From the NCBI RefSeq assembly GCF_019550915.1, contig NZ_JAHWCI010000001.1, positions 62,001 to 126,000 of the forward strand: a DNA stretch of 64,000 nt, in the 5' to 3' direction. Origin of the DNA: Mumia sp. zg.B17 (lineage in GTDB: Bacteria > Actinomycetota > Actinomycetes > Propionibacteriales > Nocardioidaceae). A program made the translations under genes and the position numbers. This document shows, one piece after another, positions 1 through 64,000 of this stretch. The notes beneath the pieces are model-generated. The model made no database searches, was not told the origin of the DNA, and saw only the letters and a list, made by a program, of their open reading frames with translations. How positions within the stretch are numbered: the stretch's first letter is position 1; each line of letters begins with the position of its first letter.

Positions 1-71
1 GCCCGCGGCACCGGTCGTCCGTCGTAGGCCCGCACCATCCGTCGCCTCCGGACGACGTCCCCGAACTCCAT
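1..71 (-). CDS. Nitroreductase family protein, N-terminal fragment (partial)
   Basis: Only the first 23 codons are in the window; the gene runs off the left edge. The ATG (complement of 69-71) lies one base past the stop of the upstream same-strand gene, so the two are probably co-transcribed. The peptide opens MEFGDVVRRRRMVRAYDG, which resembles the conserved start of actinobacterial nitroreductase-fold FMN oxidoreductases: an arginine run that contacts the flavin phosphate, then an (R)xYdxRPVP segment. The family call rests on this short motif alone, so substrate and role cannot be stated. Confidence 0.6.
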   Translation of the reverse strand, partial: MEFGDVVRRRRMVRAYDGRPVPR

Positions 72-72
72 G

Positions 73-654
73 TCAATCGCTCTCGTCGCTGTCGATCGCG
101 ACGTGCGTGTCGGCGGCCTCTGCCTCCTCGTCGTACCCGTCCTTGGGGCGGCCGAGGCGTGCGCGCAGGTTGCGGCGGGACAGGAGCAGAAGGTCCCAGG
201 TGCTCGTGTCCACCATGTCGGGGTCGAGGTGCTCGAGCGCCCGGATCCCGATGTTGAGCCACCGCTCGGCCGCCAGCGGCTCGCCGGCCTCGTCGTAGAG
301 GTCGGCCATGTAGTGGGCCGACAGTGGCGTGATGCGTCCCGACCGGCGGTAGCGGTCGGCGTACTCCGACGGGTCGAGACCACGTGCGAGCGCAGCGCCG
401 ACCCGCACGACGTCGGGGTGGATGGCCGAGGCGCCCGCGGCCGTGTCCGCCATCGCCAGCACCTCCTCCTGCCGGTCCCAAGAGCCGTCGAACCCGAGGA
501 ACTCCGAGGCGGCGACCAGGAGCGAGCGCGGTGTGACGTCGTCGGCGAGCTCGTAGCCCGCGCCGGTGGCGAGCTCGACCAGCTTCTCGGCCTTCTGGCG
601 GGCGGTGAGGTCGGACTCCTCGACAGCGTCGGTGTCGTCCCGGGTGATGCGCAT
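73..654 (-). CDS. Conserved hypothetical protein with TPR-like helical repeats
   Basis: A 193-aa soluble protein with no signal peptide or membrane segment. The middle (about residues 60-150) is a run of short amphipathic helices, including 'AHYMADLYDEAGEPLAAERWLNIGIRAL', that resembles a degenerate tetratricopeptide repeat. The C-terminus is acidic (EEAEAADTH...SDESD). The GATACT box at 661-666 (complement) ends 6 nt before the ATG, so the transcript may be leaderless. The partial nitroreductase gene starts immediately downstream. I do not recognise a specific function; a scaffold or helper protein is only a guess. Confidence 0.6.
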   Translation of the reverse strand: MRITRDDTDAVEESDLTARQKAEKLVELATGAGYELADDVTPRSLLVAASEFLGFDGSWDRQEEVLAMADTAAGASAIHPDVVRVGAALARGLDPSEYADRYRRSGRITPLSAHYMADLYDEAGEPLAAERWLNIGIRALEHLDPDMVDTSTWDLLLLSRRNLRARLGRPKDGYDEEAEAADTHVAIDSDESD

Positions 655-660
655 GGCGCC

Positions 661-666
661 AGTATC
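661..666 (-). promoter_or_regulatory. Candidate -10 box, leaderless promoter
   Basis: GATACT on the minus strand ends 6 nt before the ATG at 654. This spacing puts the transcription start at or next to the start codon. Confidence 0.4.
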
Positions 667-701
667 CCGTGCAGGTGTCGCGCTCCTCGTGCCAGACCCG
701 G

Positions 702-707
702 CAGGAT
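702..707 (+). promoter_or_regulatory. Candidate -10 box, leaderless promoter
   Basis: CAGGAT ends 7 nt before the ATG at 715. It favours that start over the in-frame ATG at 706, which overlaps the box. Confidence 0.35.
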
Positions 708-714
708 GGCCGTC

Positions 715-1383
715 ATGGACGGTGCGTCGGTGGTGGAGCAGGGGCCTGGGTGGACCTGGTGGCGCACACCCTCGGGCGTCTGGGTCGAGGTCGCCGACGA
801 CCTCGCCTGCGTGCTCCCACCCGAGGCCGCGGCGGGGGTCGTCTCAATCGCCTGGCCACGCGGTCGGTGGAGGTTCACCTTCCGCGGCGACCCCGTGCCG
901 TACGAGGCGCCCATGGCGGTACGCGCCGACCCCTCGCTGACCTGTGCGATGACGGTCCTGGCGGCAGCGAAGCAGGCCAAGGTGCACGGAGATGCCGACG
1001 TACGCGCCACCTTCGGCGAACTCACGTCCCGCGAGCCCGCCGACGGCCTCACCGCCGGGGAGACCGCCGGCGTCCTCGACGTGCGGGCCCCGACCGAGCC
1101 GGAGCGTGACTCGCTCGTGGACGTCGTCGTGGCTCAGGCGCGCGCTCGTGCGACCCGCGACCGCACGCGGGTGGAGGTCGACCGCGACGAGATCCACGGG
1201 CCGCTCGTCCTCGATGCCCTCGCCGTACGCACGCTGACCGACGAGGTGGGCGCGGTGGAGATCGGGTCGCCCGGCGCGGACCGGGCCGCCCGAGCGGTCC
1301 GACGCGGCGAGCGTGCGGTCACCCTCGTGGTGCGTGAGCGGGACGAACGGCTGATCCGCGCCGCGCTGGCCGCACTCTCCTAG
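715..1383 (+). CDS. Hypothetical protein
   Basis: A 222-aa soluble protein, convergent with the MarR gene; the two stop codons overlap at 1380-1383. The N-terminal third has several Trp residues (GPGWTWWRTPSGVWVEV, WPRGRWRFTF). The rest is Arg/Val/Glu-rich, with 'VDVVVAQARARATRDRTRV' probably a long helix. No known motif, signal peptide or membrane segment is visible. An in-frame ATG at 706 is an alternative start. I chose 715 because a CAGGAT box sits 7 nt upstream and no Shine-Dalgarno is seen. The open frame continues far upstream only because of high GC. Function unknown. Confidence 0.55.
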   Translation: MDGASVVEQGPGWTWWRTPSGVWVEVADDLACVLPPEAAAGVVSIAWPRGRWRFTFRGDPVPYEAPMAVRADPSLTCAMTVLAAAKQAKVHGDADVRATFGELTSREPADGLTAGETAGVLDVRAPTEPERDSLVDVVVAQARARATRDRTRVEVDRDEIHGPLVLDALAVRTLTDEVGAVEIGSPGADRAARAVRRGERAVTLVVRERDERLIRAALAALS

Positions 1384-1910
1384 GTGTCGGAACGGGGAGC
1401 CGGGACGTCGCTCGCGGGCCCGCGCACGGGCTCGTCAGCGCCTCCGTGGTCGGCGTACTCGCGCAGGATCGCGATGGCGTCGTCGAGGAACGTCGAGATC
1501 GTGCGGGCCGACTCGTCATCGAGGTCGGAGGTGAGCTCGCGGATGGCGGAGATCAGCGGAGAGAGAGCACGTCGGGCGTCGGAGTAGGCGGAGCCGGTCG
1601 GCTGGAGGCTGGTGCGACGCCGGTCGGTCGGGTGCGGAGTGCGCTCCATGTGACCCGACGAGACCAGGCGGTCGACCGCGACGGTCGCCGAGGCGGACCG
1701 GATTCCGAGCCGGTGGGCCAGGTCGCCGACGCCCAGGGGTCGCGGCAGTGCCGCCATGGCGTTGTCGAGCGCCAGGGCGTCGGTGACGCCGATCCCGATC
1801 TCGGAGGCGAGGCGGGCGTGCACCGATGGTGCGACGCGCAAGAGCTCTCGCAACTGCATCCCGAGCGTGAACCGGATGTCGGTCTGGTCGACCGGAGGCA
1901 GCGAGTCCAC
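1380..1910 (-). CDS. MarR family transcriptional regulator
   Basis: A 176-aa DNA-binding regulator starting at a GTG. The winged helix-turn-helix spans about residues 58-105: 'LGVGDLAHRLGIRSASATVAVDRL' is the helix pair, and 'HPTDRRRTSLQPTG' (93-106) is the MarR wing with its DxR signature. Flanking helices (12-50 and 112-155) form the dimer interface. The C-terminal 20 residues are Pro/Asp-rich and probably disordered. It lies 72 nt downstream of the aldehyde dehydrogenase gene on the same strand, so it may be co-transcribed with it and/or autoregulated from the AT-rich gap. Ligand unknown; an organic acid, aldehyde or aromatic would be usual for the family. Confidence 0.85.
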   Translation of the reverse strand: MDSLPPVDQTDIRFTLGMQLRELLRVAPSVHARLASEIGIGVTDALALDNAMAALPRPLGVGDLAHRLGIRSASATVAVDRLVSSGHMERTPHPTDRRRTSLQPTGSAYSDARRALSPLISAIRELTSDLDDESARTISTFLDDAIAILREYADHGGADEPVRGPASDVPAPRSDT

Positions 1911-1937
1911 AGACCTATGTTATACGCCCGTCAACAG

Positions 1938-1950
1938 ATAGACCTTCTAT
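1938..1950. promoter_or_regulatory. Candidate operator (inverted repeat) before marR
   Basis: ATAGA-CCT-TCTAT is a perfect 5-3-5 inverted repeat inside an unusually AT-rich stretch (about 1911-1955) just upstream of the marR GTG. This is a plausible MarR autoregulatory site, although a second imperfect repeat covers 1912-1940. Confidence 0.35.
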
Positions 1951-1982
1951 GCAATCCCCCCGCTTTGCTGAAGTGCCGCCGG

Positions 1983-3488
1983 TCACACCCCCATGACGGT
2001 GCTGTGCCACGGCCTGCGAGCAGTGCCGGTCACGTCCTGCATCACGTGCTTGACCTGGGTGTACTCCTCGAACGAGTACGCGCTCATGTCCTTGCCGTAG
2101 CCCGACTGCTTGTAGCCGCCGTGCGGCATCTCGGAGACGATGGAGATGTGGTCGTTGATCCACACGCAGCCGGCCTGGATCTCCGCGGCCGCGCGCTGGG
2201 CACGGTAGACGTCACGCGTCCACGCCGACGCCGCCAAGCCGTACGGGGTGTCGTTGGCGAGCCGGACCGCCTCGTCGTCGGACTCGAACGGAAGCGCCAC
2301 CAGAACCGGCCCGAAGATCTCCTGCTGGACGGCCTCCGCGTCCTGGGGGAGCCCCGTCAGGAGGGTCGGCTCGTAGAAGAAGCCCGAGCGCTCGGGCGAG
2401 CTTCCACCGCACACCACCTGGGCGCCGGCGGCCCGGGCGCGGTCGACCATCGCGGCCACCTTGTCGCGGTGCGCCGCCGAGCTGAGCGCCCCGAGGTCGG
2501 TCGCGGGGTCAGTGGGGTCTCCGACGACCACCTTGCCCATCAGCTCGGCGACCCCGTCGACGAACGCCTCGAAGAGGCTCGCGTGGACGTACGCCCGGGT
2601 GGCCGCCGTGCAGTCCTGCCCGCCGTTGATCAGCGAGCCCGCGACGGCGCCACGGACGGCCGCCTCGAGGTCGGCGTCGTCGAACACGACGAACGGCGCC
2701 TTGCCGCCCAGCTCGAGGTGTACGCGCTTCACCGAGGCGGCGGCCGTCGTCGCGATCTGCCGGCCGACCGCCGTCGACCCGGTGAAGGACACCATGCGGA
2801 CGCCCGGGTGGCCGACGACGGCGCTCCCGGTCGTCGGACCGGGGCCGTTGACGACGTTGACGACACCGTCGGGCAGCCCGGCCTCGGTGGCGGCCTGGGC
2901 GAGCATCAGGGAGGTGAACGGTGTGATCTCGGCCGGCTTGAGGACCACGGTGTTGCCAGCGGCGATCGCCGGGAGGACCTTCCAGGCCGCCATCTGGAGC
3001 GGGTAGTTCCACGGGGCGACCGAGCCGACCACGCCGATCGGCTCACGCCGGATCGAGGAGGTGTGGTCGGCGGAGTAGCGGGCGCTCGCCCTGCCCTCCA
3101 GGTTGCGGGCAGCCCCGGCGAAGAAGGCGGTGTTGTCGATCGTGCCCGGGACGTCGAACTCCGTGGACATCCGGATCGACTTGCCCGTCTGCAACGTCTC
3201 GGCGGCGGCGAGGTCGTCCGCGATCTGCTCGAGCCGGCGCGCCAGCGCGTGGAGCGCGGTGCTCCGCTCACCAGGGGTGGCGGCGGACCATCCGGGGTAC
3301 GCGCGGGCCGCTGCGGCCACCGCGTCGTCGACGTCGGAGTCTGTGGCCGAGGCGAACCTGCGTACGACCTCCCCCGTCGCGGGGTTGCTGACCACGACGT
3401 CGTCGGCACCGGAGCCGTCGGCGTACCGACCGCCGATGTGCTGTCCGGCGGGGATGCTGGCGGGGTCGAAGGCGCGGGGTGTGGTCAT
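1983..3488 (-). CDS. patD: Gamma-aminobutyraldehyde dehydrogenase-like NAD aldehyde dehydrogenase
   Basis: A 501-aa ALDH-superfamily enzyme. Catalytic Cys293 is in NGGQDCTAATR, general-base Glu259 in LELGGK, the oxyanion Asn161 in PWNYPLQ, and Lys184 in VLKPAE binds the NAD ribose. The overall pattern (SIRREPIGVVGSVAPWNYP, MPHGGYKQSGYGKDMS near the C-terminus) matches omega-amino-aldehyde dehydrogenases of the PatD/Prr type, which oxidise 4-aminobutanal or 3-aminopropanal to GABA or beta-alanine. The neighbouring polyamine importer, aminotransferase and amine oxidase genes support this role. Exact substrate chain length cannot be read from sequence. It is transcribed away from the PucR gene, with a small membrane-protein gene upstream. 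Confidence 0.85.
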   Translation of the reverse strand: MTTPRAFDPASIPAGQHIGGRYADGSGADDVVVSNPATGEVVRRFASATDSDVDDAVAAAARAYPGWSAATPGERSTALHALARRLEQIADDLAAAETLQTGKSIRMSTEFDVPGTIDNTAFFAGAARNLEGRASARYSADHTSSIRREPIGVVGSVAPWNYPLQMAAWKVLPAIAAGNTVVLKPAEITPFTSLMLAQAATEAGLPDGVVNVVNGPGPTTGSAVVGHPGVRMVSFTGSTAVGRQIATTAAASVKRVHLELGGKAPFVVFDDADLEAAVRGAVAGSLINGGQDCTAATRAYVHASLFEAFVDGVAELMGKVVVGDPTDPATDLGALSSAAHRDKVAAMVDRARAAGAQVVCGGSSPERSGFFYEPTLLTGLPQDAEAVQQEIFGPVLVALPFESDDEAVRLANDTPYGLAASAWTRDVYRAQRAAAEIQAGCVWINDHISIVSEMPHGGYKQSGYGKDMSAYSFEEYTQVKHVMQDVTGTARRPWHSTVMGV

Positions 3489-3572
3489 GGCGCGATTCCA
3501 GCACGTCGTCCGCGAGCGGACAACAGCCGGTGTGTCACCACAGGGTCGTCTGCGGTGACGTCGTGTCGCCGC

Positions 3573-3746
3573 TCAGGCGATCGTCTTCGGCAGTGCGATG
3601 ACGAGGAGGGCGGCGAAGAAGGCGAGCACCAGGCACGCCGCGGTGGTGCCGACGAGCTTGGCGGACGTCGCGCGGTCGACGACGAGCGGCAGCATGCCGA
3701 AACCTGCCACCACGGTGAAGACGGCGATCCAGCCCCAGGTCGTCAT
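3573..3746 (-). CDS. Small membrane protein, 57 aa, unknown function
   Basis: A short gene between pucR and the aldehyde dehydrogenase gene, same strand as both. It begins MTTWGWIAVFTVVAGFGMLP and ends with a second hydrophobic run, LVGTTAACLVLAFFAALLVIALPKTIA, giving two predicted transmembrane helices joined by a short loop (VVDRATSAK). A good Shine-Dalgarno, GAGGAG, sits 6 nt upstream of the ATG. The 58-codon frame has typical GC-rich third positions. I do not recognise the family. Its place within the amine-catabolism locus suggests a small accessory protein of transport or envelope function, but that is inference. Confidence 0.7.
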   Translation of the reverse strand: MTTWGWIAVFTVVAGFGMLPLVVDRATSAKLVGTTAACLVLAFFAALLVIALPKTIA

Positions 3747-3826
3747 GTCGTGCTCCTCGCTCCCGTGGCCGCCGGTGCGGCCTGGGTCACCAACCTATCG
3801 GTCGAGGCGGCGTCGACCGCGCGCGG

Positions 3827-5452
3827 TCACCGCGGCTGGTCGTGCACCAGGAGGGCGACCCCCAGGGCGAGCCGGGAGTCGGCGTCGTCGAGGCGGACGC
3901 CGAGGATGCGCTCGAGGTGCGCGAGCTTCTTGTAGAGCGCGGGGCGGCTGCGGTGGCTGACGCGCGCCAGCTCGGTCTTGTTGCCGCCCACGGCGAGGTA
4001 CTGGCGGAGCAGCTGGAGCATCCCGTCCTCGTGCGTCGCCTCGTGGACGAGCAGCCGGTCGAGCTCTGCCTCGGCGAACGCCTGGACCCGCGGGTCGTCC
4101 TGCAAGAGGGCCACGAGTCCGTGGAGACGGACGTCGCTGGCCCGGAAGAACGGTCTGCGGCGTGCCGGTGGCAGGGCGTGGGCCACCTCCGCGACGTGCT
4201 GGGCGTGCCGCAGCCCAGCGCCGGCGGTGAGCACCGTCTCGGCAGGGACGCCCACGCCGACCGACACGGGATCGAGGTCGGGCTGGCGGACGCGCTGGGC
4301 GTGCAGGGTCTCCGCGAGCTGCGCGACAGCGGCGTCGCCGCCCCGCTCGCCGGTCGCGAGCAGCACCGCCACCTCCACAGGCCCGAGCGAGCCGAGGATG
4401 AGGGGGAGCCGGGCGTCGCGCCCGGCCTGGGCGACGCGCTCGACGAGGCGCCGTGCGCCGCGGTGGGCCGCCACCGGATCGGTGCTCGTCCCTCCGGCGC
4501 GCGGTGCGGCGCGCACGACGAGGGCCACGTACGGCGCCACCGCGGGGAGCCCGAGCGCTCGGGCGCGCGCCTCGGCCTCGGCGACGTCGACCACGCGACC
4601 CGCGGCGAGCTCGGTGAGGAATCCACCCTGAGCCTGGTGGGTGATCCCGAACCGGTCGCTCTCCACCATCCGGCCGAGCTCCAGCGCCTGGGCCGCGCGC
4701 TCGAGGACCATCGCGAGGCGCTCCTGGTCGGAGGCGGGATTCACGACGACCAGCCGGCCCCAGCGCTGCTGCTGCACGCCGACCGGGGAGGTCATCCAGC
4801 CCTCGGGCCCCGTCACGCCGGTGAGGTCGGTGAAGGCGACCAGCCGCGAGCGTCGCTCCCACGCCTGGAGCAGGCCGGCGGCGGGGCGCCCCAGCGCCGC
4901 GTAGGCCACGACGTGACGAGACAGGTCCTCGAGCACGACGGACGAGCCGGCCAGGGCGGCGGTCTCCTCGACGATCACCTGGGCCCCGGCTCCCTCGAGG
5001 CTCAGCGAGGTGAAGCGTTCGTGGACCCGCCGCGCGAAGTCGACGTGCTCGTACTGCTCGGCGACGATCGCACGGTGCACCTGCTCGGTGATCTCGACGA
5101 AGCGGGTGGGCCTCCGGAGGGCGACCACGGGGAACCGGCGCCGACGGGCGACGGCCAGCGCCGCCGCGGGCACCGCGCTGAAGGACTCGCCGAGCTCGAC
5201 GAGGAGCCCGGTCGCGCCGGCGTCGACGAGCTCACCGACGTACGCCGCCGCGTCGGCCTCGTCCCCCCGCATCGCCAGGCCGGTGGAGAGGAGCAGCTCG
5301 CCGCCGGTGAGCAGCCCGGTGACCTCTCGGACCTCGCTGACGTGGACCCAACGGACCTGCCGGTCGAGCCGGTCGGCGCCCGCCAGCACCTGCGGCTCGG
5401 CGACGCGGAGGGCGTCCGAGGCCAAGACGGCGCGGAGCGTCGGGAGCGGCAT
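3827..5452 (-). CDS. PucR family transcriptional regulator
   Basis: A 541-aa regulator with the three-part PucR layout. Residues about 1-125 are the N-terminal PucR domain (LRAVLASDALRVAEPQVLAGADRLDRQVRWVHVSEV... LLSTG). The middle is a GGDEF-like/CdaR sensory region (about 280-410). The C-terminus is a Fis-type helix-turn-helix (about 480-535, LLRQYLAVGGNKTELARVSHRSRPALYKKLAHLERILGVRL). Relatives control purine, proline or amine catabolism according to metabolite. It is divergent from mmsA and so probably controls the 5544-14252 operon. A TAGCCT box ends 6 nt before its ATG, and a symmetrical site lies between the two genes. Confidence 0.9.
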   Translation of the reverse strand: MPLPTLRAVLASDALRVAEPQVLAGADRLDRQVRWVHVSEVREVTGLLTGGELLLSTGLAMRGDEADAAAYVGELVDAGATGLLVELGESFSAVPAAALAVARRRRFPVVALRRPTRFVEITEQVHRAIVAEQYEHVDFARRVHERFTSLSLEGAGAQVIVEETAALAGSSVVLEDLSRHVVAYAALGRPAAGLLQAWERRSRLVAFTDLTGVTGPEGWMTSPVGVQQQRWGRLVVVNPASDQERLAMVLERAAQALELGRMVESDRFGITHQAQGGFLTELAAGRVVDVAEAEARARALGLPAVAPYVALVVRAAPRAGGTSTDPVAAHRGARRLVERVAQAGRDARLPLILGSLGPVEVAVLLATGERGGDAAVAQLAETLHAQRVRQPDLDPVSVGVGVPAETVLTAGAGLRHAQHVAEVAHALPPARRRPFFRASDVRLHGLVALLQDDPRVQAFAEAELDRLLVHEATHEDGMLQLLRQYLAVGGNKTELARVSHRSRPALYKKLAHLERILGVRLDDADSRLALGVALLVHDQPR

Positions 5453-5458
5453 GGCAGA

Positions 5459-5464
5459 AGGCTA
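5459..5464 (-). promoter_or_regulatory. Candidate -10 box of pucR, leaderless
   Basis: TAGCCT on the minus strand ends 6 nt before the PucR ATG at 5452. No Shine-Dalgarno is visible. Confidence 0.45.
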
Positions 5465-5494
5465 CACTCCGCAATCCTGTGTCGAGCACGGGTG

Positions 5495-5510
5495 ACAATC
5501 CGTCCATTGT
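5495..5510. promoter_or_regulatory. Candidate PucR operator in divergent promoter
   Basis: ACAAT-CCGTCC-ATTGT is a perfect 5-6-5 inverted repeat in the 91-nt gap between pucR and mmsA. It is the most AT-rich symmetrical element there. PucR-family regulators commonly bind such sites in divergent promoters; binding here is inferred. Confidence 0.4.
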
Positions 5511-5543
5511 GGGGGGTGGCCCGCCAGGCGCACGCTCGTGCCC

Positions 5544-7067
5544 ATGAGCACTCCCACCGTGATTCCGCACTGGCTCGACGGCGCGCCGTTCCTCGGCAGC
5601 TCCAGGTCCGGCGCCGCCGCTCGTACCGGCGATGTCACCAACCCCGCGACCGGCGCCGTGACCGGGCAGGTCGTCTTCGCCGACCAGGCCGACGCCGAGC
5701 GCGTGATCGGTGCGGCCTCGGCCGCGGCGCGCTCCTGGGCCGACACGTCGGTCACCAGGCGCACGCAGACCGTCTTCGCGTTCCGCGAGATCCTCAACGC
5801 CCGCAAGGAGGAGCTCGCGGCGATCATCACCGCCGAGCACGGCAAGGTGCTCGACGACGCTCTGGGGGAGGTGACCCGAGGCCTGGAGGTCGTCGAGTTC
5901 GCCTGCGGGATCCCGCACCTGCTGAAGGGTGGCTACTCCGAGGGCGTCTCCTCCGGGGTCGACGTGCACTCCAAGCGCCAGCCGCTCGGCGTAGTCGGGA
6001 TCATCAGCCCGTTCAACTTCCCGGCGATGGTCCCGATGTGGTTCTTCCCGGTCGCGATCGCCGCGGGCAACACGGTGGTCCTCAAGCCGAGCGAGAAGGA
6101 TCCCTCGGCCGCAATCTGGATCGCCGAGCGGTGGAAGGAGGCTGGGCTGCCCGACGGTGTCTTCAACGTCCTCCAGGGGGACAAGGTCGCTGTCGACGCA
6201 CTCCTGGACAGCCCCGACGTCAAGGCGATCAGCTTCGTCGGCTCGACGCCCATCGCCCGCTACGTCTACGAGCGGGCGAGCCAGTCGGGCAAGCGGGTGC
6301 AGGCGCTGGGTGGTGCCAAGAACCACATGGTCGTGCTGCCCGACGCGGACCTCGACCTGGCCGCGGACCAGGCGGTCAGCGCCGGCTACGGCTCTGCCGG
6401 CGAACGCTGCATGGCGATCAGCGTCGTCGTCGCCGTCGGTGGAGTCGGGGACGAGCTCGTCGCCAAGATCGCCGACCGCACGCGCACCCTGCGCACCGGC
6501 GACGGGACGAAGGGCGCCGACATGGGGCCGCTCGTCACCCGGGCGCACCGCGACAAGGTCGCGTCGTTCGTCGATGCCGGCGAGGAGGCCGGAGCCAAGC
6601 TGGTCGTGGACGGGCGCGAGGTCGCCGCCGACGGTGGAGCGGAGGGCTTCTGGCTCGGCCCCACGTTGTTCGACCAGGTCACGCCCGACATGAGCGTCTA
6701 CACCGAGGAGATCTTCGGCCCGGTCCTCTCGGTCGTGCGCACCGACACGTACGACGAGGCCGTCGCCCTCGTCAACGCGAACCCGTATGGCAACGGTGTC
6801 GCGCTGTTCACCAGCAACGGCGGGGCCGCGCGGAAGTTCGAGTACGAGGTCGAGGTCGGGATGATCGGCATCAACGTCCCGATCCCGGTGCCGATGGCGT
6901 ACTACTCGTTCGGAGGGTGGAAGAGCTCGCTCTTCGGCGATAGCCACGCGCACGGGACCGAGGGCGTCCACTTCTTCACCCGTGGAAAGGTGGTCACCTC
7001 GCGGTGGGGTGATCCCGCCGTGAAGCCCGTCGGCGGCCTCGAGCTCGCCTTCCCGAAGAACAGCTAG
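5544..7067 (+). CDS. mmsA: CoA-acylating methylmalonate-/malonate-semialdehyde dehydrogenase
   Basis: A 507-aa ALDH-superfamily enzyme of the CoA-dependent MMSDH branch. Catalytic Cys289 sits in GYGSAGERCMAIS. The usual ELGG glutamate is replaced by the family's QALGGAKNH (254-262), and Arg122 of TRGLEVVEFA plus Arg288 match the carboxylate-binding arginines of MMSDHs. The family converts (methyl)malonate semialdehyde to propionyl- or acetyl-CoA with release of CO2. Ten bases from the aminotransferase gene, it probably disposes of malonate semialdehyde made from beta-alanine, or a related semialdehyde. ATG 5544 is chosen; an in-frame GTG lies 6 nt earlier and no strong Shine-Dalgarno separates them. 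Confidence 0.9.
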   Translation: MSTPTVIPHWLDGAPFLGSSRSGAAARTGDVTNPATGAVTGQVVFADQADAERVIGAASAAARSWADTSVTRRTQTVFAFREILNARKEELAAIITAEHGKVLDDALGEVTRGLEVVEFACGIPHLLKGGYSEGVSSGVDVHSKRQPLGVVGIISPFNFPAMVPMWFFPVAIAAGNTVVLKPSEKDPSAAIWIAERWKEAGLPDGVFNVLQGDKVAVDALLDSPDVKAISFVGSTPIARYVYERASQSGKRVQALGGAKNHMVVLPDADLDLAADQAVSAGYGSAGERCMAISVVVAVGGVGDELVAKIADRTRTLRTGDGTKGADMGPLVTRAHRDKVASFVDAGEEAGAKLVVDGREVAADGGAEGFWLGPTLFDQVTPDMSVYTEEIFGPVLSVVRTDTYDEAVALVNANPYGNGVALFTSNGGAARKFEYEVEVGMIGINVPIPVPMAYYSFGGWKSSLFGDSHAHGTEGVHFFTRGKVVTSRWGDPAVKPVGGLELAFPKNS

Positions 7068-7077
7068 AGAGGACGTC

Positions 7078-8403
7078 ATGACGAACCGCACGTACGAGCT
7101 CGACCGCGCGCACGTCTTCCACTCGTGGGTCGCGCAGGCCTCCATGAACCCGATGGTGATCGAGAGCGCCGAGGGGAGCTACGTCGTCGACGACCAGGGG
7201 CAGCGATACCTCGACTTCTCCTCGCAGCTGGTCTTCACCAACATCGGGCACCAGCACCCGCGCGTGGTCAAGGCGATCCAGGACCAGGCCGCGCGCCTGT
7301 GCACGATCGCGCCCCAGCACGCCAACGCCGCCCGCTCGGAGGCCGCGGCCCTCGTCGCCGAGCTCGCGCCCGAGGGGATGGACCGCGTCTTCTTCACCAA
7401 CGGCGGGGCGGACGCCGTCGAGCACGCCGTGCGCATGGCGCGCCTGCACACCGGACGCCGCAAGGTGCTGAGCCGCTACCGCTCGTACCACGGTGGCACC
7501 CAGACCGCGGTCAACCTGACCGGTGACCCGCGGCGCTGGCCCAACGACTACGGGGCGGACGGTGTCGTCCACTTCTTCGGGCCGTTCCTCTATCGCACCG
7601 AGTTCCACGCGACGACCGAGGCCGAGGAGTGCGAGCGTGCGCTCACGCACCTCGAGCACACGATCCAGATGGAGGGGCCCGACACGATCGCGGCGATCAT
7701 CCTCGAGACCATCCCGGGCACCGCGGGCATCATGCCCCCGCCGCCGGGCTACCTCGAGGGGGTTCGGGCGCTGTGCGACCGCTACGGGATCGTCTGGATC
7801 GCCGATGAGGTGATGGCCGGGTTCGGCCGGACCGGCACGTGGTTCGCACTCGACCTGTACGACGCGACACCGGACCTCATCACGTTCGCCAAGGGCGTGA
7901 CGTCGGGATACGTGCCGCTGGGCGGCGTGATCATCTCCGAGCCGATCTACGAGACCTTCGCCGACCGGCCCTATCCCGGCGGCCTCACCTACTCGGGCCA
8001 CCCGCTCGCCTGCGCCGCCGCGGTCGCCACGATCGAGACGATGAAGGACGAGCGCATCGTCGAGAACGCCGCCACGCTGGGGGAGACGGTCTTCGCACCG
8101 GGGCTCGCCGAGCTGGCCGAGCGACACCCCTGTGTCGGTGAGGTCCGTGGGGTGGGGGCGTTCTGGGCGCTCGACCTCGTCGCCGACCGGGAGACCCGGG
8201 AGCCGCTGGCACCGTACGGGGGGACGAGCCCGGCGATGAACGAGATCGTCGCGGCGTGCAAGAAGCACGGGCTGCTGCCGTTCGTGAACTACCACCGCCT
8301 CCACGTCGTGCCCGCCCTCAACATCACCGCCGACGAGGCGCGTGCCGGTCTGGCGGTCCTGGACGAGGCGCTGTCGGTCGGCGATGCCCATGCCGCACGC
8401 TGA
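7078..8403 (+). CDS. Class III (omega) aminotransferase, PLP-dependent
   Basis: A 441-aa fold-type I aminotransferase. The PLP-binding lysine is Lys272 in LITFAKGVTSGY, and Asp243 in WIADEVMAGFGRTG pairs with the pyridine nitrogen. TNGGADAVEHAVRMAR (107-122) binds the cofactor phosphate. Length and motifs match beta-alanine/4-aminobutyrate/putrescine:pyruvate or 2-oxoglutarate aminotransferases. Placed directly after mmsA with an AGAGGA ribosome site, it most likely makes the semialdehyde that MmsA consumes. Its 3' end overlaps the next gene by 20 nt, indicating translational coupling. Donor and acceptor cannot be assigned from sequence. Confidence 0.85.
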   Translation: MTNRTYELDRAHVFHSWVAQASMNPMVIESAEGSYVVDDQGQRYLDFSSQLVFTNIGHQHPRVVKAIQDQAARLCTIAPQHANAARSEAAALVAELAPEGMDRVFFTNGGADAVEHAVRMARLHTGRRKVLSRYRSYHGGTQTAVNLTGDPRRWPNDYGADGVVHFFGPFLYRTEFHATTEAEECERALTHLEHTIQMEGPDTIAAIILETIPGTAGIMPPPPGYLEGVRALCDRYGIVWIADEVMAGFGRTGTWFALDLYDATPDLITFAKGVTSGYVPLGGVIISEPIYETFADRPYPGGLTYSGHPLACAAAVATIETMKDERIVENAATLGETVFAPGLAELAERHPCVGEVRGVGAFWALDLVADRETREPLAPYGGTSPAMNEIVAACKKHGLLPFVNYHRLHVVPALNITADEARAGLAVLDEALSVGDAHAAR

Positions 8404-9829
8404 CGCGCGCGCACGCCGGCACCCGACCGTCTTCGAACGGCAGCCGGCGCCCGCCGCTGCCGTGGAGGCCTCGCTGGAGCAGACGCGCGACGCCTGCTTC
8501 TGGCTCGACGACGTCGCGGACGCGGTGACGTACCCGGTGCTGCACGGTGCGTACAGCGCCGACCTGCTGGTGGTCGGCGGTGGTTACACCGGCCTGTGGA
8601 CCGCGGTGAAGGCCAAGGTCCGCAACCCGGCCGCGCGGGTGGTGCTGATCGAGGCGCAGACCGTCGGCTGGGCCGCGTCGGGGCGCAACGGCGGGTTCTG
8701 CGACGCCAGCCTGACCCACGGCGAGGACAACGGCCGCACCCGCTGGCCGGACGACTTCGACACGCTCGAGCGGCTGGGCCAGGACAACCTGGAGGCGATG
8801 GCCAAGGCGATCGACGCGCTCGGCATCGACTGCGAGCTCGAGCGCTCCGGCAGCCTCGACGTGGCTGTCGAGCCGTACCAGGTCGACCAGCTCCGCGAGT
8901 CCGGCGCCGAGGTGCTCGACGCCGACGCTGTGCGCGCGGAGGTGAACAGCCCGACGTACCTCGCGGGCGTCTGGCACCGTGACTCGACCGCGATGTTGCA
9001 CCCGGCCAAGCTGGCCAAGGAGCTCGCCCGGGTGGCGGCGGGCCTGGGGGTGGAGATCTTCGAGAACAGTGCGGCCGAGTCGCTGGAGACCCACGGACGC
9101 ACCGGGCCGGTGGTGGTGCGGACCCCACGCGGGTCGGTCCGCGCCGACCGGGTGGTGCTGGCGACGAACGTGTTCCCGTCGCTGCTGGCCCGCACCCGGC
9201 TGATGACCGTGCCCGTCTACGACTACGTGCTGATGACCGAGCCGCTCAGCCCGGCCCAGCGCGACGCGATCGGGTGGCGGCAGCGTCAGGGCGTCAGCGA
9301 CATGGCGAACCAGTTCCACTACTACCGGATCACGCCGGAGGGCCGGATCCTGTTCGGCGGGTACGACGCGGTCTACCACTACGGGCGCAAGGTGCGTTCG
9401 GCCTACGAGCACCGGCCGGCGACGTACCGGGCGCTGGCGTCGCACTTCCTCACCACCTTCCCTCAGCTCGAGGGCATCCGGTTCACCCACCGGTGGGCCG
9501 GCGCGATCGACACGTCGACGCAGTTCTGCGCCTTCCACGGACTGGCGAAGCAGGGCCGGGTGGCCTACACCGCCGGCTTCACCGGCCTGGGGGTCGGCGC
9601 CACCCACTTCGCCGCCGACGTGATGCTCGACCGGCTCTCCGGCGAGCGGACACCGCGCACCGAGCTGGAGATGGTCCGCAAGAAGCCGCTGCCGTTCCCG
9701 CCGGAGCCGGCCGCGGCGCTCGGCATCAACGTCACGCGGTGGGCCCTCGACCGGGCCGACCATCGCGAGGGCCGGCGCAACGCCTGGCTGCGTGCGCTGG
9801 ACGCGGCAGGGCTCGGGTTCGACTCCTAG
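8384..9829 (+). CDS. FAD-dependent amine oxidoreductase (DAO family, PuuB-like)
   Basis: A 481-aa flavoenzyme of the D-amino-acid-oxidase fold. The Rossmann motif [15 protein letters not shown] (60-74) is followed by VVLIEA for the FAD ribose and by AASGRNGGF, a diagnostic segment of gamma-glutamylputrescine oxidase-like enzymes. The C-terminal half ([24 protein letters not shown] and [23 protein letters not shown]) closes the FAD site. It probably oxidises an imported di- or polyamine or a derivative to an aminoaldehyde, feeding the dehydrogenase at 1983-3488. No gamma-glutamylputrescine synthetase gene is in the window, so direct amine oxidation is equally possible. ATG 8390 is an alternative start. 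Confidence 0.8.
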
Positions 9830-9882
9830 ATCGCGGCGGGTTCGACCAGCGGGGGCTGACACGGGAACACGGAAGGGTACGC

Positions 9883-10977
9883 ATGACCACCACCACGGTC
9901 TCGCTGAGCGGGATCCGCAAGACGTACGGCACGGTGACCGCCGTCGACGGAGTCGACCTCGACATCGCCGAGGGGGAGTTCCTCTCGCTCCTCGGACCGT
10001 CGGGCTGTGGCAAGACGACGCTGCTGCGGGTGATCGGCGGGTTCGAGGAGCCGGACGAGGGTGACGTCCTCCTCTCCGGGACGTCGGTCGTCGGCGTGCC
10101 CCCGAACCGGCGCGCGGTCAACACCGTCTTCCAGGCGTACGCACTGTTCCCGCACATGACCGTCGCGGAGAACGTCGCGTACGGCCTGCGCCAGCGGCGG
10201 GCGGGCCAGCCGCGCCTCGCCAAGGCCGTGATCGCGGAGCGGGTCCGCGAGGCGCTCGCGCTGGTCCGGATGAGCGACTACGCCGAACGGCGCCCGAAGA
10301 AGCTGTCCGGCGGCCAGCAGCAACGTGTCGCGCTCGCCCGCGCGATCGTGAACCGACCCGACGTGCTCCTGCTCGACGAGCCGCTGTCGGCGCTGGACCG
10401 CAACCTGCGCGAGCAGATGCAGGTGGAGCTCAAGCTGATCCAGCGCCAGGTCGGCATCACCTTCGTGTTCGTCACCCACGACCAGGCCGAGGCGTTGTCG
10501 ATGAGCGACCGGATCGTGGTGATGAACGCCGGCCGGATCGAGCAGGTCGGGACGCCGGAGGAGGTGTACGGCGCGCCCGCGACGGCGTTCGTCGCGGGGT
10601 TCATCGGCACCCAGAACTTCGCCGACGGCATCGTGAAGGACGGTGCCGTGATCGCCGACGGCGTCACCTTCGTGCCCGAGTCGTCCGCGCTCGACGGCAT
10701 GGACGACGGCGTCGCGGCACGCGTCGCGGTGCGCGCCGAGGCTGTGACGGTGACGGCCGACGAGCCTGTGGTGGGTGCGCCGAACGTCGTCGCCGGCACG
10801 CTCGCCAGCACGTCGTTCCTCGGCGACGTCGTGCAGCACGTCGTGCTCGGCGAGGAAGGCCGGGAGGTGCTGGCGAGGACCCCTGCGTCCACGTCGCCTG
10901 CGCTCGCCACCGGGTCGACGGTCTGGGCGACGTGGGAGCCGTCCGCCGTCCACGTGTTCGCGGAAGAGCAGGGATGA
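9883..10977 (+). CDS. potA: Polyamine ABC transporter ATP-binding protein
   Basis: A 364-aa ATPase of the spermidine/putrescine (PotA) importer type. Walker A is GPSGCGKTT (38-46), followed by the Q-loop in [12 protein letters not shown], the signature LSGGQQQR, Walker [12 protein letters not shown] and the switch histidine in FVTHDQ. A C-terminal TOBE/OB regulatory domain follows (about 245-364). A GGAAGG ribosome site sits 7 nt before the ATG. It overlaps the potD-like gene by 4 nt, starting a four-gene transport operon. ATP hydrolysis here would power uptake by the permeases at 12137-13902. Confidence 0.93.
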
Positions 10978-12140
10978 CCCGCCGACGCCCGCCCGCCACG
11001 GTGCGGGTTCTCGCACCGCGCGCCGAGGCGGGGCGGATCAGCAGGCGGGCGCTGCTCGGCGGCTTTGCGGCGATCGGCACCGCGACGCTGCTCGGGTGCA
11101 GCGGCAGCCGCACGATGGCGACCACCGCCGTGCCCGACGGAACCCTCGAGGACCGGCTCAACGTCTACTCGTGGGGCGACTACGAGAGCCCGGACAACAT
11201 CCGCGCGTTCCGCAGCTCGCACGACATCACCGTCCAGGTCGACAGCTTCGCCTCCAACGAGGAGATGATCGCCAAGATCGGCGCGAGCCGGGGGACCAGC
11301 GGGTACGACGTCCTCGTCCCGTCGGGCCAGTTCGTCCCGATGATGGTCGCGAACGACCTCCTGTCCCCGCTGGACCACCGTCTGATCCCGAACATCGCGA
11401 ACCTCGAGACGGCGTTCGTCGACCAACCCTGGGACCCGGGCAACACCCATGCCGTCCCGAAGGCGTGGGGGACGACGGGCTTCGCCTACGACACGACGAA
11501 GGTGGACGGCAACCCGACCTCGTGGCGCGATTTCCTCGATCTCGCCGCGGGGCAGGCGAGCGGCTCCGTGTCGCTGCTCGACGACCCGTGGGAGGTCGCC
11601 TCGATCTACTTCGGCTCCGAGGGGATCGACCCGAACACGACCGATCCGAAGGCGCTCGACGCGGCGGAGGCGTACCTGACGAGCCGGCTCGCCCCGCACG
11701 TACGGGCCTTCAACTCGGCACCGACGCAGAGCGTCGTCCAGAACGAGCTCGCGCTGTTGCAGATGTACAACGGCGACGCCCGGCTCGCCTTCTCCGAGTC
11801 CGACGACCCCGACCGGTGGCGCTTCGTCTACCCGACGCCGACCGCGAACCTGTGGGTCGACACCTGGGCGATCGCGCGGGGCGCGCAGCACGTCGACGCC
11901 GCGCACGCGTTCATCAACTTCATGCTCGACCCCGAGACCGCGATCGGCGAGGTCGACTGGAACGGCTACCCGACCGGGATCACCGGCCAACGGGACCTCG
12001 CCGAGGAGTGGGAGCTGGAGATGCTCGACCTGATCTTCCCGTCGGACGCGGTGGTCTCGCGACTCACGCCGGCCACGCTGAGCGATGCCCAGGACCGTCT
12101 CACCGCGATCCTCGAGCACGTCCAGGCGAAGGCGGGATGA
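10974..12140 (+). CDS. potD: Polyamine ABC transporter substrate-binding lipoprotein
   Basis: A 388-aa periplasmic-binding-protein-like lipoprotein. The N-terminus carries a twin-arginine signal (ISRRALLGG, Arg24-Arg25), a short hydrophobic stretch, and a lipobox TLLGC with Cys42 as the lipidated residue. The mature domain begins [18 protein letters not shown], typical of PotD/PotF proteins, and includes YDVLVPSGQ and [13 protein letters not shown]. It should capture the polyamine outside the membrane. The ATG overlaps the potA stop (ATGA). A Tat-type lipoprotein signal on an extracytoplasmic binding protein is common in actinobacteria. Confidence 0.9.
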
Positions 12141-13045
12141 GGACGATGTCGCGACTCCGTCCCCGCGCGACGAGCGCCTGGCTGTCGTTCCCCGTGTGGG
12201 CGTGGCTGGCGTTCTTCGTGTTCACCCCGCTGGCGCTGGTCGTCTGGTACTCGTTCGGCGAGAAGCCCGACCTCTTCACCGCCGTCTCCATGGACAACCT
12301 GTCGTTCGACCGGTACGCCGAGGTCCTCGACGGCGTCTTCATGTCGACGTTCTGGGCAACGCTGAGGATCGCCGCCACCGGCACGCTGCTGTGCCTCCTG
12401 GTCGGCGTCCCGTTCGCGTACTGGATGGCCGTCAAGGTCGACCCGCGCTGGCGCCCGCTCCTGCTCGCCCTCGTGCTCGTGCCGTTCTGGACGAACTTCC
12501 TGGTCCGGACGCTCGGTTGGCAGATCATCCTGTCGCCGAACGGCATGGCGTCGGACGCACTCCAGTGGCTGGGCATCCTGAGCGGCCCGCTCGACGTCCT
12601 CTACACGCGTGGGGCCGTCCAGCTCGGCGTCGTCTACAACTACCTGCCGCTGATGATCCTGCCGCTGTACGTCGTGTTCGAGCGGCTCGACCCGAGCCAG
12701 CGGGAGGCGAGCCGCGACCTCGGCGCCGGACGGTGGAGGACCTTCTTCTCCGTCACCGTCCCCGACACGCTGCCGGGGATCGCCTCGGGTTGCCTCCTGG
12801 TGTTCATCCCGCTGATGGGCGACTTCCTCACCGCGTCGGTGCTCGGCGGCGCTCGCGGCACGATGATCGGCCAGGTCGTGGCACGCCAGTTCACGTCGGC
12901 CCAGAACTGGGCGCTCGGGGCGGCGATGGCCGTCACGCTGATGGTGTTCGTGCTGCTGACGGTGGTGCTTGCCGCCGCGGCCTTCCTGCTCGTACGGGCG
13001 GTCATACGACGAGCCCGCCACCTGAACCTGGAGGTGACGCCGTGA
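12137..13045 (+). CDS. potB: Polyamine ABC transporter permease (PotB type)
   Basis: A 302-aa inner-membrane permease with six predicted helices. It opens with a positive leader and a first helix (FPVWAWLAFFVFTPLALVVWYSF). The EAA coupling loop, EASRDLGAGRWRTFFSVTVPDTLPGI (about 195-220), contacts the ATPase. LVPFWTNFLVRTLGWQIIL in the middle is a characteristic PotB signature. The ATG overlaps the potD stop by 4 nt, and the gene in turn overlaps potC. It forms the transmembrane channel with PotC. Confidence 0.92.
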   Translation: MRTMSRLRPRATSAWLSFPVWAWLAFFVFTPLALVVWYSFGEKPDLFTAVSMDNLSFDRYAEVLDGVFMSTFWATLRIAATGTLLCLLVGVPFAYWMAVKVDPRWRPLLLALVLVPFWTNFLVRTLGWQIILSPNGMASDALQWLGILSGPLDVLYTRGAVQLGVVYNYLPLMILPLYVVFERLDPSQREASRDLGAGRWRTFFSVTVPDTLPGIASGCLLVFIPLMGDFLTASVLGGARGTMIGQVVARQFTSAQNWALGAAMAVTLMVFVLLTVVLAAAAFLLVRAVIRRARHLNLEVTP

Positions 13046-13902
13046 GCGCCACTCGTCGCCGTACGGATCCGGTGAACCTCGCGCTCGCGGTGCTCGGCGT
13101 GCTGGTCTTCGTGTTCCTCTTCCTGCCGATCCTCGTGATCGTCGTCTACTCGTTCAACACCGGCCGACTCCTCGGCGCCTGGGACAGCTTCGGGTTCGAC
13201 GCGTACACGCGGGCCTGGGAGAACCCGGTCATCGGCAACGCCGTCCGTACGTCGCTGGTCTCCGGGGTGCTCGCGTCGCTCGTGGCCACCGTGCTCGGGA
13301 CGGTGGGCGGTGTCGCGCTCGCCCGCGCCCGGTCCGGCGCCCGGTGGGCGGGGCTGCTGACCGCGCTGCTCGCGGTCACGCTGATCACGCCGGAGGTCAT
13401 CGACGGCATCGCGATCCTGCCGTGGCTCGTGACGCTCGGGACCGACGGCGGGCTCTCGGTCGTCAACAACGGGATGGTGCGGCTCGTCATCGTGCACACC
13501 TCGCTCGCGCTCGCCGTGGTCACGTTCATCGTCCGGGCGCGCATGCGGGGGATGGACGAGCAGATCGAGGAGGCGGCGGCCGACCTGTACGCGAACCCGT
13601 GGAACAGGTTCCGTCAGGTCACGATGCCGCTGGCCTGGCCCGGCATCTTCGCCGGCGCCCTGATGGCGTTCACGCTGAGCCTCGACAACACGATCGTCGC
13701 CTCGTTCATCCAGGTCCCCGGCTACACGCCGTGGCCGGTCTATGTGTTCGGGTCGCTCAAGGTCGGGCTGCGGCCGGAGATCGCCGCGGTGTCGACCGTG
13801 ATGCTGCTCCTCACACTCGCTGCGCTCGCGGTGGTGTGGGCGGTGCTGCGCCGCTCGGGCGACGACAACGCCGCCGTCGCCTCGACGTTCACGGGCGGGT
13901 GA
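13042..13902 (+). CDS. potC: Polyamine ABC transporter permease (PotC type)
   Basis: A 286-aa membrane permease starting at a GTG that overlaps the potB stop (GTGA). Six helices are predicted, the first being LALAVLGVLVFVFLFLPILVIVVYSF. The coupling loop EEAAADLYANPWNRFRQVTMPLAWPGI lies at about residues 177-203, and TLSLDNTIVASFIQVPG is the PotC signature for the region near the substrate path. It pairs with PotB. The last gene of the transporter, it is followed after 5 nt by a cupin gene in the same direction. Confidence 0.92.
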   Translation: MSATRRRTDPVNLALAVLGVLVFVFLFLPILVIVVYSFNTGRLLGAWDSFGFDAYTRAWENPVIGNAVRTSLVSGVLASLVATVLGTVGGVALARARSGARWAGLLTALLAVTLITPEVIDGIAILPWLVTLGTDGGLSVVNNGMVRLVIVHTSLALAVVTFIVRARMRGMDEQIEEAAADLYANPWNRFRQVTMPLAWPGIFAGALMAFTLSLDNTIVASFIQVPGYTPWPVYVFGSLKVGLRPEIAAVSTVMLLLTLAALAVVWAVLRRSGDDNAAVASTFTGG

Positions 13903-13907
13903 GAGAC

Positions 13908-14252
13908 ATGGATCCCGTCGACGACCGCGTCGCCTCCGTCGACGTGCGGACGCACGCGCTCACCGGTGACGCGCTCGACCCGAGCGACGTCGTCGCAGGG
14001 GTGCCACAGACGGCCTCGGCCGTACTCGCTGCGCTCGGGGACACCGAGGTCGGGATCTGGGAGATGACTGCCGGCACCGTCCGTGACACCGAGGTCGACG
14101 AGGTGTTCGTGGTGCTGTCCGGGGACGCGACCGTACGGTTCGAGGACCGTAGCGCCCTCGAGCTGCGACCCGGAGTCGCCGTACGCCTGCACGCCGGCGA
14201 TCGCACGGTGTGGGAGGTGCGCGAGCGGCTGCGGAAGGTCTACGTGGCCTGA
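13908..14252 (+). CDS. Cupin domain protein (DUF861/EutQ-like)
   Basis: A 114-aa single-domain cupin. The beta-barrel strands are visible in GIWEMTAGTVRDTEVDEVFVVLSGDATVRF and the second motif in ELRPGVAVRLHAGDRTVWEVRERLRKVYV. The Trp-Glu-Met ... Glu-Val-Phe arrangement matches the cupin_3 group found next to amine and ethanolamine genes. A canonical metal-binding His pair is absent (HxH is replaced by TEVDE), so it may bind a ligand rather than catalyse. It closes the 5544-14252 operon and may handle a pathway intermediate. The start has GGGTGAGAG just upstream. Confidence 0.75.
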   Translation: MDPVDDRVASVDVRTHALTGDALDPSDVVAGVPQTASAVLAALGDTEVGIWEMTAGTVRDTEVDEVFVVLSGDATVRFEDRSALELRPGVAVRLHAGDRTVWEVRERLRKVYVA

Positions 14253-14304
14253 TCTGTTCCGCAGGTTCTCACCGTTCGGCGCCGCGGGGAGTGATCATGG
14301 GGTG

Positions 14305-15018
14305 GTGAGAGCACGTCGCGTCGCCCGACCACGTCTGCTGGACGTCTCCTGGCGGGCGCGTCTGGCCGTGGTTCTGCTCCTCCTGACGATCAGCGCGGCG
14401 TTCCTCACCGACCTCGGGCAGAGCCGGGCCGACGCCGTGCGGTGCGAGCGGTTCACGTCGCAGTCCGAGGCACGCCGGGTCGTCGGCGCCCCCGCCGGGA
14501 AGCGGGTCGTCGTGATCGGCGACTCCTGGTCCGCCGGGCTCGGTCTGGACGATGCCGGCGACGCCTGGACATCCCGGTTGTCGGGGCAGGTCCACGTCGA
14601 CGCGTTCTCCGGTTCGGGCTTCAGCCGGTCCGCGAGCCCGTGCGACGGCTCGTGGTTCGCCGCCCGTGCTGCCCGTGCCGTGGCCGGCGGAGCGGATCTG
14701 GTGGTGATCGCAGGAGGGCTCAACGACGTCGACCAGACGCCGGAGGCGGTCCGGGCCGGCTTCGAGCGCGTGATGAGGTCCGTGCAGGGTCCGCCCGTGG
14801 TCGTGGTCGGGCCCGCCGCCGCGCCGGCCCGCGAACGGGGGGCGCGGCGGGTGGACGCCCAGCTCGCGCTGCTCGCGGGCCGGGCCGGGGCGGCGTACGT
14901 CTCGACGGTCGGGCTCGACCTGCCCTACCTCGACGACGGGCTCCACCTGACACCTGCGGGTCATCGAGAGCTCGGCGACTTCGTGGCCGAGAGTCTCGTG
15001 GACCTCGGCGTCGACTGA
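14305..15018 (+). CDS. SGNH/GDSL-type hydrolase, membrane-anchored or secreted
   Basis: A 237-aa protein with an N-terminal signal anchor (about 18-34, ARLAVVLLLLTISAAFL) and an SGNH-fold domain. Block I is VVVIGDSWSAG (catalytic Ser74), block II the Gly in FSGSGFS, block III GGLNDVD, and block V the Asp/His pair in DDGLHLTPAGH. Family members remove acyl or acetyl groups from glycans, lipids or small esters outside the cytoplasm. Start is GTG 14305 (14302 is an equal alternative), with GGGGAGTG about 9 nt before. It is convergent with the arsC gene. Substrate unknown. Confidence 0.8.
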   Translation: MRARRVARPRLLDVSWRARLAVVLLLLTISAAFLTDLGQSRADAVRCERFTSQSEARRVVGAPAGKRVVVIGDSWSAGLGLDDAGDAWTSRLSGQVHVDAFSGSGFSRSASPCDGSWFAARAARAVAGGADLVVIAGGLNDVDQTPEAVRAGFERVMRSVQGPPVVVVGPAAAPARERGARRVDAQLALLAGRAGAAYVSTVGLDLPYLDDGLHLTPAGHRELGDFVAESLVDLGVD

Positions 15019-15027
15019 CGCCTCCGC

Positions 15028-15432
15028 TCAGTCGACCGGCTCGAGGCTCTCGACGAGTCGTCGGACCCGGGCACGGATCTCGTCCCGGATCGGGCGGACC
15101 TCCTCGAGGGTGCGTCCCGCGGGGTCGTCGAGCACCCAGTCCTCGTACCGGGTGCCGGGATAGACGGGGCACGTGTCGCCGCACCCCATGGTGACGACGA
15201 CGTCGGCGCGCCGGACGTCGGTCGTCTCGAGGAGCCGCGGCTGGTTCTGGGCGATGTCGATGCCGAGCTCGGCCATGGCTGCCACGGCGACAGGGTTGAG
15301 CCGGTCAGCAGGCTCGGAGCCGGCAGACAGCACGGTGACGGACTCGCCGGCGAGGTGCCGGACGAAGCCGGCTGCCATCTGAGAACGGCCTGCGTTGTGG
15401 ACACAGACGAAAAGCACGGTGCGAACGCTCAT
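15028..15432 (-). CDS. arsC: Arsenate reductase, low-MW-phosphatase fold
   Basis: A 134-aa enzyme that reduces arsenate to arsenite. The P-loop is FVCVHNAGRSQ, with nucleophile Cys10 and Arg16 (CX5R). Cys84 and Cys88 (MGCGDTCPVYPG) are the likely redox partners, and the DDP motif around 102-104 holds the general acid. This is the thioredoxin/mycothiol-linked class, not the glutaredoxin-linked E. coli type. The start overlaps the acr3 stop by 4 nt, so it is last in the arsM-acr3-arsC operon. Confidence 0.93.
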   Translation of the reverse strand: MSVRTVLFVCVHNAGRSQMAAGFVRHLAGESVTVLSAGSEPADRLNPVAVAAMAELGIDIAQNQPRLLETTDVRRADVVVTMGCGDTCPVYPGTRYEDWVLDDPAGRTLEEVRPIRDEIRARVRRLVESLEPVD

Positions 15433-16505
15433 CGGGGGATCTCCTGAGGTGGGGGTGGCCGGAGGGCGCGGGCGGCGTAGACGAGCGCCAGGAGCGCGGG
15501 CACCTCGATGAGAGGGCCGACGACGCCGGCGAGGGCTTCACCCGAGGTGGCGCCGAAGGTGCTGATCGCCACGGCGATCGCGAGCTCGAAGTTGTTGCCG
15601 GCAGCCGTGAACGCGACCGTCGTCGTCCGTGCGTCGTCGAGCCCGGCGGCGCGCGAGCCGATCCAGGCGAGGGCGAACATCGCGACGAAGTAGAGGAGCA
15701 GCGGCACGGCGATGCGTCCGACGTCCAGAGGTCGGCGGGTGATGGCGTCGCCCTGGAGGGCGAACAGCACCACGATCGTGAACAGCAGCCCCCACAGCGC
15801 GAGCGGGCTCACCGTGGGGAGGAAGCGGGTCTCGTACCAGGTGCGGCCCTTGAGGCGCTCGCCCAGGAGCCGGCTGGCGGCGCCGGCGGCGAGCGGGATC
15901 CCGAGGAACACCAGCACGCTGATCGCGATCGCTCCCACGCTCAGCTCGGCGCTGGTCGTCGGCAGGCCGAGCCACGCGGGGAGGATCTGGAGGTAGAACC
16001 AGCCGAGCGCGGCGAACGCGACGAGCTGGAACACGCTGTTGATCGCCACCAGGACGACGGCGGCCTCCCGGTCACCGCAGGCGAGGTCGTTCCAGATGAG
16101 GACCATCGCGATGCACCGGGCCAGGCCGACGATGATCAACCCGGTGCGGTACTCGGGGAGGTCGGGAAGCAGCAGCCAGGCGAGCGCGAACATGAGCGCC
16201 GGACCCACGATCCAGTTCAGCGTCAGCGACACCGCGATCAGACGGCGGTCGCCGAGGATCGCGCGTGTCCGGTCGTAGCGGACCTTCGCCAGGACGGGGT
16301 ACATCATCACGAGCAGGCCCAGCGCGATCGGCGCGGAGACCTCCCCGATCTCCCAGCCGCCCAGCGCGTCGTCGAGTCCGGGGACCAGGCGCCCGACCAG
16401 CAGCCCGACCGCCATCGCGGCGACGATCCACACCGGCAGCAGCCGGTCGGTCGCCGACAGCCGCCCGGCGAGAGCGGGGCGGGTGCCGGCGTCGGAGACC
16501 GTCAT
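15429..16505 (-). CDS. acr3: ACR3-family arsenite efflux permease
   Basis: A 358-aa membrane protein with about ten predicted helices. The conserved cysteine of ACR3 exporters is Cys131 in GLARCIAMVLIW, followed by NDLACGDREAAVVLVAINSVFQ. GNNFELAIAVAISTFG near the C-terminus is a second family hallmark (helix break). It expels the arsenite made by ArsC. It overlaps arsM upstream and arsC downstream by 4 nt each, so the three products are co-translated. Confidence 0.93.
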   Translation of the reverse strand: MTVSDAGTRPALAGRLSATDRLLPVWIVAAMAVGLLVGRLVPGLDDALGGWEIGEVSAPIALGLLVMMYPVLAKVRYDRTRAILGDRRLIAVSLTLNWIVGPALMFALAWLLLPDLPEYRTGLIIVGLARCIAMVLIWNDLACGDREAAVVLVAINSVFQLVAFAALGWFYLQILPAWLGLPTTSAELSVGAIAISVLVFLGIPLAAGAASRLLGERLKGRTWYETRFLPTVSPLALWGLLFTIVVLFALQGDAITRRPLDVGRIAVPLLLYFVAMFALAWIGSRAAGLDDARTTTVAFTAAGNNFELAIAVAISTFGATSGEALAGVVGPLIEVPALLALVYAARALRPPPPQEIPR

Positions 16506-17314
16506 GCAGTCGGCTTGGTGGCACGGATGATCGCACCGTGCATGCCCGGGGCCGCCTCATGGGTCAGCTCGACCGTCGCGTCGGCGAAGCCCGCCGCGGC
16601 GAGCCCGTCGAGGTACTCGCTGCGCGACAGCGCGCCGGCGATGCAGGCGACGTACGACCCGCGCTCGGCACGGTCGGCCGGCGTGAGGTGGTCCTCGGCG
16701 ACGACGTCGGAGATGCCGATGCGCCCGCCCGGAACCAGGACGCGGAACATCTCGGCGAGGACCTGGGGCTTGTCGACCGACAGGTTGATCACGCAGTTGG
16801 AGATGACCACGTCGACGGCCGCGTCGGGCAGCGGCACGTCCTCGATCGACCCCTTGAGGAACTCCACGTTCGTGGCCTCGGCCTTCGTGGCGTTGGCCCG
16901 GGCCAGGTCGAGCATCTCGTCGGTCATGTCCACGCCGTACGCGAAGCCGTCGGGACCGACGCGCCGGGCGGACAGCAGGACGTCGATCCCACCGCCGGAG
17001 CCCAGGTCGAGCACCTTCTCGCCGGGGCTCAAGGCAGCGACGGCGAGCGGGTTGCCGCAGCCGAGCGACGCGGCGAGCGCCTCGGCCGGGAGCTCGGCCG
17101 CCTCGGCGCTCGAGTACAGGCCGGCACCGAACGAGGGATCGACCTCCGCGGTGGAGCCGCCGCAGCACGAGTCCGCGGCGTCGGCGGCCGGTGCGCAGCA
17201 CGACTCGGTCGTCGCGAGAACCAGGTCGTTCGTGGTGCCGGATCGGGCCTGGACGGCGGCGGTGGCGTAGCGCTCGCGGACCTGCTCGACGAGCTCGTCG
17301 TTCGTGAGGGTCAT
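16502..17314 (-). CDS. arsM: Arsenite S-adenosylmethionine methyltransferase
   Basis: A 270-aa class I methyltransferase. The SAM motif is VLDLGSGGGIDVLLSAR (102-118), followed by GVDMTDEMLDLARANA. Conserved cysteines Cys174 (ISNCVINLSVDK) and Cys224 (VACIAGALS), with Cys86 (LGCGNP), fit the As(III)-binding set of ArsM. N-terminal Cys pairs 39/40 and 50/51 may add As(III) binding. It methylates arsenite to volatile or less toxic species. The ATG at 17314 is favoured by CAGGAG about 8 nt upstream; a longer in-frame form from 17347 would run into the operator palindrome. Confidence 0.93.
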   Translation of the reverse strand: MTLTNDELVEQVRERYATAAVQARSGTTNDLVLATTESCCAPAADAADSCCGGSTAEVDPSFGAGLYSSAEAAELPAEALAASLGCGNPLAVAALSPGEKVLDLGSGGGIDVLLSARRVGPDGFAYGVDMTDEMLDLARANATKAEATNVEFLKGSIEDVPLPDAAVDVVISNCVINLSVDKPQVLAEMFRVLVPGGRIGISDVVAEDHLTPADRAERGSYVACIAGALSRSEYLDGLAAAGFADATVELTHEAAPGMHGAIIRATKPTA

Positions 17315-17336
17315 GATGTCTCCTGAGATCGAGGAA

Positions 17337-17352
17337 GTTCGATGCATCGAAC
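17337..17352. promoter_or_regulatory. Operator palindrome in arsM/arsR divergent promoter
   Basis: GTTCGATGCATCGAAC is a perfect 16-bp palindrome just upstream of the arsM operon, a likely ArsR operator for the arsM-acr3-arsC direction. Confidence 0.55.
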
Positions 17353-17359
17353 ACTACCG

Positions 17360-17379
17360 ATTGATCGACGGATGTCAAT
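17360..17379. promoter_or_regulatory. Second ArsR-type operator (ATTGA-N10-TCAAT)
   Basis: An inverted repeat with ATTGA and TCAAT half-sites, typical of ArsR/SmtB operators. It ends 8 nt before the arsR -10 box, a position suited to autorepression. Confidence 0.5.
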
Positions 17380-17387
17380 ACGTGTGG

Positions 17388-17393
17388 CACGAT
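17388..17393 (+). promoter_or_regulatory. Candidate -10 box of arsR, leaderless
   Basis: CACGAT ends 6 nt before the arsR ATG at 17400. No Shine-Dalgarno is seen. Confidence 0.4.
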
Positions 17394-17399
17394 GGGGTG

Positions 17400-17753
17400 A
17401 TGGACATGACGCTTCCCGTCCTCGAGACCTCCGCCGGAGCATGCTGCTCGCCGCTGACCGGGGGCGTCCTCGACGACGACCAGGCCGCGGTGCTCGCCCG
17501 GATGTTCAAAGCCTTGGGTGATCCGACCAGGGTGCGGCTGATGTCGCTGATCGCCGCGTCCGAAGGAGGCGAGGCCTGCATCTGCGACCTCACCGAGCCG
17601 GTCGGGCTGAGTCAGCCGACCGTCTCGCACCACATGAAACAGCTCGTCTCCGCCGGCCTCGTCACCCGCGAGCAGCGAGGCCGATGGGCCTACTACCGCG
17701 TCGTCGACTCCGCGCTGACCGATCTGGCGTCCTCGCTGCGGACCGCGCCCTAG
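17400..17753 (+). CDS. arsR: ArsR family arsenic-responsive repressor
   Basis: A 117-aa winged-helix repressor. The DNA-binding part is about 36-100 (MFKALGDPTRVRLMSLI ... VGLSQPTVSHHMKQLVSAGLVTREQRGRWAYYRV). Cysteines Cys15-Cys16 (GACCSPL) and Cys60/Cys62 (EACICDL) could form the As(III) site. The Cys15-Cys16 pair sits where the Corynebacterium glutamicum ArsR has its pair, unlike the purely alpha-3 CVC site of plasmid R773 ArsR. It is divergent from arsM-acr3-arsC with two candidate operators between. ATG 17400 is chosen because upstream in-frame starts lie within the operators; 17406 is an alternative. Confidence 0.92.
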   Translation: MDMTLPVLETSAGACCSPLTGGVLDDDQAAVLARMFKALGDPTRVRLMSLIAASEGGEACICDLTEPVGLSQPTVSHHMKQLVSAGLVTREQRGRWAYYRVVDSALTDLASSLRTAP

Positions 17754-17800
17754 CGGGCGCTCGTCACGACGCCGCGGGTGCGGCTAGAGTCGACCTCACG

Positions 17801-17899
17801 ACAGGGGAGCGCAGGTGCCCGAGGGGCACGGTGCGCTGAGAGTGCGGAAAGCCCGCAGACCCTCCGAACCTGCACCGGTTAGCACCGGCGAAGGGAGTC
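17801..17899 (+). promoter_or_regulatory. TPP (thiamine pyrophosphate) riboswitch
   Basis: The conserved THI-box parts are in order: ACAGGGGAGC (17801-17810), GCGCTGAGAGTGCGG with the CTGAGA pyrimidine-sensor core (17833-17847), GACCCTCCGAACCTGCACCGGTT (17858-17880, the pyrophosphate-sensor ACCCT and GAACCTG), and AGCACCGGCGAAGGGAG (17881-17897). The final GAAGGGAG serves as the ribosome binding site of the next gene (GTG 17903), so TPP binding would hide it and block translation. Confidence 0.95.
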
Positions 17900-17902
17900 A
17901 CC

Positions 17903-18544
17903 GTGGCTGATGCCATTCGTCCTCGCACGTCCTCGACCCGCTACCGCACGATCGACCTCGTCACGGTGGCGATGCTCGGCGTGGCGATCGGCGTGGTGTT
18001 CTGGGGATGGAACCAGCTGTTCGCCGTCGTCAGCGGCACGGCGCTGTTCGCCTACCCCCCGAGCTCCGGCCTGATCTCCGGCGTCTGGCTGATCGGCGGT
18101 GTCATCGGCGGGCTCGTCGTCCGCAGACCCGGCGCCGCGGTCGGTACCGAGGTGGTCGCAGCCGTCGTCTCCGGCCTGCTGGGCAACCAGTGGGGCATGT
18201 CCGTCCTCGTCTCGGGCCTGATCCAGGGCCTGGGGGTCGAGCTGGTGTTCGCCCTCTTCCTGTACCGCCGGTGGGGTGTCGTCGTCGCCGCCGCAGGAGG
18301 CGCGCTCGCCGGGGCGTTCGAGGCGGTGTACGAGTGGTACGCGTACTACGCCGACTGGGCCTTCGGCTACCAGCTCGTCTATCTCGTGTTCCTCGCGGTG
18401 TCGGGGGCGCTCGTCGCGGGCGTCGGAGGGTGGCTGCTCGTCCGGGCCCTGGCGAAGACGGGTGCTCTCGACGCCTTCGGGGCCGGTCGCGAGCACCACG
18501 ACCGAGCCGCGGCGTCGTCCACGAGCCCTTCCCCGCGAGCGTGA
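17903..18544 (+). CDS. ykoE: ECF transporter substrate-binding S component, YkoE family (thiamine precursor)
   Basis: A 213-aa membrane protein with about six hydrophobic segments, beginning with VTVAMLGVAIGVVFWGWNQLF. The tryptophan- and tyrosine-rich loop YEWYAYYADWAFGYQ is typical of the YkoE family, which binds hydroxymethylpyrimidine or thiamine. Control by the TPP riboswitch immediately upstream supports this substrate class. The start is a GTG 5 nt after the riboswitch's Shine-Dalgarno. It overlaps the ATPase gene by 4 nt. Confidence 0.92.
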   Translation: MADAIRPRTSSTRYRTIDLVTVAMLGVAIGVVFWGWNQLFAVVSGTALFAYPPSSGLISGVWLIGGVIGGLVVRRPGAAVGTEVVAAVVSGLLGNQWGMSVLVSGLIQGLGVELVFALFLYRRWGVVVAAAGGALAGAFEAVYEWYAYYADWAFGYQLVYLVFLAVSGALVAGVGGWLLVRALAKTGALDAFGAGREHHDRAAASSTSPSPRA

Positions 18545-20007
18545 CCGGATCGGTCGCGTTCCGCGGCTTCGGCTGGCGTCCGCTGGGCCGGCGCACGCCG
18601 GTCGTCGCCGGCCTCGACCTGCGCGTCGACCCGGGTGAGCGGGTGCTGCTGGCGGGGCCGTCGGGTGCCGGGAAGTCGACGGTGCTCCGGGCCGCCGCAG
18701 GGGTGCTCGAGACCACCGGCGACGGCGACGCCCTCGGCGAGGTCACCACCATCGGCCGCGTCGGCATGCTGCTGCAGAACCCCGGCGACGCGGTGGTCGC
18801 CGAGCGGCTCGGCCGCGACGTGGCCTTCGGGCTCGAGAACGCCCGCGTCGCCCCGGCTGCGATCTGGCCGCGGGTGCGCGACGCGCTGCGAGCCGTACGC
18901 CTGCCGTACGGCATGCAGCACCCGACGTCCGCGCTGTCCGGAGGAGAGCTTCAGCGCTCCGCGCTGGCCGGGGTGCTGGCGTCGCAGGCGGACCTCCTGC
19001 TCCTCGACGAGCCGACGTCGATGCTCGACGACGTCAACGCCGACGCCGTACGCCGCTGCGTCGCGGAGGTCGTCGCCGAGACAGGGGCGACCCTCGTCGT
19101 GGTCGAGCACCGCATCGCCCCGTGGCTCCCTCACGTCGACCGTGTGGTCGTCCTGGGCCACGACGGATCCGTGGTCGCCGACATCGACCCGGTGAGCTTC
19201 GTCGCCACACTGCGCGACGACCTCGCCGGCGTCGGGGTGTGGATGCCGGGGGTCGCCGCGCCGGAGCCGGTCGAGCCGCCGGTCGTGCTGGTCGAGACCG
19301 ACCGCGCGGTGCCGCGCCTCGATGCGCTCGCGCTGGGCGTCGACCTGCGTCGCACCGACATCCGGGGCGCCACTGTCACCGCGGCGCTGCGCGACGTCGA
19401 CGCCGCCCTGGAGTCGCGCGCCGTCACCGTTCTCAGCGGGCCGAGCGGGGCGGGCAAGTCCACGTTGCTCGAGGTCGTCGGGGGTCTGCGACGTCCGGGT
19501 GCCGGCGAGGTGCGAGGGCTGGGTCGACCGCCGCACCGGATCGGTTCGCGCGATCTCGCCGCGCTGATCGGGTGGGTCCCGCAGAACCCGGAGCACGGCT
19601 TTCTCACGACCCGCGTCCGCGACGAGATCGCGGCGACCTCCCGGCGGATCGGCGTCCCGGTCGACGTCGACGCCGTTCTCGTCCATCTCCGGCTGGACCA
19701 CCTCGCCGACGCGAACCCGTACCGGCTCTCCGGCGGGGAGCAGCGACGGCTGGCCCTCGGTGCTGCCCTGGCTCACCGTCCGCCCGTCCTCCTGCTGGAC
19801 GAGCCCACCGTCGGTCAGGACCGGGGTACGTGGGCTGCCGTCACGGGGTGGATGCGTGCCGCTGCGGGTGCCGACGCGGTGATCGGCGCGGCCAGCCACG
19901 ACGCCGATCTCGCAGCGCGGGCCGACCGTGTCGTGCCGCTCGAGGGCGGTCGTAACGTCGCGCCCGGGCCTGCGCCCGCGCCCGCACCGGTGGACGACGC
20001 TCGATGA
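18541..20007 (+). CDS. ykoD: ECF transporter ATPase with two fused ABC domains (YkoD)
   Basis: A 488-aa protein containing two ABC ATPases in tandem. The first has Walker A AGPSGAGKST (about 37-46), signature LSGGELQR and Walker B LLLLDEPTSMLDD. The second has Walker A SGPSGAGKST (about 299-308), signature LSGGEQRR and Walker B LLLDEPTVGQD. Fusion replaces the usual EcfA/EcfA' pair. It energises YkoE/YkoC. GTG start overlaps the ykoE stop (GTGA). Confidence 0.93.
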   Translation: MTGSVAFRGFGWRPLGRRTPVVAGLDLRVDPGERVLLAGPSGAGKSTVLRAAAGVLETTGDGDALGEVTTIGRVGMLLQNPGDAVVAERLGRDVAFGLENARVAPAAIWPRVRDALRAVRLPYGMQHPTSALSGGELQRSALAGVLASQADLLLLDEPTSMLDDVNADAVRRCVAEVVAETGATLVVVEHRIAPWLPHVDRVVVLGHDGSVVADIDPVSFVATLRDDLAGVGVWMPGVAAPEPVEPPVVLVETDRAVPRLDALALGVDLRRTDIRGATVTAALRDVDAALESRAVTVLSGPSGAGKSTLLEVVGGLRRPGAGEVRGLGRPPHRIGSRDLAALIGWVPQNPEHGFLTTRVRDEIAATSRRIGVPVDVDAVLVHLRLDHLADANPYRLSGGEQRRLALGAALAHRPPVLLLDEPTVGQDRGTWAAVTGWMRAAAGADAVIGAASHDADLAARADRVVPLEGGRNVAPGPAPAPAPVDDAR

Positions 20008-20693
20008 GACGCTTCGTCCGAGATGCCAACCCGTTGGTGCTGCTCGCGATCGGCACGCTGGCGATCGTCGCCTCGCTGGCGGTGCGCGACCTGCAGACCG
20101 CGTGCCTCGCTCTCGGCGCGTACGCGGTCGCCGGTGTCGTCCTGCTCCCGTCGCCGAGGTTCGCGCTCGCCCGCTTCGGGGCGATCGCCGTCGCCTCGGT
20201 GTCGCTCGTGTGGTCGACGTGGTGGCTTGGTGGGCGTGATCTCGAGGTCGCCCTGACCGCGGGCCTGCGCATCGTCGTGCTCGCGCTGCCCGGGGCGGTG
20301 CTCGCGGCGTACGTCGACCCGTCGAAGCTGGCCGACCAGCTCGGCCAGCGGTTGCGGCTGCCGGCGCGGCCGGTGGTGGCGTTCGCCGCGGCGATGCAAC
20401 GCTTCGGTGCGCTGCGCGAGACGTGGGGCCAGCTCGACCGGACGCGACGAGCGCGTGGGTTCGGGCCGACGCGCAGCCCGTTATCACGGGTGAGGCACGC
20501 GGTCTCGCTCGCGTTCGCGCTCCTCGTGTCCGCGCTGCGCGACGCGACCCGGATGTCGGTGGCGATGGACGCACGCGGCTTCGCCTCGGCGCAGCGGCGC
20601 ACCTGGGCGGAGCCGGCGCCGTGGTCCCGCGCCGACAGCGCGCTGCTGGCTCTCGGCGTCGCGCTCGCCGCCGTACCCTGGCTCGTCCGCTGA
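20004..20693 (+). CDS. ykoC: ECF transporter transmembrane T component (YkoC)
   Basis: A 229-aa membrane protein with four to five N-terminal and C-terminal helices around a cytoplasmic coupling region. The two T-component coupling motifs, usually ARG-like, are visible as TRRARGF (150-156) and MDARGF (192-197). It links substrate capture by YkoE to the YkoD ATPase. The ATG overlaps the ykoD stop by 4 nt, and it is the last gene of the TPP-controlled operon. Confidence 0.92.
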   Translation: MRRFVRDANPLVLLAIGTLAIVASLAVRDLQTACLALGAYAVAGVVLLPSPRFALARFGAIAVASVSLVWSTWWLGGRDLEVALTAGLRIVVLALPGAVLAAYVDPSKLADQLGQRLRLPARPVVAFAAAMQRFGALRETWGQLDRTRRARGFGPTRSPLSRVRHAVSLAFALLVSALRDATRMSVAMDARGFASAQRRTWAEPAPWSRADSALLALGVALAAVPWLVR

Positions 20694-20719
20694 GCTCCTC
20701 CCCTCTAGGATCGGGGCAG

Positions 20720-20733
20720 TAAGCGAGCGCTTA
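20720..20733. promoter_or_regulatory. Candidate TetR-type operator before maoC
   Basis: TAAGCG-AG-CGCTTA, two perfect 6-bp arms, resembles the TNAGCNNNCGCTNA operators of actinobacterial fatty-acid-linked TetR regulators. It lies 15 nt before the maoC ATG. Confidence 0.45.
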
Positions 20734-20748
20734 GTGCGGAGGAATCGG

Positions 20749-21201
20749 ATGCGCGTCTTCAAGAACCTGGCCGAGCTCACCTCGTGTGTGGGGGAGGAGC
20801 TCGGCGTCAGCGAGTGGCACGAGATCACCCAGGAGCAGGTCAACCTGTTCGCGGAGGCGACCGGTGACCACCAGTGGATCCACGTCGACCCCGAGAAGGC
20901 AGCCGCGGGGCCCTTCGGTCGTACGATCGCGCACGGCTACCTCACGGTCTCGCTGATCCCGATGCTGGCCGCGGAGACCTACAAGGTCGAGAGCGTGAAG
21001 ATGGGCGTCAACTACGGGTCGGACAAGGTCCGCTTCCCCGCGCCGCTGCCCGTCGGGTCCAAGGTGCGCGGTCGCGCGAGGCTCGTCGAGGTCGTGCCGG
21101 TCGCCCTGGGCCAGCGCGTGAGCGTCGAGTTCACGATCGAGGCCGAGGGCATCGACAAGCCCGTGTGCGTCGCGCGCACGTTGGCGATCTTCGCGGAGTA
21201 G
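20749..21201 (+). CDS. MaoC-family (R)-enoyl-CoA hydratase-like protein
   Basis: A 150-aa hot-dog-fold protein. The hydratase-2 catalytic motif is FAEATGDHQWIHVDPEKAAAGPFGRTIAHGYLTVSLIP (about 35-72), with Asp42 and His47 in the usual positions. The family hydrates trans-2-enoyl-CoA to (R)-3-hydroxyacyl-CoA or acts as a dehydratase in lipid metabolism. GGAGGA precedes the ATG by 7 nt, favouring it over the GTG at 20734. A TetR-like operator upstream suggests lipid-linked control. A copy of its 3' end is found again at 22152-22183. Confidence 0.88.
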   Translation: MRVFKNLAELTSCVGEELGVSEWHEITQEQVNLFAEATGDHQWIHVDPEKAAAGPFGRTIAHGYLTVSLIPMLAAETYKVESVKMGVNYGSDKVRFPAPLPVGSKVRGRARLVEVVPVALGQRVSVEFTIEAEGIDKPVCVARTLAIFAE

Positions 21202-21244
21202 CCGCCTCACGCCACAGGACCGTGTCCGGCGACCGCCGTAGGAG

Positions 21245-21625
21245 TCAGAGGCTTCTGCTCCATGCGCACCCGAGCAGCGCGAGCGCAACCGCCGCGACGA
21301 GCACGCCCAGCCCGTACGTGGCGGCGAGGACGTAACGCTTCTCCCGGACCAGCGTGACGGTCTCGAGGCTGGCCGCGCTGAATGTCGTGTAGCCGCCCAG
21401 GAAGCCTGCCCCGACCGTCACCGCGATGTCGGACGGGGCCCGGTCGCCGGACGCCAGGCCGAGGAGGCAGCCCAGCAGGAGAGACCCGGTCAGGTTGACG
21501 ATCATGGTTGCCCAGGGGAAGCCCGAGCGCGACGTCCTGGCTGCGACCGTCCACGTGACCACGTAGCGCACGCCGGCCCCTGCGCCGCCGGCCACGACGA
21601 GCATCAGGAACTGGAGGAACGTCAC
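21245..21625 (-). CDS. crcB: FluC/CrcB fluoride channel subunit
   Basis: A 126-aa protein with four predicted transmembrane helices. The family hallmarks are Asn43 in TMIVNLTGSLLLG (central Na+/polar track) and GFLGGYTTFSAASLET (about 74-89), the Phe-box/Na+-binding helix break. FluC proteins form dimers, here probably a heterodimer with the overlapping partner gene, and let fluoride leak out of the cell. It is about half identical, position by position, to the protein from 22186-22566, with equal length. It is convergent with maoC. Confidence 0.9.
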   Translation of the reverse strand: MTFLQFLMLVVAGGAGAGVRYVVTWTVAARTSRSGFPWATMIVNLTGSLLLGCLLGLASGDRAPSDIAVTVGAGFLGGYTTFSAASLETVTLVREKRYVLAATYGLGVLVAAVALALLGCAWSRSL

Positions 21626-22083
21626 GAATCCGCCCCTCCAGCCTCGTGCCTGTCCGCAGCCCTCCGGTCATGGAGCCCGGACGCGAGCACGATGCCCAGC
21701 AGCGTCGCGCCGGCGCCGACCACGACGGTGCCTAACGCGTACGCGAGACCGATGCCGATCCTGGAGTCGTCGAACAGCGCCGCTGTGCCCGTCGCGAGCG
21801 CGCTGTAGGTCGTGAGCCCACCGCAGAACCCCGTACCGACGAGCAGCATCGAGCGCCTCGTCCGCTCCGGCGCAGGAGCGGTGCGGGTCAGGGCTTCGAA
21901 CAGGTAGCCGAGGATGAACGCGCCGATCACGTTCGCCAGCGGCACCACGAACAGGGCCCCGTCCGTGTGCCGACCGGCGAGCACGAGTCCCTCGCGCGCT
22001 GCCGCGCCGAGGGTTCCTCCGAAGACGACGAGCCCGATCGATGCTGCGCGAAGGGGCGCGCGTCCCCGTCTCGTCGTGCTCAC
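21622..22083 (-). CDS. crcB: FluC/CrcB fluoride channel subunit, partner
   Basis: A 153-aa protein with four helices and family motifs: Asn51 in LANVIGAFILGYLFE and TGFCGGLTTYSALA. It has a longer positively charged N-terminus (MSTTRRGRAPLRA) and a 20-residue hydrophilic tail. The opposite charge distribution relative to its overlapping partner suggests opposite membrane orientation, as in heterodimeric FluC pairs. It is the paralogue of the protein from 22563-23009. The stop codon overlaps the start of the downstream subunit by 4 nt. Confidence 0.9.
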   Translation of the reverse strand: MSTTRRGRAPLRAASIGLVVFGGTLGAAAREGLVLAGRHTDGALFVVPLANVIGAFILGYLFEALTRTAPAPERTRRSMLLVGTGFCGGLTTYSALATGTAALFDDSRIGIGLAYALGTVVVGAGATLLGIVLASGLHDRRAADRHEAGGADS

Positions 22084-22151
22084 CGTGATGGGTTCCGATC
22101 TCGTCCGGGGTGGCCGGTGCGGCGACTGTCCCTCCGATTGTCCGTCACACG

Positions 22152-22183
22152 CGCACCCTCGAGATCTTCGCGGAGCTAGCCGC
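22152..22183 (+). pseudogene. Remnant of the maoC 3' end (duplication scar)
   Basis: These 32 bases match the end of maoC (21175-21205) at 27 of 31 positions with one inserted C. In frame they read R-T-L-E-I-F-A-E, against R-T-L-A-I-F-A-E-stop in maoC, and the post-stop bases TAGCCGC are shared too. The remnant lies just past the stop of the second crcB pair, where the intact maoC lies relative to the first pair. It marks the edge of a tandem duplication. Confidence 0.65.
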
Positions 22184-22185
22184 GG

Positions 22186-22566
22186 CTACAGGGTCTTGCC
22201 CCAGACGAATCCGAGGAGCGAGAGCGCGACGCCTCCCCCGAGGATGCCGAAGGCGTAGGCGGCAGCCGCACCATAGCGCATCTCGCGGATCAGCTGAACG
22301 GTCTCGAAGCTTGCCATGCTGAACGTCGTGTATCCGCCGACGAACCCCGACCCGACCACGGCGCGTACGTCTGCCGAGGCGAGCCTGCTGACGACGAGGC
22401 CGGTGACAAGTCCAAGCACGAAGCAGCCGCTCAGGTTGATGAGTGCGGTAGAGATCGGGAAGGGTGGCTCCGGGTTCCTCGACCTGATCGTCTCGTCGAG
22501 GACGAAGCGCACGCACGCGCCGACGCCGCCGGCCACGATCATCAGGAGGAAGAGCGGAAAGGTCAT
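22186..22566 (-). CDS. crcB: FluC/CrcB fluoride channel subunit (second pair)
   Basis: A 126-aa, four-helix protein with Asn43 in TALINLSGCFVLG and the GFVGGYTTFSMASFET break motif. It aligns without gaps to the protein from 21245-21625 and is about 49% identical by eye, so it is an old duplicate and not a recent copy. The ATG overlaps the stop of its partner gene by 4 nt. All key polar and Phe-box positions remain, so it is probably functional. Confidence 0.9.
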   Translation of the reverse strand: MTFPLFLLMIVAGGVGACVRFVLDETIRSRNPEPPFPISTALINLSGCFVLGLVTGLVVSRLASADVRAVVGSGFVGGYTTFSMASFETVQLIREMRYGAAAAYAFGILGGGVALSLLGFVWGKTL

Positions 22567-23009
22567 GTCTCGACCTCGGTGTCGCCGGTGCTCCGCGCGC
22601 GCAGCCGCGACGCGAGCATGAACCCCGCGAACGTCGCGACGGCACCGAGGATGATCGTCCCTATGGCGTACGACACGCCGATGCCGACCCGTGAGTCGTA
22701 CAGGAGCACGGCCGTCTCGGTAGCGAGGTAGCTGTACGTCGACAGCCCGCCGCAGAACCCGACCCCGATGAGCTGCATCCACGGCGAGGTGTTTTCGGTG
22801 CCAGGCGCCTTGCGGGCGAGCGCCTCGAACAGGTAGCCGAACACGAACGCGCTGAGGATGTTCACGACGGGGACGACGATGGGGATCCCGTCTCTGTTCG
22901 GGATGGCGAGCTTGAGGCCCTCGCGAGCCGCGACCCCGACCATCGCACCCACGAAGACGAGCGCGACCGAGCCACCGCGGATCTTCGTCGGTCGGGAGTT
23001 CGACGCCAT
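22563..23009 (-). CDS. crcB: FluC/CrcB fluoride channel subunit, partner (second pair)
   Basis: A 148-aa protein with a basic N-terminus (MASNSRPTKIRGG), four helices, Asn in VVNILSAFVFGYLFEAL and the GFCGGLSTYSYLATET motif. It parallels the 21622-22083 protein, including the AAREGL start of helix 1 and the conserved YDSRVGIGVSYAIGTIILGA segment. It is first in the second FluC pair and has no strong Shine-Dalgarno. Upstream in-frame codons are open, but no convincing alternative start was found. Divergent from the ATPase gene at 23214. Confidence 0.88.
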   Translation of the reverse strand: MASNSRPTKIRGGSVALVFVGAMVGVAAREGLKLAIPNRDGIPIVVPVVNILSAFVFGYLFEALARKAPGTENTSPWMQLIGVGFCGGLSTYSYLATETAVLLYDSRVGIGVSYAIGTIILGAVATFAGFMLASRLRARSTGDTEVET

Positions 23010-23213
23010 GACAGAAGCCCCCGTCGCATGGTGAGAGTCGCCTCCTGCCGACAGTAGGCCGGACGGTCGATACCCGCGCGCCGGACGTGTCCTGGCAGCT
23101 CTGTTCGGCTTGCGGCGGTTCGGGCCGCGGCGAACCATCGAGAAACGACGACACCCAGGTTGGTTGTCTGTCCGGTGTCCAGCCGTGAGCGCTGACGAGG
23201 GGTAGGTGCGGAC

Positions 23214-23969
23214 GTGCGTGTCGTACTCGACGACGTCAAGGTGCACGGGCGGCGTGGCCTGCTGCTCGACATCGACCACTTCTCGGTGGACACCGGTGAG
23301 TGCGTCCTGATGGCAGGGGAGCCGGGCCAGGGGAACACGGCGATGGCTCTGGTAGCCGCGGGGCGGCTGGCGCCGTTCGAGGGCAAGGCGACGCTCGTCC
23401 GCGACGACGGGACGACGACCAACGACAAGGCGGAGCTGCGGAAGCTCGCGGCCGTCGTGGACCTGCCTGCTGTCTCCGAGCCCGACGACGCGGTGCCCGT
23501 CGGGACCGTCGCCGCCGAAGGTCTTGCCCTCGCCTGTCGTGGCTCGATGCCCGGCGAACCCACGAAGTGGCTCCGTGCTCACGGCTGGGAGCAGCTCCGG
23601 TCGGTCCGGATGGACGCGATCTTAGGAGCCGTGCGTACGGCCCTTCTCAGCGCGCTGGCGGCCGAGCACGAGGATGTCCGGTTCCTCGTGCTCTCGCTCC
23701 CGGACCGTCACGGCGGTGAGCCGGTGGACTGGTGGGAGATCGCGCAGTCCTACGCATCCTCCGGGTACGGGGTCCTCGTTCAGTGCGGACGGTCGTCAGC
23801 GCGGGACCTCGGCGCCAACCTCCCTGCCGCCCGCGGCGACAGCGCACGTCTGGCGACACCGGTCGAGGCCCTGCGCACCCGCCCGGAACCGGTCGACCCG
23901 GAGCGCTCGCCGTCCGACGAGACCGACGATTCCGACTGGCTGTTCGGCGAGAGAGAGAAGGATCAATGA
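23214..23969 (+). CDS. ABC-type ATPase-like protein with degenerate P-loop
   Basis: A 251-aa protein with the start of an ABC ATPase fold (VVLDDVKVHGRRGLLLDIDHFSVDTGECVLMAGEPGQGNTAMALVAAGRL). The Walker A is GEPGQGNT (35-42), in which the invariant lysine is Asn41. I cannot find an LSGGQ signature. A possible Walker B is RFLVLSLPD, without the following glutamate. The last 45 residues are acidic and disordered. The 4-nt overlap with the YhgE/Pip gene means they are made together, so it probably acts as a nucleotide-binding or structural partner of that membrane protein. Hydrolysis would be surprising. Confidence 0.7.
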   Translation: MRVVLDDVKVHGRRGLLLDIDHFSVDTGECVLMAGEPGQGNTAMALVAAGRLAPFEGKATLVRDDGTTTNDKAELRKLAAVVDLPAVSEPDDAVPVGTVAAEGLALACRGSMPGEPTKWLRAHGWEQLRSVRMDAILGAVRTALLSALAAEHEDVRFLVLSLPDRHGGEPVDWWEIAQSYASSGYGVLVQCGRSSARDLGANLPAARGDSARLATPVEALRTRPEPVDPERSPSDETDDSDWLFGEREKDQ

Positions 23970-26059
23970 TCGCGATCCGGCTGGCCGTCTCGGAGATCCG
24001 GCGCATCAGCGCCGGCACGCTGCCCAAGCTGGCGATCCTCGCCATGGTGGTGATCCCTTCGTTGTACGCAGGGCTCTACCTGTTCGCCAACGAGGACCCG
24101 TACGGCGAGCTCCACCGCGTACCGGCGGCCCTCGTGGTGCAGGACCGTGGGGCGACGATGACCGACGCGATCAACGGGACGACCGAGAAGGTCGACTACG
24201 GGGACCAGGTCGCCGACCGCCTCCTGAGCGGCGACGGTGGATTCGGCTGGGTCGAGACGTCGGAGGGAGAGGCGGAGTCCGGTGTGCGGAACGGACGCTA
24301 CGACGCCGCGCTCATCATCGGTCCACAGTTCTCCGAGGAGCTGACGTCGTCCGCCCGGTTCGAGCCGGAGCGAGCAGGGCTCACCCTCATCACCAACGAC
24401 GCCAACAACTACCTCGTCACCCGGGTCGCCGAGACGATCGTGGGAGACGTGCGGGACACGATCGCGACACAGGTGGGCACCTTCGCCGCGGGCACCTTCC
24501 TCGACGGGCTCTCCGTGGTGCACACCGATCTGACGAAGGGGGTGGACGGTGCGCAGGAGCTCGTCGCCGGCTCCAGCCGGCTCACCAACGGGACCGTCGA
24601 GCTCGTCGACGGGACGGCGACGCTCGCGCGTGGTGCGCAGGAGGCTGCGAACGGGTCCGCCCGGCTCGAGTCGGGTGCCGACGAGCTGGCGAGCGGGACG
24701 CGTCGCATCGCCAACGGCGCGAGCACGCTCTCGAACGGGCTCGACGAGCTGAAGCGTCGCACCGGGAGCCTGCCGGCGGACACGCGCAAGCTCGCGCACG
24801 GCGCGCAGGAGGTCGCCGACGGGAACGCGAAGGTCGCCGCCGTCGGTGACGACGCGGCCGAGGTGGCGGGAACGGTCGTCGACCAGTTCCGCGCCTCGCG
24901 CGCCTCGCTCGACGAAGGCCTCGATGCGCTCGTCGAGCAGGGGAGGATGACCGACGCCGAGAGAGACGCCCTGATGGCGTTGTTCGCCGACGCCGAGGTC
25001 CCGGTCGACGCGGTGGCAGCGCAGATCGAGAGCGCCGCAGACCGGCTCGACGCGCTCAGCAGGGGGTCCTCCGAGGTCGCCGCCGGCACCGAGAAGCTCG
25101 CGGCCGCTGCCCCGGACCTCACGCAGGGCGTCAGGAGGGCCGCGTCGGGAGGAGCGGAGCTCGCCTCGGGATCGGCACGCGTCGACCGCGGCGCCCAGAC
25201 GCTGGCGCGTGGTGCCGGCACCCTGGCGGACGGGACGGAGAAGGTGGCGAACGGTGCTGAGCGGCTCGCCACCTCGAGCACCGCGCTGCGCAAGGGCAGC
25301 GCGAGGCTCGAGACCGGGACCGGCGAGCTCCGGAACGGGCTGCAGGACGGGCTGCGCAAGGTCCCCGACCTGGACAAGACGACCGCGCGCGATACCGCAG
25401 AGACGATCGGTGACCCCGTAGCGGTCAAGGAGGACACCCTCGCGCGTGCGGGGTCGTACGGGGCCGGCCTCGCCCCCTTCTTCCTGCCGCTCGCAGCATG
25501 GATCGGGGCGTACGTGCTCTTCCTGCTCGTCCGGCCGTTGTCGTCGCGTGCCCTCGCGGCGAACGGTCCGGCGACCCGGACGGCGCTCGGCGGATGGGCC
25601 CCGCCGGCGGTCGTCGGGCTGGTCCAGGTCGCGGTCATGTTCACGATCGTCCGGTTCGCGCTCGACATCGCTCCGGTCTACGAGGTCGCGACGGCCGCTG
25701 TGCTCGTGATCGCATCGATGTCCTTCGTCGCGATCCTGCAGGCGCTCAACGCCTGGCTCGGCGAGGTGGGCGAGTTCCTGGGGCTCGTCCTCATGCTCGT
25801 CCAGCTCGTCACGGCGGGCGGCACGTTCCCGTGGGAGACGATCCCCGAGCCGCTGCGGTCGCTGCACTGGCTCCTGCCGATGTCCTACGCGGTCAACGGG
25901 CTTCGGCAGACCCTCTACGGGGGCGAGGCGTGGATCGTCGTCCGGGACCTCTCGGTGCTGGTCGGCGTGTTCGTCGTGGCGATCATCCTGACCGCGCTGG
26001 CCGCGCGACGGCAGAAGGTCTGGACACCGAAGCAGCTGCAGCCCGAGCTCGTCATCTGA
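23966..26059 (+). CDS. YhgE/Pip-family membrane protein (ABC-2 permease-like)
   Basis: A 697-aa protein. One N-terminal helix (about 20-38, KLAILAMVVIPSLYAGLYLFA) is followed by a large extracytoplasmic region of about 430 residues and a C-terminal ABC-2-like bundle of five to six helices (about 495-685). The extracytoplasmic part contains many 7-residue repeats of the kind xxLxxGa (LVAGSSRLTNGTVELVDGTATLARG...), as in YhgE/Pip, phage-infection protein and type VII secretion EsaA relatives. These predict a long coiled-coil-like rod. Function is probably export or envelope organisation. Confidence 0.85.
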   Translation: MIAIRLAVSEIRRISAGTLPKLAILAMVVIPSLYAGLYLFANEDPYGELHRVPAALVVQDRGATMTDAINGTTEKVDYGDQVADRLLSGDGGFGWVETSEGEAESGVRNGRYDAALIIGPQFSEELTSSARFEPERAGLTLITNDANNYLVTRVAETIVGDVRDTIATQVGTFAAGTFLDGLSVVHTDLTKGVDGAQELVAGSSRLTNGTVELVDGTATLARGAQEAANGSARLESGADELASGTRRIANGASTLSNGLDELKRRTGSLPADTRKLAHGAQEVADGNAKVAAVGDDAAEVAGTVVDQFRASRASLDEGLDALVEQGRMTDAERDALMALFADAEVPVDAVAAQIESAADRLDALSRGSSEVAAGTEKLAAAAPDLTQGVRRAASGGAELASGSARVDRGAQTLARGAGTLADGTEKVANGAERLATSSTALRKGSARLETGTGELRNGLQDGLRKVPDLDKTTARDTAETIGDPVAVKEDTLARAGSYGAGLAPFFLPLAAWIGAYVLFLLVRPLSSRALAANGPATRTALGGWAPPAVVGLVQVAVMFTIVRFALDIAPVYEVATAAVLVIASMSFVAILQALNAWLGEVGEFLGLVLMLVQLVTAGGTFPWETIPEPLRSLHWLLPMSYAVNGLRQTLYGGEAWIVVRDLSVLVGVFVVAIILTALAARRQKVWTPKQLQPELVI

Positions 26060-26147
26060 GCGCCCACCGCAGGGTCGGTGCCATCTCACCCGTCCGCGCG
26101 GTCCGGGATCGGGGCCGCTACGGTGGAATGAAGTCGCGCTCATATAA

Positions 26148-26168
26148 GTTGATACGATCAGACTCAAC
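26148..26168. promoter_or_regulatory. HAIR element (HspR operator) of dnaK operon
   Basis: GTTGATA-CGATCAG-ACTCAAC follows the 7-7-7 layout of HAIR (CTTGAGT-N7-ACTCAAG), with a near-perfect right arm and a weaker left arm. It lies 61 nt upstream of the dnaK ATG, where HspR binding would block transcription. Confidence 0.75.
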
Positions 26169-26229
26169 TCATTGAACGCAGGCAGTCGGCGGGTCACAAG
26201 CCCGCCCCGCGAACCCTCAGGAGGAACAC

Positions 26230-28079
<1,850 letters not shown>

Positions 28080-28083
<4 letters not shown>

Positions 28084-28673
28084 CGAACGAGTTCGAGGAG
28101 ACCGTGGAGCCGGAGCAGGAGACCCCTGCTCCGGCCCCCGGGCCCGCGGACGCGCAGCCGGAGGTGGCCGGCGCAAGCCGGGAGGGTGGCGAGGACGACC
28201 TCGCCCGTCAGCTCGCCGAGCGCACGGCCGATCTCCAGCGTCTGCAGGCCGAGTACGTCAACTACAAGCGGCGGGTCGACCGTGACCGTGAGGCGCAGAG
28301 ACTGAACGCCACCGCGGCGGTCCTCGTCTCGTTCCTCCCGGTCCTCGACGACATCGGGCGTGCCCGTGACCACGGCGAGCTCGAGGGCGGCTTCAAGGCC
28401 GTCGCCGACTCGTTGGTCCAGGCCACCAGCGCTCATGGGCTGGAGCCGTTCGGAGCGCCCGGAGACGTGTTCGACCCGATGCTCCACGAGGCGCTCATGC
28501 ACCGTCTCGACGCCGACGCTCCCGAGGGGGAGCCGACCGTCGACGCGATCATGCAGGTGGGCTACCGGATCGGTGACAAGGTCCTCCGGCCGGCGCGGGT
28601 CTCCGTGGTCGAGCACGACGACACCCCGGTGGCCGAGGCCGACGAGGACGCGTCGCAGCCGGCGACCGAGTGA
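28080..28673 (+). CDS. grpE: Nucleotide exchange factor GrpE
   Basis: A 197-aa protein: a disordered acidic N-terminus (1-45), a coiled coil (about 42-80, [33 protein letters not shown]) and a C-terminal beta domain with the signature ending [24 protein letters not shown]. It exchanges ADP for ATP on DnaK. The GTG start overlaps the dnaK stop by 4 nt. Confidence 0.96.
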
Positions 28674-28704
28674 TCCGTACGACGAGGTGTGAGGAGGTGG
28701 TCTC

Positions 28705-29847
28705 GTGAACAACGAGTGGTTCGAGAAGGACTTCTACAAGGTCCTGGGAGTCTCGAAGGACGCGAGCGCGTCCGACATCAAGAAGGCGTACCGCAAGCTC
28801 GCACGGGACCACCACCCCGACGCCAAGCCCGGTGACAAGGCTGCCGAGGAGAAGTTCAAGGAGATCTCCGAGGCGTACGGCGTGCTCTCCAACGCGGACA
28901 AGCGCAAGGAGTACGACGAGCAGCGGGCGATGTTCTCCTCCGGGGTCGGCGGCTTCGGTCGTGCGGGCTCGGAAGGTGGGTTCGGCTATCCCGGCGGTAC
29001 GACGACGACCGGCGGGTTCGACTTCTCGGACCTGCTGGGCGGGATGTTCGGCGGGGGTGGGACCACCCGCACCCGGTCGGCGCCGGCCCGTCGCGGGGCC
29101 GACGTCGAGACCGAGGCGACGCTGTCGTTCGACGACGCGATCGCCGGCGTCACCGTGCCGCTGCGGACGACCAGCGACGAGCCCTGCCCCACGTGTCGTG
29201 GCACCGGCGCCAAGGCCGGCACCGTGCCCCGGGTCTGTCCCCGCTGCGAGGGCAGCGGGATGCAGACCAGCGCCTCGGGTGGCCTGTTCGCGATGACCGA
29301 GCCGTGCGACGTCTGCCGCGGACGCGGCCTCGTGGTCGAGGATCCGTGCGAGACCTGCCACGGGTCGGGCCGTGCGGCGTCGACACGCACGATGCAGGTC
29401 CGCATCCCCGCGGGGGTCAAGGACGGGCAGCGCATCCGACTCAAGGGCAAGGGCGCGAAGGGCGAGAACGGCGGCCCCTCCGGCGACCTCTACGTCTCGG
29501 TCCACGTCAAGCCCCACCGTCTGTTCGGCCGCAAGGGCGACAACCTCACCATCACCGTGCCGGTGGCGTTCGACGAGGCCGTGCTGGGTGCCGAGATCGC
29601 CGTCCCGACGCTCGGCGGAGCGCCGGTCCGCATCAAGGTGCCGGCGGGGACCCCGAACGGCCGCACGTTCCGTGCGCGTGGCAAGGGCGCTCCTCGCAAG
29701 GACGGCACCAAGGCCGACCTGCTGGTGACGGTGGAGGTTCAGGTGCCGTCGTCCCTGACCGACGATGCTCGGACCGCGGTCGAGTCGTTGCGCAACGCTC
29801 GTGAAGGAGACGACCCCCGCGCGCAGCTCTTCTCCGGAGGTGTCTGA
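28705..29847 (+). CDS. dnaJ: Chaperone protein DnaJ (Hsp40)
   Basis: A 380-aa type I J-protein. The J-domain (about 8-76) contains the HPD tripeptide in [16 protein letters not shown] Gly/Phe-rich linker follows (77-125), then four zinc-binding CxxCxGxG repeats ([32 protein letters not shown]) and the C-terminal substrate-binding domains. It stimulates DnaK ATPase activity. GTG start with a GGAGG ribosome site. It ends overlapping the hspR start. Confidence 0.97.
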
Positions 29848-30245
29848 TGAGCCGTTCCCAGGGTGACTTCGTCCCGCCCGGCCCGGAGGCCAAGGTCTTC
29901 GTGATCAGCGTGGCGGCGGAGCTCTCGGGGCTCCACCCGCAGACCCTGCGGGCGTACGACCGGCTCGGGCTGGTGAGGCCCGCCCGGACCGGTGGTGGCG
30001 GGCGGCGCTACTCGCTGCGCGACATCGAGCTCCTCCGCTCGGTCGCGCGGCTCACGGCCGAGGGTCTCGGGCTCGAGGGCGTCAAGCGCGTCCTCGAGCT
30101 CGAGAACCAGGTGCTCGCCCTGCAGGCTCGGGTCGTCGAGCTCGAGACCGAGCTGGAGGAGCGCGACTCCGACGCTCCGCGGGTACGCAATCTTCCTGTG
30201 CGCTTCGACGCCCAGCCGTTCCTCATCCGCCGTACGCGACGCTGA
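29847..30245 (+). CDS. hspR: Heat-shock repressor HspR (MerR family)
   Basis: A 132-aa regulator. The MerR-type winged helix is about residues 16-80 (VISVAAELSGLHPQTLRAYDRLGLVRPART...GGRRYSLRDIELL). A coiled-coil dimerisation helix follows (85-115, LEGVKRVLELENQVLALQARVVELETELEERD). It binds HAIR sites, here before dnaK (26148-26168) and clpB (32790-32814), with DnaK as co-repressor. The ATG shares its A with the dnaJ stop. Confidence 0.96.
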   Translation: MSRSQGDFVPPGPEAKVFVISVAAELSGLHPQTLRAYDRLGLVRPARTGGGGRRYSLRDIELLRSVARLTAEGLGLEGVKRVLELENQVLALQARVVELETELEERDSDAPRVRNLPVRFDAQPFLIRRTRR

Positions 30246-30314
30246 GCGACGTCCGGTGCGGACCGGGTTGGACGGTCCCGGACGTGCCTCCCTGGTGAGG
30301 GCCGCCGATCGTGG

Positions 30315-30320
30315 TGTCAT
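30315..30320 (+). promoter_or_regulatory. Candidate -10 box, leaderless promoter
   Basis: TGTCAT ends 6 nt before the ATG at 30327; no ribosome site is visible. Confidence 0.3.
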
Positions 30321-30326
30321 GGCGCT

Positions 30327-30749
30327 ATGCGCCGGTCTCAGCCCTTCCTCGTCGCCGCTGCCCTGGCAGCGGTCGCCTGCCTGCCAGGGTGCTCGGGCGG
30401 CGGGGCGCAGCCTGTCGCTGCGGACCCGTCCGCCACGGCGTCCTCGTCGGCTCCGACGCCCGCTTCCAAGACGCGGGCAGCCCCCGAGGACCTCCTGTCG
30501 CTGCGGTGCGTGGCGACCGCCGACCCGAAGGTGTGGACAGCGCAGGGCGTCATCGTCAACTCGGCGAGCACGGCCGACTACCGGCTGACCGTGATCGTCG
30601 CCTCGCCCGGTTCGACCCGGGCGGCGGCGCGGCGGATCGTCATCCCCAAGGTCTCGACCGGGGTGGACACCCCGTTCACCGTCGACCGGCTCCCGGTGAA
30701 CCCCGGCTCCGCGCCCTCGTGCCGCGTCCAGCTGGTGAGGTTGGGCTGA
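30327..30749 (+). CDS. Putative lipoprotein, unknown function
   Basis: A 140-aa secreted protein with a lipoprotein signal, MRRSQPFLVAAALAAVACLPGC; the lipobox is LPGC with Cys22. A Ser/Ala/Pro-rich linker (23-55) leads to a roughly 85-residue beta-rich domain with two cysteines (RCVATADPKVW... SAPSCRVQLVRLG) that may form a disulphide. Fold resembles small secreted immunoglobulin-like domains, but I do not recognise it. The gene is followed after 6 nt by the acyltransferase gene, so they may share a transcript. Confidence 0.6.
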   Translation: MRRSQPFLVAAALAAVACLPGCSGGGAQPVAADPSATASSSAPTPASKTRAAPEDLLSLRCVATADPKVWTAQGVIVNSASTADYRLTVIVASPGSTRAAARRIVIPKVSTGVDTPFTVDRLPVNPGSAPSCRVQLVRLG

Positions 30750-30755
30750 GGCGAG

Positions 30756-32684
30756 GTGCTGCATCTCGGGGGTAGGGAAGCGTCACGTCCGCTCGAGCGA
30801 GCGAGCGAGGGCTTACGGCGCCCGGAGGCCGCCGGGCGCCGGACCGGGACGAGCGGCCGCAACCTCCCGCGCCGGCCCACGGCGCGCCGGCCGACGGCGC
30901 CCGGCCTCGACGGTCTCCGGGCGGTGGCCGTCGTCCTCGTGGTCGCCTATCACGTCGCGCCCTCGCAGATGCCCGGCGGGTACGTCGGGGTCGACGTGTT
31001 CTTCGTCCTCAGCGGGTTCCTCATCACGGCCGTGCTGCTCGAGGACGCCGACCGCACCCGCAGGTTCGACCTGCCGTCGTTCTGGGTCCGGCGCGTCCGC
31101 CGGCTCGTCCCTGCAGCCACCGTGATGATCGTGGTCGTCGCCGCGCTGACGGTGCTGGTCGGCCGTGACACCGCAGCCGGTCTGAGGTGGCAGGTGCTCG
31201 GCGGCCTGACCTGGTCCTCGAACTGGTTCCAGGTCGCGCAGGGGCAGGCGTACGCGGAGCGGGGAGAGCCTCCCGTGCTCAACCACCTGTGGTCGCTCGG
31301 GATCGAGGAGCAGTTCTACGTCGTGTGGCCCGTCGTGCTGGCGCTCGGCATCCTCGTCCTCTCGCGGGCCCGGTTCGTCCGTGCGGCGACGATCCTCGCG
31401 GTGGCGTCGGCGGTGTGGATGGCCGTCCTCTACACCCCCGACGACCCGACCCGGGCCTACGTCGGGACCGACACCCACGTCTTCGGTCTGCTCGTCGGCG
31501 CGGCGCTCGCACTGAGCCGGGCGCCGCACCTGCTGCGGTCCGACCGGGCCTCGGCGACGTTCGAGAGCCGGCTAGGGATCACGGCCTGCGGCGTGTTCGG
31601 CCTCGCCATCCTGCTGGCCTACGCGGGGACGGTGTCGTGGTCGAGCGCGGTCCCCTACACCGGTGGCCTGCTCGTCGTCAGCGTGGCGAGCGCCGCGCTG
31701 GTGCTGTCCGCGGTCAACCGGACCCCGCTCGCCAGTGCGCTGGCTGTCGCGCCGTTGCGTTGGCTCGGCGCCCGGTCGTACGGGATCTATCTCTGGCACT
31801 GGCCGCTGATCGTGCTCGCCACCCGGGTCGCTCCTCCGGAGTGGTCGCCCTTGGCGGGTGGGCTCGCCGCGCTGGTCGCGGTGGGCGTCGCCGCCGTGTC
31901 GTACCGGTTCGTCGAGATGCCCATGCGCAGCGACGGCATCGCGTTCACGCTGCGGCGGTGGGCTGCGCCCGCCTACCGCCTTGCGGAGGACCGGCGCCGG
32001 CCGCGGCGCCGCTGGGTGCTCGTGACGGCGACGGCTGGCGTCGTCGTCGCGGTCGCTGCCGGCGCGGTCGCCACCGCGCCGGACCGGAGCCCGCTGCAGG
32101 CCAGCCTCTCGACGGGAGAGCGGGTTCTCGCCGAGGCGCCGCGGCCCGCGGCGGAGAAGCCCTCACGGACGAAGCCCTCCGCCCCTGCCGCGACGTGCCG
32201 GACGGTGGGCAGGTCCGTACGGGTCAGTGCGTTCGGCGACTCGGTCCTCGTCGCCGCCGCGCCGCAGCTGGTGTCGGCGATGCCGAAGCTCGACGCGACG
32301 GCGAAGGTCGGCTGGCAGTACGACGACGTCGCTGCTGCCGTACGCCGGGCCGCGGCACGCGGCGTCCTGGGGCCGGTCGTCGTGATCGGGACGGGCACCA
32401 ACGGGTTCGTCGACCGCCGCGACCTCGACCGCCTGGTCACGCGACGGCTGGCCGGGCGCCAGGTCATCCTGGTGGCTCCGTACGTGCCCGGGCGCCCGTG
32501 GCAGCGCAGCGCGCTCTCGGCGGTGCGCCGTGTGGCCGCCGACCATCGGTCCGTGAGGCTCGCGGACTGGCACGGAGCCGTCGCGGGGCGTTATTCGCTC
32601 CTCGCCTCGGACCGGGTGCATCCCAACGCGCGAGGCGCCAAGGTCTACACCCGCACCGTGCGTGAGGCCCTCGGCGGCTGCTGA
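30756..32684 (+). CDS. Membrane acyltransferase (acyltransferase 3) fused to SGNH domain
   Basis: A 642-aa OafA/PglI-type protein. The N-terminal acyltransferase-3 part begins with GLDGLRAVAVVLVVAYHVAP (catalytic His in YHVAP) and GGYVGVDVFFVLSGFLI, with about ten helices up to residue 430. After a linker, the C-terminal SGNH-like domain (about 485-642) has GDS in VSAFGDSVLVAA and a distal DRVHPNARG. The family transfers acetyl groups to surface glycans or lipids. The true start may be later than GTG 30756, because the first 40 residues are Arg-rich and unlike the family. Confidence 0.82.
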   Translation: MLHLGGREASRPLERASEGLRRPEAAGRRTGTSGRNLPRRPTARRPTAPGLDGLRAVAVVLVVAYHVAPSQMPGGYVGVDVFFVLSGFLITAVLLEDADRTRRFDLPSFWVRRVRRLVPAATVMIVVVAALTVLVGRDTAAGLRWQVLGGLTWSSNWFQVAQGQAYAERGEPPVLNHLWSLGIEEQFYVVWPVVLALGILVLSRARFVRAATILAVASAVWMAVLYTPDDPTRAYVGTDTHVFGLLVGAALALSRAPHLLRSDRASATFESRLGITACGVFGLAILLAYAGTVSWSSAVPYTGGLLVVSVASAALVLSAVNRTPLASALAVAPLRWLGARSYGIYLWHWPLIVLATRVAPPEWSPLAGGLAALVAVGVAAVSYRFVEMPMRSDGIAFTLRRWAAPAYRLAEDRRRPRRRWVLVTATAGVVVAVAAGAVATAPDRSPLQASLSTGERVLAEAPRPAAEKPSRTKPSAPAATCRTVGRSVRVSAFGDSVLVAAAPQLVSAMPKLDATAKVGWQYDDVAAAVRRAAARGVLGPVVVIGTGTNGFVDRRDLDRLVTRRLAGRQVILVAPYVPGRPWQRSALSAVRRVAADHRSVRLADWHGAVAGRYSLLASDRVHPNARGAKVYTRTVREALGGC

Positions 32685-32693
32685 GCCCGCCCC

Positions 32694-32762
32694 GTCCGCG
32701 TTGTGAAGGGTTGCGGTCGCTCTGCGCGCCCAGAACCGACCGCAACCCTTCATCACGCGGAC
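32694..32762. repeat. Long inverted repeat (26-bp arms), possible bidirectional terminator
   Basis: Arms 32694-32719 and 32737-32762 are complementary at 24 of 26 positions (25 counting a G-U pair), around a 17-nt loop. It sits between the acyltransferase stop and the clpB operator. The stem is strong, but no T-run follows, so it may be a terminator or an intergenic repeat family member. Confidence 0.6.
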
Positions 32763-32789
32763 GCGGGCAGGGCATGTTAGAAAGGGACA

Positions 32790-32814
32790 GAGTTGAGTGG
32801 AATCGACTCAACTC
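32790..32814. promoter_or_regulatory. HAIR element (HspR operator) of clpB
   Basis: The core GTTGAGT-GGAATCG-ACTCAAC (32792-32812) is a perfect 7-7-7 HAIR; the symmetry extends to 9-bp arms. It is 50 nt upstream of the clpB ATG and more perfect than the dnaK copy. Confidence 0.85.
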
Positions 32815-32864
32815 TCGACGCGTTGAACCTGGTAACCGTTGAACTGACAGACCAGAGGACCCAC

Positions 32865-35453
<2,589 letters not shown>

Positions 35454-35461
35454 CACGCCGA

Positions 35462-35501
35462 GTGAGCCCGCCGTCACCGCCTCAGGTGACGGCGGGCTCA
35501 C
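35462..35501 (+). terminator. Hairpin terminator after clpB
   Basis: A perfect 17-bp stem with a 6-nt loop begins 8 nt after the clpB stop codon. It lacks a clear T-run, as is common in high-GC actinobacteria. Confidence 0.7.
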
Positions 35502-35542
35502 CGCCTGCTGGTGCGCTGACGGCCGCGTGATGGGATAGCCCC

Positions 35543-36676
35543 ATGGCCAACGCGACGACAGCACGTCCCCAGAAGGTGACGATGGCCTGCCTGGCGGCGG
35601 GTGTCGCCTCCGCGATCGTGCTGGTCAGCATCGTGTCGACGTTGTCGAACTGGGGCTCGATCGAGGTCCGCGAGCAGATCGAGGACGCGCTCGCGGCAGG
35701 ACCGGCCGACGGTGCGATCTCGGTCGACCAGGCGCTCGGATGGCTGCGCGGCGTGCTCATGGGCGCCGGAGCGCTGTCCGCGGCGGCGATCGTCTTGGCG
35801 ATCTGGACGGCCAAGCGTCACCGCGGTGCGCGGATCGGTCTGACCGTCCTCGCCGTGCTCTCGAGCCTCGCCTTCCTCGTCGCCGGGGCAGCGGGCATCG
35901 TCCCGGCGCTCCTCGGGGTGATGGTGGTCGTGTTCCTGTGGGGCAGAGAGAGTCGTGCCTGGTTCGCCGGAGAGGCTCCCGCCGAGACCACGTCGCAGCA
36001 ACATCGGCCTGTGGACCCTCCGGGCCCTCCGACGCCTGTGCTGCCCACGTCGCAGACCCAGGCGCCGCCGCCCTCCGTGCGCGCGCCCGACCCGGCGGCG
36101 TCGGGCGGTCAGCCGGCACCTGCTGCGCGTCCGTACGCGTCTGGTCCCGAGGCGGTCTCGCAGCCGTTCTCGCCGCAGTCGTCGCAGTACGGACCGGGCG
36201 CCAACCCTGCGCCGTACGGTCGGATGCCGGTCCCGGGTCGACCGCGCCCGCTGGTGACGGCCGTGGTCGTCGCCGCGGCACTGTCTGGTGTGGCTGCCGC
36301 GGTGTTCGGCCTCAACGTCCTGCTCTATCTCGCGTCGCCGGGGCAGTACGCCGACCTCATCGCCGAGCAGCCCATGATCGCCGACTCCGACATCCTCGGC
36401 CAGCTCGGCATGACGGCCGCCGAGCTGGCCCGGACGATGTTCTGGCTCTCCCTCGCTCTGGCGCTCCTCGCGGTCGCCGGAGCGGTGTCCGCACTGGCGA
36501 TGCTGTCGCGCAGCCCCGCCACGCGGATCGTCTTCACCGTGGTCGCCGCCCTCGGCATGGTCGCGTCCGTGCTGACCGCGCCGTTGGGGCTCGTGTGGCT
36601 GCTGGCCGAGGTCGCCTGCGTCGTCCTGGTCTGGCGCCGCGAGGTGTCGGACTGGTTTCGGGCGGCCCGTCGCTAG
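35543..36676 (+). CDS. Membrane protein with internally duplicated domain
   Basis: A 377-aa protein of two similar membrane halves joined by a Pro/Gln/Ala-rich cytoplasmic or surface linker (about 150-230, 'PPSVRAPDPAASGGQPAPAARPYA'). Each half has three to four helices and an extracytoplasmic segment between the first two. Each ends in a matching motif: VVVFLWGRESRAWFAGEA (136-153) and CVVLVWRREVSDWFRAARR (359-377). The likely transmembrane runs are 13-33, 70-90, 100-137 and 237-262, 298-320, 328-366. No catalytic motif is seen. I do not recognise a named family. Confidence 0.65.
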   Translation: MANATTARPQKVTMACLAAGVASAIVLVSIVSTLSNWGSIEVREQIEDALAAGPADGAISVDQALGWLRGVLMGAGALSAAAIVLAIWTAKRHRGARIGLTVLAVLSSLAFLVAGAAGIVPALLGVMVVVFLWGRESRAWFAGEAPAETTSQQHRPVDPPGPPTPVLPTSQTQAPPPSVRAPDPAASGGQPAPAARPYASGPEAVSQPFSPQSSQYGPGANPAPYGRMPVPGRPRPLVTAVVVAAALSGVAAAVFGLNVLLYLASPGQYADLIAEQPMIADSDILGQLGMTAAELARTMFWLSLALALLAVAGAVSALAMLSRSPATRIVFTVVAALGMVASVLTAPLGLVWLLAEVACVVLVWRREVSDWFRAARR

Positions 36677-36682
36677 CCGGCG

Positions 36683-37384
36683 TCAGGCGACCTGGTCGAG
36701 CAGCACCTGCATCCGTGCGATCTCCGCGCCCTGCCCTGACGCGACATCGGCGGCGATCTCGCTGACGACCAGGTCGGATCCCTCGGCCTGGGCCGTCTCG
36801 GCCATCGCCACCGCGCCCGAGTGGTGCTCGATCATGCCGCGCAGGAAGAGCTGGTCGAACGCGTTGCCGTCGGCGCCTGCCAAGGCCTTCATCTCGTCGT
36901 CGGTCAGCATCCCGTAGGCCATGTCGGGAGCCTGGGTCGTCGGTCCGTGGTCACCGTGGCCTCCGTGGCCCTCGGCACCCTCGGGCACCGGAAGTCCTCG
37001 AGCCTCCAGCCACGCCACCATCGCATGGATCTCCGGGCCCTGGGACGCCGAGATGCGGTCGGAGAGGCTGCGCACGCTCGCGTGCTCCGCCCGGGTCTTC
37101 GCCAGCTCGGTCATCTCCAGTGCCTGGAGGTGGTGGGTGATCATCATCGTGATGAAGTCGACGTCCGCCTCGTTCTGCTTCGCGGCCTTCGGGTAGTCCT
37201 CGGGGGCGACGGAGGCGTTGGGCTCGCCAGGGCGACCCGGCTGCAGCACGGTGCCCTGGGCCGGCGGTGGGCTCGTCTCCTGGCCTCCCGCCTCGCCGTC
37301 CTCCGAGCAGGCGGTGAGCGCTCCAGCGGTCAGGACGAGACCGACGAGCGTGAGAGCGACCGGGCGGCGTGAGCGTGAGGTCAA
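36683..37384 (-). CDS. DUF305 domain lipoprotein
   Basis: A 233-aa lipoprotein: signal RRPVALTLVGLVLTAGALTAC with the lipidated Cys at residue 26, an acidic/proline linker, then two ferritin-like four-helix repeats of DUF305. The repeats carry FITMMITHHLQALEMTEL and FLRGMIEHHSGAVAMAETA, whose paired His and Met residues suit copper or silver binding. A His/Gly run (EGHGGHGDHG, around 138-147) adds metal ligands. The start is a TTG with GAAGGGA about 11 nt upstream. It is divergent from an LVIVD-repeat protein gene, a common pairing. Confidence 0.85.
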   Translation of the reverse strand: MTSRSRRPVALTLVGLVLTAGALTACSEDGEAGGQETSPPPAQGTVLQPGRPGEPNASVAPEDYPKAAKQNEADVDFITMMITHHLQALEMTELAKTRAEHASVRSLSDRISASQGPEIHAMVAWLEARGLPVPEGAEGHGGHGDHGPTTQAPDMAYGMLTDDEMKALAGADGNAFDQLFLRGMIEHHSGAVAMAETAQAEGSDLVVSEIAADVASGQGAEIARMQVLLDQVA

Positions 37385-37483
37385 CGGACGAACGTCCCTT
37401 CGGAAGTGGTGATGTCTGAAGCGTTGCGGAATTCTGCTAATGGCGCAATGCTGCTGGGAACCTCACGAGAAGGGGTTCTCACC

Positions 37484-39004
37484 ATGAACCCATTGAAACG
37501 ATCACGTCTCACCCGCGCAATTACCGTCTCCGCGGGCGCAAGCGCGCTCGTCCTCGCCTCCCTCGCTGGTGCCGGCCCTTCGGCCGGCGTCCCCGACGAC
37601 GGCAGCTCGCCGGCTCCCGTGGCCGCCCAGCGGCTGGCCGCCGTCGACGACAGCTCCACCGAGCTCGGCGTCGGCGAGACCGCCTCCAGCCCCAACATGA
37701 GGCTGCTCGCGAACATCCCCAAGAACGGGGCCTTCGCGCCGGAGGAAGCCTTCCAGACCGACCTGGCGTTCCAGGGCAACTACGCCTTCGCCGGCAACTA
37801 CAACGGCTTCACGGTCTATGACATCAAGAAGGGCAGCAGGCCCAAGCAGGTCACCCAGGTGCTCTGCCCCGGCTCCCAGAACGACATCTCGGTGAGCGGC
37901 AACCTGCTGATCCTCAGCACCGACTCCAGCCGCAGCAACGACTCGTGCGACAACACGACCCAGCCCGCGACGGTGAAGGAGTCGTGGGAGGGCCTGAAGA
38001 TCTTCGACATCAGCCGGCCCACGGCCCCGAAGTACGTCGCTTCGGTCGAGACCAAGTGTGGTTCTCACACGCACACGCTGGCGCCGTCGAAGAACAAGAG
38101 GGACCTCTTCGTCTACGTCTCGTCCTACTCGCCAAACGTGGCGTTCCCCGACTGCCAGCCGCCCCACGACCTGGTCTCGGTCGTCAAGATCCCGGTGAAG
38201 AACCCGGCCGCCGCGGCGGTCGTGTCCGAGCCGGTCGTCTTCCCTGACGGCGGCAACCCGCCGGGCAACTACTCGTCGACCACGTCGGGCTGCCACGACA
38301 TCACGGCATACCCGTCGAAGGACATCGCCGCAGGCGCCTGCATGGGTGACGGCGTCCTCTTCGACATCAAGGACCGTGCGAACCCGAAGGTGATCGAGCA
38401 GGTCCGCGACACCACCAACTTCGCGTTCTGGCACTCGGCGACGTTCAACAACGAGGGCAGCAAGGTCGTCTTCACCGACGAGCTCGGCGGCGGTGGCGGC
38501 CCGACCTGCAACCCGACCGTCGGCCAGACCAAGGGCGCGGACGCGATCTACGACATCGAGCGCGGCAACCAGCTGGTGTTCAAGAGCTACTTCAAGATCC
38601 CGCGGACCCAGGCCAACACCGAGAACTGCGTGGCGCACAACGGGTCCCTGATCCCGATCAAGGGCAAGGACATCATGGTCCAGGCCTGGTACCAGGGCGG
38701 CATCTCGGTGTGGGACTTCACCGACTCGGCCAACCCGAAGGAGCTGGCGTGGTTCGACCGCGGCCCGCTCTCCGCTGATCGTCTGATCCTTGGTGGATCG
38801 TGGTCGGCGTACTACTACAACGGCTACATCTACTCCAGCGACATCCAGAAGGGCTTCGACGTCTTCCAGGTGAAGGATCGTCGCCTGGCGGGTGCCAAGG
38901 GCTACAAGTACGACGAGTTCAACCCGCAGTCGCAGCCTTCGTACTCGCGAGGCCACGGCAACGGGCACGGCAACGGGCACGGCCACGGCCACGGCAAGCA
39001 CTGA
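37484..39004 (+). CDS. Secreted LVIVD-repeat beta-propeller protein with His-rich tail
   Basis: A 506-aa secreted protein. Signal peptide about 1-31 (RLTRAITVSAGASALVLASLAGA), then a beta-propeller made of LVIVD-type blades such as GNYNGFTVYDIKKGSRP and EGLKIFDISRPTAPKYVASVET. CGSHTHTL, NLLILSTDSS and VAHNGSLIP contain possible ligands. The C-terminus is GHGNGHGNGHGHGHGKH, a probable metal-binding tail. AGAAGGGG lies 8 nt before the ATG. An in-frame ATG at 37406 is less likely. Substrate unknown; the divergent DUF305 gene suggests an extracellular metal or stress role. Confidence 0.8.
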   Translation: MNPLKRSRLTRAITVSAGASALVLASLAGAGPSAGVPDDGSSPAPVAAQRLAAVDDSSTELGVGETASSPNMRLLANIPKNGAFAPEEAFQTDLAFQGNYAFAGNYNGFTVYDIKKGSRPKQVTQVLCPGSQNDISVSGNLLILSTDSSRSNDSCDNTTQPATVKESWEGLKIFDISRPTAPKYVASVETKCGSHTHTLAPSKNKRDLFVYVSSYSPNVAFPDCQPPHDLVSVVKIPVKNPAAAAVVSEPVVFPDGGNPPGNYSSTTSGCHDITAYPSKDIAAGACMGDGVLFDIKDRANPKVIEQVRDTTNFAFWHSATFNNEGSKVVFTDELGGGGGPTCNPTVGQTKGADAIYDIERGNQLVFKSYFKIPRTQANTENCVAHNGSLIPIKGKDIMVQAWYQGGISVWDFTDSANPKELAWFDRGPLSADRLILGGSWSAYYYNGYIYSSDIQKGFDVFQVKDRRLAGAKGYKYDEFNPQSQPSYSRGHGNGHGNGHGHGHGKH

Positions 39005-39018
39005 CAGCTCGGTCTGAA

Positions 39019-39060
39019 CGCCGAAGCCCCCTCCCGCACCAGCGGGAGGGGGCTTCGGCG
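39019..39060. terminator. Bidirectional hairpin terminator
   Basis: A perfect 19-bp stem with a 4-nt loop in the gap between the converging LVIVD-protein and lpdA genes. It can serve both directions. Confidence 0.8.
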
Positions 39061-39074
39061 CTCTGGCGTCGAGG

Positions 39075-40487
39075 TCAGAGGTTGATCATGTGCCCCGCTG
39101 CGCCGTGGACGGCCTCCTGCACCGCCTCGGACAGCGTGGGGTGGGCGTGGACGTTGCGTGCCACCTCGTCCGCGGTCAGGTCCCAGCGCTGGGCCAGCGT
39201 CAGCTCGCCCAGCATCTCCGTGACCTCAGGGCCGACGAGGTGTGCCCCGAGCAGCTCCTTGTAGGTCGTGTCGGTCACCAGCTTCACGAAGCCCGCCGTG
39301 TCGGCCAGGCCGGGCGCCTTCCCGTTGGCGGTGAACGGGAACTTGTCGACCTTGACGTCGAAGCCGAGCTCCTTGGCCTGGGCCTCGGTGTAGCCGAACG
39401 ACGCGATCTGCGGGTGGCAGAACGTCGCGCGCGGCATCATCGCGTAGTCGAGCGGGAACGTCTCGACGCCGCCGATCGTCTCCGCCGCCACGATGCCCTG
39501 GGCCTCGGCGACGTGGGCCAGCATCAGCTTGGCGGTGACGTCGCCGATCGCGTAGATGCCGTCGACGTTCGTCCGCATGTAGTCGTCGATCTCGATCGCG
39601 CCACGGTCGGAGACCTTGACGCCGGCCTTGTCGAGGCCGATGCCCTCGCTGCGGGGGGCGAAGCCGATGGCCTGGAGGACCTTGTCGGCCTCGAGGACCT
39701 CCTCCTTGGCGTTGCCCTCGGGGTTGCGGGTGACGGTCACCTTGACCTTGTCGCCCGAGTCGTCGATCGCGTCGACGCGGGTGGAGGTGAGGATCTCGAT
39801 CCCGAGCTTCTTGTAGCCGCGGGCGAGCTCCTTGGACACGTCGGCGTCCTCGTTGGGGACGGCCCGGTCGAGGAACTCGACGATCGTCACCTTCACGCCG
39901 TACGAGTTGAGGACGTACGCGAACTCGACACCGATCGCGCCGGCACCGGCGATGATGATCGATCCCGGCAGGTCGTCGGCCAGGATCTGCTCCTCGTACG
40001 TCACCACGCGCTCGGAGAGCTGGGTGCCGGGGAGCAGGCGGGTCGTCGAGCCGGTGGCGATGATGCACGCGTCGAAGGTGACCTCCTGCGAGCCACCGTC
40101 GTTGAGCGCCACCTCGATCGCCTTGGGGCCGGTGAAGGTGCCCGTGCCGTGGATCTCGGCGATCTTGTTCTTCTTCATGAGGAAGTGGACGCCCTTGACG
40201 CGCCCGTCGGCGACCTCGCGGCTGCGGGAGTACGCCTTGCCGTAGTCGAGCGTGACGTCACCGACGCCGATACCGAAGACGGACTCGGCCTCGTGCTGGA
40301 TGATGTGCGCGAGCTCGGCGTTGCGCAGGAGGGACTTGCTGGGGATGCACCCGACGTTGAGGCAGACACCTCCCCAGTACTTGGGTTCGATGACAGCCAC
40401 GGACTTGCCGAGCTGTGCGGCGCGGATCGCGGCGACGTAACCGCCCGGTCCGGCGCCGAGGACGACGACGTCGTAGTGATCACTCAT
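39075..40487 (-). CDS. lpdA: Dihydrolipoyl dehydrogenase
   Basis: A 470-aa flavoprotein disulphide reductase. FAD motif [20 protein letters not shown] (8-27), redox disulphide in [16 protein letters not shown] (Cys41 and Cys46), NAD motif [21 protein letters not shown], and the C-terminal base pair [13 protein letters not shown]. It reoxidises lipoyl groups of 2-oxoacid dehydrogenase complexes, and in actinobacteria also supports peroxynitrite defence. No complex E1/E2 genes are adjacent. Divergent from the ndh gene. Confidence 0.96.
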
Positions 40488-40569
40488 GTGCCAATCGTAG
40501 GGAGGTGAGACACGTCACGCCCCGCCGGTCGCCGCTTCGACCTCATATACGGGTCTCACATCCGCGGCG

Positions 40570-40575
40570 TACGCT
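40570..40575 (+). promoter_or_regulatory. -10 box of ndh, leaderless
   Basis: TACGCT ends 7 nt before the ATG at 40583, with no ribosome binding site between. Confidence 0.5.
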
Positions 40576-40582
40576 GAAAGTC

Positions 40583-42052
40583 ATGGGAGACTCGCAGATC
40601 ATGCCCCGGAACCGGCCGCACGTGGTGGTCGTGGGCGGTGGCTTCGGCGGAGTGTCTGCAGTGCGGGCGCTCAAGCGCGCCGACGTCGACGTGACGCTCG
40701 TCGACCGGCACACCTACAACACGTTCCAGCCCCTGCTCTACCAGGTCGCGACCTCGACCCTGAACCCCGGCGACATCACGTGGTTCCTGCGTTCGATCCG
40801 CTCCAAGCAGGACAACGTGCGCTTCTTGAAGGGCACCGTCACGTCGATGGAGCACTCGACGCGCACCATCAACCTCGACGGCGGCCTGACGCTGTCGTAC
40901 GACTACCTGATCATCGCCTCCGGCACGACCGCCAACTTCTTCGGCATCCCGGGTGCCGAGGAGTACTCGCTGCCGCTCTACCGCCGTTCGCACGCTCTCG
41001 CCGTGCGTGACCGGATGTTCGCGATCCTCGAGGACGCGGCGGTCAACGGCCGCGACACCGAGTTCCGGGCCGTCGTCGTCGGCGGCGGTCCGACCGGCGT
41101 CGAGACGGCCGGGGCGCTGGCGGAGATGCGCAACCACGACATGCCGGTCACCTATCCCGAGATCGACACGGAGCGCGTCCACATCACGCTGGTGGAGATG
41201 GCGCCCCACGTGCTCGGGCCGTTCGCGCCCAAGCTGCGCAACTACGCTCGCCGGTCGCTGGAGAAGCGCGGGGTCGACCTGCGGCTCGAGACCTCGGTGA
41301 AGGAGGTCAGGCCCGACGGCGTGATCGTGAACGACGGGGAGTTCATCCCCGCCGACATGGTCATCTGGGGCTCCGGCATCACCACCCACCCCGTCATCGC
41401 GAACTGGGGCGTCCCGCTCGGCCGCGGACGTCGGATCATGGTCGACGACCACCTGCGCGTGCAGGGCCTGGAGAACGTCTACGCCGTGGGCGACATCGCG
41501 GTGGAGGACGGGGACCGCGCGCTGCCGCAGCTCGCCCAGCCGGCGCTGCAGGGCGGCAAGTACGCCGCGAAGGACATCCGTGCGCGTCTGAAGGGCAAGG
41601 AGCACAAGCCCTTCTCGTACCTCGACAAGGGCACGATGGCGACGATCGGCCGCAGCTCGGCCGTCGCGGAGCTGCGGCCCTTCGGCAAGCTGACCGGCTT
41701 CTTCGCGTGGGTGACCTGGATCGTCGTCCACCTGTACTTCCTGCTCGGCGGGCGCAACCGCCTGGCGACGATGATCAACCTGGGGTCCCGCTACATCTTC
41801 TGGCGCGGTGGCCACAACGCCATCGTCGGCGAGACCCCGCCGGTCATCGCTCGCGTCGCTCCGCCCGGAGCGGTCCTGAGCACGCCGGCGGGCGCCCTGA
41901 CCGAGACGCAGGCCTCTGAGACGCAGTCCTCTGAGGAGACGGCGCCCGAAGGGGATGCGTCCGAGCAGGTGCTCAAGGAGACGGCCCAGGCCGACGCCGA
42001 GGCCGACCAGCAGGTGGAGTCTTCCGCCGGCTCCGTCGACCCTCGCTCGTGA
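40583..42052 (+). CDS. ndh: Type II NADH:quinone dehydrogenase
   Basis: A 489-aa two-Rossmann flavoprotein. FAD motif VVVVGGGFGGVSAVRAL (about 13-29), the NADH motif VVVGGGPTGVETAGALAEM (about 161-179), and the FAD-closing ENVYAVGDIAVEDG. A C-terminal amphipathic and hydrophobic section (GFFAWVTWIVVHLYFLLGGRNRL) anchors it to the membrane, followed by a 70-residue acidic tail. It passes electrons from NADH to menaquinone without pumping protons. Start ATG 40583; 40601 is an alternative. It overlaps the next gene by 4 nt. Confidence 0.92.
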   Translation: MGDSQIMPRNRPHVVVVGGGFGGVSAVRALKRADVDVTLVDRHTYNTFQPLLYQVATSTLNPGDITWFLRSIRSKQDNVRFLKGTVTSMEHSTRTINLDGGLTLSYDYLIIASGTTANFFGIPGAEEYSLPLYRRSHALAVRDRMFAILEDAAVNGRDTEFRAVVVGGGPTGVETAGALAEMRNHDMPVTYPEIDTERVHITLVEMAPHVLGPFAPKLRNYARRSLEKRGVDLRLETSVKEVRPDGVIVNDGEFIPADMVIWGSGITTHPVIANWGVPLGRGRRIMVDDHLRVQGLENVYAVGDIAVEDGDRALPQLAQPALQGGKYAAKDIRARLKGKEHKPFSYLDKGTMATIGRSSAVAELRPFGKLTGFFAWVTWIVVHLYFLLGGRNRLATMINLGSRYIFWRGGHNAIVGETPPVIARVAPPGAVLSTPAGALTETQASETQSSEETAPEGDASEQVLKETAQADAEADQQVESSAGSVDPRS

Positions 42053-42618
42053 CGGGTGCGGCGACCGAGCTGCGCGTCGCGCTCGGTGACGGTTATCTGC
42101 TCCGGTCGGTGACGCCCGACGACGCTCCGGCACTGGCGGCGGCCTACCTGCGCAACCGTGCGCACCTGGCTCCGTGGGAGCCGGTGAGAGGCGACGGGTT
42201 CTTCGCCGTGGACGAGCAGGCGCGACGACTCCACTCCCGCGTGGCGTCCGACGCCAGGGGCGAGAGCATCACCGCGGTCGTCGTGGACGGGGCGGACGCC
42301 GTGGTGGCGTCGGTCAACGTCAACGACATCGTGCGCGCGGTCTTCGGCAACGGTCACCTCGGCTACTGGACCGACGGCGAGCACACCGGTCGAGGGTTGA
42401 TGACCCGGGCGGTCGCGGCGGTCTGCGACCATGCGCGCGCCGAGGGGCTGCACCGCCTCCAGGCCGCGACGCTGCTGCACAACGCCGGCTCGCAGCAGGT
42501 GCTCCGCCGCAACGGCTTCTCGGCGATCGGCGTGGCGCCGGACTACCTCTTCATCGCCGGGGCGTGGCAGGACCACGTCCTGTTCCAGCGGATCCTCAGC
42601 GACGCCGACCCTGTCTGA
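42049..42618 (+). CDS. GNAT N-acetyltransferase, RimJ/RimL-like
   Basis: A 189-aa acetyltransferase. The acetyl-CoA binding segment is LGYWTDGEHTGRGLMTRAVAAVCDHARAEG (about 104-133), carrying the (Q/R)xxGxG motif as HTGRGL, followed by AATLLHNAGSQQVLRRNGF. This pattern fits ribosomal-protein alanine acetyltransferases and related enzymes acting on protein N-termini or small amines. The GTG start overlaps the ndh stop, so it is co-translated, though a functional link to Ndh is not evident. Confidence 0.85.
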   Translation: MTGAATELRVALGDGYLLRSVTPDDAPALAAAYLRNRAHLAPWEPVRGDGFFAVDEQARRLHSRVASDARGESITAVVVDGADAVVASVNVNDIVRAVFGNGHLGYWTDGEHTGRGLMTRAVAAVCDHARAEGLHRLQAATLLHNAGSQQVLRRNGFSAIGVAPDYLFIAGAWQDHVLFQRILSDADPV

Positions 42619-42647
42619 CGCCGACGCCTGAGCGGTCCGGTGGCGGC

Positions 42648-42653
42648 TAGGGT
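42648..42653 (+). promoter_or_regulatory. -10 box, leaderless promoter
   Basis: TAGGGT ends 6 nt before the ATG at 42660. Confidence 0.5.
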
Positions 42654-42659
42654 GCGGCC

Positions 42660-43340
42660 ATGCCCAAGATCACCGTGATGGGACGTGCCGTCCAGACCAT
42701 CGCCGCCGAGCGTGGGACCGTCCGGCTCACCGTGTCGTTCGCCGGACCGCGCCGCGACGACGTCGTGGCCGCCGCTGCGCGCACTCACAGCACTCTCGTC
42801 GGACAGGCCAAGCAGCACGTCACCTCGGGTTCGGCGACGTGGTGGGGGGCCGACCAGGTCTCGGCGTGGATCTACGACGAGTGGATCAAGCCGAGCGCGC
42901 AGGAGGACGAGACGAAGGTCCGACGCTTCCGCGCGAGCGCTGGCGTACGGGTGACGTTCCGTGACTTCGACGCCCTCTCGCGATGGGTGGGCGAGGTCGC
43001 GCTGCTCGACGGCGTCGCCGTCGACGGAGTGGAGTGGGCACTCACCGAGGTGCGTCGCGACGCCGCCGTCGCGACGGTCCGTGCGGACGCGGCGCGCGAC
43101 GCGGTGGTCCGCGCTCAGGCCTACGCCGGCGCTCTCGGCCTCGGGCCCGTCCACCTCGTCGCGCTGTACGAGCACGGACTGCGTCCACACGTCGGGCCGG
43201 TGTCGGCCTTCGGCGAGGCGACAGCGATGCGAACGGCTGCCGGGCCGGAGTCGTACGGCGGCATGGAGCTGCGTCCGGACGACATCGAGGTCGGCGCCGA
43301 GGTCAGCGCCGACTTCGAGGCCTCGTCGGGCTCTGCCTAG
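42660..43340 (+). CDS. SIMPL domain protein (DUF541)
   Basis: A 226-aa protein with the SIMPL fold: opening ITVMGRAVQTIAAERGTVRLTVSFAGPRRDDVVAAAA, then EVTYR-like RVTFRDFDALSRWVGEVALLDGVAVDGVEWAL and the last helical segment TVRADAARDAVVRAQAYAGALGLG. Unlike many relatives it has no signal peptide, so it is probably cytoplasmic. Role unknown; relatives bind lipids or kinases or form oligomeric scaffolds. Convergent with the acyl-CoA oxidase gene, with 4 bases shared. Confidence 0.82.
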   Translation: MPKITVMGRAVQTIAAERGTVRLTVSFAGPRRDDVVAAAARTHSTLVGQAKQHVTSGSATWWGADQVSAWIYDEWIKPSAQEDETKVRRFRASAGVRVTFRDFDALSRWVGEVALLDGVAVDGVEWALTEVRRDAAVATVRADAARDAVVRAQAYAGALGLGPVHLVALYEHGLRPHVGPVSAFGEATAMRTAAGPESYGGMELRPDDIEVGAEVSADFEASSGSA

Positions 43341-45271
43341 CGCAGCATCTCGACGTCGAGGAGGTTCTCCGGGATCCCGAACGCATCGACCAGGTCGGCG
43401 GCGTGGGGCCGCAGCCGCTCGCAGAGCGCGTTGACCGAGGCCGTCACGTTCTTTGCGCGCCCGACCGACAGCCTCCGGTGCTCCAGGAACCATGCCTTGT
43501 CGGCCTCCACCACGCTCAGTGCGTAGAGGTCGCAGACGGCGTCGAGGACCGACCGGAGCTCGTCGTCCTCGACCTCGCACACGGCAGCCACGAACGACTC
43601 GAGCACCACCCGCTCGACGTGGGCGCGGCCGAGGTGGACCAGGTGGTCCTGCGCCCGGTTGACGGCGGCGAAAGCCTCCGCGCCGGACAGCTTGCGGGCG
43701 GCCTGCATGCGGCGGGCGAGCGTGTCGAGCAGGTGCTCCTCGCGGTCGGTGAGCAGCGAGATCTGGGTGCCGCGGTCGAGCAGGTCGGGCTCGTCGCCCT
43801 CACGGCGCGTCGCGTCGCGCAGCCGCGCCACCAGCGGTGCCACCGGGGTGCGCTCGAGCACGACCTCGGCGGCGTTGGAGACCGCGAAGCTCGCCATGCC
43901 GAGGGGGTCGAGCCCGCGCACGTCGTCGGCGTAGCCGGTGAGCAGCTCCTTGCCGACCAGCTGCATGAGCACGGTGTTGTCACCCTCGAAGGTGGTGAAC
44001 ACGTCGGTGTCGGCCTTGAGGGTGGTGAGGCGGTTCGCGGCCATGTAGCCGGCGCCGCCGCACGCCTCGCGGCACTCTTGGATCGTCTCGGTGGCGTGCC
44101 AGGAGGCGTACGCCTTGACCCCGGCGGCGAGTGCCTCGAGGTCGCGCTGCGCGGTGGGGTCGGCCACGGCGCCGCCGCCCTGGATGTTCGAGAGGGTCTC
44201 CACGAGGCCGTTCTGAGCGGTCTGGAGGGCGTACGCCCGGGCGAGCGCGGGCAGCAGCCGGCGCTGGTGGGTGCGGTAGTCCATCAGCAGCACCTCCTGC
44301 GGCTCGCCCGCAGCGGCGCCCGGTGCGCCGAACTGCCGACGGCGCAGGGCGTAGCGGACCGCGATCGCCAGCGCCTGGCGGGCGGCCGCGCCGCTGGCGC
44401 CCGCGATGCTGACACGTCCGCGGATCAGGGTGCCGAGCATCGTGAAGAAGCGGCGGTTGGGGTTCTCGATGGGGGAGGAGTAGGTGCCGTCCTCGGCCAC
44501 GCTCGCGTAGCGGTCGAGCAGGTTCTCGCGCGGCACTCGGACCTGGTCGAACACGATCCGGCCGTTGTCGACGCCGTTGAGGCCGCCCTTGACCCCGCAG
44601 TCGGAGGTGGTGACACCGGGGAGGTCTCGGCCTTCGTCGTCCCGCAGCGGCACGAGAAGGCAGTGGACCCCGCGCGAGTGCGCCTCCTCGCCCGGGCCCG
44701 CGGTGACCAGCTGCGCGAAGACCGCGGCCAGCGTCGCGTCGTGGGCGGCGCCGCCGATGTAGTCCTTGCGCGCCGTCGCGGTCGGCGAGTCGATGATGAA
44801 CTCACCCGTGGCGGCGTCGTACGTCGCTGTCGTCTCGAGGCTCTGGACGTCGCTCCCGTGGCCGGTCTCGGTCATCGCGAAGCAGCCGAGGAGGTCGCCG
44901 TCGATGATGCGGGGAAGGTACGTGTCGTGGTGGCGCTGGGTGCCGAGGTTCTCGACGGCGCCGCCGAACAGACCCCACTGGACTCCCGCCTTCACCATCA
45001 GCGAGACATCGGCGTACACCAGCATCTCGAACCCGACGATCGAGGCGCCGGGATCTCCCGTGCCGCCGTGGTCCTTGGCGAACCCGGCGGCCGGGATGCC
45101 GCTCTTGGCCAGCGCGAGGAGCGCCTCGCGGGTCTGGGTCCGTTGCTCCTCCACGCGGTGGCTCGGGTCGGTGAGGACGCCGGTGCTCGCGAGCAGGTCG
45201 CGTGTCGACTCGCGCGCCTGCGCGTACGGGCCGTCGAGGAGGGAGCGGAGGGCCGTGCCGAGGTCTGCCAT
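43337..45271 (-). CDS. Acyl-CoA dehydrogenase/oxidase (ACOX-like)
   Basis: A 644-aa flavoenzyme, longer than simple acyl-CoA dehydrogenases (about 380 aa) and matching acyl-CoA oxidases. The FAD/substrate strand is FAMTETGHGSDVQSLETTATYD (about 131-152). The helical core has GRVSIAGASGAAARQALAIAVRYALRRRQFG. The catalytic base Glu is in TFEGDNTVLMQLVGKELL (about 428-445), followed by a C-terminal ACOX domain. It begins beta-oxidation, passing electrons to oxygen or an ETF. TAGCGT box precedes the ATG by 7 nt. Divergent from the TetR gene. Confidence 0.88.
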   Translation of the reverse strand: MADLGTALRSLLDGPYAQARESTRDLLASTGVLTDPSHRVEEQRTQTREALLALAKSGIPAAGFAKDHGGTGDPGASIVGFEMLVYADVSLMVKAGVQWGLFGGAVENLGTQRHHDTYLPRIIDGDLLGCFAMTETGHGSDVQSLETTATYDAATGEFIIDSPTATARKDYIGGAAHDATLAAVFAQLVTAGPGEEAHSRGVHCLLVPLRDDEGRDLPGVTTSDCGVKGGLNGVDNGRIVFDQVRVPRENLLDRYASVAEDGTYSSPIENPNRRFFTMLGTLIRGRVSIAGASGAAARQALAIAVRYALRRRQFGAPGAAAGEPQEVLLMDYRTHQRRLLPALARAYALQTAQNGLVETLSNIQGGGAVADPTAQRDLEALAAGVKAYASWHATETIQECREACGGAGYMAANRLTTLKADTDVFTTFEGDNTVLMQLVGKELLTGYADDVRGLDPLGMASFAVSNAAEVVLERTPVAPLVARLRDATRREGDEPDLLDRGTQISLLTDREEHLLDTLARRMQAARKLSGAEAFAAVNRAQDHLVHLGRAHVERVVLESFVAAVCEVEDDELRSVLDAVCDLYALSVVEADKAWFLEHRRLSVGRAKNVTASVNALCERLRPHAADLVDAFGIPENLLDVEMLR

Positions 45272-45278
45272 GCCCCCG

Positions 45279-45284
45279 ACGCTA
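45279..45284 (-). promoter_or_regulatory. -10 box of acyl-CoA oxidase gene, leaderless
   Basis: TAGCGT on the minus strand ends 7 nt before the ATG at 45271. Confidence 0.5.
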
Positions 45285-45370
45285 CCTGGGTGCTGGCGGC
45301 GACCGACGGGGTGTGAGCGAGCACACCTGTCGGCGATGTTCGTTCTCAGGTGTCGCGGCCTACGATCGAT

Positions 45371-45385
45371 ACGAAACGGTTTCGT
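45371..45385. promoter_or_regulatory. Candidate TetR operator
   Basis: ACGAAAC-G-GTTTCGT is a perfect 7-1-7 inverted repeat, 46 nt before the TetR start, probably its own operator controlling the tetR-mmpL pair. Confidence 0.6.
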
Positions 45386-45431
45386 TTCGCTGTCACGTCA
45401 TGTCTCGTCCACTGGTCTGCGAGGTCTCTGC

Positions 45432-46010
45432 ATGAGCCGTCTGACGCCCGAACGTACCGACGAGCTGTACGCGGCTGTGCTGCGCCTGCTCGCCGACGTG
45501 GGCTACGACAAGCTCACGATGGACGGTGTCGCGGACATGACGCGCTCCAGCAAGGCGACGTTGTATCGCCAGTGGGGCAGCAAGGAGGCGCTGGTCACCA
45601 GCGCCATCGGTGCCCTGGCACCGGATGCGTCCGAGCTGCCCGACACCGGCAGTCTGCGCGGGGACCTCCTGGCCCTGGCCTGCGACCACGGTCACGCCGA
45701 GGATACCGAGATCGGCCTCGTCGTCGCGGTCATCCACGCCTGCAAGACGCACCCGGAGCTGGCCGAGTCGCTCCGCGAGCGCATCGTCGCCAGCCGGAGC
45801 GCCGAGATCGGTGTCCTCCTCGAGCGTGCCGTCGCACGCGGGGAGGTCGCGGCCGACAACCCGGCGCTCCCGTTCGTCGTCGTCACCATGACGGGGCCGG
45901 CCCTGCTGCGCGAGGTCATCGACGGAGAGCCGTCCGACCTCGCGTACGTCACCCGGTTCCTCGACGCCGTGCTGCTCCCCGCGCTCGGCGTCACGTCCCC
46001 CTCTCCCTGA
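45432..46010 (+). CDS. TetR family transcriptional regulator
   Basis: A 192-aa repressor. The N-terminal helix-turn-helix is about residues 14-50 (VLRLLADVGYDKLTMDGVADMTRSSKATLYRQWGSKEALVTSAI), followed by an all-helical ligand domain. The C-terminal part resembles TetR_C_11. It is 43 nt from the MMPL exporter gene and in the same direction, so it probably represses its own operon until an exported compound or lipid is bound. Confidence 0.9.
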   Translation: MSRLTPERTDELYAAVLRLLADVGYDKLTMDGVADMTRSSKATLYRQWGSKEALVTSAIGALAPDASELPDTGSLRGDLLALACDHGHAEDTEIGLVVAVIHACKTHPELAESLRERIVASRSAEIGVLLERAVARGEVAADNPALPFVVVTMTGPALLREVIDGEPSDLAYVTRFLDAVLLPALGVTSPSP

Positions 46011-46053
46011 TCCCTCCCACGCGCCCACTGGCGCACGAACCACAGGAGACACC

Positions 46054-48270
46054 GTGTCCTGGTACCTCTACCGCCTTGGTCGGTGGGCGTTCCGCCACCG
46101 CAAGAGTGTCCTCGTCGCGTGGCTGGCCGTCCTGCTGCTCGCGGGGACCGGTGCGGCGACGCTGTCGGGCAAGACCTCGGACAACTTCTCGATGCCGGGT
46201 CTGGAGTCGGTCCAGGCGTTCGACCTCATGAAGGAGCGCAACCCCCAGGCCGCCGCCGACGGCGCCACCGCGCGCATCGTCTTCAAGGCCCCCGAGGGCT
46301 CGAAGGTCACCGACCCAGAGTTCGCCGGCGTCATCACCGACACGGTGTCGTCGATGGCCGCGGACAAGGGGGTCGTCAACGCCGTCGACCCGTTCCAGGC
46401 CAAGCAGGTCTCGCCGGACGAGACGATGGCCTACACGACCGTCACCTACGAGTCGCAGGCCATCGACCTCTCGGAGGCGCAGGTCTCCGCGCTCGAGGAG
46501 GCGCCCGAGGCCGGACGCGACGCCGGCATGACCGTCGAGGTGGGCGGTGACGCGCTGACCCAGATCCCCGAGACCGGGAGCTCGGAGATCATCGGCGTCG
46601 TCGTCGCGCTGATCGTCCTGATCATCACGTTCGGCTCGCTGATCGCGGCCGGCATGCCGCTGCTGACCGCGCTGATCGGCGTCGGCATCGGCGTCGCGGG
46701 GATCACCACCCTGACCGGCTTCATGTCGCTGGGCTCGACCACGCCCATCCTCGCCACCATGCTCGGGCTCGCGGTCGGCATCGACTACGCGCTCTTCATC
46801 GTGTCCCGGTACCGGCACGAGGTGATGGTCGGACGCGATCCGGAGGAGGCCTCCGGGCGTGCGGTCGGCACCGCCGGCAGCGCGGTCGTCTTCGCCGGGC
46901 TGACGGTCGTCATCGCCCTCGTCGGACTGTCGGTCGTCAACATCTCGATCCTCACCGAGATGGGACTCGCCGCCGCGGCCACGGTCGCGATCGCGGTGCT
47001 CATCGCCCTGACCCTGCTGCCGGCCCTCTTCGGCTTCTCCAAGCGCCGCATCATCAAGGGCAAGATCCCGGGTCTGCGGCAGCACGACCCCGAGGCGGAC
47101 GACCACTCGGGCAAGCCGGCCATGGGCCAGCGCTGGGCCGGACTCGTCACCCGGCGCAAGGCCGTCGTCGCCGTGCTCGGTGTGGCCGTCGCGCTCGTCG
47201 CCTCGATCCCCGTCCTCTCGCTGGAGGAGTCCCTGCCCGACGACGGCACCGCCTCGGTCGGGACGACCCAGCGCAAGGCGTACGACCTCATCGCCGAGGG
47301 GTTCGGGGCGGGGTCGAACGGACCGCTCCTCGTGGTCGTCGACACCGCGAAGGCCGACGATCCCGAGGCCGCGGTGGCGGAGACGACGAAGGCCGTCGAG
47401 GGCATCGACACCGACGTGGCCGCGGTCGTGCCCGGCCAGCCGATGCCGGACACCGACCTCGCCACGATCACCGTCGTCCCCAAGAGCGGCCCCGCAGACC
47501 AGGAGACCCAGGACCTGGTCGGCGAGATCCGTGACGCCGTGCAGGACGTGAAGGGCGAGACGGGTGCCGACGTGCTGGTCAGCGGTCAGACGGCCGTCTC
47601 GGTGGACGTGTCGGAGAAGCTGGCCGACGCCCTGCCCGTCTATCTGACGCTGGTGGTGGGCCTGGCGTTCGTGCTGCTGATCCTGGTGTTCCGCTCGATC
47701 CTGGTGCCGCTGTCGGCGGTCCTGGGCTTCCTCCTCACCATCGGGATGGCGCTGGGCGCGACCGTGGCGGTCTTCCAGTGGGGCTGGCTGGCCGACGTGT
47801 TCGGTGTGGACACGCCAGGGCCGATCATCAGCATCCTGCCGCTGCTCATGGTGGGCATCCTGTTCGGGCTCGCCATGGACTACCAGGTGTTCCTGGTGTC
47901 GCGGATGCGGGAGGACTACGTCCACAGCAAGGACGCCCAGCGCGCCGTCGTCAACGGGTTCAGCCACAGCGCCCGCGTGGTGACCGCCGCGGCGATCATC
48001 ATGATCTCGGTCTTCGGCAGCTTCATCATCAGCGACGAGGCGATGATCAAGCCGATCGGCTTCGGGCTCGCCTTCGGCATCCTCGCCGACGCGTTCCTGG
48101 TCCGGATGACGCTGATCCCGGCCTTCATGGCGATCGCCGGCCGCTCCGCCTGGTGGCTCCCCGCCTGGCTGGACAAGATCATCCCGGACCTCGACATCGA
48201 GGGCGACGCGCTCGCCAAGCGCCTCGGGGAGCGGACTGAGTCGGAGCCCGTCGGCGCTCAGGCGCCGTAG
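46054..48270 (+). CDS. MMPL family transporter
   Basis: A 738-aa RND-type membrane protein with about twelve helices. Each half has a first helix, a large extracytoplasmic loop (about 45-165 and 375-515), then five helices. Family motifs include GIDYALFIVSRYRHEV (first half) and FGLAMDYQVFLVSRMREDY (second half), which carry the proton-relay Asp-Tyr pairs. It would export a lipid or drug by proton motive force. GTG start, 43 nt after tetR. The 3' end overlaps the convergent transglycosylase gene by 13 nt. Confidence 0.9.
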   Translation: MSWYLYRLGRWAFRHRKSVLVAWLAVLLLAGTGAATLSGKTSDNFSMPGLESVQAFDLMKERNPQAAADGATARIVFKAPEGSKVTDPEFAGVITDTVSSMAADKGVVNAVDPFQAKQVSPDETMAYTTVTYESQAIDLSEAQVSALEEAPEAGRDAGMTVEVGGDALTQIPETGSSEIIGVVVALIVLIITFGSLIAAGMPLLTALIGVGIGVAGITTLTGFMSLGSTTPILATMLGLAVGIDYALFIVSRYRHEVMVGRDPEEASGRAVGTAGSAVVFAGLTVVIALVGLSVVNISILTEMGLAAAATVAIAVLIALTLLPALFGFSKRRIIKGKIPGLRQHDPEADDHSGKPAMGQRWAGLVTRRKAVVAVLGVAVALVASIPVLSLEESLPDDGTASVGTTQRKAYDLIAEGFGAGSNGPLLVVVDTAKADDPEAAVAETTKAVEGIDTDVAAVVPGQPMPDTDLATITVVPKSGPADQETQDLVGEIRDAVQDVKGETGADVLVSGQTAVSVDVSEKLADALPVYLTLVVGLAFVLLILVFRSILVPLSAVLGFLLTIGMALGATVAVFQWGWLADVFGVDTPGPIISILPLLMVGILFGLAMDYQVFLVSRMREDYVHSKDAQRAVVNGFSHSARVVTAAAIIMISVFGSFIISDEAMIKPIGFGLAFGILADAFLVRMTLIPAFMAIAGRSAWWLPAWLDKIIPDLDIEGDALAKRLGERTESEPVGAQAP

Positions 48271-49043
48271 GAGTCGGCCGCGGCCAGCACCGCGGCAACG
48301 TAGGCGACGGCGTGGTTGTACGACCTCACCGCGGCGGTCCACCCGGACCCCGTGGTGAGGTCGTCGCCGTTGGCGCACAGATAACGGCCGGCGGCGTACG
48401 CGGCGTCGTCGAGGTCCGCACGGTCTGCCACGCCGTCGCCGTCGCCGTCGGAGCCCCACCGTCGCCACGTGCTCCCGATGAACTGCATCGGGCCGACGGC
48501 GTGGTCCCAGGCCGGGTTGCCGTGGGCGGCGGTGTCGTCGGCCGAGGCCGCGAGCGCGGAGACGCCGCCGGTGCCGTCGAGCGCCGGACCGTGGATCGGT
48601 CGCCGGGTGGTCCCGTCGGCGAGCAGCGTGTTGCCGTCGATGGTGCCGTGCTGCGACTCGACCCAGCCGATGCCGGCCAGCGTCGTCCACCCCAGGCGAC
48701 AACCGGGATCCTCCTCCTCGAGCCGCAGGGCGGCTCTCGCATAGGCGGTCACCGCCCTGGCCGCGATCCCGGTCCGACCGGCCTCCGCCGACACCCATCC
48801 GCGGTCGAGGCCCGATCCGAGCCTCCCGACGCCCGAGTCGAGCGACGAGGTCGCGAGGAGAGGAGCGGCGGTGGAGGCCGTGGCCGCAGCCGTGGACGGT
48901 GGGTCGTACGCGCTCACGCTGGCCGCACCCACACGCGCGTCCGCGCCGGCGCCCGCCCACGTCAGCAGCCCGGCCGTCGCGCACAGCACCCCGAGCGCAG
49001 CGGGGACCACCACACCCTTGCTCCACGCGACCCGGCTGTTCAC
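48258..49043 (-). CDS. Secreted lytic transglycosylase (SLT-like)
   Basis: A 261-aa secreted protein. Signal peptide about 1-32 (SKGVVVPAALGVLCATAGLLTWAGAGA), then a spacer and a lysozyme-like domain. The catalytic Glu is in LAGIGWVESQHGTIDGN, followed by DHAVGPMQFIGSTWRRWGSDGDGDGVADRADLDDAAYAAGRYLC, with a calcium-loop-like DGDGDG. It cleaves peptidoglycan glycan strands. GTG 49043 is chosen: a TACGCT box ends 7 nt upstream and the signal peptide begins right after. Longer frames upstream run through the divergent promoter. Confidence 0.88.
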   Translation of the reverse strand: MNSRVAWSKGVVVPAALGVLCATAGLLTWAGAGADARVGAASVSAYDPPSTAAATASTAAPLLATSSLDSGVGRLGSGLDRGWVSAEAGRTGIAARAVTAYARAALRLEEEDPGCRLGWTTLAGIGWVESQHGTIDGNTLLADGTTRRPIHGPALDGTGGVSALAASADDTAAHGNPAWDHAVGPMQFIGSTWRRWGSDGDGDGVADRADLDDAAYAAGRYLCANGDDLTTGSGWTAAVRSYNHAVAYVAAVLAAADSYGA

Positions 49044-49050
49044 GCTGGCC

Positions 49051-49056
49051 AGCGTA
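49051..49056 (-). promoter_or_regulatory. -10 box of transglycosylase gene, leaderless
   Basis: TACGCT on the minus strand ends 7 nt before the GTG at 49043; it supports that start. Confidence 0.5.
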
Positions 49057-49083
49057 GACGCCGTCGCGTCGCCGGGTCCCTCG

Positions 49084-49089
49084 TACGCT
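49084..49089 (+). promoter_or_regulatory. -10 box of sirtuin gene, leaderless
   Basis: TACGCT ends 6 nt before the GTG at 49096. The two divergent -10 boxes are 27 nt apart. Confidence 0.5.
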
Positions 49090-49095
49090 GGAAGC

Positions 49096-49920
49096 GTGGA
49101 CATCGTCACTGAGCAGCCGGCGCTCGACGAGGTGCGTGCCCTGCTCGACGGGCGGCGCGTGGTCGCTTTGACCGGCGCTGGCATCAGCACCGACTCCGGC
49201 ATCCCGGACTACCGCGGACCGGGCTCGGTGCCGCGTCAGCCGATGACGTACCAGGAGTTCGTGGCCAGCCCGCAGGCGCAGCAGCGCTACTGGGCCCGGG
49301 CCCACATCGGCTGGCGGCACATGACCGGTGCCGAGCCGAACGCCGCCCACCACGCGCTGGTCGCCCTGGAGCAGTCCGGCGTGGTCTCAGCGGTGATCAC
49401 CCAGAACGTCGACGGGCTGCACGAGGCCGCCGGCCAGCGCGAGCTCGTCGCCCTGCACGGGCGGATCGCCGACGTCGTCTGCCTGGGCTGCGGCGCCCGT
49501 TCGCCGCGCGCCGAGCTGCACGAACGGCTCGACGTCCTGAACCCCGGCTACGGCGACGGCGCGTACGCGATCGCACCCGACGGCGACGCGGTGCTGGAGG
49601 AGACCAGCACGTTCCGGGTCGCCCCGTGCCTGAGGTGCGGCGGCATCCTGAAGCCGGACGTGGTCTTCTTCGGCGAGACCGTCCCGAAGCCGCGCGTGGA
49701 GCACTGCCGCGCGCTGGTCGACGCCGCGGACGCGCTGCTCGTCGTCGGGTCGTCGCTGCAGGTGATGTCCGGGCTGCGCTTCGTCCGGCAGGCGGCGAAG
49801 GCCGGGAAGCCGGTGGTGATCGTGAACCGGGGGGCGACCCGCGGGGACGACCTGGCCACCCTGAAGCTCGACGCCGGGTGCGCGGAGACGCTCGTCCCGT
49901 GGGCGGCCTCGGTCTGCTGA
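49096..49920 (+). CDS. Sir2-type NAD-dependent protein deacylase
   Basis: A 274-aa sirtuin. NAD-binding GAGISTDSGIPDYRGPGS (about 27-44), TQNVDGLHEAAG (about 100-111) and catalytic His in ALHGR. Zinc is held by Cys pairs CLGC and CLRC. VVFFGETVP and VVGSSLQV complete the fold. The length and the SIPDYRGPGSVPRQPMTYQEF insertion resemble actinobacterial class III/IV sirtuins. It removes acetyl or acyl groups from lysines such as acetyl-CoA synthetase. The GTG start is supported by the TACGCT box. Confidence 0.93.
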   Translation: MDIVTEQPALDEVRALLDGRRVVALTGAGISTDSGIPDYRGPGSVPRQPMTYQEFVASPQAQQRYWARAHIGWRHMTGAEPNAAHHALVALEQSGVVSAVITQNVDGLHEAAGQRELVALHGRIADVVCLGCGARSPRAELHERLDVLNPGYGDGAYAIAPDGDAVLEETSTFRVAPCLRCGGILKPDVVFFGETVPKPRVEHCRALVDAADALLVVGSSLQVMSGLRFVRQAAKAGKPVVIVNRGATRGDDLATLKLDAGCAETLVPWAASVC

Positions 49921-49948
49921 CCTCCGTCGGAGCGAGGCGGCCCGGCGA

Positions 49949-51127
49949 TCATCGGAGGTCGCAGGCCTCGGCATGCGAGACCAGCGCGGTCGCCCCGTCA
50001 GGCGTCAGCACGAACAGTCGCCCGCGCGCCATCGCCAGGTGTGACACGTGCGGCTGCGGCAGGTCGGTGGCGGCCCAGCGTGCGGTGTCGGCCGAGACCA
50101 GCGCCGTACGGGACCCTGCTCCGACCGCGATCGCTGCGCACGAGCCGTCGTACGCGGCGCGCGGCTGTGCGACGTACGGATCGACCCGGACCGCAGGCAG
50201 CCGGATGCGGCGGACGTCCTCGGCACCGATGCGCCACCCGGCGAGCCGGTCGCCGACCCATCCCGCGACGAGGCAGGCGTCACCGGCGCACGCGACGTCG
50301 ACGGCTCCGCTGGAAGGACCGTCGGACGGGCCCAGCGCGAGCCGTCGCCACGTCCGCAGGTCCGGTGTGGTCCACGCGGCCGCGGTCTGACGGGTGCCGG
50401 CGTCGTCGGTCACGGTCTCGGTGCCGACGACCACGACCGCGGACCCGGTCGCGCCGACGGCCGTCGGCAGGGCCTGGACGTCGCCGGCGCTGGAGAAGGG
50501 GCCGATGTCGGTGCGCCGAACCCATCGGCCGCGGTCCTCGCGCCACACGGCGGGGGACAGGCGCGACGGCGACGTCGCCCAGCTCCCGACGACAGCGTCG
50601 ACAGGAGCGGCCGTGAGCCCGGTGAGCCCTCCGGCCGACGGACCGCCGAAGGTCTCGAAGACCTGAGGCACCTCCGCGACGCCGTCGAGCGTCCCCGACC
50701 ACGCCGTCCAGCGCGGCATCAGGTGCGCGCCTCCCGTCGCGTTGCCGAGGGCGACGACGCCACCGTCGGGAGCGACGGCGAGGTGGACCAGGGACGCGAT
50801 GCGGCCGTACCCCGTGGCAGGCTCCAGCGGGACGTCTGCCCAGACCGATCCCTCGTGCGCCAGCAGGCGCGGACGTGCACCGTCTCCGCTGCCGACCGAC
50901 CCGCCGACCACGAGGCGGTCACCGGCCGCCTCCACGGACGCCGGTCGTGTCCGGCCCGGAAGCGGCTCGGCGAACCAGCCCCCGGGCAGCGTCGCGCGTG
51001 GAGGCGGGGCCAGTGACGTGGGGACCGGGGTGGGGTTTGAGGAGACGTCGTCGACGCGGTCTGCCGCCGAGGAGCATGCGGTGAGCGCGACCACCGTCGT
51101 CGCCAGCGAGAGGACCACCCGGTGCAT
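49949..51127 (-). CDS. Putative lipoprotein, beta-propeller-like, unknown function
   Basis: A 392-aa secreted protein. Signal MHRVVLSLATTVVALTACSS with lipobox Cys18. After a Thr/Pro linker, the mature part repeats a pattern of a Trp-containing beta strand with VAAWTTPDLRTW, DVACAGDACLVAGWV and similar, suggesting a six- or seven-bladed propeller. Two Cys pairs may form disulphides. I do not recognise the family. The ATG at 51127 is supported by a TACGGT box 6 nt upstream and by the signal peptide. Divergent from cobU. Confidence 0.6.
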   Translation of the reverse strand: MHRVVLSLATTVVALTACSSAADRVDDVSSNPTPVPTSLAPPPRATLPGGWFAEPLPGRTRPASVEAAGDRLVVGGSVGSGDGARPRLLAHEGSVWADVPLEPATGYGRIASLVHLAVAPDGGVVALGNATGGAHLMPRWTAWSGTLDGVAEVPQVFETFGGPSAGGLTGLTAAPVDAVVGSWATSPSRLSPAVWREDRGRWVRRTDIGPFSSAGDVQALPTAVGATGSAVVVVGTETVTDDAGTRQTAAAWTTPDLRTWRRLALGPSDGPSSGAVDVACAGDACLVAGWVGDRLAGWRIGAEDVRRIRLPAVRVDPYVAQPRAAYDGSCAAIAVGAGSRTALVSADTARWAATDLPQPHVSHLAMARGRLFVLTPDGATALVSHAEACDLR

Positions 51128-51133
51128 GGGTCG

Positions 51134-51139
51134 ACCGTA
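51134..51139 (-). promoter_or_regulatory. -10 box, leaderless promoter
   Basis: TACGGT on the minus strand ends 6 nt before the ATG at 51127. Confidence 0.5.
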
Positions 51140-51278
51140 CGACGGCGGGAGCCCTCGTGGCCTGCGCCGGCCAGGACAGCCGCCACGTGAGACCCGGTGA
51201 GGCGGTCGGGCCTGCACCGTGCGAGGCTCGCAGGAGAGCTGGAGCCAGGACGGCCTTCACGGGGTGAGAGGGGCGGAC

Positions 51279-51812
51279 ATGAGCCGCAGAGTGCTGGTCA
51301 CCGGAGGCGTACGCTCCGGCAAGTCGCGGTACGCGGAGTCGCTGCTGGCGCGTCAGCAGCACGTCACCTACATCGCGCCGGGACCCATCCCGGACGGCAG
51401 CGACCTCGACTGGCAGGCGCGGATCCTCCAGCACCAGCGGCGTCGGCCCGAGGGCTGGACGACGATCGAGACCGTCGACGTCGCGGGTGCGCTCAGGGGT
51501 GCCGAGACGCCCGTCCTGGTCGACTGCATCGGCACCTGGGTGACGGCCGTGCTGGACGAGCTCGGGGCGTGGGAGGTTCCGGAGGACCAGTGGCGCCCCG
51601 AGGCCGAGAAGCGGATCGAGAGCCTGGCCCAGGCGTGGCTCGCGCGCGATCGGCTGAGCGTCGCGGTGACGAACGAGGTCGGGTTCGGCGTGGTGCCGGA
51701 CCACCGGTCGGGCCGCATCTTCCGCGACGTCCTCGGGATGACCAACCAGCGGCTGGCCGAGGCGTCCGCCGAGGTGGCGCTCGTCGTCGCGGGGCGCGTG
51801 CTCCACCTCTGA
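51279..51812 (+). CDS. cobU: Adenosylcobinamide kinase / adenosylcobinamide-phosphate guanylyltransferase
   Basis: A 177-aa P-loop enzyme. VLVTGGVRSGKSRYAESLL (about 5-23) is the CobU P-loop, and VDCIGTWVT binds the cofactor. VTNEVGFGVVPDHRSGRIFRDVLGMTNQRLA is the C-terminal family signature with GTP contacts. It phosphorylates and guanylylates adenosylcobinamide for nucleotide-loop assembly. The ATG 51279 lies in front of MSRRVLVTGG; an upstream in-frame start would add 20 unlikely residues. Convergent with cobS. Confidence 0.94.
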   Translation: MSRRVLVTGGVRSGKSRYAESLLARQQHVTYIAPGPIPDGSDLDWQARILQHQRRRPEGWTTIETVDVAGALRGAETPVLVDCIGTWVTAVLDELGAWEVPEDQWRPEAEKRIESLAQAWLARDRLSVAVTNEVGFGVVPDHRSGRIFRDVLGMTNQRLAEASAEVALVVAGRVLHL

Positions 51813-51831
51813 CCTACCGCCGCACGCCGGC

Positions 51832-52620
51832 TCAGGCCGCGGCGACCACGACGCACAGCACGGTGAGCGCGACCTCGACGCAGGCGCCGACGACATCGCC
51901 GGTGATGCCGCCGAGCAGCGCGACCGCTCGGCGGACGACGCTCACGACGACCGCTGCGGCGACGACGACGGCCGCCGCTCCCTGCCACCACGGTGCGGCG
52001 CCGGCCGCGGACGCGAGGCCGACCGCCGCGGCGGCGACCACGGCGATGCCGACAGCGGCAGGCAGGGGCACCGAGCGGGACACCGCGGCACCGAGCCCGC
52101 CGGTCGTCGCGGGCGGTACCGGCGAGGCGCAGGGGGCGACAACCGCCGCGCGAGAGACGCACACCAGGACGCCGACGAGGAGCCACCCGTACGGACGGCT
52201 AGCGACGGTGCCCAGACCCGCCGCCTGGATGAGCAGGACGACGACGAGTGCGACCACCCCCGCCGGCCCGACGTCGCCGGACTTCATGATCGCGAGCCGA
52301 CGGGAACGGTCGTACGGGGCAGCAAGCCCGTCGACGGTGTCGGCGAGACCGTCGAGGTGGAGGGCGTGGGTGCCGAGGGCGATCGCGGTCACCGCGAGCG
52401 CGCCGGTGATCAGCGCCGGGAGCCCGGCCACGGAGCCGAGGGCGACGACGACCGCGGCGGCCGCGCCGAGCGGCAGCGCCGCCAGCGGTGCCAGCAGCAT
52501 CGCGACGCGTGCACGGGGGCGGTCGACGACCGACGGCGCCGCCACCCGGATGGTGGTGAACGTCCCGGCCGCCAGGAGCGCGGCGTCGGTGAGGACACCC
52601 CGAGCCGGTCGGTCGCCCAT
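51832..52620 (-). CDS. cobS: Adenosylcobinamide-GDP ribazoletransferase (cobalamin synthase)
   Basis: A 262-aa membrane enzyme with about seven helices. The family signature THALHLDGLADTVDGLAAPYDRSRRLAIMKSGDVGPAGVVALV contains the metal-binding DGLADTVDG motif. It joins adenosylcobinamide-GDP to alpha-ribazole as the last step of cobalamin synthesis. ATG 52620 (GTG 52623 is adjacent) starts 10 nt after the cobT stop, so the two are co-transcribed. Convergent with cobU. Confidence 0.94.
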   Translation of the reverse strand: MGDRPARGVLTDAALLAAGTFTTIRVAAPSVVDRPRARVAMLLAPLAALPLGAAAAVVVALGSVAGLPALITGALAVTAIALGTHALHLDGLADTVDGLAAPYDRSRRLAIMKSGDVGPAGVVALVVVLLIQAAGLGTVASRPYGWLLVGVLVCVSRAAVVAPCASPVPPATTGGLGAAVSRSVPLPAAVGIAVVAAAAVGLASAAGAAPWWQGAAAVVVAAAVVVSVVRRAVALLGGITGDVVGACVEVALTVLCVVVAAA

Positions 52621-52630
52621 CACGGCGATG

Positions 52631-53692
52631 TCAGGCGTCCTGCGGGCCGAGCACGTCGGCGAGCAGCGACACCTCGGACAGCAGCGCGGCCGCAGAACGG
52701 AGGACGGGGAGTGCGGCGACGGCGCCGCTGCCCTCGCCCAGCCGCATGCCGAGGTCGAGCAGAGGCTCCAGCCCGAGCTTGGACAGCGCCGACGCCTGTG
52801 CGGGCTCCGGCGAACGGTGACCGGCCGCGAACCACGCCGCCGACCCATGGGCGAGGTCCTCGGCCACCAGGGCGCACGCCACCGAGATCACCCCGTCGAG
52901 GAGGATCGGGACTCCTCGGCGCGCGGCTTCGGTGAGGAACCCGACCTGGGCGGCCAGGTCGGCCGACCCGAGCGCGGTCAGACGGTCGATCGGGTCGGAC
53001 GTGCGGCCGCCCGCGCGCTCGAGCGCCTGAGCGACCACGGCCTCCTTGCGTGCGAGGGCTTCCCCGTCGACGCCCGAGCCGCGGCCCGTCACCTCGGCCG
53101 CGCTCAGGCCCAGAGACGCCGCGACCAGGGCCGCAGAGGGCGTGGTGTTGCCGATCCCCATGTCGCCGGCGACAAGGAGGTCGGCACCGGCCGCGACCTC
53201 CTCGACGGCGACGGCGACCCCGGCCGCGAGGGCCGCGGCCGTCTCCGCCGGAGCGAGCGCGTCCTCGACGTGGATGGCGCCCGAGCTCCGGCGCACCTTG
53301 TGCGCCGTCACCTCGGCCGGGAACGCGGTCGCGTCGACGTCGACGGCGATGTCGAGCACCCGCAAGGTGGCACCGTTCGCTCGGGCCAGGACCGCCACTC
53401 CAGCGCCGCCGGAGAGGAACTGCCGAACCATCAGAGCGGTGATCTCCGACGGGTAGGCCGAGACGCCGTGGCGGGTGACGCCGTGGTCGCCGGCGAACAC
53501 GACGACGCGGACGTTGCTCGGCGGTCGAGGCGGACACTGCCCTTGCACGGACGCCAGCCACACCGCGCACTCACCCAGCCGCCCGAGTGCTCCCGCGGGC
53601 GTCGCGAGACCAGCGAGACGCTCCTCCGCGCGGCGCCGTACGTCCGCCGACGGCGGGGCGACCCGGCCCTGGCCGACCTGCGCGTGAGTCAT
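52631..53692 (-). CDS. cobT: Nicotinate-nucleotide--dimethylbenzimidazole phosphoribosyltransferase
   Basis: A 353-aa enzyme with the CobT signatures VVVFAGDHGVTRHGVSAYPSEITALMVRQFLSGGAGVAVLAR, LLVAGDMGIGNTTPSAALVA and LDLGMRLGEGSGAVAALPVLRSAA; the catalytic Glu is in GMRLGEG. It makes alpha-ribazole phosphate from dimethylbenzimidazole, activating the lower ligand for CobS. GGAAGGGC precedes the ATG. Upstream TAGGGT (about 53735-53743, complement) is a possible -10. First gene of cobT-cobS. Confidence 0.95.
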   Translation of the reverse strand: MTHAQVGQGRVAPPSADVRRRAEERLAGLATPAGALGRLGECAVWLASVQGQCPPRPPSNVRVVVFAGDHGVTRHGVSAYPSEITALMVRQFLSGGAGVAVLARANGATLRVLDIAVDVDATAFPAEVTAHKVRRSSGAIHVEDALAPAETAAALAAGVAVAVEEVAAGADLLVAGDMGIGNTTPSAALVAASLGLSAAEVTGRGSGVDGEALARKEAVVAQALERAGGRTSDPIDRLTALGSADLAAQVGFLTEAARRGVPILLDGVISVACALVAEDLAHGSAAWFAAGHRSPEPAQASALSKLGLEPLLDLGMRLGEGSGAVAALPVLRSAAALLSEVSLLADVLGPQDA

Positions 53693-53840
53693 CGAGAGGC
53701 CCTTCCGAGCGGGTGGTGAGAGGTCTCCTCACCCTAATCCTGTGCCGCCGGGCGACCAGTGGCGACCGTCCGTCGCGACATACCGACCGCTCACCGACAG
53801 GAGCCGTGTCCCCGTGGACCGGTGCGGACGCCACTGGCAG

Positions 53841-53860
53841 CGTGTGACCGCGGTCACACG
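53841..53860. promoter_or_regulatory. CRP/GlxR-type operator
   Basis: CGTGTGACCGCGGTCACACG is a perfect 20-bp palindrome containing the cAMP-receptor consensus TGTGA-N6-TCACA. It lies 72 nt upstream of the DUF3311-mctP start codon, suited to carbon-source control by a CRP/GlxR protein. Confidence 0.75.
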
Positions 53861-53931
53861 GGGTGACGACGACCTCCCCGCGCGACGCAGACCTCGGGCC
53901 CGCCCAGGGCCGTGACGCGAAAGGGTTGCCG

Positions 53932-54267
53932 ATGACCTCCGGACCTCCGCCGACTGCCGACGATCCCACCCTGCACGAGACGACGCCACCGGCCAACAAA
54001 CCGCTGCTGATCCTGGCCACCGTGCTGCTCGCCATCCCCGTGATCGCCTTGCTGTGGGTCGACTCGTACGCCCGCATCGAGCCGAAGCTCGGACCGTGGC
54101 CGTTCTTCTTCTGGTACCAGTTCCTCTGGGTCTTCATCACCGCCGCCCTGACCTACACCTCGTACCGGATCGTGCTGGTCGCGCGGCCGCACCGCCCTAT
54201 GCACCATCGCGACGAGCACCGTCCCGACGAGCAGACGGACAGCGATCGAGCGGAGGGTGACCGGTGA
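53932..54267 (+). CDS. DUF3311 small membrane protein, partner of MctP
   Basis: A 111-aa protein with two transmembrane helices (about 23-42, KPLLILATVLLAIPVIALLWV, and 60-82, WPFFFWYQFLWVFITAALTYTSY) and hydrophilic ends. DUF3311 genes are regularly found before MctP-type sodium:solute symporters, which their product probably assists. ATG 53932 follows AAAGGG. It overlaps mctP by 4 nt. Confidence 0.88.
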   Translation: MTSGPPPTADDPTLHETTPPANKPLLILATVLLAIPVIALLWVDSYARIEPKLGPWPFFFWYQFLWVFITAALTYTSYRIVLVARPHRPMHHRDEHRPDEQTDSDRAEGDR

Positions 54268-55922
54268 GCAACGTCAACGGGGTCGGCCTGACCGTCCTGA
54301 TCCTGCTCTTCGCGCTCGTCACGGTGATGGGGTTCTACGCGTCGCGGTGGCGACGCCCGCCGTCGATGGAGTCGCTCGACGAGTGGGGACTCGGCGGACG
54401 CAAGTTCGGCACGTGGGTGACGTGGTTCCTGCTCGGCGGCGACCTCTACACGGCCTACACGTTCGTCGCCGTGCCCGCCGCGATGTTCGCCACCGGAGCC
54501 GTCGCCGGCTTCTTCGCCGTGCCGTACACGATCGTGCTCTATCCGATCATCTTCGTGTTCATGGCGCGGCTGTGGTCGGTGAGCCACCGGCACGGATACG
54601 TCACGCCGGCCGACTTCGTCCGCGGTCGCTACAGCAGTCGCGAGCTCTCGCTGGCCGTCGCGATCACCGGCTTCCTCGCGACGATGCCCTACATCGCGCT
54701 CCAGCTGGTCGGCATCCAGGCGGTCCTCGAGGTGGCCGGCCTCGGCGGCGGCTCCAACTGGGTCGCGAAGGACGCGCCGCTGTTCATCGCGTTCGCCCTG
54801 CTCGCGGCGTACACCTACTCCTCGGGTCTGCGGGCGCCGGCGGTGATCGCGTTCGTGAAGGACACGCTCATCTATCTCGTCATCATCGTCGCGATCATCT
54901 ACCTCCCCACCAAGGTCGGTGGCTGGGACGCGATCTTCGGCGCCGCCCAGGACAAGATGAGCACCCCGAACCCGGCGACGGGCGCGCCGACCGGCTCGTT
55001 CATCCCGACCGGGATCGACGCCCACTGGGCCTACGCGACGCTCGCCCTCGGCTCGGCGCTGGCGCTGTTCATGTATCCGCACTCCATCACTGCCACCCTG
55101 TCGAGCCAGAGCCGCAACACGATCAGGCGCAACGCGTCGATCCTGCCGGCGTACTCGTTCATCCTCGGTCTGCTCGCGCTGCTGGGGTGGGTCGCGATCG
55201 CCGCCGGGACGCAGCCGATCGGACTCGACGGCGAGCCGAACGCCCAGCTGGTGATCCCCCAGCTGTTCGAGGACATGTTCCCGGCGTGGTTCGCCGGCGT
55301 CGCCTGGGCGGCGATCGCGATCGGGGCACTGGTGCCGGCGGCGATCATGTCGATCGCGGCGGCGAACACGTTCACCCGCAACGTCTACAAGGAGTTCATC
55401 AAGCCGGACGCGACGCCGAAGCAGGAGGCGCAGGTCTCCAAGCTGTCGTCGCTGGTCGTCAAGCTGTTCGCGCTCGTCTTCGTGCTCACGCTCGACCGGC
55501 AGAACGCGATCAACTTCCAGCTGCTGGGCGGCATCTGGATCCTGCAGACCCTGCCCGCGATCGTGTTCAGCCTCTACACCAGGTGGTTCCACCGCTGGGG
55601 TCTGCTGCTCGGGTGGGCCGTGGGCATGGTGTACGGGACGATCACGGCGTACAACGTGGTCAACCCGACCACGGGCGGCCACTTCGGCGGCTCGCTGGCC
55701 GACATCCCCGTGATCGGGACGCTCGGATACATCGCGTTGACCGCCTTCGCGATCAACGTGCTCGTCGCTGCCCTGATCACGGTGGCGCTGCGTGCCGGCA
55801 AGGTCGACAACGGGCACGACGAGACCATCGCGGGGGACTACTTCGCCGATGCGGGAGACCCGCGGGTCATGAAGAGGCTCCCTCTCGTCGGCGAGCCGAC
55901 CGGGAGGGACACGACGTCCTGA
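54264..55922 (+). CDS. mctP: Monocarboxylate sodium:solute symporter
   Basis: A 552-aa member of the SSS family with thirteen predicted helices. The region EWGLGGRKFGTWVTWFLLGGDLYTAYTFVAVPAAMF (about 37-72) and RHGYVTPADFVRGRYSSRELSLAVAI are typical of MctP carriers of acetate, lactate, pyruvate and similar monocarboxylates. GTG start overlapping the DUF3311 stop. Control by a CRP/GlxR site at 53841-53860 fits carbon uptake. Confidence 0.92.
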   Translation: MSNVNGVGLTVLILLFALVTVMGFYASRWRRPPSMESLDEWGLGGRKFGTWVTWFLLGGDLYTAYTFVAVPAAMFATGAVAGFFAVPYTIVLYPIIFVFMARLWSVSHRHGYVTPADFVRGRYSSRELSLAVAITGFLATMPYIALQLVGIQAVLEVAGLGGGSNWVAKDAPLFIAFALLAAYTYSSGLRAPAVIAFVKDTLIYLVIIVAIIYLPTKVGGWDAIFGAAQDKMSTPNPATGAPTGSFIPTGIDAHWAYATLALGSALALFMYPHSITATLSSQSRNTIRRNASILPAYSFILGLLALLGWVAIAAGTQPIGLDGEPNAQLVIPQLFEDMFPAWFAGVAWAAIAIGALVPAAIMSIAAANTFTRNVYKEFIKPDATPKQEAQVSKLSSLVVKLFALVFVLTLDRQNAINFQLLGGIWILQTLPAIVFSLYTRWFHRWGLLLGWAVGMVYGTITAYNVVNPTTGGHFGGSLADIPVIGTLGYIALTAFAINVLVAALITVALRAGKVDNGHDETIAGDYFADAGDPRVMKRLPLVGEPTGRDTTS

Positions 55923-55947
55923 CGACGGCTAGGTCCTGACGACGGCT
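55916..55947. repeat. 17-bp tandem duplication
   Basis: GTCCTGACGACGGCT occurs at 55916-55930 and again at 55933-55947, period 17. It spans the mctP stop codon and reaches the stop of the convergent epimerase gene. Confidence 0.75.
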
Positions 55948-56957
55948 CAGGGGAAGCGGGAGTCGGGCTGCAGCGGTGGCAGCCCGGATCCCGCGCCCTC
56001 GCGAGCACCGACCACCATGGCCGAGAGCGCGTCCGCCGCGCTGTGCTGCGGCTCCCAGCCGAGCTCGGCCCGGGCCCGTGCCGTCGACATCACCGGGAGG
56101 CGCAGCAGGGCGTCGAAGAGGTCGCCCGGAGCGCCGACGAGCCGGGCTCGCCACGCTCCTTCGACGACCGCCCGAGTGAGGCGCGCCGGGACCTCGAACG
56201 TCCGTGCGTCGAGGATCCGTCCCAGCTCGTCCTGGCCCAGGACATCGGCGGCCGCGATGTTGAAGGCGCCGTGGACCGGCCGCTCGACCGCCTCCGCGTA
56301 CGCCCGCGCAAGGTCGCCCGCGTGGACCGCCTGCAGCCGGAGCCCGCGAGGGATCGGGACGACGGGCAGGATGCGGCGCTCGAGCATCCAGGGGCGGAGT
56401 GCGGGAGCGCCGAAGATGCGTCGCTGCTCGGACCCTGCCGAGCGCTGGAAGACGAACGCCGGGCGCATCCGTACGACCCGGACGTCGGGCCGCTGAGCCT
56501 CGAACGCGTCCAGCAGCCGCTCGACATAGGCCTTCTCCCGGCAGTACGCCGCAGGCGAGGGGCCGTCGGTCGGCCACCCCTCGTCGACCGGGTGGTCGTC
56601 GACGGCGGGCGAGTACGTGCCGACCGACGAGGCGACCACCACGACCGGGACCCGGCTCCGTGCGGCGCTCTGGAGGACCCGCCGAGTCCCGACGGCGTTC
56701 GCCTCCCACGTCGTGTCGGGATCGTGGGTCGGCTGGAACATCCACGCCAGATGGACGAACGCGTCGCACCCCTCGAGCACGGCGTCGAGGCGGTCGTCGG
56801 CGACGTCCGCGGCGTGCCACTCGATCGAGCCCTGCTCGGTCTCGGTGGCCTCGGGAACCCGGCGCGCGACCGCAACGATGTCGTGCCCCCGGCTGCCCAG
56901 CTCTCTGAGCAGCGCACTGCCGACGTTGCCACTTGCCCCTGTCACCACCACGCGCAC
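55947..56957 (-). CDS. NAD-dependent epimerase/dehydratase family protein
   Basis: A 336-aa extended SDR protein. NAD motif VVVTGASGNVGSALLRELG (3-21), VDHLAW-like FVHLAWMFQPTHD, the active-site YCREKAY (YxxxK at Tyr143-Lys147) and VVRMRPAFVFQ. It reduces, epimerises or dehydrates a nucleotide sugar or a similar compound. GTG 56957 is preceded by AAGGGAGC (8 nt), a clear ribosome site, so longer in-frame forms are rejected. Substrate unknown. Convergent with mctP. Confidence 0.85.
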   Translation of the reverse strand: MRVVVTGASGNVGSALLRELGSRGHDIVAVARRVPEATETEQGSIEWHAADVADDRLDAVLEGCDAFVHLAWMFQPTHDPDTTWEANAVGTRRVLQSAARSRVPVVVVASSVGTYSPAVDDHPVDEGWPTDGPSPAAYCREKAYVERLLDAFEAQRPDVRVVRMRPAFVFQRSAGSEQRRIFGAPALRPWMLERRILPVVPIPRGLRLQAVHAGDLARAYAEAVERPVHGAFNIAAADVLGQDELGRILDARTFEVPARLTRAVVEGAWRARLVGAPGDLFDALLRLPVMSTARARAELGWEPQHSAADALSAMVVGAREGAGSGLPPLQPDSRFP

Positions 56958-57003
56958 ACGCTGCTCCCTTCGTCGCAGACCCGATACCCCGCCGGCGAGG
57001 AGG

Positions 57004-58122
57004 TCAAACGGAGGGAGCGAAGCCCGCGACGCGTCCGACGATCGTGACCGCCGGTGCGCCGATGCCGGCCTCGGCCACCCGCGAGGCGATGGTGGCGACG
57101 TCGCCTCGGACGACGCGCTGGGTCGGGAGCGCGGCGTCGGCGATCGTGACCGCCGGCGTCGCCGGGTCCAGCCCTTCGGCGACGAACGTCTGCGTGATCG
57201 CGGGAAGGGTCGCGACCGCCATGAGCAGGACGATGTCGGTCCCGGTGCGCGCGAGTGCTCCCCAGTCGACCGTCGAGCGGGGATCACCGGGAGGCACGTG
57301 GCCCGAGACCACCGTGAACCCCTGGGTGAGGCCGCGGTGGGTCACCGGGATCCCGGCCAGCGCCGGCCCCGCGATGGCCGACGTCACCCCCGGCACGACG
57401 ACGACGGGGATGCCGGCCGCCGTGCACGCCTCCATCTCCTCGCCTCCACGCCCGAAGACGAAGCTGTCACCGCCCTTGAGGCGCACCACGCGCCGACCGG
57501 CCCGGGCGTGCTCGACGAGGATCCGGTTGATCGCCTCCTGCGGGGTTGAGCGACCCCGAGGGATCTTGCCGACGTCGATCACCTCGACGTCCAGGCCGTG
57601 GAGCACCCCCAAAGGGGCGAGGCGGTCGGTCACGACGACGTCGGCGGTGCGGACCGCCTCCAGGCCGGCGACCGTGATAAGCCCTGGATCGCCCGGGCCA
57701 CCGCCGACGAGGGTCACGGACCCGCCTCCTGCTCGGGGCCGCGCCGCGTCGGTGTCGGAGCCAGTGTCGGAGCCGGGCCCGGGCACCGCGTCGGGGATGG
57801 TGCACCACCGGCCGAAAGCCCGTGCGTCCCCGGCGACCCGTGCGTCGAGACCCGGATCGCCCGTGGCGGGGACGACGAGGTCGTGATCGGAGACGTCCGC
57901 GGTGTCGTACGCCCGGGAGTCCCAGCGCAGCAGCCCTCGCTCGGCGAGGTCCTGGACGGACTGGACGACCTCGGGGGCGATCACCGTGATCTCGGCGCCC
58001 GCGTCGCGCAGCGCCGCGATCCGGCCGAGCGCGGTGGACCCTCCGCCGACCACGAGGACACGGCGACCGGAGACGGGAAGGGTCGTCCGGAAACCTGCGT
58101 CGCGTGCCATCGGCCAGACCAT
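57004..58122 (-). CDS. cobA: Uroporphyrinogen-III C-methyltransferase fused to precorrin-2 dehydrogenase-like domain
   Basis: A 372-aa bifunctional-looking protein. Residues about 18-112 form a CysG-type NAD domain (VSGRRVLVVGGGSTALGRIAALRDAGAEITVIAP, VVPATGDPGLDARVA). It is shorter than SirC, with the dimerisation helices missing. Residues 136-372 are the SUMT methylase: VTLVGGGPGDPGLITVAGLEAV, TDRL, VRLKGGDSFVFGRGGEE and PGVTSAIAGPA. It makes precorrin-2, the branch point to cobalamin and siroheme. ATG 58110 is an alternative start. Divergent from cobL. Confidence 0.9.
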   Translation of the reverse strand: MVWPMARDAGFRTTLPVSGRRVLVVGGGSTALGRIAALRDAGAEITVIAPEVVQSVQDLAERGLLRWDSRAYDTADVSDHDLVVPATGDPGLDARVAGDARAFGRWCTIPDAVPGPGSDTGSDTDAARPRAGGGSVTLVGGGPGDPGLITVAGLEAVRTADVVVTDRLAPLGVLHGLDVEVIDVGKIPRGRSTPQEAINRILVEHARAGRRVVRLKGGDSFVFGRGGEEMEACTAAGIPVVVVPGVTSAIAGPALAGIPVTHRGLTQGFTVVSGHVPPGDPRSTVDWGALARTGTDIVLLMAVATLPAITQTFVAEGLDPATPAVTIADAALPTQRVVRGDVATIASRVAEAGIGAPAVTIVGRVAGFAPSV

Positions 58123-58293
58123 CCTCTCGGCGCTGCGAGGGGGTGGCGCCGGCGGCGCCTCCCAGGGCCACGATCGTAGGCGCGGGTCGGCAGGTGCCTC
58201 CTGATCCGCCGCATCGCGGACATTCCGGGACGCCGTGGCTGCCGATCCTCCCCGATGCGCGGGGCGGGCTTGGGTCAGGACCCCGATGACGGA

Positions 58294-58299
58294 TAGCGT
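58294..58299 (+). promoter_or_regulatory. -10 box of cobL, leaderless
   Basis: TAGCGT ends 8 nt before the ATG at 58308. Confidence 0.45.
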
Positions 58300-58307
58300 C
58301 TGCGTCC

Positions 58308-59510
58308 ATGCAGCGGATCACGGTCGTAGGCATCGGTGCGGACGGCTGGGACGGGCTCGCGATGGAGTCGCGGCGCCTCGTCCGGGAGGCCGAGGTCGTC
58401 ATGGGCGACAAGAGGCATCTCGACTCCGTCCCCTGGTCGTGGTGGCAGGCCAGGGTCGAGTGGCCGTGGCCGGTCGAGGAGGCGCTCCCGGGTCTGCTGG
58501 AGGAGCACGACGGCAAGCGCATCGTGGTCCTGGCCGCCGGAGACCCGCTCGTCGCGGGCATCGCGACCCCACTGGTGAACCTCGTCGGCGCCGACGACGT
58601 CGACGTGATCCCGACCGTCTCGTCGGAGTCTCTCGCCCGGGCGCGGATGCGGTGGTCGTTCGACGAGACCTCGCTGGTGTCGCTGCACGGGCGCGACGTC
58701 CGCCGCCTGCTCCCGCACCTCGCCCCGGGCCGCAAGCTCATCGTGCTGTCGTCGGACGGCGGCACCCCCGCGTCGGTCGCGGCGCTGCTCGTCACGCAGG
58801 GGTACGGCGAGACCGCCATGACCGTCCTCAGCGACCTGGGGGGCCTCGCGGAGTCCCGTACCGAGGCCACGGCCGCCGCGTGGCGCGACCGGGTCTCGGC
58901 GGAGGTCAACGTCATCTGCCTGGAGTGCGTCGCGGACGGGTCGCGCCGTTCTGCGATGTCGAGCGTGCCGGGGCTTCCCGAGGCCGCGTTCGGATCGGAG
59001 ATCGCCCCGATCGGCCGCGATGCGCGTGCTGCGGCCCTGTCGCGCCTGGCTCCTGCGGGTGGTGACCTCCTGTGGGCGCTGGGTGCCGGTGCCGCCTCGG
59101 TCGCGATCGAGTGGCTGCGCAGCGAGCCCCTCGCCGCCGCGGTGGTCGTGGTCGGGGCTGACGTGGCCGTCGCGGTCAAGGAGAGCGCGGCCGATCTCGG
59201 CGTTCCTGAGCTGCGGATCGTCGAGGGCGCGGCACCTGCCGCGCTCGACGGTCTCGACGCCCCCGACGCGGTGTTCGTCGGCGGTGGGGCCGCCGACGCC
59301 CCGATCCTCGACGCGGTGCGAAGTGCCGTACGCCCCGGGGGTCGGCTGGTCGTCCAGGCGGCGTCCCTCGATGAGGAGGCGGCGCTGCTCGAGCTCTTCC
59401 GGGCGCACGACGGCGAGCTCGTGCGGATCGGCGTCGAGGAGGTCCTCCCCGCAGACTCGCTCGCGTGGACGCCGCGGCGGGCCGTCGTGCAGTGGAGCCT
59501 GGTGCGCTGA
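58308..59510 (+). CDS. cobL: Precorrin-6Y C5,15-methyltransferase (decarboxylating)
   Basis: A 400-aa fusion of the CbiE and CbiT methylases. CbiE part (about 1-195): ITVVGIGADGWDGLAMESRRLVREAEVVMG, VLAAGDPLVAGIA and VIPTVSSESLARARMRWSFDE. CbiT part (about 210-400): LLWALGAGAASVAIEWLRSEPLAAAVVVVG, the class I SAM fold with a modified GxGxG (GAGAAS), and FVGGGAADAPILDAV. It methylates C5 and C15 of precorrin-6Y and removes a carboxylate. The GAGAAS version of the SAM loop is somewhat unusual, but most of the domain is intact. Confidence 0.93.
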   Translation: MQRITVVGIGADGWDGLAMESRRLVREAEVVMGDKRHLDSVPWSWWQARVEWPWPVEEALPGLLEEHDGKRIVVLAAGDPLVAGIATPLVNLVGADDVDVIPTVSSESLARARMRWSFDETSLVSLHGRDVRRLLPHLAPGRKLIVLSSDGGTPASVAALLVTQGYGETAMTVLSDLGGLAESRTEATAAAWRDRVSAEVNVICLECVADGSRRSAMSSVPGLPEAAFGSEIAPIGRDARAAALSRLAPAGGDLLWALGAGAASVAIEWLRSEPLAAAVVVVGADVAVAVKESAADLGVPELRIVEGAAPAALDGLDAPDAVFVGGGAADAPILDAVRSAVRPGGRLVVQAASLDEEAALLELFRAHDGELVRIGVEEVLPADSLAWTPRRAVVQWSLVR

Positions 59511-59527
59511 CCCGGCTTGCCCTGGCG

Positions 59528-59557
59528 CCGCCGCCCTGCCGCTAGGGCAGGAGGCGG
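59528..59557. terminator. Hairpin between cobL and DUF1440-like gene
   Basis: Stem CCGCC/GGCGG plus CCTGCC/GGCAGG with a small internal loop and a 5-nt terminal loop. It overlaps the stop codon of the convergent gene; possible bidirectional terminator. Confidence 0.4.
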
Positions 59558-60072
59558 TCGACCACCCGGCGGGAGACCTCCAACGTCAGCCCGAACACGA
59601 CATGGCTCGCGGCCTCCCAGAGGACCGCGGAGCGCGGGAGGTCCCACGGGGGCTCCTGGATCTCGAGCACCGGGAGCGCGGTGCCGTGGGTCAGCGCGTA
59701 GAGCGCGAGCCCAGCCGGAGCCCCTCCGCCGCGGGCGACCCATGGCAGCGACGCCGCGGCCGCTCCGTACGCCGTGCCCGTCGCAGCGCCGAACGCGTAG
59801 TGGATCGTCCGGCTGGCCCGGATCTTCTCGTCGGTATCGAGGCCCGGGCCACCCCGCAGCTCGTCGACCTCCGCGGCGACCACAGCCGGGGGCATGTTCT
59901 CGGGTCGCCCCGCGGGGTCTGCACCGACCAGCCGCTTCTGCCACGGCTCAGGCGGGAGCAGCCGCTCGGCGGCCCGTTGTAGGCCGGGTTCCGTCACCGC
60001 TGTGACGTACGACGCGGGCACCGATGCGAGGGCGCCGACCACCGCTCCGCGCAGGACTCCTCGAGCGCTCAT
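59542..60072 (-). CDS. DUF1440-like membrane protein
   Basis: A 176-aa protein with about three hydrophobic segments (LRGAVVGALASVPASYV; HYAFGAATGTAYGAAAASLPWVA; LWEAASHVVFGLTLEVSRRVV). The PGLQRAAERLLPPEPWQKR loop and the HxxFG motif resemble DUF1440 (YagU) proteins. Function unknown; YagU has been linked to acid stress. It starts 4 nt downstream of the EEP-protein gene stop and shows a TACGGT box 6 nt before its ATG, so it can be transcribed on its own. Confidence 0.65.
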   Translation of the reverse strand: MSARGVLRGAVVGALASVPASYVTAVTEPGLQRAAERLLPPEPWQKRLVGADPAGRPENMPPAVVAAEVDELRGGPGLDTDEKIRASRTIHYAFGAATGTAYGAAAASLPWVARGGGAPAGLALYALTHGTALPVLEIQEPPWDLPRSAVLWEAASHVVFGLTLEVSRRVVDRLLP

Positions 60073-60076
60073 CCGG

Positions 60077-61966
60077 TCACCGTACGCCCGGTGTGCCGAT
60101 GGTGTCCGACGGTGAGACGGTCACGAGGACGGGGCGGTGGTCGGACGCCTGGCTCGTCCCCACGGCGGGGTCGGTGGCTGTCAGGTCCCCGGTGACGAGG
60201 AGATGGTCGATCCGCGCGGTCGGTCGGTCTGCCGGCGAGGTCGGCCCGGCGCCGCCGAGCCCGTCTACGAGGCCGACGTCGAGGAGCATCTCGTACGCGG
60301 CGCTGCCGGGCTGGGTGTTGAGATCGCCGCCGAGGACCAGCGAGAAGCCGTCGTCCAGACGGTCCCGGAGAGCGTCGGCCAGATCGCCGGTCTGCTCACG
60401 GACACCCTCGTCGCCGTCGTGAGGTTGGAGGTGCGTGGAGACGAACCACGTCGGCACGCCGGAGACGTCGAGCCGGACCGAGAGCGCCTGGGCGCCGGTG
60501 ACCGCACCGTACGACGGCAGCGGCGTGCCTACGGCCTCGTCGATCGGGAAGCGGCTGAGCACGGCGTCGCCCCACACCGGGTCGGCGGCGGGGGCGAAGA
60601 CGCTGTCCCGGTCGAGGAGCCTGGCGAGGATCGCCAGCTGGTCCTGGCCGCCGTTGAGGTACCAGCCACGGTCGACCTCGCTGAGGAGTGCCACGTCGGC
60701 CTCCTTCAGCACCTCGGCGACGCGGTCCGGACGGAAGGTCCCGTCCATGCCGTACCCCATGCGCAGGTTGTACGCCGTGACACGTGCGGCACCGGGCGCA
60801 CCGTCGGTCGGACCGCCGCCCTCCAGCGGACGCACGGTGACCGCCGGGCCGAGCGCCGCGGCCAGCACGGAGGCCACGGCGGCGAGGACGAGGACCGGAG
60901 TGCGCGGTCGCCGGTCGCGGGCGTCCGGGGCGCGCGAGGCGCTGGTCGTCGCCGCGGCGACACCGACCGCTGCCGCCGTGGCGACCACCACCAGATCGGC
61001 GCGATAGCCGAGGTCGTAGCCGGCGTAGTAGATGAACAACAGCACGACCCAGACCAGCGCGCCCCACCCGACCGCCGACGGCGACGCCGGCGTGCCCTGG
61101 GACGACGCGGCCCAGAGCGTCGCGAGCGCCGGCAGCCCGACGGCGTACGCGACGACCACCCACGGTGGACTTGTGGCCGGGACGCCATGCCGCTCGACGG
61201 TGACGAGGAGGACGAGCGCCACGGAGGCGACCAGCGCCGCTGCCGCGACCCATGTCGCCGCCGGGGAAGGGCGGGTGCCGGCGAGGGCCACGGCCAGCAC
61301 CCCCGCCGCCGCGAGCACCGCCAGCCCGACCGTGCCGGCGACCGCGCTCGCTCGGCCGGCGTCGGCGACGACGATCCCCGCGAGCAGCACACCGGGCATC
61401 AGCAACCAGGCGAACCGACGCCCGGCGGGGGGCGACGGCTCACGGTTGCGAGCGCCGTACGTGCCGAGGCAGGTCAGCGCCACCTGCACGACGAGCAGTG
61501 CCCATCCCCAGGCGTCGCCCCGCCAGACCGCACCCCACGTGCCGAGCGCCGCATGGGTCGTGACCGAGATCGCCAGGCCGGTCACGGTGCCGACCACGGC
61601 CACGTCGCCGTACCGCGCGACCGCGAGCGCGAGCCACACGAGGGAGGCGACGAGTCCCACCGAGGCGAGGACCAGCTGAGCGCGGCCGCCGTCGCCCAGC
61701 TGGAGACCGGCCCGGGCGACGACCGCGACGGCGAGCGCGGCCACGAGGGTGACCCCCGCTGCGCGCCGCGCGGTGAGCCTGACGACGACCACCGCGACCA
61801 CCACGCATCCGAGCGCGTACGCCCCCATGAGCTCGGGAGGTGTGGTGGCGGCCTGACCGAAGATCGTGATCAGCGACGGCGCCCAGACCCGGACGACGTC
61901 GACGAGGATCCACACCGCCGCGGCCATCGCGAGCAGGGCGGACGTGCGAGGGCGGACCAGCGACAT
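60077..61966 (-). CDS. Membrane protein with C-terminal endonuclease/exonuclease/phosphatase domain
   Basis: A 629-aa protein. The first about 375 residues hold some 11-12 transmembrane helices. The C-terminal EEP domain follows with VTAYNLRMGYG (Asn), VALLSEVDRGW (Glu), FVSTHLQPHDG (His), VLGGDLNTQPGS (Asp, Asn) and SDHRPVLVTV (Asp-His), the full catalytic set for a Mg-dependent phosphodiesterase. The catalytic domain probably lies outside the membrane. Substrate unknown; a lipid or nucleotide ester is plausible. TAGAAC ends 6 nt before the ATG. Confidence 0.85.
   Translation of the reverse strand: MSLVRPRTSALLAMAAAVWILVDVVRVWAPSLITIFGQAATTPPELMGAYALGCVVVAVVVVRLTARRAAGVTLVAALAVAVVARAGLQLGDGGRAQLVLASVGLVASLVWLALAVARYGDVAVVGTVTGLAISVTTHAALGTWGAVWRGDAWGWALLVVQVALTCLGTYGARNREPSPPAGRRFAWLLMPGVLLAGIVVADAGRASAVAGTVGLAVLAAAGVLAVALAGTRPSPAATWVAAAALVASVALVLLVTVERHGVPATSPPWVVVAYAVGLPALATLWAASSQGTPASPSAVGWGALVWVVLLFIYYAGYDLGYRADLVVVATAAAVGVAAATTSASRAPDARDRRPRTPVLVLAAVASVLAAALGPAVTVRPLEGGGPTDGAPGAARVTAYNLRMGYGMDGTFRPDRVAEVLKEADVALLSEVDRGWYLNGGQDQLAILARLLDRDSVFAPAADPVWGDAVLSRFPIDEAVGTPLPSYGAVTGAQALSVRLDVSGVPTWFVSTHLQPHDGDEGVREQTGDLADALRDRLDDGFSLVLGGDLNTQPGSAAYEMLLDVGLVDGLGGAGPTSPADRPTARIDHLLVTGDLTATDPAVGTSQASDHRPVLVTVSPSDTIGTPGVR
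60079..60084 (-). promoter_or_regulatory. -10 box of DUF1440-like gene, leaderless
   Basis: TACGGT on the minus strand ends 6 nt before the ATG at 60072. It lies inside the last codons of the upstream EEP gene. Confidence 0.4.
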
Positions 61967-62031
61967 GAAGGAGTTCTACCGGAGCCGCGGGAGCAGCCGC
62001 CAGAGCCGACGTGGCTCGGGGTACCGCTCGA

Positions 62032-62901
62032 TCACCCTTCGGCGCCGAAGAACGCCGCCAGCACGTCGACCAGCTGCTCGGGCGCCTCCTCGGCCATGTG
62101 GTGGGACGAGTCGATGACCGCGCCGCCCCGGACGTCGTCGGCCCAGGTCTTCCAGACCTCCACCGGGTCGCCGCCCAGGTCGTCGAGGTCCTCACCGGCG
62201 GACCACGCGACGAGCAGCGGGGGACGGAGGCGCCGACCCGCGTCGCGGTCCTCCTCCTCGTCACGGCGGTCGACGGTCAGACCTGCTCGATAGTCCTCGA
62301 GCATCGCCCGGACCACGTCCGGGTCGCGGGTCGCCGCGCGGAACTCCGCATAGTTCTCGTCGCCGAGCTCCTCAGGTCCTCCCGCGTACCAGCTGTCGGG
62401 GTCGGCGTTGATGACTCGCTCGGGCGTCTCGGGCTGGGCGAAGAAGAACCAGTGGAACCACCGCGTCGCGAAGCCGGGCGTGATCCGTCGCAGGTGCTCG
62501 CTGATCGGGATGCAGTCCAGCAGGGCGAGCCGGTCCACCACCCCCGGATCGTCCATCGCCAGCCGGAACGCGACGTAGCTGCCACGGTCGTGCCCCGCGA
62601 GGTGGAAACGCTCGATCCCGAGCCGCCGCACTGCTCCCAGGATGTCGGCGGCCATCGCGCGCTTGGAGTGAGCGGCGTGGTCGGGAGTCGGCGCGGGTCC
62701 GCGGGAACGACCGTACCCACGGAGGTCCGGACAGACGACGGTGAACCCGCGCTCGACCAGACCTGGCGCCACCCAGTGCCAGGTGGAGGACGTCCGCGGA
62801 TGCCCGTGCAGGAGGACGACCGCAGGCCCGGAGCCGCCGTGGCGTACGAAGACCTCGCTGTCGTCGAGGTGGACGACACTGGTCTGGAAGCCTTCGAACA
62901 C
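62032..62901 (-). CDS. Alpha/beta hydrolase, haloacetate dehalogenase-like
   Basis: A 289-aa hydrolase. Oxyanion motif HGHP (32-35), DLRGYGRS (59-66), nucleophile Asp105 in GHDRGSYVAFR, acid Asp129 in LLDCIP, His150-Trp151 in RWFHWFFFAQPE, and base His267/268 in SSHHMAEEAPE. The aspartate nucleophile and the HW pair with ADPDSWYAGG match fluoroacetate/haloacetate dehalogenases. However, the second carboxylate-binding Arg, three residues after GHDR in those enzymes, is Tyr109 here, so it may act on another substrate or as an epoxide hydrolase. Starts at a GTG with GATGAT 6 nt before. Confidence 0.78.
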   Translation of the reverse strand: MFEGFQTSVVHLDDSEVFVRHGGSGPAVVLLHGHPRTSSTWHWVAPGLVERGFTVVCPDLRGYGRSRGPAPTPDHAAHSKRAMAADILGAVRRLGIERFHLAGHDRGSYVAFRLAMDDPGVVDRLALLDCIPISEHLRRITPGFATRWFHWFFFAQPETPERVINADPDSWYAGGPEELGDENYAEFRAATRDPDVVRAMLEDYRAGLTVDRRDEEEDRDAGRRLRPPLLVAWSAGEDLDDLGGDPVEVWKTWADDVRGGAVIDSSHHMAEEAPEQLVDVLAAFFGAEG

Positions 62902-62957
62902 GGCAGCATCATCGCGCAGACCGACGGCGGCGGCAGGCCCCCACGGGGTGGGCTACC

Positions 62958-63050
62958 CTGAGGGCGGCATCAGGGGAAGCCGGTCGAAGTCCGGCGCTGA
63001 CCCGCAACCGTAGGCCTCATCCGAGGCGAGCCGGAGCACCTGCTGCCACT
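62958..63050 (+). promoter_or_regulatory. Cobalamin (B12) riboswitch
   Basis: Core segments in order: AGGGCGGCATCAGGGGAAGC, then CCGGTCGAAGTCCGGCGCTG (62980-62999), ACCCGCAACCGTAGGCC, and the B12 box as GAGCCGGAGCACCTGCTGCC (63028-63047). These match the conserved GGNA, CCGGT...AATCC, CCCGCAACTGT and GCCAGGAGACCTGC elements. A small hairpin (63100-63115) and the ribosome site CAGGAAGG (63121-63128) form the likely expression platform. Confidence 0.93.
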
Positions 63051-63135
63051 CCGGGTCCGAACCGTGACCTGGAGCCACCTCCTGACGCTGCCGAGGAAAA
63101 CGGGCCTGTGCCCGTCGCAGCAGGAAGGATGCGTC

Positions 63136-63810
63136 ATGCGTATGCGCGCTGCCGCCACCGCCCTACTCATCGCCGCGGCCCTGCCGCTCACGGCGACCGC
63201 ACTCCCCGCCCACGCCGCCGATGGTCCCTGCCCCGATGCCGACGGCACGACCGTCGTCGTCGACTTCACCGATCTCGGGGGCGACGTCGAGGTCGGCTGC
63301 GCCGAGGACTCCGACGGGATGACCGGCATGCAGGCCCTGGAGGCCGCCGGCTTCGAGATGACGCCCGTCACCGCCAGCGGGATGACGGGGGCGTGCCGCA
63401 TCGACGGGCAGCCCGCGGCCGACGACACGCTCGACGTCGGTGGACGGGACTACGTCGAGAAGTGCCAGCAGTTCCCGCCCGGCGGCGCCTACTGGTCCTA
63501 CTACGTCGCCCCGGCGAACGGTGACTGGACCTATGCGCAGACTGGTGCCGACACCAACAAGGCAGTGCCGGGCGGCTTCGAGGGTTGGCGCTACCAGCTC
63601 AACCAGCCGGTCGACTCGGCCCCGATGCCGGACTTCGACCCGGCGAACCCGCCGACGGCCGCGGCGAGCGACACGGCCGACGACGCGGATGACGCCGATT
63701 CCGCTGAGGATGGCGGCTCGATCGTCTGGATCGGCCTCGGCGTCGCGGTCCTGCTCGCCGTCGCCGCCGGGTTCGCGCTCGTGCGGCGTCGTCGCAGCGA
63801 AGACGCCTGA
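63136..63810 (+). CDS. Secreted, membrane-anchored DUF4430-type protein, B12-regulated
   Basis: A 224-aa cell-surface protein. Signal peptide 1-28 (ATALLIAAALPLTATALPAHA), a 140-residue domain with four cysteines (GPCPDAD, VGCAED, GACRID, EKCQQF), then an Asp/Ala linker and a C-terminal anchor helix followed by RRRRSEDA. The region GGAYWSYYVAPANGDWTYAQTGADTNKAVPGGFEGWRYQL is typical of the transcobalamin-like DUF4430 domain, often found beside ECF transporters. Translation is riboswitch-controlled. It probably captures a corrinoid at the surface. ATG 63136 has AGGAAGG upstream. Confidence 0.8.
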   Translation: MRMRAAATALLIAAALPLTATALPAHAADGPCPDADGTTVVVDFTDLGGDVEVGCAEDSDGMTGMQALEAAGFEMTPVTASGMTGACRIDGQPAADDTLDVGGRDYVEKCQQFPPGGAYWSYYVAPANGDWTYAQTGADTNKAVPGGFEGWRYQLNQPVDSAPMPDFDPANPPTAAASDTADDADDADSAEDGGSIVWIGLGVAVLLAVAAGFALVRRRRSEDA

Positions 63811-63813
63811 GCC

Positions 63814-64000
63814 GTGCCCGAGCGTCGCGCCCGGCGCGACCTGCACCCCGGAGCCTGGTGGGTGTGGGCGCTCGGGCTCGCCGTCGCGGCCAGCCGCACG
63901 TTCGACGTCCTCCTCCTCGGGCTGGTCATCGGCGTCGCCGCGCTGATGGTCGCGGCGCGGCGGCCGGTCGCGCCGTGGGCGATGTCGTTCCGGCTCTACC
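63814..64000 (+). CDS. ECF transporter T component-like protein (partial, runs off window)
   Basis: The first 62 codons of a membrane protein. GTG start 3 nt after the preceding stop. The sequence RRDLHPGAWWVWALGLAVAASRT is the usual opening of actinobacterial CbiQ-like transmembrane (T) subunits, with HPGAWWxWALGLA, followed by a second helix (LLLGLVIGVAALMVAARRPVAPW). It should be part of a B12-controlled ECF importer with an ATPase and substrate component beyond the window edge. The coupling motifs have not been reached. Confidence 0.75.
   Translation, partial: MPERRARRDLHPGAWWVWALGLAVAASRTFDVLLLGLVIGVAALMVAARRPVAPWAMSFRLY

Follow-up and report, generated by a model that had tools for sequence, protein, structure and literature searches.

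The analyzed window, a stretch of 64,000 nucleotides from Mumia sp. zg.B17, contained four complete CrcB/FluC-type genes on its minus strand. These genes were arranged in two overlapping pairs, A/B (21245-22083) and C/D (22186-23009). The maoC gene and gene A stood tail-to-tail, and a short stretch resembling the maoC 3' end lay between the two pairs. The features of the locus were as follows.

20749-21201, plus strand: maoC, encoding a MaoC-like dehydratase (Pfam MaoC_dehydratas, 93.3 bits); its last ~40 bp recur beside gene C
21245-21625, minus strand: gene A, FluC-type subunit of pair 1, 126 aa (Pfam CRCB, 77.7 bits; pore places Phe/Ala)
21622-22083, minus strand: gene B, partner subunit of pair 1, 153 aa (Pfam CRCB, 63.6 bits; pore places Tyr/Leu)
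22084-22138, no strand: spacer upstream of B, with no detectable similarity to the spacers upstream of D or of the congeners' genes
22139-22183, plus strand: maoC relic, a copy of the last maoC bases with the stop codon (22177-22179) and four bases beyond
22186-22566, minus strand: gene C, FluC-type subunit of pair 2 and counterpart of A, 126 aa (Pfam CRCB, 81.6 bits; pore places Phe/Ala)
22563-23009, minus strand: gene D, partner subunit of pair 2 and counterpart of B, 148 aa (Pfam CRCB, 65.4 bits; pore places Tyr/Leu)

All four proteins exceeded the Pfam CRCB cut-off of 32.9 bits (63.6-81.6 bits), and they were the only CRCB matches in the whole 3.86-Mb genome. With the NCBIfam model TIGR00494, 'fluoride efflux transporter CrcB' (cut-off 80.45), C scored above the cut-off (84.6), and A (78.6), D (56.9) and B (55.5) scored below it. 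The conserved Asn of TM2 (N41 in Ec2) was present in all four proteins. The first-pass annotation of this DNA had described four intact crcB/fluC genes in two overlapping pairs, and both the open reading frames and the Pfam matches bear this out.

Each pair consisted of two adjacent, diverged CrcB genes, one of each partner type, which overlapped by 4 nt (21622-21625 for B/A and 22563-22566 for D/C). The partners inside one pair were 27-30% identical at the protein level. The counterparts were 48.4% (A and C) and 51.0% (B and D) identical, which agrees with the annotation's estimate that the subunits were about half identical. Its description of the subunits as equal in length was right for A and C and wrong for B and D, which differ by the lengths given above.

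No fluoride riboswitch was listed at E up to 5 in the region 16000-30000. The sole match of the riboswitch search above the gathering score in this region was a TPP riboswitch at 17793-17913, which precedes genes resembling an ECF-type uptake system (one CbiQ match). Between 20600 and 23300, a scan covering E. coli-type promoters only returned no promoter-like sites, and terminator-like sites likewise numbered zero. A palindrome, TAAGCGAGCGCTTA, was located at 20720-20733, immediately 5' of maoC, and the congener upstream regions inspected contained TAAGCGATCGCTTA; this palindrome ahead of maoC is perhaps a candidate repressor site. The host genome also encodes one CLC-family protein.

The maoC relic and the doubled block

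The maoC end at 21175-21205 matched 22152-22183 at 27 of 31 positions with one inserted C, exactly as first annotated, and the local match reached even further left, to 22139, with a score of 42. This score was reached by none of 3000 dinucleotide shuffles of the spacer (maximum 31) and by none of 2454 window pieces of 102 bp taken from both strands (maximum 32). The 13-mer GATCTTCGCGGAG, common to the relic and maoC, had three copies in the 3.86-Mb genome, two of them at this locus.

For comparison we used five Mumia congeners (G001-G005), among which G003 is M. quercus NEAU-365. When 65 bp around the relic were searched in the six Mumia genomes, the maoC end was the best non-self match in five of them (the own genome, G001, G002, G003 and G005); in G004 the maoC end was absent among the eight matches at E up to 1. 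The relic also continued through the maoC stop into CCGC, the same bases that follow maoC in the window, in M. quercus and in G004. Because the relic carries the stop codon and the following CCGC, surpasses all shuffles and window pieces, and finds its best non-self match in the maoC end in five of six Mumia genomes, it is maoC-derived DNA. A chance match or an assembly artefact might be suspected from the shortness of the relic, its position in GC-rich DNA and the single genome of this species at hand. However, none of the shuffles or window pieces equaled its score, the maoC end was the best match in five of six genomes, the similarity ran over the stop codon into bases known to follow maoC, and the locus sits 83-85 kb into a 295-kb contig. 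Such an origin is extremely improbable, and we rejected it on the shuffles, the 13-mer count and the genus-wide search.

Each of the five congeners had two CRCB matches, i.e., one pair. In two of them, M. quercus and G004, the pair adjoined maoC tail-to-tail and in the same order, while in G001, G002 and G005 the FluC pair was found at another location and was only distantly related to the maoC-linked pairs. Neither a second pair nor a relic was seen in the five congeners. In the window, flanking sequence of the unit was found beside both copies of the pair (the relic, 22139-22183, for the second). The relic lies beside gene C, and each congener has a single pair, linked to maoC in two of the five; therefore, the window carries two adjacent copies of a block made up of the maoC 3' end and a FluC-type pair of genes. 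This is the repeated unit that the annotation had proposed, and the relic score and the genus-wide search support it. The annotation had also stated that the relic is placed exactly as the intact maoC is. This was correct for order and orientation, but the spacing differs, with 43 nt from the maoC stop to the A stop and 6 nt from the relic TAG to the C stop. The corresponding distance from the maoC stop to the stop of the pair was 19 nt in M. quercus and 11 nt in G004.

The FluC locus has been rebuilt between Mumia species. In M. quercus and G004 (L045 and L046), a large membrane-protein gene came after the FluC pair, together with genes that by eye resemble urease genes. In the window, the region next to the FluC pairs (23099-26230) carried an ABC-type and a YhgE-like gene, followed by dnaK.

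Double pairs are rare. Two B/D-type matches at E up to 1e-15 were detected in 2 of 341 family genomes, the window's genome and G040; those of G040 were located in separate, far-apart places, and one of them has an internal TGA. At least four CRCB matches were detected in 4 of the 118 genomes of a class-wide sample, again with the window's genome included. Genomes G365, G431 and G461 of this sample had extra CRCB matches. The literature searched by titles and abstract openings yielded no mention of a doubled FluC pair or of a maoC scar.

Phylogeny of the pairs and origin of the doubling

In the concatenated protein tree (24 pairs, with six more distant rows left out), the four Mumia maoC-linked pairs formed one clade (91/84). 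Within it, A/B branched beside M. quercus (83/77) and C/D was outermost (86/79 for the remaining three); none of these Mumia-clade branches meets the program's mark for a safe branch. In the tree of the B/D-type subunits alone, the Mumia pairs were not resolved from Nocardioides and Cellulomonas pairs; the trees of this analysis excluded L052 and L075 (the same loci as L008 and L005) and L079-L086. The annotation had named a second pair grouping with a distant genus (transfer) as a finding that would speak against its own reading. With the four Mumia pairs in one clade (91/84 in the concatenated tree), a transfer from a distant genus was not supported.

At the nucleotide level, A/B again grouped with M. 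quercus, with a support of 99.4/100 under GTR and of 94 for positions 1+2. Under the codon model, the best of five tested topologies also placed A/B beside M. quercus. A separate one-rate codon fit gave the same best topology, but with branches near saturation. The nucleotide and codon topology tests used eight rows with a single fixed outgroup arrangement; the free GTR tree arranged the outgroups differently, and the free codon tree placed C/D with G004 at a bootstrap of 36%. When A/B and C/D were constrained as sisters, this grouping was rejected by one of four analyses, GTR on all positions (AU 0.0018), and not by the protein (AU 0.288), codon (0.148) or position 1+2 (0.115) analyses.

The flanking genes ecfT, thiW, dnaK and maoC followed another pattern, in which M. 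quercus was nearest to G004 and not to the window. Because A/B leans to M. quercus while the flanking genes group M. quercus with G004, A/B may have been exchanged between lineages, although this is suggestive only. GC was higher in A/B and likewise higher in M. quercus than in G004, and the shared GC-richness may pull A/B and M. quercus together in the trees.

Both pairs of the window evolve faster at the protein level than the single pairs of the congeners. Relative-rate tests were run against each of the two single congener pairs (M. quercus and G004) with four outgroups; in these tests, which share data and are uncorrected, an excess of amino-acid change at p<0.05 was found in 8 of 8 for A/B and in 7 of 8 for C/D. 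At fourfold sites, one of eight tests showed an excess for A/B and one of eight for C/D. Between M. quercus and G004, none of four protein tests did. The fast protein change fits relaxed constraint or active divergence after the two pairs came to share one cell.

At fourfold sites, A/B differed from M. quercus at 49/132 and from G004 at 52/120, and C/D differed from the same two at 59/119 and 56/124. M. quercus and G004 differed at 63/149, and the two window pairs at 52/100. These values bear on a duplication within the window lineage only, in which case the block would have doubled once M. quercus and G004 had branched off, and both pairs would then have diverged very fast. The occurrence of two pairs in the window alone among the six genus genomes is in agreement with such an event, and so is the fast protein change of both pairs. 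However, the two pairs are separated by changes at 52/100 sites and A/B from M. quercus by only 49/132, and the sister grouping which this event demands was rejected under GTR, if not by the other models. We regard a duplication confined to the window lineage as quite improbable.

Alternatively, unequal recombination may have duplicated the block in place and in tandem long ago, no later than the divergence of the window lineage, M. quercus and G004, with C/D subsequently lost from the latter two. The dS between the window pairs (0.87 and 0.84) is only moderately above the dS between species (0.38-0.74, window pairs versus M. quercus). Both units share the same order and orientation, C/D was outermost among the Mumia pairs in the concatenated tree, and three of the four models rejected none of the histories. 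On the other hand, such a duplication requires both relatives to have lost C/D and the relic, traces of which were seen in neither, and A/B is nearer to M. quercus than the flanking genes are. The preservation of the non-coding relic also speaks against it. An old duplication is nevertheless nearly as probable as the history preferred below, and we place it somewhat short of an even chance.

The preservation was estimated over the 41 aligned positions of the relic, for which ~13.7 changes were expected at the fourfold rate of the C/D branch. Four changes were observed against the M. quercus end (P 0.0005) and six against the own end (P 0.006), and across comparisons 2-6 changes were seen where about 10-14 were predicted (P 0.0005-0.009); with the slower A/B branch as clock, P was 0.03 for the M. 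quercus end and 0.15 for the own end (range 0.018-0.15), and all of these P values are flattered because the relic was picked out for its similarity. On the C/D-branch clock, the non-coding scar has changed less than would be expected from silent sites. No fold that could explain the preservation was seen (z +1.40 for 22140-22200 and -0.29 for 22084-22185), and the scan for E. coli-type promoters and for terminators gave no signal that could do so. Six comparisons among the upstream spacers of B, D and the M. quercus and G004 genes, including M. quercus versus G004, detected no similarity.

Against the maoC ends of the genus, the relic scored 52 for M. quercus and for G005, 50 for G002, 42 for the own end, and 41 for G004 and for G001. 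It resembles the maoC ends of three of the five congeners more than its own. At the site of a TTG in the own maoC, CTC is found in the relic and in every one of the five congeners, and the closeness of the relic to other congeners may perhaps reflect only that the own maoC has changed two bases. Within the own maoC, the sites shared with G002/G005 clustered in the 5' part and those shared with M. quercus/G004 in the 3' part (p 0.0027 for 18 sites with G003=G004 and G002=G005, which were chosen after looking, with one site matching neither dropped). Over its full length, the own maoC was nearest to that of G002. The gene looks mosaic, with signs of past recombination.

We prefer, with a likelihood close to even, a recombination that joined already diverged pairs. 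Several observations point to it. The relic is maoC-derived and well preserved while none of the upstream spacers (B, D and the congener genes) shows similarity to another; it scores better with the maoC ends of three congeners (M. quercus, G005 and G002) than with the own one; A/B stands beside M. quercus in the best trees although the flanking genes pair M. quercus with G004; and the own maoC itself looks mosaic. Several results argue against it. The protein, codon and position 1+2 analyses left the sister grouping of A/B and C/D unrejected, and the GC likeness may draw A/B to M. quercus. On the A/B clock, the preservation of the scar relative to the own maoC is unsurprising (P 0.15), and the relic matches G004 and G001 no better than its own maoC. 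In addition, no genome that could have served as donor was found, and B and its M. quercus counterpart have unlike upstream spacers.

According to the preferred recombination, a FluC pair would already have stood beside maoC in the common ancestor that the window lineage shared with M. quercus and G004. A second block of maoC end and pair, diverged in another Mumia-like lineage, would then have entered by recombination with one end anchored in maoC. At its other end, a junction without homology would have formed ~40 bp short of the end of a maoC copy, with the tail of that copy left stranded between the pairs. The moved pair would more likely be A/B, which leans to M. quercus. Once together, both pairs would have changed fast in protein sequence.

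The annotation had read the locus as an old tandem duplication. The doubling of the block stands, but its age and mode became less well supported in view of the preservation of the scar, the scores of the relic against the congeners and the grouping of A/B with M. quercus. The scar of a duplication was confirmed in gene pairs of a known kind; its age and mechanism are less certain than first proposed. A scar of about 45 bp reveals how a gene pair became doubled, and dating by protein divergence alone may mislead in this case.

Pore residues and comparison with known Fluc pairs

Pairs of the Fluc family are described as antiparallel heterodimers passing fluoride (PMC3755343). In Fluc-Ec2, each pore is reported to combine F80 and F83 from opposite subunits, and the variants F80Y, F83A and F83L are given as inactive (PMC5636608, PMC4969038). 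With the register set by alignment to Ec2 and its F80Y, F83I and F83M chains, the two central pore places were Phe/Ala in A and C and Tyr/Leu in B and D. The predicted pores of both pairs are Phe+Leu and Tyr+Ala, and a pore with Phe at both central places (the F80/F83, Ec2/Bpe criterion) was absent from both window pairs.

The same absence was found among 30 compared pairs, i.e., the window's two and L005-L009, L051, L053-L056, L060-L074 and L076-L078. In this set, which was assembled from congeners and from the top matches to the B/D alignment and is not a census, none had a two-Phe pore, and 27 of the 30 had Phe/Ala with Tyr/Leu. Among eight further Nocardioidaceae loci, two keep one two-Phe pore (L079 and L081), four do not, and two were read for one partner. 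The class-wide survey of 30 high-scoring CRCB loci gave 23 readable pairs, the motif pattern having misread or missed a partner in the seven loci left unscored; all 23 keep at least one two-Phe pore, and 16 of them are Phe/Tyr with Tyr/Phe. Loss of the last two-Phe pore seems to characterize a subset of the actinobacterial pairs.

Judging from its family, each window pair would form a membrane channel of two antiparallel subunits through which fluoride leaves the cell. Because neither pair keeps a two-phenylalanine pore, fluoride transport by these pairs can only be inferred. The annotation had concluded that selection maintains both heterodimers. The four intact frames make this plausible, but with accelerated protein change in both pairs and a canonical pore in neither, a kept function is only presumed. 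A further scenario would have two diverged FluC-type heterodimers without a canonical pore, joined by recombination, diverging fast to avoid cross-assembly, perhaps with an altered conductance or ion preference in one of them; we consider it rather unlikely. The coexistence of two intact two-subunit pairs in one cell offers a natural test for the ways in which subunits avoid mixing, and related pairs without any two-phenylalanine pore would test a rule derived from a homodimeric channel.

Among the closest known arrangements are the single pairs of M. quercus (G003) and G004, which have the same genes, the same order and the same tail-to-tail placement to maoC as the window. In contrast to the window with its two pairs, they have one pair, no relic and slower protein evolution. 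The proposed joining resembles homology-facilitated illegitimate recombination, in which one end is anchored by homology and the other is joined without it; here, such an event would be read from the scar only.

Heterodimeric Fluc (CrcB) proteins are on record from Lactobacillus acidophilus, where the partners La1 and La2 are described as ~25% identical and as encoded, likewise, by two adjacent, overlapping and distantly related CrcB genes (PMC3755343). The window differs in having two such pairs side by side and predicted pores without the usual phenylalanine pair. A pair without a second-place Phe is also already on record: Mt1/Mt2 is described with Met and Trp at this place and with Phe in neither subunit, and the window pairs are alike in that the second central place is without phenylalanine in both subunits (PMC5636608). 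However, the window pairs have Ala and Leu there, and Tyr replaces one of the first-place phenylalanines.
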